A stretch of 32,247 nucleotides of DNA from Tannerella sp. (lineage in GTDB: Bacteria > Bacteroidota > Bacteroidia > Bacteroidales > Tannerellaceae): contig JAIRMH010000307.1 in NCBI GenBank assembly GCA_031258835.1, positions 1 through 32,247 on the forward strand, read 5' to 3'. The position numbers were made by a program, and so were the translations under genes. Below, one piece after another: positions 1-32,247 of the stretch. Each line of letters opens with the position of its first letter. The stretch's first letter is position 1. The notes beneath the pieces are model-generated. The model was not told the origin of the DNA, did not search any database, and saw nothing but the letters and a program-made list of their open reading frames with translations.

Positions 1-1
1 G

Positions 2-244
2 AAAAAAACCTTTTTCGCATCAAGATACAAAAGACTGGCAGCACGTAAGGGCAAAAAAAGAGCCATCGTAGCATTGGGACATGAGATCCTCAAAGTTGTG
101 TACCATCTCTTGAAAAACAAGTGCGATTATAAAGAATTGGGTGAATGTTATATAGATGAGAGGCGTAAGGTTGCGCAAATCAAATATCACAGGGGAGCCC
201 TGAAACAACTCGGAGCGGATTTGCCCGGTAGAGAAAGCGCATAA
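2..244 (+). pseudogene. IS110-family transposase, C-terminal part cut by window edge
   Basis: Reading from base 2 gives about 80 codons ending in TAA at 242-244. The peptide begins around RYKRLAARKGKKRAI and continues through LKVVYHLLKNKCDYKELG. This is the typical C-terminal tail of IS110/IS116/IS902 transposases (end of the Transposase_20 region: arginine/lysine-rich RLAARRGKKRA, then a helix ending in Y-x-LG). IS110 enzymes are DEDD recombinases guided by a bridge RNA. Only the tail is inside the window, so whether the element is intact to the left cannot be judged. The family call is confident; the status (functional or decayed) is unknown. Confidence 0.8.
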
Positions 245-634
245 CTGCGCACAAATCCTCAGGCCGATTCTTACCGAGACATCCAAGCCCGAAGAGGAAA
301 CTGGCCTAAACAACCGGGAGGCAATGACTGTTGCTTCGAGCACGCGAATGAAAATTCTTATAAACTTGGTTGTTTTAAAACATAGAAATGCCTGTACAAC
401 AGTTGCGAATGTCATACCGATGTCCGTTCTTTTTTTGTTGTGTCTAATAAACTTCAATATCAACAAGATGCTGATTTTAAGTGCTTTCACATACTGACTA
501 TTTACGAATGAAGGTACGAAATAAAAAAGTAGCATCCGAATTATTTAACATCATTTATATACAGACTGGGACTACAAACGACTTTTCTGGCCAACCCTAT
601 TTTATAATACCTTCATTATAAGCTAAATACAAAT
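245..634. other. Non-coding stretch after the IS110 transposase
   Basis: There is no convincing gene here. It probably contains the 3' non-coding end of the IS110 element. One long-range stem is visible: AAACAACC at 308-315 pairs with GGTTGTTT at 368-375, enclosing about 52 bases with smaller internal symmetries. In the IS1111 branch of IS110 elements the guide RNA lies downstream of the transposase, so a structured RNA is possible but not shown. The element boundary is not identifiable by eye. Confidence 0.35.
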
Positions 635-754
635 TTGGCAACCTCGACTAACAGCCCAATTCCATGCCATTTTGATGGGTATTTTTGCCAAGTTGGGTTA
701 AGGAGCTGCAAAATTCTTTCACGAAAGGGAAACGGCGAACAGAAGAAGACCGAA

Positions 755-970
755 TGGTATTTGCAGGCGGCTTCAATCGAAGAATTTATGAGCGTTATAA
801 AAATGCTGCGCAAGCACGAACAGCAGATTATAAATTACTTCCGGCATGGGGCTACTAACGCTAAAGCAGAATGTCTTAACGGGAAAATTCAACGATTCAT
901 AACTAACAACTACGGACTTAGGGATAAAGATTTCTTCCTCTACTGTGTGGCCGGTTATTTTTCCTTATAG
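755..970 (+). pseudogene. ISL3 (ISAon1-like) transposase C-terminal remnant
   Basis: The open frame runs from 635 to 970, but only the part from about 755 looks like a transposase. It contains LRKHEQQIINYFRHGATNAK, then AECLNGKIQ and GLRDKDFFLY. This matches the C-terminal signature of ISL3-type DDE transposases (ILNYF-x-x-R-x-TNA-x-AES-x-NAK-I and G-x-R-x-x-x-FFL). Ser of the usual AES is Cys here. Full-length enzymes are roughly 300-400 residues, so over three quarters is missing. Codons 1-40 of the open frame show no resemblance to the family and are probably fused flanking sequence. Confidence 0.7.
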
Positions 971-1038
971 CACCTCAAAAAAAGATTTAGCCAATAAGTT
1001 TTTTTTAATTGCCGTATTTTTTTTATGATTTTGTGTTG

Positions 1039-1064
1039 TTTGTAAAAAAAATACAATAAATTTG
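1039..1064 (+). promoter_or_regulatory. Possible promoter for the ECF sigma gene
   Basis: TAAATTTG at 1057-1064 fits the Bacteroides -7 element TAnnTTTG. The upstream TTTG options are at 1039-1042 (spacer 14) or 1030-1033 (spacer 23); neither has the ideal 19-21. It would leave a leader of about 95 bases before the GTG at 1166. Confidence 0.4.
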
Positions 1065-1165
1065 TCGCGCGGATTGAGAAAGTTTTTTGAACTCCGTGGG
1101 AAGAATGAATGGAGCCATGGAATCATTTATTTTTACGATGAATATGTTAAATTGGAGATGTTGTT

Positions 1166-1738
1166 GTGAATCGAGACATTTGCATATCTTTAATCATAGG
1201 CCTTAAATCGGGTTCTTATGAAGACTTTGATAAACTGTATGCAATCTATTCGGATATGCTATACGGTTTTGTACTGAATCTGACCAAATCGCCGTCGGAG
1301 GCTGAGGATATTTTGCAGGAGACTTTTTTGCGGGTATGGCAGACGCGAGCAAAAATATCTGAAGATAAGTCTTTTAAATCCTATTTATACACAATCGCCC
1401 GGAACCTGATCATTGATTCTTTTCGCGATCAAATGAAAAGCGTGGCATTTGAAGAGTATATAAATAGCGAGGCTTATCAGTCCTATACGGAAAATTGTGT
1501 CGAGGAAAGTATTGATTTTGATGAATTTCAAAGAGTGTTTGAAAAAGCTAAGAGAAAACTGACGGAGAGACAACTGCAAATATTTGAACTTAGTCGGGAA
1601 CGGGAACTTTCCATATCCGTTATAGCAGAAACGTTACATCTTTCCGAAAAAACGGTGAAAAATCAGCTATCGTTAGCAATGAAAACGCTGCGGGATGAAT
1701 TGTCATATTATTATCTTTTTATCTTCCTGTTTCTTTGA
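1166..1738 (+). CDS. ECF RNA polymerase sigma factor (FecI/RpoE-like, Bacteroidota type)
   Basis: The 190-residue product has the two domains of an ECF sigma factor. Region 2 is at about residues 22-92 (FDKLYAIYSDMLYGF, then EAEDILQETFLRVW, the core-binding helix, and SYLYTIARNLIID). Region 4 is at about 130-182 (LTERQLQIFELSRE followed by a helix-turn-helix, LSEKTVKNQLSLAMKTLR). The start is a GTG; upstream ATGs are out of frame and GGAG lies 8 bases before the GTG. The tail is unusually hydrophobic (YYYLFIFLFL). It sits just upstream of fecR and a susC carrying an STN domain, the standard trans-envelope signalling arrangement: receptor to anti-sigma factor to sigma factor. It is expected to activate this locus when substrate is bound. 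Confidence 0.93.
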   Translation: MNRDICISLIIGLKSGSYEDFDKLYAIYSDMLYGFVLNLTKSPSEAEDILQETFLRVWQTRAKISEDKSFKSYLYTIARNLIIDSFRDQMKSVAFEEYINSEAYQSYTENCVEESIDFDEFQRVFEKAKRKLTERQLQIFELSRERELSISVIAETLHLSEKTVKNQLSLAMKTLRDELSYYYLFIFLFL

Positions 1739-2033
1739 TAGCAGCGCATCCGTACGGTAACCGGTATGAGTTCATCCTATTTCGACTGCGTACAAATGAA
1801 CTTTGCCTGTAACGATCCGCGACCTGCCGATTTATGGCGATTACGACCGTTTATATTTCCGATTTATTTCTAAAATGTGTTTTATAACATACCAAATCGG
1901 TCGGGACTTTTTGTCCTTCCGAACGTAATACTTAAGAATATAAAAACAAATGTACATGAAATTTTTGAATTACACACAGACGGATAAAACTGTGTCCGGC
2001 AAAATTTATAGAAAAAATTTATAGAAGACGTTT
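1739..2033. promoter_or_regulatory. Sigma-fecR intergenic region with structured leader
   Basis: There is no gene in these 295 bases. Near fecR, ACACAG (1974-1979) and CTGTGT (1990-1995) form a 6-bp stem with a 10-base loop. It is followed by AAATTTATAGAA (2002-2013), and an 11-12 base version of that string recurs at once (2014-2025). The block 1962-2013 aligns without gaps to 9781-9832 before the beta-helix gene. Bases 1947-1965 are identical to 24171-24189. A weak imperfect hairpin lies around 1899-1920 (GGAC TTTTT GTCC). Confidence 0.5.
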
Positions 2034-3008
2034 ATGGAAAAATTTCCGTTAAAAGATTTATTAGCACTCTTTCTTTATGAGAAGGTTACTCCGGAAGAGT
2101 TTCGCAAATTGAAAGAAATCGTCAAACGTTCTCCGAACGGGGAATTAGATGGCGAACTTAAATCAATATGGGATGAAATGGATTCGGTTGCCTCGATGAA
2201 TAGAGAAATAAAAGCGGAAGTATTGGCAAATATTCACCTGCAAATGTTAAGCGGGAATAAACGGATCTTTTTTCGGCGGATAAAGATGGTCGCTGCCGTC
2301 TTGCTGTCTGTGATTATTTCATTAGGGTCCTATTTTTATTTTTCAGGCAAATACCGGACAATACCGGAAGAGTTCATTATTATGGCAGAAGGCGGGCAGA
2401 AGACAAAAATACTTTTACCCGACGGAACGCGCGTATGGCTTAATTCCGATTCTAAATTGAGTTATGCCTCCGATTTTAACCGGAACAACAGGCTTGTGAA
2501 ATTAGATGGAGAAGCTTTTTTTGAAGTCGAAAAAAATACCGATATAAATTTTACGGTAGAGACTGAATGTGTCAATGTGGTTGTACATGGTACGGCATTT
2601 AATGTGTCGGCATATAAGAAAGATCCGGTTATCGAAATATCCCTGTTGAAAGGAGTCGTCCGTCTGGCATATCCCGACAATACATTAATTACGGGGTTGT
2701 ATCCTAATCAGATCGCATCTATTTCAAAAAAAAATATGAAGTGGAAGGTTCAGTCTTGTGATGCGGAAATGGAATGTTTGTGGACACAGAACAAACTCAA
2801 ATTTGAAAATGCACCTGCGGCGGAGGTCTTTCGTAAACTGGAACGTTGGTATGGAGTGAATATATCCGTTGAAAATATGAATGAAAAGATTCTCTATGGA
2901 TTCACCTTAAAAAGTGAATCGCTTAGGGAAATACTCTATGAAATTAATAAAATTACACCTATTGTATACAAAATAAACGGAGAGGAGGCGAGTATTACAT
3001 ATAAATAA
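2034..3008 (+). CDS. FecR-family anti-sigma factor with DUF4974 domain
   Basis: This is a 324-residue inner-membrane anti-sigma factor. The N-terminal cytoplasmic part (1-80) would bind the sigma factor. A single membrane helix lies at about 84-103 (MVAAVLLSVIISLGSYFYF). The periplasmic FecR domain spans about 112-212, with the family hallmarks AEGGQKTKILLPDGTRVWLN, LDGEAFFEV and VHGTAFNV. The C-terminal DUF4974 domain (about 254-322, KLKFENAPAAEVFRKLERWY) is typical of Bacteroidota FecR proteins and is thought to contact the STN domain of the partner transporter. The gene follows the sigma factor and precedes susC. The length is normal for the family. Confidence 0.94.
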   Translation: MEKFPLKDLLALFLYEKVTPEEFRKLKEIVKRSPNGELDGELKSIWDEMDSVASMNREIKAEVLANIHLQMLSGNKRIFFRRIKMVAAVLLSVIISLGSYFYFSGKYRTIPEEFIIMAEGGQKTKILLPDGTRVWLNSDSKLSYASDFNRNNRLVKLDGEAFFEVEKNTDINFTVETECVNVVVHGTAFNVSAYKKDPVIEISLLKGVVRLAYPDNTLITGLYPNQIASISKKNMKWKVQSCDAEMECLWTQNKLKFENAPAAEVFRKLERWYGVNISVENMNEKILYGFTLKSESLREILYEINKITPIVYKINGEEASITYK

Positions 3009-3014
3009 TCGGAT

Positions 3015-3050
3015 AAAAAAAATGCATGAGGAACTGCCATTCCTCATGCA
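3015..3050 (-). terminator. Intrinsic terminator reading leftward
   Basis: The stem TGCATGAGGAA/TTCCTCATGCA is perfect (11 bp) with a 6-base loop. Read on the minus strand it is followed by eight T residues; read on the plus strand no T tract follows. It therefore serves a minus-strand transcript, although no minus-strand protein gene lies here. Confidence 0.8.
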
Positions 3051-3117
3051 CAGAATAACATAACGTGTAATAATCCCTTTATCTAAGCGACGCTTGGATA
3101 AAATCAGGTTATTTACA
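3015..3117 (-). ncRNA. Candidate antisense sRNA in the susC leader (DonS-like)
   Basis: On the minus strand a -7 element TAACTTTG (3130 to 3123) fits TAnnTTTG. About 75 bases downstream a perfect 11-bp stem (3040-3050 with 3023-3033, loop 3034-3039) is followed directly by eight T residues on that strand (3022 to 3015). This is a textbook intrinsic terminator. The predicted transcript is about 100 nt and has no good ORF. A second hairpin lies inside it (3079-3089 with 3091-3101, one mismatch). Bacteroides fragilis encodes cis-antisense RNAs of the DonS type at this position, between the anti-sigma gene and susC, which repress the transport operon. No clear -33 element is seen. Confidence 0.6.
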
Positions 3118-3122
3118 AGGGG

Positions 3123-3130
3123 CAAAGTTA
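3123..3130 (-). promoter_or_regulatory. -7 promoter element for the antisense RNA
   Basis: The minus strand reads TAACTTTG, an exact TAnnTTTG match. There is no recognisable TTTG 19-21 bases upstream; the sequence there is an A/T run. The predicted start site is near 3117. Confidence 0.5.
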
Positions 3131-3161
3131 ATTGTTTTTTTTAATTTTAATCTAATATCAT

Positions 3162-6100
3162 ATGCAATTTAAAAAATTAATCATGCTGTTTTTTTTAATG
3201 TTGATATCTGGCGCTCTGTTTGCCCAGTTATCACAGAAGATGGATATTAATCTGGATAATGCCAGTTTGAAGGAGTTTTTTGCCGCCATAGAGAGTAATA
3301 CGGAATATACTTTTATGTATAAAAACCTGAATCTTAATACTCCGGTGTCTGTGGAAGCAAAACAGAGAGAACTCGGGGATATTTTGGAGCAGGCGCTGAA
3401 AGACATAAACCTAAGTTATGAGGTGTCAGGTAAACATATCATCTTAAAAGATTTATCCGCTGAAGAATTTCAGATAAAGAAGAAAACGGTAACCGGTACC
3501 GTTTTGGACGAACATGGAGAAACGATCACGGGCGCCAATGTTGTCGAAAAAGGAACTGCGAACGGGGTAATTACGGATGTTGACGGTAAGTTTACACTAG
3601 AGGTATCGGAAAATGCAACGTTACAAATATCTTTCATCGGGTATGCCGTTCAGGATATTAGCGTAGGAAATCGGGCAGATATATCGGTACGGTTGATGGA
3701 AAACGCGCAAGCGCTGGACGAAGTTGTCGTCGTAGGTTATGGAACGCAGAAGAAAGTGAACCTGACCGGCGCCGTTGCCGCGGTGAAGTTCGACGAAAAA
3801 ATGTCCAGCCGGACGGTGACGAATTTGTCGACAGGGTTGTCCGGTTTGATTCCCGGTCTGGTTGTGCAGCAAAGTACGGGATTTGCCGGATTTGACGGCG
3901 CTACTTTACAAATCCGCGGGTTAGGCTCGGTCAATAATTCGAATCCCCTGGTCGTTGTCGACGGAATGCCCGATGTGGATATAAACAGAATTAATATGAA
4001 TGATGTGGAAAACATCTCTGTATTGAAAGATGCCGCATCGTCGGCTATTTATGGTTCGCGAGCCGCCAATGGCGTAATCCTGATCACTACCAAAACGGGA
4101 AACAGGGACGAGAAGGCAAAAATCAATTATACAGGCTCTTACGCCATATCCGAGATGAGTAACTTCTATGAATATTTAGCCGATTATCCCAAGGCCATGA
4201 CAATGGAAATGCGTGCGGTAGGCGCTGGAAACGGCTCTTCGGGATTCCGTTATGGAAGTGTAGAACAATGGATGGCCAGAGGATTAGTAGACCCCATTCT
4301 TTTTCCGAACACAAACCAGTACGATGAAATGTTTCGCCGCGGAAAGGTTCAGACCCATAATCTTTCCGCTTCGGGAGGAAACGAAAAATTTACGTTCTTT
4401 TTATCTGCCGGAATAATGAATCAGCAAGGCGTACAAATTCATAACGATTATGACAGGTATAATTTCCGTGTGAATCTTGATTACAAAATCAGGGATAATA
4501 TAACGGTCGGATCCCGTATGGATGGCCAATGGACAAACTCCGTATATCCGAGAGGCGCCGGACTGGAAACAGCCGGATTGATGTATGCCGTATCGGGCAT
4601 CCTCAATTATAATCCTGAAACGGGACAATACGGGGGAGGTATGGCCTATGGAGAGAACGGTTCGGCAGGGAATATGCTGGCCGAATACGAAGTTTGGCAC
4701 AGCAACAGAAATCAACAGCAGTACAATGGGAATATTTTTGGAATCTGGGAAGTGATAAAAGGATTGAAAGTGAGAGCGGATTATTCCATTCGCTACTACA
4801 ATCAGTTTACCAAAAGCTATAATGACCCGACGGTTCAATGGAATTTCCAGACCGGAATGCAGTCGCGAACGATGATTGCCGCCAATGCCGGCGTATCGCA
4901 GGAAATCAGGCAGGGTTACAAAACATTGCTGCAGGGACAGATCTCGTATGATAAAGAATTGTTTCCCGGACATCAGTTTTCGATGATGGCAATAGCCGCC
5001 GAAGAATTTTGGTTCGACCGTTTACTGAACGGTTCGCGAAATGACCGTTTGCATCCGTCCCTGTCAGAGTTGAATGCTACGTTGATGTCTTCGCCTAACG
5101 TCGGAGGATACTCGTCTACGGAGGGATTACTCTCCTATATCGGACGGTTGAATTATACGATGTACGATAAGTATCTGCTGGAAGTTAATTTTCGCTACGA
5201 CGGTTCGTCGAAATTCTCTGAAGGTCATCAGTTCGGATTCTTCCCTTCGGTAGCTTTAGGCTGGAGGATATCCGAAGAAAATTTTTTCGAACCGCTCAGG
5301 GATCTCATCAGCCAGACAAAACTTCGCGCGTCTGTCGGCTCTTTGGGAAATAACACATTGAACGCCGGCTCTGTCTTGTCGGACAGGGGCGAACAACAAC
5401 GCGTGCTTTCCAATACGAATTATATCATCAACGGAGGTCTGGCGAAAGGTTTCAGCAATACCAAAATGATCAATCCCGAACTTTCGTGGGAAGCGACTAC
5501 AGTCAAAAATATCGGATTGGATCTGGGATTTTTCAATAATAAACTTTCTGTGGAACTCGATTGGTATGACCGGCTTACAACAGGAATGATCCGCCCGTCG
5601 GACTTTTCTACATTGCTTAGCGGGTATTCCGCACCGCGTAAGAATATAGGGGAACTTCGTAACAGGGGCGTTGAAATCAACCTCAATTGGCAATCCAATA
5701 TCAGAGAGTTGAAATACAAGATAAACGTCAATGCGTCGATAAACAGAAATTCGCTGGAAAAATGGAACGAATTTCTGGGTAAAGGATGGATTTACTTAGA
5801 TATGCCTTATCATTTTGTTTACGGATACGAGGCGCAAAATGAACTGATTCAAAGCTGGAACGAGATATACAATGCTCCTTTCCAGGCTGCAAATTATATG
5901 GCGCCCGGCGATATCCTGCTGAGAGATGTAAATGGCGACGGGCAGATAAACAGCGAAGACCGTACGGCTTCGGACGGGAAATACCGCGATCGGGCGTCGG
6001 GACAATATGGATTGACATTCTCGTTAGAATGGAAAAATGTTGATTTGATGACGTTATTCCAGGCTGCTTCCGGCAGATGGGATTATTGGCTGGATTCTTA

Positions 6101-6470
6101 TAATAACGTGAATCCGCCGGCAGACCGCTATGGCTTTCAGGCTTTCCACTGGTATGATACATGGTCGCTGGATAATCGTGATGCGTCTTTACCCAGGTTA
6201 GCAACCGGTTCGGGTGGAAGAAACAGGGAAGAATCGACGTTTTGGCTGGATAATGCAGGTTTTATCCGAATGAAGAACTTGCAACTCGGATATAATGTGC
6301 CCCGGAAATGGATACGGAAAATTCAATTAGATCATATTCGTATCTATTTTTCTGCTGAAAACATATTTACAATTACAAAATGGCGGGGTGTCGATCCGGA
6401 TAAATACAGAGACTTTGACCCATATCCTTTAGCAAAAACATATTCGATAGGTTTAAATATCGGATTATAA
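3162..6470 (+). CDS. SusC/RagA-family TonB-dependent outer-membrane transporter with STN domain
   Basis: This 1102-residue protein is an outer-membrane barrel that imports glycan fragments together with SusD. A signal peptide ends at about residue 21 (SGALFA/Q). Next come an STN secretin/TonB short domain (about 28-97), which marks transporters that signal to a FecR anti-sigma factor, and a carboxypeptidase-regulatory-like domain (about 108-183, VTGTVLDEHGETITGANV). The TonB box is DEVVVVGYGTQ at 186. The plug follows to about 313 (LQIRGLGSVNNSNPLVVVDG, AASSAIYGSRAANGVILITT) and the barrel runs to the C-terminus, ending in GLNIGL. The length is normal. susD starts 19 bases downstream. Expression is probably controlled by the upstream sigma/FecR pair and possibly by the antisense RNA in its leader. 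Confidence 0.97.
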   Translation: MQFKKLIMLFFLMLISGALFAQLSQKMDINLDNASLKEFFAAIESNTEYTFMYKNLNLNTPVSVEAKQRELGDILEQALKDINLSYEVSGKHIILKDLSAEEFQIKKKTVTGTVLDEHGETITGANVVEKGTANGVITDVDGKFTLEVSENATLQISFIGYAVQDISVGNRADISVRLMENAQALDEVVVVGYGTQKKVNLTGAVAAVKFDEKMSSRTVTNLSTGLSGLIPGLVVQQSTGFAGFDGATLQIRGLGSVNNSNPLVVVDGMPDVDINRINMNDVENISVLKDAASSAIYGSRAANGVILITTKTGNRDEKAKINYTGSYAISEMSNFYEYLADYPKAMTMEMRAVGAGNGSSGFRYGSVEQWMARGLVDPILFPNTNQYDEMFRRGKVQTHNLSASGGNEKFTFFLSAGIMNQQGVQIHNDYDRYNFRVNLDYKIRDNITVGSRMDGQWTNSVYPRGAGLETAGLMYAVSGILNYNPETGQYGGGMAYGENGSAGNMLAEYEVWHSNRNQQQYNGNIFGIWEVIKGLKVRADYSIRYYNQFTKSYNDPTVQWNFQTGMQSRTMIAANAGVSQEIRQGYKTLLQGQISYDKELFPGHQFSMMAIAAEEFWFDRLLNGSRNDRLHPSLSELNATLMSSPNVGGYSSTEGLLSYIGRLNYTMYDKYLLEVNFRYDGSSKFSEGHQFGFFPSVALGWRISEENFFEPLRDLISQTKLRASVGSLGNNTLNAGSVLSDRGEQQRVLSNTNYIINGGLAKGFSNTKMINPELSWEATTVKNIGLDLGFFNNKLSVELDWYDRLTTGMIRPSDFSTLLSGYSAPRKNIGELRNRGVEINLNWQSNIRELKYKINVNASINRNSLEKWNEFLGKGWIYLDMPYHFVYGYEAQNELIQSWNEIYNAPFQAANYMAPGDILLRDVNGDGQINSEDRTASDGKYRDRASGQYGLTFSLEWKNVDLMTLFQAASGRWDYWLDSYNNVNPPADRYGFQAFHWYDTWSLDNRDASLPRLATGSGGRNREESTFWLDNAGFIRMKNLQLGYNVPRKWIRKIQLDHIRIYFSAENIFTITKWRGVDPDKYRDFDPYPLAKTYSIGLNIGL

Positions 6471-6489
6471 AATTTAAAATAGTAACAAT

Positions 6490-8235
6490 ATGAAAAAGAT
6501 AATATATATATTTTTGACCGGCATTTTTGTTTTGCCTTCGTGTATCGACGATATACTCACGCAGGAATCGGCAGTCGATTTACCGGATGCTTATTTCTGG
6601 AACACGACGGATGATGCCTTATCGGCCGTATATGGCGTATACAATGCAACGCGTACGCTTTTCGGACGTGATTATTATTTCGACGGAATGGGCGAATTTC
6701 AATGGACTCGCGGTACCAGTCTGGGAAGCGGGACATGGCATCCGCAAGCAAGTTCGGCGAGTAGCATGGGCTTCATGTGGAACAATGCCTATGCTGTGGT
6801 CAACAGGGCTAATTACGTCCGGATGAATCTCAAAATGATGATTGAAAAGGAAAGTAATAGCAATACGTTGAATACGTTGAAAAGAATTGAAGGCGAAACT
6901 TGCTTTCTGAGAGCGTTGGCTTACTTTCGGCTGATACAATTGTGGGGCGATGTCCCATTCTACACAAAGGTATTGACCGGAAACGACGAAGCCGTTACGC
7001 TTACCCGTACGCCGATCTCCGCCATCAAAGATTCTCTTCTTTCAGACCTGACTTATGCCATAGAAACGCTTCCGGAGACATTGGCCGGAAGTGAACGGGG
7101 ACGAGTATCGCAGGCTGCCGCATATGGATTTCGCGGGAAGATAGCGTTGTATTGGGCTTCGTGGAAGAAAAACGGCTGGCCGGAACTTAGCGGGTTTACC
7201 CGGGATGCAGGCGAAGCTAACGAGTATTATGTCCGCGCAGCAGCTGATTTTGAAAAGGTCATCAAAAATTATGGGTTGAAATTGTTCGGCGAAGGTAATC
7301 ACGGCACTGCCGATCATCCGAAATACTGGGACTTGTTTCAAGTCGCAAATGAATATGATCCGGAAATTATATTTTCCGTACAATACGGTGGGCCGAACTT
7401 GGGACAAGGACAGGAATTGCAGAGAGATTACGGCACACGAAGTACAGGGAATGCCCAATGCTGGGTGCAAGCGACTTATCGTCTGGCGAATCGCTACCAA
7501 TCGCTTACTACCGGCGATTTTCTTCCCCCATTGGTATTGAACGCAAGCGCAACGCTGGAAGGCGGAGCGCGTAATCCGGCCTCTTATTATAACAGGGATT
7601 GGCGGATGAAAGCTACTATTCTGTGGGATGGACAGAAAATGCTGCGAATCGATGCGAGTGGTTATGCTGTCGGCGACAGCATAACGTTTATGTTTGGAAG
7701 TACCGACGGAAATACGTACATCAATTACGATTCAAATCCCATGACAGGTTATCTTTTCCGTAAATGGGTGCGTCAGGAAGGAATTGCCGAACGTAGCGAC
7801 GGGCCTTGCGATTTCTATCTGATGCGTCTCGCCGACGTGTATTTGATGTATTGTGAGGCCGTTAACGAAGTGAGCGGGCCGAATGACGAGTTGGTGGAAT
7901 TGGTAAATAAAATCAGAGCCAGAGGGAATTTACCCGGATTAGCGCCTGAAAAATATGCAGATAAAAATGCTTTCTTTGATGCTATTGAACAGGAACGGAT
8001 TGTAGAATTGATAGCTGAAGGACATCGCCCGTTTGATATACGCCGCTGGAGGAAAGTGGAGGCAATATGGCCTTCCCCGACAGGACAAGTCTTGTATAAT
8101 TCAAGCGGTACCCGGATACGGGATGAATTTCTGAATGCTCCCGAACGTGATTATCGCCGGTTTTATATCTATCAGATACCGACGGCTGAACGTGAACGGA
8201 ATGTGAATCTGACACAAAATGATCCATGGTTATAA
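6490..8235 (+). CDS. SusD/RagB-family surface glycan-binding lipoprotein
   Basis: This 581-residue lipoprotein has its signal peptide and lipobox at 15-18 (LPSC, Cys18 lipidated). The body has the SusD pattern. An N-terminal helical TPR-like part contains DAYFWNTTDDALSAVYGVY and EGETCFLRALAYFRLIQLWGDVP. The C-terminal RagB/SusD domain contains LRLADVYLMYCEAVNE, LVNKIRARGNLPG and the closing IEQERIVELIAEGHRPFDIRRW. SusD caps the SusC barrel and captures the oligosaccharide. It follows susC by 19 bases and is certainly in the same operon. The substrate cannot be read from the sequence. Confidence 0.97.
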   Translation: MKKIIYIFLTGIFVLPSCIDDILTQESAVDLPDAYFWNTTDDALSAVYGVYNATRTLFGRDYYFDGMGEFQWTRGTSLGSGTWHPQASSASSMGFMWNNAYAVVNRANYVRMNLKMMIEKESNSNTLNTLKRIEGETCFLRALAYFRLIQLWGDVPFYTKVLTGNDEAVTLTRTPISAIKDSLLSDLTYAIETLPETLAGSERGRVSQAAAYGFRGKIALYWASWKKNGWPELSGFTRDAGEANEYYVRAAADFEKVIKNYGLKLFGEGNHGTADHPKYWDLFQVANEYDPEIIFSVQYGGPNLGQGQELQRDYGTRSTGNAQCWVQATYRLANRYQSLTTGDFLPPLVLNASATLEGGARNPASYYNRDWRMKATILWDGQKMLRIDASGYAVGDSITFMFGSTDGNTYINYDSNPMTGYLFRKWVRQEGIAERSDGPCDFYLMRLADVYLMYCEAVNEVSGPNDELVELVNKIRARGNLPGLAPEKYADKNAFFDAIEQERIVELIAEGHRPFDIRRWRKVEAIWPSPTGQVLYNSSGTRIRDEFLNAPERDYRRFYIYQIPTAERERNVNLTQNDPWL

Positions 8236-8250
8236 TTTAAAATAATATTT

Positions 8251-8652
8251 ATGTATATGAAAAATTTAATTTTTATGGGGATAATCGCAGGATTGTTTTT
8301 CCTGGTTCCCGCTTGTGGCGATTATCCCATAGATGACAAAGGAATGTTGATTACAACAAGAAGCCAATGTTATATGAGTATGTTTGAGTTGTTGGGACCC
8401 GATAACCGGACAGCGCTTGTGTCGGGACAAACTGTGATTGATACCGTGGCTTGTACCGTTACCGCAGTAGCCCGGTTCGGCACGAATATGACACATCTGA
8501 AACCTTATTGCAGTTTAGTTACCGATGCTATTGTGGAGCCGAAAATGGGAACATGGGTTGATTTTACCCAGCCGCGTAAGTATACGGTGATCTCAGGCGA
8601 CCGGCAAGTAAGGAAAGAATATACGATCACAGTCACATTACAAGGTCAGTAA
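8251..8652 (+). CDS. Small surface lipoprotein of the SusCD locus (DUF5018-like)
   Basis: This 133-residue protein has a lipoprotein signal (LVPACG, Cys22 counted from the ATG at 8251). A second in-frame ATG at 8257 gives the more usual MKN start and is equally possible. The C-terminal part, FTQPRKYTVISGDRQVRKEY then TITVT, resembles the cadherin/Ig-like strand pairs of DUF5018-type lipoproteins found in PULs (YTV-x-A-x-DG...K-x-Y-x-V-x-V). It lies 15 bases after susD and 19 before the DUF4466 gene, so it is co-transcribed. It may be an accessory surface glycan-binding protein in the SusE/F position. The family assignment is tentative. Confidence 0.75.
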   Translation: MYMKNLIFMGIIAGLFFLVPACGDYPIDDKGMLITTRSQCYMSMFELLGPDNRTALVSGQTVIDTVACTVTAVARFGTNMTHLKPYCSLVTDAIVEPKMGTWVDFTQPRKYTVISGDRQVRKEYTITVTLQGQ

Positions 8653-8671
8653 CAAAAAAAATGAATCGATT

Positions 8672-9727
8672 ATGAAAATATATGGAAATATAATTTATGC
8701 CATGCTGCCTCTTTGTTTATTTGTTTCATGCAGTAACGATGATGGCGATGAACGGATGAGAAATGATTTTTTGAAGAAAACGATAAGTCCCGCTATTGTT
8801 GGCGAGAGATTGGAGTTTGCTTATGCAATGGGAAGTCTTGATGGAGTTCTCGGTACGGCCACAGCTACGGCCTCTGTAGCCGGAGCCACGGGAACGGGCT
8901 TCGAAGAGTATTCGTACTATACGACGCGGACGGCGATCTCTGTGGATGGAGTTAGCTATGCCGCCGGAAATGATGTGCCGCTAAAAACCGTAAGCCAGAC
9001 ATCTACATCGGGTAATGTATCTACGGCAGTTATGGAGAGACAGGTCGACGAAATTTATGTGCATCCGTATGTCCCGTATGGTGTCAATAAGGTAGATCTG
9101 GATGCCGCTACCATCCGCTATTTTTATGTTGTGCCCGAAGAAGCAAGGGGAAAAGAAGTGTCTTTTACATTTACGTCGGAATCGTCGACAGGCCATAAGG
9201 CTTCATGCTCTACACCGGCCTACAAAGTATCGAAAATGGATATGAAACGACTGATTGACATGTCTAACGATGAAGCCTGCTATTTCTCGATTGCCGATAT
9301 GGCGGCATATACCCGTGAAGAAGTGGAAAGCCGAAATTTGTCAGGGAAAATAGATTTCGTATATATCTATCAAAACGGATTTAACGGTTTTACGTATGGA
9401 CATACGTTTATTTCTCCCGGTAGCGACCCGAAGTATTTTGCCCGCGATGCAGTTTCTTCTTCGTGGACTAAAAACAGTACGAAAATGGAAAAACGGGTCG
9501 ATGTACGCGATGCTCAACTAAAAGGAAATATTCCGAATGTGTATATTGATGATATCGACTTCGAAACGCTACAAATTGACCATGCTTTGGATTTTGTCTT
9601 GAATTTCGTGAATGACGAAGGCGCTTTCATGAAAACGGCTGATGGTAAATACCTTGCCTATATATATGTCAATTCCGTCAATAGTAACGGCAGTATCAGG
9701 GTAAGCGTCAAACGATATATGTTATAA
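8672..9727 (+). CDS. DUF4466 family lipoprotein
   Basis: This 351-residue lipoprotein has a signal peptide ending LFVSC with Cys20 as the lipidation site. From about residue 31 it reads NDFLKKTISPAIVGERLEFA, then VAGATGTGFEEYSYYTT, YFYVVPEEARGKEVSFTFT and AYIYVNSVNSNGSIRVSVKR. This is the pattern I recall for DUF4466, a Bacteroidales family found as the last small gene of some SusCD operons. A surface location and a role in glycan binding are inferred from position, not from a known activity. A strong terminator (9735-9777) closes the operon after it. The family assignment is from memory and should be confirmed by HMM. Confidence 0.8.
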   Translation: MKIYGNIIYAMLPLCLFVSCSNDDGDERMRNDFLKKTISPAIVGERLEFAYAMGSLDGVLGTATATASVAGATGTGFEEYSYYTTRTAISVDGVSYAAGNDVPLKTVSQTSTSGNVSTAVMERQVDEIYVHPYVPYGVNKVDLDAATIRYFYVVPEEARGKEVSFTFTSESSTGHKASCSTPAYKVSKMDMKRLIDMSNDEACYFSIADMAAYTREEVESRNLSGKIDFVYIYQNGFNGFTYGHTFISPGSDPKYFARDAVSSSWTKNSTKMEKRVDVRDAQLKGNIPNVYIDDIDFETLQIDHALDFVLNFVNDEGAFMKTADGKYLAYIYVNSVNSNGSIRVSVKRYML

Positions 9728-9734
9728 ATTGTCG

Positions 9735-9777
9735 AAAAGTCGTAATTCGAACATATAGCGTTCGGATTACGGCTTTT
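9735..9777 (+). terminator. Terminator of the susCD operon
   Basis: An 18-bp stem (9735-9752 with 9760-9777) has a 7-base loop and two G:T pairs. It begins in AAAA, ends in TTTT, and another T-rich run (9781-9785) follows. It lies directly after the DUF4466 gene. Confidence 0.8.
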
Positions 9778-9780
9778 AAC

Positions 9781-9832
9781 TTTTTCAATCACACACACGG
9801 GCGAATAAAAATGCCCGGGGAAATTTATAGAA
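9781..9832 (+). promoter_or_regulatory. Leader of the beta-helix gene, shared with fecR
   Basis: The block aligns without gaps to 1962-2013 before fecR at 37 of 52 positions by eye. It starts with TTTTTCAATCACACACA and ends with AAATTTATAGAA in the same spacing. A 5-bp stem CGGGC/GCCCG (9798-9802 with 9813-9817) has a 10-base loop. The corresponding fecR stem has different bases but also a 10-base loop. Confidence 0.5.
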
Positions 9833-9839
9833 TAATATT

Positions 9840-12761
9840 ATGAAAAATGGAACAGTTATCATAATGACATTAATCCTGTTTAGCGGGATAACATACGCGG
9901 CAGCAGGGCAGGAAAGACAACAAAACGGATATGCTTCCGTCTATACGGGGAAACCGGAAGATTCGCTGGCCGTATATTTCACGCCGGAAGAATTTGATAT
10001 TAAAAACGATGGTTCGCAGGATATATCCGAAGCCTTGCAGTCGGCCATTGATAAAGTACAGGAAACCGTCAGGTATGGCGTTGTATTTATTCCCGAAGGT
10101 ACGTATCGCATCTCTAAAACCATATATGTATGGAAGGGAATCCGCTTGATTGGGTACGGGAAGAAACGCCCGGTGTTCCTGTTGGGTAGAAATACGGAAG
10201 GATTTCAAGCGGGCGCCGGTAAATACATGTTTCATTTTTGTTTGGATAAACCTTGGGGAAATCGCCCCGTACAGGATGCGAATGCCGGAACGTTTTACAG
10301 TGGGATGCGTAATGTCGATATACGGATTGAAGGCGGGAATCCTGCTGCTGTCGCCGTGCGTTTCCACGTTGCCCAACACAGTTTCCTCTCGCACATGGAT
10401 TTTTATTTGAATCCGGGGAATGTTGGCATTGAAGATGGAGGAAACGAAATCGAATATTGCCGGTTTTTCGGAGGCGATTATGCCATCAGGACGGGAAAGA
10501 CCGCCCCGGGATGGCAATTCCTTATATTAGACACATATTTTGAAGGCCAAAAGCAATCTGCCGTTCAGACCCGCGAAGCCGGACTGACCATTGTCCGCGC
10601 CCATTTCAGAAAATCACCTTCCGCCGTAATCATCAGTGAAGGGTACCCCGAAGAGTTATGGATCTCCGATTCGCGCTTTGAAGATATTCGCAATCATGCC
10701 TTGTTGATAAGTAATGAGAATAATCCGCGTACGGAAATAAATGCCGAAAACATCGTTTGTATCCGGACGCCTGAATTTGCGGTTTTCCGTACGTCGGGGC
10801 AAACGGTAAAAGCACCGTATAAATATTATGTAGTGAAAGAATTTACACATGGATTGCAAATATCCGATTTGGGAGGAGACGCAACGGTACGGACAATTGT
10901 TGACATGGAACCGCTGGAAAATATTCCACCGCCTGTTGCTTCCGATGTGCCGCTTCTTCCGCCTGTTACGGCTTGGGTAAACTTGAAGTCGCTGGGCGCC
11001 AAAGGCGACGGAACGACTGACGACACACATGTGCTGAGGCAGGCAATCGAAAATCATGCAGTGATATATCTGCCGGGCGGACACTATCGGGTGACGGAAC
11101 CCATCGTCCTGAAATCTCATACAATACTTGCAGGCTTGCATCCGTCGCTTACGCAAATCATGCTGAAAGACAGTACTCCGGCCTATCAGGGTGCCGGTCC
11201 GCCCTTACCCCTGCTGGAAACGCCGCAGGGAGGGACGAATATTGTAACGGGTATCGGTCTGAATACGGCGGGCGTAAATGCAAGGGCTGTAGCCGTCAAA
11301 TGGATGGCCGGCGAACAGTCCATGCTTAACGACGTCCGTTTCGCCGGAGGACACGGCACCTATACTGCCGACGGAAAGGCTGTTCCGGTTTATAACGATA
11401 ATCGTACAGCCGACGGTATCCCTTTCCGCAAATGGGACTCGCAGTACTGGAGCCTTTGGATTACCGATGGAGGAGGAGGTACATTTAAAGATATATGGAC
11501 GCCAAGCCCTTATGCCGCAGCAGGGATGTATATTTCGCATACTGCCACCAAAGGGCGCGTCTATTATATGTCGAGCGAACACCATGTCAGAAATGAAATC
11601 ATCCTTCACGATGTGTCCAACTGGAGGTTTATGGCGCTTCAGTTGGAAGAAGAGAGTGGGGAAGGGCCTTACTGTCTTCCGCTGGATATTCGTAATTCAA
11701 GCCGTTTGCTTTTTGCAAATACATTCCTTTATCGGGTAAGCAGGATTACTACGCCCTTCCCTTATGCCATTCGGGTGGAGAATGTCTCCGATATACGATT
11801 TAAAGGTTTACATAATTACAGTTGGACGAAACATGCTTTTGATAACACCGTATATGACGTCGGATATGATTGCTATGTCCGTCCCCGTGAGATAGCCCGC
11901 CTTGATATATCGGGCAAAAAGCCGCCGGTGAAGAATGAATCACGGAATCATATGATTGCCGTTGGAGAAGTGATGAAGCTGGCCGGCGGTTTTGAATTTA
12001 TTGATGCGGCGACAGCCGACAGGAGAGGTAATATATATTTCACGGATTCAAAGGCACATCGTATTTATTGTTGGAGTGTCGACGACAAACTTTCGCTTAT
12101 TTGGGATTTACCGATGAATCCGGTATCCCTTGCTTTCGATAAAAGCGGTCGCCTGATGGTCGTTACCCGTACGATTCAAACTCCGTCGATACATACAAGG
12201 GGCGAAATAGGCGTCGTGAGTTTCGATCCGGAACATCCCGAAACGACGATGGAGACACTGGAAGAAATAGATTTTAATAAAATACCGAAAGACGCCGCAG
12301 TATATTATCAAACCACCCGGCATCAGCATGAAAATAACTTGCCGGAGATCCTTACCGCACAGGTGAAGACCTGCTTTATTGCCAGAGATGGGAGCGCTGT
12401 CATTCCCAATACGAACGATATCGGACAGACTTGTTCCCTGAAAGCGGCTGTACCCGGGAAATACTTTTACGCATCCACATCGCCCGGCTTGCGCACATAT
12501 CGTTGCCTTGTGTCGACAGCTAATACGCTTACGTCGCCCGAATTGTTCGCCGAAACAGGGGCGGTCGATGTCGCCGAAGATGCGAATGGGAACATATATA
12601 TTCCGTCAGACCACATTAAGGTGTTCGATTCGGCAGGCGCCCTTATCGGCGAAATAGAAACGCCCGAACGTCCCCTCTCACTCTTGTTCGGCGGGAAAGA
12701 CGGTCGCACACTATTTATTTGCACAGCCTCATCGTTGTATAGCGTCCGGATCAAACAATAA
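9840..12761 (+). CDS. Secreted protein with two pectate-lyase-like beta-helices and a beta-propeller
   Basis: The protein has 973 residues and a type I signal peptide (about 1-22, TYAAAG). Beta-helix 1 begins near residue 46 (YFTPEEFDIKNDGSQDISEA, then VVFIPEGTYRISKTIYV). Beta-helix 2 begins near 378 (AWVNLKSLGAKGDGTTDDT, then VIYLPGGHYRVTEPIVL). Both carry the Pectate_lyase_3 (GH28-related) N-terminal cap, and two tandem helices recall GH55 exo-beta-1,3-glucanases. From about 715 to the end, repeats such as DAATADRRGNIYFTDSKAHR and VDVAEDANGNIYIPS indicate an SMP-30/NHL-like beta-propeller. It is probably the glycan-cleaving enzyme of this locus, transcribed apart from susCD because a terminator intervenes. 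No catalytic residue can be assigned by eye, so lyase, hydrolase or binding protein remain open. Confidence 0.85.
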   Translation: MKNGTVIIMTLILFSGITYAAAGQERQQNGYASVYTGKPEDSLAVYFTPEEFDIKNDGSQDISEALQSAIDKVQETVRYGVVFIPEGTYRISKTIYVWKGIRLIGYGKKRPVFLLGRNTEGFQAGAGKYMFHFCLDKPWGNRPVQDANAGTFYSGMRNVDIRIEGGNPAAVAVRFHVAQHSFLSHMDFYLNPGNVGIEDGGNEIEYCRFFGGDYAIRTGKTAPGWQFLILDTYFEGQKQSAVQTREAGLTIVRAHFRKSPSAVIISEGYPEELWISDSRFEDIRNHALLISNENNPRTEINAENIVCIRTPEFAVFRTSGQTVKAPYKYYVVKEFTHGLQISDLGGDATVRTIVDMEPLENIPPPVASDVPLLPPVTAWVNLKSLGAKGDGTTDDTHVLRQAIENHAVIYLPGGHYRVTEPIVLKSHTILAGLHPSLTQIMLKDSTPAYQGAGPPLPLLETPQGGTNIVTGIGLNTAGVNARAVAVKWMAGEQSMLNDVRFAGGHGTYTADGKAVPVYNDNRTADGIPFRKWDSQYWSLWITDGGGGTFKDIWTPSPYAAAGMYISHTATKGRVYYMSSEHHVRNEIILHDVSNWRFMALQLEEESGEGPYCLPLDIRNSSRLLFANTFLYRVSRITTPFPYAIRVENVSDIRFKGLHNYSWTKHAFDNTVYDVGYDCYVRPREIARLDISGKKPPVKNESRNHMIAVGEVMKLAGGFEFIDAATADRRGNIYFTDSKAHRIYCWSVDDKLSLIWDLPMNPVSLAFDKSGRLMVVTRTIQTPSIHTRGEIGVVSFDPEHPETTMETLEEIDFNKIPKDAAVYYQTTRHQHENNLPEILTAQVKTCFIARDGSAVIPNTNDIGQTCSLKAAVPGKYFYASTSPGLRTYRCLVSTANTLTSPELFAETGAVDVAEDANGNIYIPSDHIKVFDSAGALIGEIETPERPLSLLFGGKDGRTLFICTASSLYSVRIKQ

Positions 12762-12794
12762 ATTCGATGTGTCCCGATTCGATATCTCCCAGTG

Positions 12795-12828
12795 AATCAA
12801 TGTCGGGATTGATTTGTCATTTTTTTTT
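12795..12828 (+). terminator. Terminator after the beta-helix gene
   Basis: AATCAAT (12795-12801) pairs with ATTGATT (12808-12814) around the loop GTCGGG. A run of nine T residues follows at 12820-12828. Confidence 0.65.
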
Positions 12829-12898
12829 CGGCAAGCGAAAGTTTTCCCGCAGGAAAAGAAAACCATGGACGACGAAGCAGGAAATAAAATTTCATGTG

Positions 12899-12930
12899 TT
12901 TGGAAAATCCGGGTTTTTCATGTAGTTTTG
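12899..12930 (+). promoter_or_regulatory. Consensus Bacteroides promoter for the GT2 gene
   Basis: TTTG at 12899-12902, a 20-base spacer, then TAGTTTTG at 12923-12930. Both elements match the consensus. The start codon is 21 bases downstream. Confidence 0.75.
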
Positions 12931-12951
12931 CAGGATTAAATTTAAGCGAGG

Positions 12952-13902
12952 ATGGATATATCAGTAGTAATACCTTTGTATAACGAAGCGGAATCGCTTC
13001 CTGAATTATATGAATGGATAAAGCATGTGATGGACGAAAATAAATTTTCTTATGAGATTATTTTTGTAAGTGATGGCAGTACGGATCGGTCGTGGGATAT
13101 CATTGAGGCGTTAAGTAAAACAGCGCCGGAAGTGAAAGGCATAAAATTTCGCCGCAACTATGGCAAATCGCCGGCTCTTCAATGCGGATTTCAACGTGCA
13201 CAGGGTGATGTCGTCGTTACGATGGATGCCGATTTGCAGGATAGCCCGGATGAAATACCGGAACTTTATCGTATGATAAAGGAAGAAGGATATGACCTCG
13301 TCTCCGGCTGGAAGAAAAAGCGCTATGATAATAAGTTGACGAAAAACCTTCCTTCCAAATTGTTTAATGCTACGGCGCGGAAGTTTTCCGGCGTTAAATT
13401 GCATGATTTCAACTGTGGTCTCAAATCATACAGCAAAGAGGTTGTCAAAAATATAGAGGTTTATAATGACATGCACAGGTACATCCCGTATTTGGCAAGG
13501 ATAGCCGGATTTTATAAAATAGGGGAGAAAGTCGTTCAGCATCAGTCTCGTAAGTATGGAAAGACGAAGTTCGGGTTAAACCGTTTTTACAATGGCTATC
13601 TGGATCTTATTACGCTCTGGTTTACTTCGAAATTTGGAAAGAAGCCCATGCATATTTTCGGACTTTGGGGGAGCATCGTCTTTTTTGTCGGATTTGTCGC
13701 CTTAGTTTTCGTGCTTGTAGCCAAACTGATGTCTATCATTGAAGGGGATTTACGCCCGTTGGTTACAAATTCGCCTTATTTCTATATTTCTCTTACGGCG
13801 ATGATTATCGGCACCCAACTCTTTCTTGCCGGTTTTATCGGCGAACTTATTTCGCGTAATGCTCCGAACAGGAACAGATATAAGATTGAGAAAGAAATTT
13901 GA
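12952..13902 (+). CDS. GT2 family membrane glycosyltransferase (DPM1/GtrB-like)
   Basis: This 316-residue enzyme has a cytoplasmic GT-A domain and two C-terminal membrane helices. Visible motifs are VVIPLYNEAESLPELY at the N-terminus, FVSDGSTDRSWDI, the metal-binding DADLQDSP at 92 and FNCGLKSYSKEVV. The helices lie at about 236-260 and 277-300, followed by the short tail RNRYKIEKEI. This is the architecture of polyprenyl-phosphate sugar transferases (GtrB, ArnC, DPM1-like), which move a sugar from a nucleotide donor to undecaprenyl phosphate. The sugar is unknown. It has its own consensus promoter and a terminator upstream, so it is a separate unit from the SusCD locus. Confidence 0.92.
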   Translation: MDISVVIPLYNEAESLPELYEWIKHVMDENKFSYEIIFVSDGSTDRSWDIIEALSKTAPEVKGIKFRRNYGKSPALQCGFQRAQGDVVVTMDADLQDSPDEIPELYRMIKEEGYDLVSGWKKKRYDNKLTKNLPSKLFNATARKFSGVKLHDFNCGLKSYSKEVVKNIEVYNDMHRYIPYLARIAGFYKIGEKVVQHQSRKYGKTKFGLNRFYNGYLDLITLWFTSKFGKKPMHIFGLWGSIVFFVGFVALVFVLVAKLMSIIEGDLRPLVTNSPYFYISLTAMIIGTQLFLAGFIGELISRNAPNRNRYKIEKEI

Positions 13903-14269
13903 GCATACTCATGCTTATCCACAACAAGGGAAAATAACCAAATTTCTGTTATCAACGGATGTAGAGTTGCGCATATCCCACATTACCACATATACAGGCG
14001 GGTTCAATGGCTTACTGGAATGTTGTTTCGTCTCGGTCGCTATTTTTTCGTATAAACTGTTACATGCAAAAACAATATTACCTAATAACTTTCTTAATTT
14101 CTGATATGTGTAGATTCAACATCCCCCGCTCGCTCGACTTGCACTATATTTTGTGTAGAAACAGAATACAGGCGGCGTCTCGGCAATAAAAATAAACAAA
14201 ATTATTTTGTATTGCACTCGACTTGCACTATATTTGCAGCGGAATTAATAATATAACAGATAGAAAACC
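13903..14269. other. Intergenic region with a 19-bp direct repeat
   Basis: No gene is supported in these 367 bases. The last third holds two identical 19-base copies of CTCGACTTGCACTATATTT, at 14133-14151 and 14217-14235, 84 bases apart. The second copy contains the -7 box of the kinase promoter. Around it TTGCAC occurs twice (14212-14217 and 14223-14228), 11 bases apart. The first half of the region shows nothing I can name. Confidence 0.6.
14206..14236 (+). promoter_or_regulatory. Consensus Bacteroides promoter for the sugar kinase gene
   Basis: TTTG at 14206-14209, a 19-base spacer and TATATTTG at 14229-14236 match both consensus elements exactly. The ATG at 14270 implies a leader of about 25 bases. 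Confidence 0.8.
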
Positions 14270-15361
14270 ATGACTAATGATGCTTATTTAGAGATCCTAT
14301 CACATTTCGATTTGGAAGACAATGCTGCTGAGGTAACGCCATTCGGCAACGGACATATTAATGATACATTGAAAGTAACAACGACATCCGGCGCTGCAAA
14401 ATATATATTGCAACGTATTAACCATCATATTTTCACAAATGTGGAGATGTTGCAGAATAACATACGGATAGTGACGTCGCATATCAGAAAGAAGCTGGAA
14501 GAGCGGAACGAAACGGATATAGACCGTAAGGTTCTTACATTCTTACCGGCAAAAGACGGCAAATCGTATTATCATGACGGTGAAAATTATTGGCGTGTAT
14601 GCCTGATGATTCCCGGCAGTATAAGTATGGAAGAAATTACCCCGGAACGGTCGTACGAAGCAGGTAAGGCTTTTGGGGATTTTCAGTCAATGCTTGCGGA
14701 TATTCCCGAAGGTGTGCTTGGAGAAACCATTCCGAAATTTCACAATATGGAGTTTCGACTGCAACAATTCCACGATGCCTTGAAAACGAATGTTGCAGGA
14801 CGGCTGGAAAGCGTGACGGAACTCGTGGACGAAATTGAAAAACGCGCGGAAGCAATGTGTATCCAGGAAAAACTCTACCTTGAGGGTAAACTGAAAAAAC
14901 GTATAAATCATTGCGACACAAAGGTGAACAACATCCTGTTTGACGAAACCAGCGGAAAAGTATTATGTGTCATCGATCTGGATACAGTGATGCCGGGATA
15001 TGTGCTTTCCGATATCGGCGATTTTATCCGTACGGGAGCAAATACAGGTGCGGAAGATGACGCAAACTTGGACAATGTAAACGTCAATATGGAAATATTC
15101 AGAACTTATACGCGCGGTTATATGGAAACCGCCCAATCATTCCTCACCTCTCTCGAAATAAGCATGCTTCCATACGGTGGACGATTACTCACCTATATGC
15201 AGACTGTACGCTTTTTTACTGATTATATCAACGGCGATACCTATTATAAGATTCACCATCCCCAACATAACATGCAACGTACAAAAGCACAATTCAAATT
15301 CCTGCAAAGCCTGGAAGAACATGCGAAAGAAATGGACGACTTTATGAAAGAATGGTTGTAA
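14270..15361 (+). CDS. NahK-like sugar kinase (aminoglycoside phosphotransferase fold)
   Basis: This 363-residue soluble kinase has the aminoglycoside phosphotransferase fold. GNGHIND at 26-32 forms the nucleotide loop, followed by YILQRINHHIF. The catalytic Brenner motif is HCDTKVNNILFD starting at His214, with Asp216 as likely base, and the metal-binding segment is VIDLDTVMPG at 234-243. This combination is typical of N-acetylhexosamine 1-kinases (NahK, lacto-N-biose/GalNAc salvage) and their Bacteroidota relatives. Those enzymes phosphorylate GlcNAc or GalNAc at C1 for nucleotide-sugar salvage. The exact substrate is an inference. It is a single gene with its own promoter, convergent with the MATE gene; a GH20 hexosaminidase in the same window could supply substrate. 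Confidence 0.82.
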   Translation: MTNDAYLEILSHFDLEDNAAEVTPFGNGHINDTLKVTTTSGAAKYILQRINHHIFTNVEMLQNNIRIVTSHIRKKLEERNETDIDRKVLTFLPAKDGKSYYHDGENYWRVCLMIPGSISMEEITPERSYEAGKAFGDFQSMLADIPEGVLGETIPKFHNMEFRLQQFHDALKTNVAGRLESVTELVDEIEKRAEAMCIQEKLYLEGKLKKRINHCDTKVNNILFDETSGKVLCVIDLDTVMPGYVLSDIGDFIRTGANTGAEDDANLDNVNVNMEIFRTYTRGYMETAQSFLTSLEISMLPYGGRLLTYMQTVRFFTDYINGDTYYKIHHPQHNMQRTKAQFKFLQSLEEHAKEMDDFMKEWL

Positions 15362-15417
15362 ATTGCGTTTTCTATTTTAACTTGCCCAAGTGATTTTTTA
15401 GATGTTAAGCATGTAAA

Positions 15418-16758
15418 TCAAATCTTTTTCTTTTGCCAGTCCGCAAAACGCATATAGATGGCGCTTCCGATAAGAAGTCCGGAAAAATATATGATTTCCG
15501 CGCCGAAGCATACATGTATGGGGAGTTCAAAAACTATTCCGGCCAAATAGATATACATGGTATATAATATGAGAACGCCGGATTCGAGTATTAACGCGGA
15601 TTTTGTGTTTCCCGTACCGGAAACGCTATTGAAAAATACGCATCCTATGGAATTTATGATAAGCGCTATCGATATCATATAAACAGATGGTACGGATCCG
15701 TTTATCAGCGAAATGTCATTTGTATAGATTGACAGAACGGCATGAGGAAAGGTGCAGAGCAATAGTACGCATACAGACATGATGATGAACGAAAGCTGCG
15801 ATATGCGTCGTATAAGCGGCATCACTTCGTTGCACCTTCCTTCGCCTATGATATTGCTGACAAGAGTGTTTGACGTTGCAGAAAGGGCGTTAAGGGGTAT
15901 GAACATAACGATGTAAATGCTTCGCACAATGTTGGCGATGGCAAGCGTATGTTGTCCTTGTCGTTCTATGGCGACAAAGAGCAGCAGGAATGTACTCATC
16001 GAAATAAAATATTGAAACATCGTATATATGGATATTCCGAGGATTTGTTTCAGTAATCGGAGGTCGATAGATCCGAAACGTGTAAGTCCGTATTTTTTTC
16101 GGTTGATCGTGAGCATTGTGTAAATTACGAAAAACAGGGTAGATGCAAATTCCGATATGACGGAGGCTATTGCTGCACCTTCAATGCCCATTTCCGGAGC
16201 CCCCAATTTCCCGAATATCAGCACGTAGTCGAGGCCGATATTTGTGATGGCCATAACAAAGGCGTTTATCGTAAGAATCCGCGTCTTTGTTATTCCGACA
16301 TAGAAAGCGCGGAACATGACATTGAAGGCGTCAAAAAAGAATCCGATGGTACGCCATTTCAGGAAAGTAACGGTTGCCTCACATATAACTTCCGACGATA
16401 TCATGAGGCGCATCATCTTACCTGCATAAAAGTAGGATATCCCGAAAAGAACGATTGCCAGAATCAGGAGGAAGAAAAAGCCCTGAATCATTACTGGGCC
16501 GATAGCGCTATGATTCGTTTCACCGTTTCGCCTGCCTGCTATTATCTGCGCGCCGGTGCTGAATCCGAAAAATATTGTAAAAAGACATATATAATACAGG
16601 CCACCCATGGCGGATGCGCCGAGTTCTACTTCTCCTGCACGGCCGAGAAATGCCGTATCGGTGACATTTATCATATTCTGTGCAAGCAATCCGATGATAA
16701 TCGGAAAACTTATGTTCCATATATGTTTGTTCGTATATTTTTTTATGTCCTTTTGCAT
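15418..16758 (-). CDS. MATE-family multidrug/cation efflux transporter
   Basis: The 446-residue protein is almost entirely hydrophobic, with about twelve membrane helices in two homologous halves. The N-terminus, WNISFPIIIGLLAQNMINVT followed by DTAFLGRAGEVELGA, is the MATE signature (P-x-I-x-x-x-L-x-x-x-x-x-x-x-D-x-x-F-x-G). FFGFSTGAQIIAGRRNGE is the typical loop after helix 2. The family exports drugs or metabolites using Na+ or H+ gradients. The gene is 97 bases downstream of panD on the same strand, with a strong inverted repeat between them, so it may or may not share the panCD transcript. Confidence 0.93.
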   Translation of the reverse strand: MQKDIKKYTNKHIWNISFPIIIGLLAQNMINVTDTAFLGRAGEVELGASAMGGLYYICLFTIFFGFSTGAQIIAGRRNGETNHSAIGPVMIQGFFFLLILAIVLFGISYFYAGKMMRLMISSEVICEATVTFLKWRTIGFFFDAFNVMFRAFYVGITKTRILTINAFVMAITNIGLDYVLIFGKLGAPEMGIEGAAIASVISEFASTLFFVIYTMLTINRKKYGLTRFGSIDLRLLKQILGISIYTMFQYFISMSTFLLLFVAIERQGQHTLAIANIVRSIYIVMFIPLNALSATSNTLVSNIIGEGRCNEVMPLIRRISQLSFIIMSVCVLLLCTFPHAVLSIYTNDISLINGSVPSVYMISIALIINSIGCVFFNSVSGTGNTKSALILESGVLILYTMYIYLAGIVFELPIHVCFGAEIIYFSGLLIGSAIYMRFADWQKKKI

Positions 16759-16780
16759 AATTCATATTGCGGAATAAAGC

Positions 16781-16818
16781 GTTGTTCAAAAAGGATGGTC
16801 TACTTTTTGAACAACCTC
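16781..16818. repeat. Perfect 12-bp inverted repeat between panD and the MATE gene
   Basis: GTTGTTCAAAAA (16781-16792) and TTTTTGAACAAC (16804-16815) form a perfect 12-bp stem with an 11-base loop. On the minus strand the outer end reads GAGGTTGTTCAAAAAG, similar to the terminal repeat GAGGATGTGTCAAAAG of the element at 20508-20637. It could be a small hairpin element or a terminator for panCD; the T tract after it is weak (GCTTTATT). Confidence 0.6.
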
Positions 16819-16855
16819 ATACCATAATGGTTTGTCTGTTATTCGGCTGTTTGTC

Positions 16856-17206
16856 TTATACTAATTTGTTGGTTGTCGTATCGGGAAAGATGATTGTCGG
16901 TTTGAATTTTTTAGCATCTTCGGAATCCATCTGCGCATAAGAAACAATGATGATAATATCGCCCGGTTGTACCCTTCGCGCCGCCGCCCCGTTCAAACAG
17001 ATAATGCCGGAGCCGCGTTCGCCCTTTATGACGTATGTCTCGAAACGTTCGCCATTATTATTGTCTAATATGTGAACTTTCTCAAATTCGATAAGGTTGG
17101 CGGCATCCATGAGGTCTTCATCTATCGTTACGCTGCCTATATAATTAAGATTCGCTTCCGTCACCGTTACCCGGTGAATTTTTGATTTCAAAACTTCGAT
17201 AGTCAT
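16856..17206 (-). CDS. panD: Aspartate 1-decarboxylase proenzyme
   Basis: This is a 116-residue pyruvoyl enzyme that makes beta-alanine from aspartate for pantothenate. Motifs are [20 protein letters not shown], the self-cleavage site IGS, and [20 protein letters not shown]. Four in-frame ATGs (17224, 17218, 17212, 17206) occur in an ATGACT hexamer repeat. I chose the last, because it places the cleavage serine at residue 25 exactly as in E. coli PanD and gives the usual length; starting at 17224 would add Met-Thr three times. The panC stop codon ends one base before the first of these ATGs, so the two genes are translationally coupled. Confidence 0.93.
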
Positions 17207-17224
17207 AGTCATAGTCATAGTCAT
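17201..17224 (-). repeat. Four-copy ATGACT hexamer repeat at the panD start
   Basis: Read on the minus strand, ATGACT is repeated four times without interruption, then ATCGAAGTT continues the conserved PanD sequence. Each unit is an in-frame start codon plus Thr, so changes in copy number would alter only the N-terminus and the start choice, not the frame. Confidence 0.9.
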
Positions 17225-17225
17225 T

Positions 17226-18065
17226 TCAATATTTTATATTATCAATAAGTCTTACATCGCCACAGAATACCGTTATGCAACCCACCGGTTCGTTTGTCTC
17301 GCTCCAGTTTTTTATCGGCTGCAATGTGCGTCCATCTACAATTTCGTAGTATTCAACATGCAATGGAGATATATGATTAAGCGTGTTTACGACCCAATCT
17401 TCGATCTCTTTGACGCTTTTTTCCGGCACAAAGGTAGTACTTTCTTTTAGAGTACGAGCAATTGCCGGAGCAATTTGACGTTGTTCGGCTGTCAGGCGTG
17501 TGTTGCGGCTACTCATGGCAAGCCCGTCTTTTTCACGTATGATGGGGCATGCGATAATATTAACAGGTAAGTTGAGTTGCCCGACCATTTTGCGGATAAC
17601 GGCGATTTGCTGAAAGTCTTTTTCTCCGAAATAAGCATTATCCGGTGCAACAATATCGAACAATTTGCTTACGATCTGCGCCACGCCGTTGAAATGTCCC
17701 GGTCGTTTTTCGCCTTCCATAACTTCGGCTACCGCACCGAGGTCGAAAACGCGCGTATCCGGTTCGGGGTATATTTCACCCTCCGATGGGGCGAATACAT
17801 AGTCGCAGTAACCTTTTCCGAGCAGTTCGCAATCTTTTTCAAGCGTTCGCGGATATGTTTTAAGATCGTTCCTGTCGTTAAATTGTGTAGGGTTAACAAA
17901 TATGCTAACGACACAACGGTCATTCTCCTTTTTACATTGTTTAACCAAGCTAAGATGCCCGTCATGCAAAGCGCCCATTGTGGGGACAAGGCCGATGGTC
18001 TTTCCGGATTTGCGATCATCGAAAAGAAAGGTCTTTAATTCGTTGATACTAAGTATCGTTCTCAT
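17226..18065 (-). CDS. panC: Pantothenate synthetase
   Basis: This 279-residue cytoplasmic ligase joins pantoate and beta-alanine with ATP, the last step of pantothenate synthesis. Signature motifs are [15 protein letters not shown] at 28-42 (HIGH-like, His34 and His37), [41 protein letters not shown] at 145-153 and MSSRN at 184-188 (KMSKS equivalent). The length is normal. It is directly upstream of panD, whose product supplies beta-alanine, with one base between stop codon and first panD ATG. It is divergent from the gene at 18251. Confidence 0.97.
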
Positions 18066-18218
18066 TTCTAAAATATTAATTTTAAATGTTTGTAATCAGA
18101 GTGCAAAGCAACAAAATAAATAGCTAATAAAATCTTTTTAGTTTATAAATTATGCTAATTTGAAAAGTATTGAATAATCAAAGTTGATTCGCTTGTTTTT
18201 TTCCCCGTTTTTTTTTAG

Positions 18219-18226
18219 TATCTTTG
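18219..18226 (+). promoter_or_regulatory. -7 promoter element for the GT5-like gene
   Basis: TATCTTTG is an exact TAnnTTTG match 24 bases before the start codon. The -33 region is a T run with TTG at 18193-18195 (spacer 23), so that half is weak. Confidence 0.6.
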
Positions 18227-18250
18227 TGGCGATTTTTTAAATAATAGAGG

Positions 18251-19063
18251 ATGAGCGCGAAGCGAATTTTATTTATTACTCAGGAAATAACGCCCTATTT
18301 ACCGGAGACGGAAATTTCCAGAATATGCAGGATCTTACCGCAGGGCATACAAGAAAGAGGACGTGAGATACGGACGTTTATGCCCCGTTACGGAAGTATC
18401 AATGAGCGAAGGAATCAGTTACATGAAGTGATACGTCTATCGGGAATGAATCTTATTATTGACGATACGGATCATCCGCTTATAATAAAGGTTGCTTCTA
18501 TCCAATCGGCCCGTATGCAGGTTTATTTTATTGATAATGATGATTTCTTTCAGCGTAAATACACGGTGCATGATGATGAAGGCCAGGAATTTGACGATAA
18601 CGACGAACGGGCTATATTTTATGTGCGGGGAGTTCTTGAAACGGTGAAGAAACTGCGTTGGATACCGGATCTTATTCATTGCCACGGATGGTTGTCGGCA
18701 TTGGCACCGATTTATCTGAAGAAAATGTATGCTGACGATCCGAGTTTTGGAGGCGCTAAAATCGTATATTCCGTCTATGACGATGCATTTGAAAATTCTT
18801 TAGACAAATCTCTTCCCGAAAAAATGAAACAGGATGGCATGACCGACAGAGATCTTCAGTTGATAAAAGTGTCGGCAGACTTTGCCGCTTTGTCAAACCT
18901 TGCAATACAATATTCCGACGGTGTAATTCAAGGAAGTTCCCGGATAAATGAACAGGTCTCGGAATTTATAGAAAAAGGAGACAAACCGTTTTTGTCTTAT
19001 CAGCCGAATGTTTCGTATATTGATGTCTATAATGATTTTTATGATCAGATACTTAATTCCTAA
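18251..19063 (+). CDS. Glycogen/starch-synthase-like protein containing only the N-terminal GT5 half
   Basis: The 270-residue protein matches only the N-terminal Rossmann half of glycogen synthases. KRILFITQEITPYLPETEIS replaces the usual start (ITSEV-x-PF-x-KTGGL), and MPRYG, WIPDLIHCHGWLSALAPIYL (H-x-H-x-W) and the end of the domain are present. The C-terminal half with the donor-binding KTGGL/E-x7-E motifs is absent, and the usual Lys of K-x-GGL is not recognisable, so glycogen synthase activity is doubtful. My recollection is that Bacteroidales commonly carry this short form divergent from panC and followed by a DUF4270 gene, so it is probably a conserved protein and not a recent truncation. 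Its function is unknown. Confidence 0.85.
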   Translation: MSAKRILFITQEITPYLPETEISRICRILPQGIQERGREIRTFMPRYGSINERRNQLHEVIRLSGMNLIIDDTDHPLIIKVASIQSARMQVYFIDNDDFFQRKYTVHDDEGQEFDDNDERAIFYVRGVLETVKKLRWIPDLIHCHGWLSALAPIYLKKMYADDPSFGGAKIVYSVYDDAFENSLDKSLPEKMKQDGMTDRDLQLIKVSADFAALSNLAIQYSDGVIQGSSRINEQVSEFIEKGDKPFLSYQPNVSYIDVYNDFYDQILNS

Positions 19064-19078
19064 TAAAAACAGAAGAAA

Positions 19079-20500
19079 ATGAAAGGATTTAAAAAACTTA
19101 TAGCTTTATGCAGCCTTTTGACAGGCCTTATCACAGGCGCATGTGACGATAATCTGACGATGGTGGGGACAACGATCCAGCCTCCTGAAGATTTGATAAC
19201 CGTTTATACCGATACATTTCAAATGGAAATCATGACCGTAAGACTTGATTCCATCTTTGCAAAAACGTCTACTTGTATGTTGGGAGAAATGTATGACCCG
19301 ATTTACGGGACGATTAAGTCCGACTTCTTGTGTCAGTTTTATTGTGAGGAAGGATTTGAGTTTTCCACAACGCCCTATAACGGAAAGATCGATTCAATAG
19401 ATTTGGTTATTTATTATCCTGTTAATTCTTACGGAGGGGTTTCGGCATATGGTGATACAATTGTACCGATGCAAGTCTCGGTGTTTCCGATTAACAATCC
19501 CTTAATACGGAATTTTTATACGAATGACAATCCGGAGAAATATTGCGATATGAGTAACCCTTTAGGGGCTTGTACATATACGGCATATGATATGAGTATT
19601 CCCGACTCCGTCCGCAGTTCGATTGCCCCCAGCATACGGGTGAAGCTGCCTGTCGAATTGGGACAGAAGTTTTATGACGAAACCATCAATAATCCTTCAA
19701 CATTCGCTTCGCAGCGCTCTTTTAACGAGTTTTTCCCCGGCGTATATATTACGAATACGTTCGGTAGCGGGAATCTTATACTGACGCAGGGAGAAGATAT
19801 TTACATATACATATCCTATACTTATGCCGAAACAGATTCGCAGGGACAAGATTCTCTGGTTTATGGCGTCAAAAGGTTTCGCAATTCTAAAGAAGTGTAT
19901 CAGATCAACCGTTTTAAAAACGATAATATCAATCATTTGCTGGAGGAAAATCCTTCCCATACATATATTAAGTCTCCGGCAGGCGTCTGTACGAAACTTG
20001 TCATACCTACAGTTGAGATTTCAAAAACGTTGGATGTTCAGGAACGCTTTATTAACAGTTTTGCGCTTAAACTGAAATATTTACCTGTCGACGAATGGGA
20101 TTTTTCCTATGCGCCGCCGTCTCACTTGCTCTTGTTGCCCGAAGATTCGGTGACGACATTTTTTGAGAATGCAAACATTGAAGACAATAATGTTTCCTTT
20201 ATATCATATGATAATGCCGGATACGATTCGGCATCCGACACATATAGCGGTTATTCGTCCGATACGCGGACTTATGCATTTGGAAATATAAGTAATTTAC
20301 TCAAGACGCATATAGAGAATTCTCCCGACAAAGATCTTTGTTTGTTGGCGTTACCCGTATATCGGGAAATTACATCTTACGGCAGTTCATATTATACGCA
20401 AGGAATTACACATACGCTTACGCCTTCGGGACTAAAAATACGGAAAGACGACGAACTGATGAAAATGGTACTTCTTTCAAGCAAGTTCGAAAATAAATAA
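19079..20500 (+). CDS. DUF4270 family lipoprotein
   Basis: This 473-residue lipoprotein has the signal MKGFKKLIALCSLLTGLITG followed by A-C (Cys22 lipidated). The mature start, DDNLTMVGTTIQPPEDLITV, then YTDTFQMEIMTV, is the typical opening of DUF4270 proteins. Later segments such as SVFPINNPL, FFPGVYITNTFGSGN and LKIRKDDELMKMVLLSSKFE also fit. The family is confined to Bacteroidota; the molecular role is not established. The gene starts 15 bases after the GT5-like gene, so the two form an operon. It is convergent with dapA, and a 130-bp repeat element fills the space between them. Confidence 0.85.
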   Translation: MKGFKKLIALCSLLTGLITGACDDNLTMVGTTIQPPEDLITVYTDTFQMEIMTVRLDSIFAKTSTCMLGEMYDPIYGTIKSDFLCQFYCEEGFEFSTTPYNGKIDSIDLVIYYPVNSYGGVSAYGDTIVPMQVSVFPINNPLIRNFYTNDNPEKYCDMSNPLGACTYTAYDMSIPDSVRSSIAPSIRVKLPVELGQKFYDETINNPSTFASQRSFNEFFPGVYITNTFGSGNLILTQGEDIYIYISYTYAETDSQGQDSLVYGVKRFRNSKEVYQINRFKNDNINHLLEENPSHTYIKSPAGVCTKLVIPTVEISKTLDVQERFINSFALKLKYLPVDEWDFSYAPPSHLLLLPEDSVTTFFENANIEDNNVSFISYDNAGYDSASDTYSGYSSDTRTYAFGNISNLLKTHIENSPDKDLCLLALPVYREITSYGSSYYTQGITHTLTPSGLKIRKDDELMKMVLLSSKFENK

Positions 20501-20507
20501 TGAAAAA

Positions 20508-20637
20508 GAGGATGTGTCAAAAGTCGGTTTTTCGTCATTGCGAACGGAGTGAAGCAATCCGGAATGCCTGAAAATCAATAATTGTTTCGGAATGTATCCT
20601 GCCAATAACGACGATTTCAATCTTTTGACGCACCCTC
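20508..20637. mobile_element. MITE-like 130-bp repeat element with 16-bp terminal inverted repeats
   Basis: The left end GAGGATGTGTCAAAAG (20508-20523) and the right end CTTTTGACGCACCCTC (20622-20637) are inverted copies differing at two of 16 positions. The interior includes GTCATTGCGAACGGAGTGAA followed by GCAATCCGG, a string resembling dispersed repeats I know from many bacterial genomes. No ORF and no clear target duplication are seen. The right end lies inside the last codons of dapA. Its ends resemble the hairpin at 16781-16818. Confidence 0.65.
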
Positions 20638-21525
20638 ATTTATATTCAGCCTGTCAAGTACGTCTCTGATCTTCTCGCACGTGGTTATGCGCGTAGGAAC
20701 GAGAGGTAATCGTAGCTTGTTTTCTATGAACCCCATCATGTTCAGCATGCTTTTTACTCCCGCAGGATTGCCATCGACAAACAGCAATTCGAATAATTCG
20801 GCGAAACGGGAGTGAATGATGCGTGCATTTTGATAATCGCCTTGAATCGCTAACCTTACCATACGGCTGAATTCTTTCGGGAAAGCATTGCCTATAACGG
20901 AAATAACGCCTACTGCGCCTAATGCTATCAGCGGAAATGTGATGCCGTCGTCGCCGGATATAACCTGAAATTCGGAGGGTTTGTTCTTTATTATATCATC
21001 CATCTGTGTGATATTACCGGAAGCTTCTTTTATCGCTGTGACGTTGTTGAACTCGCGTGCGAGCCGTAGCGTAGTTGCTGCTGTCATATTTGTTCCGGTA
21101 CGTCCCGGCACATTATATAATACGACCGGTCGCGGCGAAACTTTTGCAATCGCCTTGAAATGTTGATAAATACCTTCCTGCGAAGGTTTGTTATAATATG
21201 GAACGACGGATAGGATGGCATCAATACCTTTGAAATCCGTATGCTCGATTTGTGCTGTTACATTTCGTGTACAGTTGCCTCCTATGCCAAGAACGACGGG
21301 AATGCGACGATTCACCCGTTCGACAACTATTCGTGTAATCTCTTTTTTTTCTTCTTCGGATAAGGACGGCGTTTCGGCGGTCGTACCGAGCGCTACGATA
21401 TAATCCGTTCCATTTTCCATGAGATGATCAATCATTCTGATTAATGCCTCATAGTCAATGCTTTCGTCTTCTTTGAAGGGCGTTATCAGGGCAACGCCCA
21501 TGCCTTGTAAATCTATGCCTGCCAT
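20617..21525 (-). CDS. dapA: 4-hydroxy-tetrahydrodipicolinate synthase
   Basis: The enzyme condenses pyruvate and aspartate semialdehyde in lysine/diaminopimelate synthesis. Motifs: GMGVALITPFKED, ALGTTAETPSLSEEEK, VLYNVPGRTGTNM (catalytic Tyr137), AIKEASGN (Schiff-base Lys166) and VISGDDGITFPL. An ATG at 21552 is also open, but a near-perfect promoter occupies 21550-21580, so transcription should start near 21543. The ATG at 21525 is therefore the likely start, giving 302 residues. The final residues NEGASKD and the stop codon are encoded by the right inverted repeat of the adjacent repeat element, so the C-terminus has probably been altered by an insertion. Confidence 0.95.
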   Translation of the reverse strand: MAGIDLQGMGVALITPFKEDESIDYEALIRMIDHLMENGTDYIVALGTTAETPSLSEEEKKEITRIVVERVNRRIPVVLGIGGNCTRNVTAQIEHTDFKGIDAILSVVPYYNKPSQEGIYQHFKAIAKVSPRPVVLYNVPGRTGTNMTAATTLRLAREFNNVTAIKEASGNITQMDDIIKNKPSEFQVISGDDGITFPLIALGAVGVISVIGNAFPKEFSRMVRLAIQGDYQNARIIHSRFAELFELLFVDGNPAGVKSMLNMMGFIENKLRLPLVPTRITTCEKIRDVLDRLNINEGASKD

Positions 21526-21549
21526 AGTAACCTGTTTGTTTTCGGACGA

Positions 21550-21580
21550 CAAAGATAATGTATGTCATGAAAAATGCAAA
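21550..21580 (-). promoter_or_regulatory. Consensus Bacteroides promoter for dapA
   Basis: On the minus strand TTTG (21580 to 21577), a 19-base spacer and TATCTTTG (21557 to 21550) match both consensus elements. It fixes the dapA start downstream of the first ATG. Confidence 0.8.
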
Positions 21581-21625
21581 ATAAGCTCGCTTATTTTTCG
21601 AGGATTGCATCCCGGTTTAAACAGG

Positions 21626-24229
<2,604 letters not shown>

Positions 24230-24255
24230 CAGTATTAAAAATAAATCGATATATT

Positions 24256-24501
24256 ATGAATCTGTTAGAGTTTATAGAAGCGTATCCGGACGAGGCGAGT
24301 TGCCGAGCGAAGTTTAAGGAATACCGCGATCATGTCGGTGTAGTATGTCCCAAATGTGGCGGCAGGCAGGATAGAGTTGGACGAGGGTTATTTTTTCAAC
24401 CGAAACGCTTGCGGAAACCAAAGAACAGCCGCTCAAGCGCGGTCGCGGCTCACAAAAGAAAAGATCCTCTGGGATTCGGGAACTCAAAAACATACGGATG
24501 A
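24256..24501 (+). pseudogene. IS1595-family transposase, internally deleted and frameshifted
   Basis: The N-terminal part, MNLLEFIEAYPDEASCRAKF with VVCPKCGG, is the zinc-ribbon domain of IS1595/ISXO2-type transposases. From 24371 a second frame reads IELDEGYF, the first catalytic Asp region. A third frame from 24393 reads FSTETLAETKEQPLKRGRGS followed by QKK, the sequence that normally follows ELDEG. The middle (about 100 residues) has been deleted, and the T run at 24391-24396 has one T more than the expected frame needs. The C-terminal two thirds are absent. The result is a dead remnant of about 250 bases just upstream of the A+T-rich lipoprotein gene. Confidence 0.8.
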
Positions 24502-24532
24502 TGAATAAAAGAATTAATATCAATACAATCAG

Positions 24533-25567
24533 ATGAAAAAAATAATATTATTACTTTCTTTAATTCTATTAATCATTTCTTGTAAAAACAAGAGAACACA
24601 AATAGATATATTTCCGGATACAGTAAAAATAAATCATTCAAAACTTCTTGAAGGCGAAGACTTGGTTTTTCTTGGTGGGGAAATGTTATATTTTAATAGT
24701 GACAGTTCGTTAATTATTCATAACCCAAAGAGTGATTCATTGATGATTAAATTAAATCTGGGTAATAAAAAGATATCTCATCTTATACCTACTGGAAACG
24801 GCCCTGATGAATTTATATATATAAATGTGGCACAAAAGACTTCGGACAGCGTTTTTTTGTTTCAGGATATGAATTCGGCTCAACTTTATCAGATGAATAT
24901 TCTATCGGGGAAAATAGAAAAAAAGTTTACATATGAAAATTCCAAATGTATGGAAATAGTTAAAATGAATAATAACTATATTGCTACCGGACTTTTTAAT
25001 GAAGGAATGTTTGCTTTGTGGAATAATAATTCTTTTTTGTGTTACATGTATGAATATCCTAATGACAATGTGGATAATAAAAAAATGGCATCCAAAGCAA
25101 TGGCATATCAAGGGAAAATGTTAGTAAACGAACATCTTGACCGTTTAATCTTTTGTTCATCAAAGTTTTCCTACTTTGAATTATTTCAATTTGACACAAA
25201 TAATGTAAATTCAATAAAAAAGAACTATGCAGGCAAATATGAATATACCATTTCACCCGATGACAATATAATATTTGCCCATCCTTATGAAAATAACAGG
25301 GAAGGTTATATAGACGCTTATGCAACCGATGAAAGAATATACTTGCTTTATTCCGGCAGAAGTATTGAAGATGTCAACGTAACAACTCATGAAAAAGCAT
25401 GTTTGTCGAATCAAATTATCGTTTATGATTGGGATGGTAACCCTGTTATAAGATATGAAACCGATGTGGATTTAAAGAAAATATGTGTTAATAATGCCGA
25501 TAACACTATCTATGCCATATCATATAATCCGGATACAGATATTGTTTTTTTTAAATTACAAAATTGA
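24533..25567 (+). CDS. TolB-like six-bladed beta-propeller lipoprotein
   Basis: This 344-residue lipoprotein has a signal ending LLIISC (Cys17). The mature part has propeller-type strands and the recurring HLIPTGNGPDEFI pattern (G-x-GP-x-EF) of the Bacteroidales 6-bladed beta-propeller/TolB-like family (BF_2992-like). It is much richer in A and T than its neighbours, with A- or T-ending codons dominating, and sits directly behind a transposase remnant. Both facts suggest horizontal acquisition. A plus-strand -7 box at 24222-24229 could drive it through the remnant. The function is unknown; related genes in Bacteroides are often variable, strain-specific lipoproteins. Confidence 0.75.
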   Translation: MKKIILLLSLILLIISCKNKRTQIDIFPDTVKINHSKLLEGEDLVFLGGEMLYFNSDSSLIIHNPKSDSLMIKLNLGNKKISHLIPTGNGPDEFIYINVAQKTSDSVFLFQDMNSAQLYQMNILSGKIEKKFTYENSKCMEIVKMNNNYIATGLFNEGMFALWNNNSFLCYMYEYPNDNVDNKKMASKAMAYQGKMLVNEHLDRLIFCSSKFSYFELFQFDTNNVNSIKKNYAGKYEYTISPDDNIIFAHPYENNREGYIDAYATDERIYLLYSGRSIEDVNVTTHEKACLSNQIIVYDWDGNPVIRYETDVDLKKICVNNADNTIYAISYNPDTDIVFFKLQN

Positions 25568-25798
25568 ATTATTGGAAGTCTTAGAAAGCAGTTAGAAAGC
25601 AGTTCTTTGAGCGTATTAATAATTTTGTTGCATTTGATAGTTGAATCTGCGGCATTTTTTTTCATCCGGCATTTTTGTGTAATTACATTTAAATGCTTAA
25701 TTTTACAACCGATTTCGGGATAATAAAGACATTATGCGCAAACTATTAACAAGTTATGTCATTTTGTAGAATTTTATAAACTTTATAATTTATATAAT
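25568..25798. other. Gap before glyA with a tandem 11-bp repeat
   Basis: TTAGAAAGCAG occurs twice in tandem at 25581-25602. The rest is A+T-rich with no gene. No exact TAnnTTTG promoter was found for glyA; TCATTTTG at 25759-25766 is the closest string. Confidence 0.5.
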
Positions 25799-27079
25799 AT
25801 GAAACAGGATAATACGATTTTTGAAATTATTGAACGGGAATATCGGCGGCAGTTGAGAGGTATAGAACTTATTGCATCGGAAAATTTTGTCAGTGAGCAG
25901 GTTATGCAAGCGATGGGCAGTTGTCTGACAAATAAATATGCGGAAGGGTATCCGGGTAAGCGGTATTATGGCGGTTGTGGAGTTGTGGATGAGAGTGAAA
26001 GCCTTGCCATAGAACGTCTTAAAAAACTCTTTGATGCGGAATGGGTGAATGTGCAGCCACATTCGGGAGCGCAGGCGAATGCGGCGGTTTTCCTTGCTGT
26101 GATGAACCCGGGCGATACTTTTCTCGGACTTAATCTCTCGCATGGTGGCCATTTATCTCACGGCTCGCCGGTGAACAGTTCCGGCATCCTGTATCGCGCC
26201 GTAGAATATAATGTGAAAGAAGAAACGGGACGTGTCGATTACGATCGGATGGAAGAAGTTGCATTGCGTGAAAAACCGAAAGTGATCGTAGGGGGAGCGT
26301 CGGCCTATTCTCGCGAATGGAATTATAAACGTATGCGCGAGATAGCCGATATGACGGGCGCTTTACTTATGATTGACATGGCGCACCCTGCCGGCCTCAT
26401 TGCGGCAGGATTACTTGATAACCCGCTGAAATACGCTCATATTGTAACATCTACAACCCATAAGACGCTACGCGGCCCGCGCGGAGGAGTAATACTTCTC
26501 GGCAAAGACTTTGAAAACCCATGGGGAAAGAAAACGCCGAAAGGCGAAATCCGGATGATGTCACAATTACTTGATTCCGCAGTATTCCCGGGTATTCAGG
26601 GCGGACCTCTCGAACATGTTATCGCCGCTAAAGCCGTTTCTTTTGATGAAGCCCTTCAACCCGAATATAAAGAATACCAGACGCAGGTTAAAAAAAATGC
26701 CACCGCCATGGCGCAGGCTTTTGTGGATAAAGGCTATAAAATAATATCGGGAGGCACCGACAATCACAGTATGCTGATAGACTTGCGCACAAAATTTCCG
26801 GAACTGACGGGGAAAGTGGCGGAAAATGTATTGGTAAAAGCCGATATTACCGTGAATAAAAATATGGTGCCGTTTGATAGCCGCTCACCTTTCCAGACCT
26901 CAGGTATACGCATAGGGACGCCGGCAATTTCTACACGTGGCGCAAAAGAACCGCTAATGGGTGAAATTGTTGAGATGATTGACACGGTATTGTCGGACCC
27001 GGAATCGGAATCGACTGTAAAATCCGTACGGGATAAAGTTAATGCTACGATGAATAATTATCCGTTGTTTGCGTGGTGA
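25799..27079 (+). CDS. glyA: Serine hydroxymethyltransferase
   Basis: This 426-residue PLP enzyme interconverts serine and glycine and charges tetrahydrofolate with a one-carbon unit. Motifs: [62 protein letters not shown] and the PLP-lysine segment [14 protein letters not shown] (Lys222). [13 protein letters not shown] is near the C-terminus. The length is normal, and the protein ends YPLFAW. A 25-bp tandem duplication starts within the last codons and continues past the stop. The GH20 gene follows after about 50 bases and may be co-transcribed. Confidence 0.97.
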
Positions 27080-27108
27080 TTTGTATCCGTTGTTTGCATG
27101 GTGATTTG
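27059..27108 (+). repeat. 25-bp tandem duplication over the glyA stop codon
   Basis: Bases 27059-27083 and 27084-27108 are identical except for one position (G to A at 27098). The first copy encodes the end of glyA (PLFAW and TGA); the second repeats it downstream as non-coding sequence. Confidence 0.9.
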
Positions 27109-27131
27109 AATGAAATACAGTAAAATTGTTT

Positions 27132-29486
27132 ATGAATAAATTGTTTTTTTTATCCTCCGTACTGATGGCTTATATATTTGTCGCGTGCGGAGACGTCAGT
27201 ACTAAAATGCGGTTGAAAGAGTATAATCAAGGCATAAATATTATACCTAAACCCGACAGTCTTACGCAACATGAAGGAACGTTCCGTCTGAATGTAAAGA
27301 CTTCTTTTTACGCTGTTGCGCCGGAAGCGAAGACGGTGGCTTCGTTTTTTGCATCGAAGTTGCAAACTTCGACCGGTATTCCGCTGAATGTGAGCGATAA
27401 AGAATCTTCGAAAAATGTGATTTCGCTGTTAATTGACGCTTCGCTTGATGTGAATGACGAAGGTTATACTTTGGACGTTACGCCTTTGTCTGCTACTGTC
27501 AGGGCGAAAACTCCGCAGGGATTATTCTATGGGATGCAATCGTTTATGCAATTGTTGCCGGCAGAGATTGAAAGTCGCGAAGTCGTTGAGGACGTGTGGA
27601 GTGTGCCTTGTGTTTCGGTTAAAGACGAACCGCGGTTCGGTTATCGTGGTATTATGCTCGACCCGTGTCGTCATTTTATGCCGGTCGAAAACGTAAAAAA
27701 ATATTTGGATGTTTTATCATTATTCAAAATAAACCGTATGCACTGGCATTTGACGGACGACCAGGGCTGGCGTATTGAAATAAAACGATATCCGAAACTG
27801 ACGGAAACAGGCGCTACGCGCGTCGAAGGTGAAGGATTTGAGTACGGAGGTTTTTATACGCAAGACGAAGTGAGAGAAATCGTCCGTTATGCGTCGGAAC
27901 GTTTCATCACGATTATTCCCGAAATAGAGTTGCCCGGACACGAAATGGCAGCTATTGCCGCTTATCCCGAACTGTCATGCGGAGGGCAAACGCTATCTCC
28001 GCGTGTCATCTGGGGGGTTGAAGATGTTGTGTTGTGCGCTGGAAAAGAAAGCGTTTTTGAGTTTCTTGAAAATGTCTTTAAGGAAGTCGTAACGTTATTC
28101 CCATGCGAATATGTACATATTGGCGGCGACGAATGTCCCAAGTCGGAATGGAAAAAATGTCCGTTATGCCAGAAACGTATTCGTGAAGAAGGGTTGACGG
28201 CAAAAGACGGTTATACGGCCGAAGAACGTTTGCAAAGCTATTTTGTGCAACGCATGGAAAAAACGCTGGCTAAATACGGAAAAAAAATAATCGGTTGGGA
28301 TGAAATTCTGGAAGGAGGACTGGCGCCGACGGCGACGGTGATGTCATGGCGTGGCGAAGATGGGGGTATCGCTGCCGCGGCTATGGATCATGATGTTATC
28401 ATGACGCCTCAAAATGACGGAATGTATCTTGACCGCTATGAGGGCGATTATAAGATCGACCCGGTAACGATAGGCGGAAAGGCTACTATCGAGACGGTTT
28501 ACAGATATGATCCTGTGCCCGATACGTTAGTGAAACAGGGCAAGGTGCATTTTGTGAAAGGGGTGCAATGTAATACGTGGTCGGAATATATGTATACGGA
28601 AGAATTGAGGGAATATCGTATATTCCCGCGTATACTAGCGCTTGCTGAAATAGCATGGACTTCGTCGGAAAAAAAAGATTATAAAGACTTTGAACGCAGG
28701 ATTAATAATGCATATGTTCGTTTGGACGCTTATCATATCAACTACTATATTCCGTTACCCGAACAGCCGGGAGGTTCATGTGACTTCATCGCCTTTACAG
28801 ATAAAACGACGCTTGAGTTTACGACAAGTCGCCCGATAAAAATTGTATATACGACCGACGGGACGGAACCAACTCCCGAATCTTCCGTTTATGAAGCGCC
28901 TCTTGAATTTACGGAATCCGGAACGTTGATGATTCGTTCCATTCTTCCTTCCGGCAAGATGAGTCCTGTACGCGTTATCACAATTGAAAAACAGGAGCTT
29001 GCTGCGGCGGTTGAGGTTGGAAACAGAAAACCGGGATTGAAAGTCAAACTGACGAAAGGAATGTATCTCAAATCGTCGGAGATAGACGGCATTTCCGATT
29101 GGCGGGAGACGTCGATAAATCGTTTGCGTGAAATAACAATGGCCGTGAAAACAAGTGAATCCATGCGCAACGTTAACCAATATGCCGCAGTCGCATCGGG
29201 TTATGTGGATATACCGGAAGATGGCGTCTATTATTTCTCGTCGGAATTGGAAGAAGTATGGATTGATGGTAAATTGTTGATTAATAATGGAGGAGAAGTG
29301 AAACGTTTTTCACGTAGCGACCGCAGCGTCGCTTTAGCGAAAGGGTTACACAAACTGAAAGCCGTATTTTTGGGGCATATCATAGGCGGATGGCCATCGA
29401 ACTGGAATAACGGCGATATAAGGATACGTAAGGCTGGTGACGACAGGTTTAAGTCTGTGAGGCCGGAACAGCTTTTTTATGAATAA
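27132..29486 (+). CDS. GH20 beta-N-acetylhexosaminidase lipoprotein
   Basis: This 784-residue glycosidase removes terminal GlcNAc or GalNAc from glycans. The ATG at 27132 is preferred over an upstream TTG because it starts the signal peptide (MNKLFFLSSVLMAYIFVACG, lipidated Cys19). A GH20b domain is at about 35-150. The catalytic TIM barrel (about 155-515) has RGIMLDPCRHFMPV, MHWHLTDDQGWRIEI and the acid HIGGDE (Asp333-Glu334), then WDEILEGG and CNTWSEYM. A chitobiase-type C-terminal domain is at about 550-625 (VYTTDGTEPTPESSVYEAPL). The last 150 residues (GYVDIPEDGVYYFSSELEEV, WIDGKLLINNGG) look like a PA14-type carbohydrate-binding domain. The Cys makes an outer-membrane anchored location likely. 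Confidence 0.96.
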   Translation: MNKLFFLSSVLMAYIFVACGDVSTKMRLKEYNQGINIIPKPDSLTQHEGTFRLNVKTSFYAVAPEAKTVASFFASKLQTSTGIPLNVSDKESSKNVISLLIDASLDVNDEGYTLDVTPLSATVRAKTPQGLFYGMQSFMQLLPAEIESREVVEDVWSVPCVSVKDEPRFGYRGIMLDPCRHFMPVENVKKYLDVLSLFKINRMHWHLTDDQGWRIEIKRYPKLTETGATRVEGEGFEYGGFYTQDEVREIVRYASERFITIIPEIELPGHEMAAIAAYPELSCGGQTLSPRVIWGVEDVVLCAGKESVFEFLENVFKEVVTLFPCEYVHIGGDECPKSEWKKCPLCQKRIREEGLTAKDGYTAEERLQSYFVQRMEKTLAKYGKKIIGWDEILEGGLAPTATVMSWRGEDGGIAAAAMDHDVIMTPQNDGMYLDRYEGDYKIDPVTIGGKATIETVYRYDPVPDTLVKQGKVHFVKGVQCNTWSEYMYTEELREYRIFPRILALAEIAWTSSEKKDYKDFERRINNAYVRLDAYHINYYIPLPEQPGGSCDFIAFTDKTTLEFTTSRPIKIVYTTDGTEPTPESSVYEAPLEFTESGTLMIRSILPSGKMSPVRVITIEKQELAAAVEVGNRKPGLKVKLTKGMYLKSSEIDGISDWRETSINRLREITMAVKTSESMRNVNQYAAVASGYVDIPEDGVYYFSSELEEVWIDGKLLINNGGEVKRFSRSDRSVALAKGLHKLKAVFLGHIIGGWPSNWNNGDIRIRKAGDDRFKSVRPEQLFYE

Positions 29487-29558
29487 TCGCCGTCAGACCG
29501 GTATTTATTGTGCGAATGAAATTATACAAATCAAAGCAAACGTTTGTCTTGTATCAAC

Positions 29559-30854
29559 ATGGAAATAATCATAATTCTGGGATTAATTATATTGAACGGG
29601 ATTCTTTCAATGTCGGAAATTGCGCTTGTTTCTGCCCGGAAAGCGCGTCTGGAGGCGCTTGCTAAAAAGGGGAAGAAATCTGCAAGGAAAGCGATTAAGT
29701 TGTCCAAAGAGCCTGACAAGTTTCTTTCCGCCATACAGATAGGTATTACGCTGATAGGTATCCTCACCGGTTTATTTTCAGGAGAAGCCTTTGCCGGTGA
29801 CTTTGCCGAAGTTTTTTTATCGTTTGTCTCTGTTTCGGAATCGTATGCTTATATGATCTCCAAACTGATTATTGTTATCATAGTAACTTATCTCACGCTT
29901 GTTCTGGGCGAGCTTGTACCTAAACGGATCGGTATGGGGTTCGCAGAGCAGGTGGCAATGCTTGTCGCCAAACCGATGGATTTTCTTTCGCAGATAACCG
30001 GGCCTTTTGTGTGGATTCTGTCGAAAAGTACGCAGGCGGTAGTCCGGTTGATCGGACTGAATAATGTCGGAAATAATAATAAGGTGACGGAGGAAGAGAT
30101 TAAAGCGATTGTTCATGAAGGGTATGAGGGAGGAGAAGTTCAGGAAGTCGAACAGGATATTGTAGAACGCGTCTTTCATCTCGGCGACCGGACGGTCGGG
30201 AGTATCATGACGCACCGGAGCGACCTTGTGTGGATTGACATGTCCGATAGCATTGGGAAAATACAGGAGAAAGTGAAAGCGAATCTTTATAATACCTATC
30301 CCGTCGCAGCCGGAAAATTTGATAATATCAAAGGTGTTGTTTTCCTGAAAGATTTGTTCGGAAATATTGATTCGCCGACGTTTTCGCTGTCGGAAGCGCT
30401 TCGTCCGGCGCAGTTTATCCAGGAGAATATGAGCGTTTATAAAGCGCTTGAACAATTTCGCAGGGCACGGGTGAAGTATGGTATTGTCACGGACGAGTTC
30501 GGAAGCGTACAGGGGATTGTTACACTAAAAGATATCATAGACGCACTGATCGGCGAGATGCATGAGATAGATGATGAACCGGAAATTGTAAAAAGAAAAG
30601 ACGGTAGTGTCCTTGTGGACGGACAGTATTCGTTTTACAGTTTTCTGGATTATTTTGATATGGAATATTTGTACGAGGAAAATGATTATAATACATTGAG
30701 CGGGTTGATTCTGGAAGTGTTGGAACGCGTGCCTAAGACAGGAGACACTTTTTCGTGGATGAATTTTGATTTTGAAATAGTAGATATGGACGGAGCGCGT
30801 ATAGATAAAGTGCTGGTCAGAAAGAAAAACGAAGATAGTAATATGGATATATGA
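29559..30854 (+). CDS. CNNM/CorC-type (hemolysin family) membrane protein
   Basis: This 431-residue membrane protein begins with a CNNM (DUF21) domain of about four helices (MEIIIILGLIILNGILSMSE, then FLSAIQIGITLIGILTG, and VTYLTLVLGELVPKRIG). A CBS-domain pair follows at about 200-335 (VGSIMTHRSDLVWID; YGIVTDEFGSVQGIVTLKDI). The C-terminal CorC_HlyC domain ends the protein (YNTLSGLILEVLERVPKTGD). Relatives are implicated in Mg2+/Co2+ transport; the older haemolysin label is probably misleading. The ATG at 29559 is chosen over an in-frame TTG at 29544. The last codons overlap the start of the next gene by four bases. Confidence 0.94.
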   Translation: MEIIIILGLIILNGILSMSEIALVSARKARLEALAKKGKKSARKAIKLSKEPDKFLSAIQIGITLIGILTGLFSGEAFAGDFAEVFLSFVSVSESYAYMISKLIIVIIVTYLTLVLGELVPKRIGMGFAEQVAMLVAKPMDFLSQITGPFVWILSKSTQAVVRLIGLNNVGNNNKVTEEEIKAIVHEGYEGGEVQEVEQDIVERVFHLGDRTVGSIMTHRSDLVWIDMSDSIGKIQEKVKANLYNTYPVAAGKFDNIKGVVFLKDLFGNIDSPTFSLSEALRPAQFIQENMSVYKALEQFRRARVKYGIVTDEFGSVQGIVTLKDIIDALIGEMHEIDDEPEIVKRKDGSVLVDGQYSFYSFLDYFDMEYLYEENDYNTLSGLILEVLERVPKTGDTFSWMNFDFEIVDMDGARIDKVLVRKKNEDSNMDI

Positions 30855-31624
30855 TAAAAGCAATTTTTTTAGATATAGATGGGACGATGGTGAGTTTTAA
30901 TACTCACCGCGTACCGGAGAATACGAGAAATGTATTACGTGATGCAAGAAAAAAAGGGGTGAAGATTTTTGTGGCGACAGGACGTCATCGCAGTGATATC
31001 AACAACTTGGGAGACCTTGAATTTGACGGATATATCACACTCAACGGCGGATATTGCTTTGTAGGAAATAAAGTTATTTTTAAAAAACCTGTTCCGCCAG
31101 AAGACGTAGAGGCTTTCATTCGTTACGGAGAGGAGGTAGAGCATTTACCCTGTTTTTTCGTTGAGGCAGAGCGTGTGTCGGCAGATATGGAAAACGAACA
31201 TATGACGGCAATGATGAAGTTGGTGAAATTCGAACCCCGTCCGATTGTCCCGGCACGTGAGTTTATTAATAAAGAAATATTCCAGATGACAGCATTCTTC
31301 TCTGTCGAACGTGAAGCCGAAATAATGAATTGTCTTCCGGGTTGTACGGCTACACGCTGGTATCCTACTTTTGCCGATATCGTTGCCCGTGGCGTAGACA
31401 AAAGTGGCGGATTGGAAAAGATCGGCGGATATTTTGGATTTGGCGTGGATGAAATGATGGCGATAGGCGATGGTGGTAATGATATCACCATGATAAAATA
31501 TGCCGGAACAGGCATTGCAATGGGCAATGCCGGCGAAGAAGTGAAAGATGTTGCCGATTATGTTACGACGTCGGTAGATGACGATGGCGTAGGGTGCGCC
31601 CTAAGGTATTTCGGCGTTGTCTAA
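30851..31624 (+). CDS. Cof-type HAD-IIB phosphatase
   Basis: This 257-residue soluble hydrolase has the HAD signatures in order: motif I FLDIDGTM with nucleophile Asp8 and Asp10, motif II ATGRHRSD, the IIB-type cap in the middle, Lys in ARGVDKSGGLEKI, and motif IV MAIGDGGNDITMIKYAG followed by GIAMGNA. Cof-type enzymes dephosphorylate sugar phosphates, FMN or other small phosphates; the substrate cannot be predicted. It overlaps the CNNM gene through ATGA at 30851-30854, so the two are translationally coupled. Confidence 0.93.
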   Translation: MIKAIFLDIDGTMVSFNTHRVPENTRNVLRDARKKGVKIFVATGRHRSDINNLGDLEFDGYITLNGGYCFVGNKVIFKKPVPPEDVEAFIRYGEEVEHLPCFFVEAERVSADMENEHMTAMMKLVKFEPRPIVPAREFINKEIFQMTAFFSVEREAEIMNCLPGCTATRWYPTFADIVARGVDKSGGLEKIGGYFGFGVDEMMAIGDGGNDITMIKYAGTGIAMGNAGEEVKDVADYVTTSVDDDGVGCALRYFGVV

Positions 31625-31664
31625 ATCCGTTTCCGTCCTCGCCGTTTCCGTTTTTTTGCCCTTT

Positions 31665-31973
31665 TTATCTTTCCGTCTGCGGACGGTGATGCCGAAAGGA
31701 TTTGTCGAGTTGGCTGCGGGTGAAAAACCAGAATGAGGGAATGCACAGGACGTTGATGAAAATGGCCGGATACAGGAATAACAAATGGTTATCCGACGCC
31801 AAATCACGCATCAGGTTTGATAGATATACAGGTACGGTGGTCGTAACAATGATAATCGCCGCTCACCCTGCGCCGCCTTTCATCCGGGTGGTGGCAGCCA
31901 AAGTAATGAGCATCAGTATCAGGAAGAGGATACAGGTGGCATTGATAATAATAAGGGTTGTGTCGGTGAACAT
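31665..31973 (-). pseudogene. Broken membrane-protein gene (N-terminus of an AraC-type membrane regulator?)
   Basis: From the ATG at 31973 the minus strand reads about 36 codons of a hydrophobic protein (MFTDTTLIIINATCILFLIL...), then TGA at 31865-31863. The same frame continues with strongly hydrophobic, well-formed sequence, IIIVTTTVPVYLSNLMRDLA, then YPAIFINVLCIPSFWFFTRS and QLDKSFRHH, to TAA at 31667-31665. The uninterrupted membrane pattern across the TGA points to a nonsense mutation. The segment resembles the N-terminal membrane domain of Bacteroidota helix-turn-helix (AraC) proteins, whose DNA-binding part is absent here. That identification is tentative; the pseudogene status is better supported. 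Confidence 0.55.
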
Positions 31974-32062
31974 TTGTCTGAACTATGATTTTAAGATGAT
32001 TATTTTGATTGGCTCGATTTTGTAAAATTTAGTTTAAATAGTCAGTCCTTAACAATACCTGC

Positions 32063-32245
32063 TCAGATAGTGGGTCGAGAAAAATGTTGCGAAAAAAACA
32101 GTCGAAAAATAAATGGCAAAAGTTTTTTCTTGAGTTTTTCCATATATTTTCGCAAATTCCATGCTGTTCCAGCCATCAAAGCATTGATTTGAACACCGAC
32201 TTTACCCCAAAAGTAATTTTCCAGCATCCGGTAATCATATTTTAA
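32063..32245 (-). pseudogene. IS5-type transposase C-terminus cut by the window edge
   Basis: Reading leftward from the right edge gives about 60 codons ending in TGA at 32065-32063. The peptide contains YDYRMLENYFWGKVGVQINA and LMAGTAWNLRKYMEKLKKKL. This is the C-terminal pattern of IS5/IS1182-type DDE transposases (R-x-x-RN-x-x-x-G-x-x-GD-x-IN-x-x-x-AA-x-x-N-x-x-x). The Gly-Asp of the usual motif is Gly-Val here. The remainder lies outside the window, so intactness is unknown. Confidence 0.7.
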
Positions 32246-32247
32246 GT

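Follow-up and report, generated by a model that had tools for sequence, protein, structure and literature searches.

Does a SusC/SusD locus that is governed by its own sigma factor carry, on the same message, a second layer of control in the form of an antisense RNA? FecI/FecR-type ECF sigma/anti-sigma pairs control SusC/SusD loci as a transcriptional layer, and the present locus, contained in a contig of 32,247 nucleotides from Tannerella sp. (the entire stretch analyzed, termed here the window), has the same order of genes: sigma factor, fecR, susC and susD. The predicted RNA encoded opposite the fecR-susC gap would constitute the second layer.

Organization of the locus

All four genes are encoded on the plus strand. 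The ECF sigma factor gene (1166–1738; TIGR02985, 134.1 bits, cut-off 126.4) is the partner of the fecR-type anti-sigma factor gene (2034–3008; PF04773, E 3.6e-17; PF16344, E 1.4e-15). A gap of 295 nt (1739–2033) lies between the two. The susC homologue (3162–6470; TIGR04056, 848.3 bits, cut-off 368.25), whose leader is complementary to the predicted RNA, precedes a susD homologue (6490–8235; PF07980, E 1e-47), downstream of which a small protein, a DUF4466 protein and a pectate-lyase-like protein are encoded.

The predicted antisense RNA

A first-pass annotation of this DNA had described, on the minus strand of the fecR-susC gap, a -7 box, about 100 bases of non-coding sequence with an internal hairpin, and an intrinsic terminator with a perfect 11-bp stem and eight T residues, and all of these elements were found again. 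The -7 box, TAACTTTG, is read from 3130 to 3123 (feature 3123–3130, minus strand) and is a predicted housekeeping-type Bacteroidota promoter, situated 31 nt from the susC ATG and directing transcription leftward. If the 5' end lies ~6 nt past the box, the RNA would be ~103 nt in length (3015–3117, minus strand) and its start would fall ~45 nt ahead of the susC ATG. The 109-nt region folds with -32.2 kcal/mol (z -4.29) into an internal hairpin and the terminator. The former is the 5' domain hairpin (3066–3117, minus strand; limits from the minimum-energy fold), while the latter (3015–3051, minus strand), located by scanning and by covariation, has 13 pairs when the outer pairs are counted, the 11 inner ones being perfect, with the apex GAATGGCAGTTC. 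The stem arms, TGCATGAGGAA and TTCCTCATGCA, occupy minus-strand positions 3050–3040 and 3033–3023, enclose a loop of 6 nt (3039–3034) and are followed by the eight T residues (3022–3015).

Under a strict definition (at least 10 contiguous pairs and 7 of 8 T), this terminator is the sole such site on either strand of the 32-kb window, and none arose when the window was dinucleotide-shuffled 100 times. A looser scan of positions 1–8000 detected 8 terminator-like sites against 8.3 expected, among which the one at 3015–3051 has the most pairs; such loose sites are thus no commoner than chance, and it is the strength of this terminator alone that counts. The first-pass annotation had maintained that no leftward protein gene needs it; among ORFs of at least 80 aa, none of the leftward ones in the vicinity resembles a gene with such a need, the nearest (3158–3406, 82 aa) being opposite susC. 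The -7 box pattern alone is common in the window (21 plus-strand and 14 minus-strand occurrences), and the -33 region is weak (TTAG with a 21-nt spacer), a caveat raised at the outset that stands. The whole window yielded no match to Rfam release 15 at or above the gathering score, and positions 2900–3300, searched at E up to 1, gave two matches, both sub-threshold. In the own genome, a motif search with the box and 5' end (up to 3 mismatches) matched the window alone.

Homologous units in related genomes

A DNA search of 61 genomes revealed two same-genus orthologues of the whole gap, 85% and 71% identical. Short DNA matches in sibling genomes (L030–L033) were rejected as units and represent look-alike promoter stretches before other genes: AAAAAAAACAATTAnnTTTGCCC and similar stretches, nearly identical to that of the box, precede two tRNA-Leu genes in L032, and box-like stretches precede ORFs in L030, L031 and L033.

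A search of 123 family genomes for FecR homologues, with E 1e-48 as the limit, defined 20 loci, including that of the window. The homologous unit was present in the fecR-susC gap of 15 of these, again counting the window, and absent from four (L146, L152, L153 and L156), which counts against the unit; the gap of L156 contains a terminator of another type. The remaining locus (L155) runs off its contig. At the order level (393 genomes), the unit was found in G427, while G490, in which susC overlaps fecR, has no unit, and the gap of G380, where the next ORF is not SusC-like, has no such unit. Among named relatives, 80 loci were found with a FecR alignment query and 23 of them were read. The six closest named loci divide evenly. 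The unit is present in Prevotella sp. TD116_bin30, Tannerellaceae Roe453_bin14 (whose gap sequence is that of G084) and one locus of Dysgonomonas sp. Marseille-P4677. It is absent from Bacteroides finegoldii, the second Dysgonomonas sp. Marseille-P4677 locus and a MAG labelled Sphingobacterium sp., which counts against the unit. The first-pass annotation had made its proposal depend in part on conservation of the terminator or the -7 box in related loci; both are kept in different genera, and the stem displays compensatory changes.

The unit in fecR-susC gaps of the genus

The genus was sampled through 86 FecR loci, comprising 26 from the own genome and 60 of the best 66 entries of a longer list ordered by score. 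The six that were skipped include five minus-strand loci within ~1.5 kb of a contig start, and the sample is non-random; the G007 and G008 orthologues are outside it. At least 300 nt followed fecR in 80 of the 86 loci, 73 of which then encoded SusC (phmmer), and in 56 of these the gap reached 100 nt. In 31 of the 56 gaps, a TAnnTTTG box on the minus strand preceded a terminator, versus none on the plus strand and a mean of 0.9 (maximum 3) in ten rounds of shuffling the 56 gaps. The script scored the other 25 gaps as unit-free, which counts against the unit, and some of the script-negative gaps (e.g., L004) seem by eye to contain a terminator. Stems were weak in two of the 31 units (L075 and L119).

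In most of these units (25 of 31), the box lies over the susC start codon (CATAnnTTTG; e.g., L005, L008 and L011), such that the same DNA serves as promoter and start codon. The window unit, with its box away from the start codon, belongs to the minority type.

Within the own genome, the unit was detected in 11 of 20 fecR-susC gaps. Genes for susC without fecR were drawn from 30 of 56 own-genome susC matches; 27 had at least 300 nt upstream, of which 3 adjoin FecR and 24 do not, the FecR neighbours being assigned from contigs with FecR loci. Among these matches, the unit was present in 2 of the 3 susC genes adjoining FecR and in none of the 24 examined without fecR, one of which (L268) has a minus-strand terminator without the box.

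Covariation, fold and strand

Seventeen homologous units were aligned from the box to the T run (alignment A4), omitting the near-duplicate G076, the G084 copy L162, and L042, a second G008 locus with another loop. Across the 13 pairs of the terminator, 99.1% of stem cells were paired (n=17), a percentage favoured by the choice of units, which were picked with the terminator in view from loci found by FecR homology; slid registers of the same stem gave 42–57%. Two-sided changes affected 8 of the 13 pairs, with 35 such cells versus 9.3 in column shuffles, whereas the number of further pair types, one of five measures, displayed no excess (18 versus 18.1). RNAalifold predicted the same 13 pairs and none besides. 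The TAnnTTTG box is exact in 15 of the 17 units and inexact in two, at a distance from the ATG of 18 to 61 nt (29–39 nt in 14 units), and 8 units keep the terminator apex GAATGGCNGTTC unchanged. All but one of the 17 have a poor -33 region, the exception having TTTG at a spacer of 18–23, which counts against the promoter. The 5' domain differs widely in sequence among the homologues, yet in 16 of the 17 a single hairpin covers 70% or more of it, versus 6.1 from shuffles.

These data bear on whether the hairpin might serve the plus strand instead, within the susC leader or as a terminator behind fecR, the minus-strand reading being accidental. The hairpin is perfect on both strands, and the 5' domain folds without strand preference (mean z -2.44 for the minus and -2.29 for the plus strand), which counts against an antisense RNA. 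However, the hairpin has no plus-strand T run, and no plus-strand terminator was called there in the loose scan of 1–8000. In the 56 genus gaps, terminators taken alone are found on the minus strand in 36 and on the plus strand in 1, compared with 8.4 and 0.8 in the shuffles. Moreover, read on the minus strand, 12 pairs of the A4 stem contain 37 G-U cells and no A-C, a ratio that the choice of units may itself favour and to which one nearly invariant apex pair contributes 16 of the 37; the inner ten pairs contain 18 and none. For a plus-strand RNA the reverse would be expected, and the conserved RNA is thus that of the minus strand. On this wobble asymmetry the plus-strand reading was rejected, and we regard it as very improbable.

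Covariance-model search

A covariance search in other Bacteroidales had been suggested in the first-pass annotation. A covariance model of A4, termed R1, was run on 123 family and 295 order genomes and yielded four further places, three of them antisense to SusC-like genes. The window was matched at 3017–3130 (E 3.3e-12), by construction, because it is in the model. Only 16 of the 123 family genomes, 4 of them of the own genus, contain R1 matches; the unit is thus patchy, which counts against it. The four places beyond A4 and its near-duplicate G076 are L254, L255, L257 and L258, the SusC-like genes being recognized by eye. At L254 the match is antisense upstream of a SusC-like ORF (by eye; the front of the ORF is unclear), and at L257 it is antisense at a SusC-like start. 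At L255 (G068:C99, 1501–1594) it lies antisense before a susC-like gene with ~34 nt spacing, as in the window, and the upstream neighbour of that gene is not fecR-like, which indicates that the RNA is not restricted to loci with the sigma/anti-sigma pair. At L258, a TonB-receptor-like ORF begins ~410 nt further on.

The copy number and placement of the matches bear on another possibility, that the unit encodes a trans-acting small RNA with a conserved seed, akin to FopS or GibS, which stands beside susC by descent only. The FopS and GibS small RNAs of B. thetaiotaomicron act in trans via a shared 5' seed; FopS comprises 14 members, their targets being susC messages (PMC11697453, PMC7366714). 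Like them, the window RNA is predicted to be small, with, in the case of FopS, a connection to susC messages, and several members of the present group have in common a short stretch past the box (GCCAAT and the like). In contrast to the 14 FopS members, R1 matched the own draft genome (86% complete) a single time (E 0.01 or better) and other matching genomes once or twice, each RNA facing its own susC. Furthermore, all of the 19 distinct R1 places except L258 are antisense beside a SusC-like ORF (by eye), and the sequence past the box varies widely. A trans-acting role therefore appears improbable.

Motifs on the sense strand

Two motifs were observed on the strand of susC. The first is a synonymously frozen element, GGAGAGGAGGCGA, in the 3' end of fecR (2979–2991, plus strand), recognized by codon conservation in 22 FecR genes. 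Its codons GGA, RAG and GAG occur in all 22 and the following GTG in 17 (GCG in the window). Of the 172 columns scored, the four of GGA-RAG-GAG-GTG form the run with the strongest synonymous conservation. In the genus sample (n=73) the GGARAGGAGG element is confined to the window locus, whose orthologues lie outside the sample. It was also found in four FecR genes with unit-free gaps (G129, B. finegoldii, the second Dysgonomonas locus and G093), and its distribution thus follows the FecR clade rather than the RNA. The element, GGARAGGAGGTGA, resembles a strong Shine-Dalgarno sequence or a promoter element, and may possibly be part of a susC sense promoter, or something else.

The second motif, GCCTATG, is a plus-strand feature of 35 of the 56 gaps and has no minus-strand occurrence among them; counting all 73 loci raises the number to 36, and the window is without it. 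In 31 of the 35 gaps it is located 115–147 nt before the susC ATG, and loci carrying it include L004–L006, L008, L011, L016–L018, L020 and L022. A TAACC/TTAAA-like stretch is seen by eye ahead of the motif, and the combination looks like an ECF promoter. We consider it likely to be the ECF sigma promoter of susC, a label of our own; a literature search on ECF promoter motifs at such loci found no papers. In the portions of the literature that were searched, we likewise found no description of the homologous subclass together with the two sense-side motifs.

With GCCTATG upstream of susC in these gaps, a pair of promoters would point towards one another over the leader. This arrangement, together with the position of the motif in the 31 gaps, lends some weight to transcriptional interference, in which leftward transcription against the susC polymerase would be what matters and the RNA a by-product, the terminator confining transcription and sparing fecR an antisense reading. 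It agrees with the box and terminator being the best conserved elements while the sequence of the 5' domain drifts, as well as with the predicted RNA falling short of the start codon. For collision alone, however, neither the fold kept by the 5' domain in 16 of 17 units nor the apex exact in 8 of 17 would be needed. The literature consulted links such RNAs to repression, though it does not separate pairing from collision. We consider interference as the principal function unlikely, while giving it more credence than the plus-strand and trans-acting possibilities.

Relationship to known antisense RNAs

PUL-associated antisense RNAs of the DonS type in Bacteroides were reportedly first described by Cao et al. 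2016 (J Bacteriol 198:2410). The first-pass annotation had claimed that DonS-type RNAs occupy the same place as the unit of the window, and the published DonS-like RNAs do fit it in anatomy, strand, fecR-susC position and predicted length (PMC7366714, PMC10994844). DonS is described as the representative of a family of cis-antisense RNAs of 78–128 nt with a negative effect on susC homologues. In B. thetaiotaomicron, the number of RNAs reported at such a position was ten and rose later to 32, some of them validated by northern blotting and some anti-correlated with susC (PMC7366714, PMC10994844). For B. fragilis, 15 loci are mentioned (PMC9723704).

The predicted RNA of the window likewise runs opposite the front end of a susC homologue; its ~103 nt, predicted from sequence, fall within the class, and it ends at an intrinsic terminator, which we assume to be a defining property. 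The likeness to DonS is one of anatomy, strand, place and length, with DonS taken from its published description. In its start ~45 nt before the start codon, the window RNA differs from the 25 of 31 genus-sample units with the box on that codon. Homology across genera through the terminator stem is demonstrated here from the alignments; no such description was encountered in the DonS-like literature consulted.

Proposed function

The promoter box, terminator, strand, conservation and place of the unit are demonstrated at the level of sequence. Its most probable identity is that of a DonS-like cis-antisense RNA of ~103 nt that would hold down susC, both expression and repression being proposed from sequence and by analogy. 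The RNA would be made leftward from the housekeeping-type promoter 31 nt upstream of susC, stop at its own terminator just behind fecR, and be complementary to the susC leader. Its production would proceed while FecR holds the ECF sigma factor, and by analogy its pairing with the leader would lower SusC/SusD output when the substrate is absent. Once freed, the sigma factor would generate more susC message than the RNA can cover, and repression would end. The distance of the RNA 5' end from the start codon makes start-codon blocking unlikely, and leaves decay, leader refolding or collision. The antisense RNA would thus probably act by duplex-triggered decay or by altered folding of the leader, perhaps together with head-on transcription.

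More tentatively, and with less confidence than in the repressor itself, the window unit might represent a related class of susC antisense RNAs, set apart from the majority anchored at the start codon. In such a class, GGARAGGAGGTGA (2979–2991) and the antisense housekeeping promoter would bracket the leader as a module, and the RNA would act away from the ribosome start site, via decay, leader folding or collision.

Antisense RNAs of sugar uptake are known from RNA-seq of gut Bacteroides, where noise is hard to exclude. The compensatory changes and one-sided wobble described here indicate that the RNA strand is itself under selection in a number of genera, not all of one family, and the covariance model offers a way to find such RNAs without RNA-seq. 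The link to fecR-susC gaps, together with the division of the units into those with the box at the start codon and those beginning well ahead of it, would render the mechanism directly testable, as start-site blocking, decay or collision.
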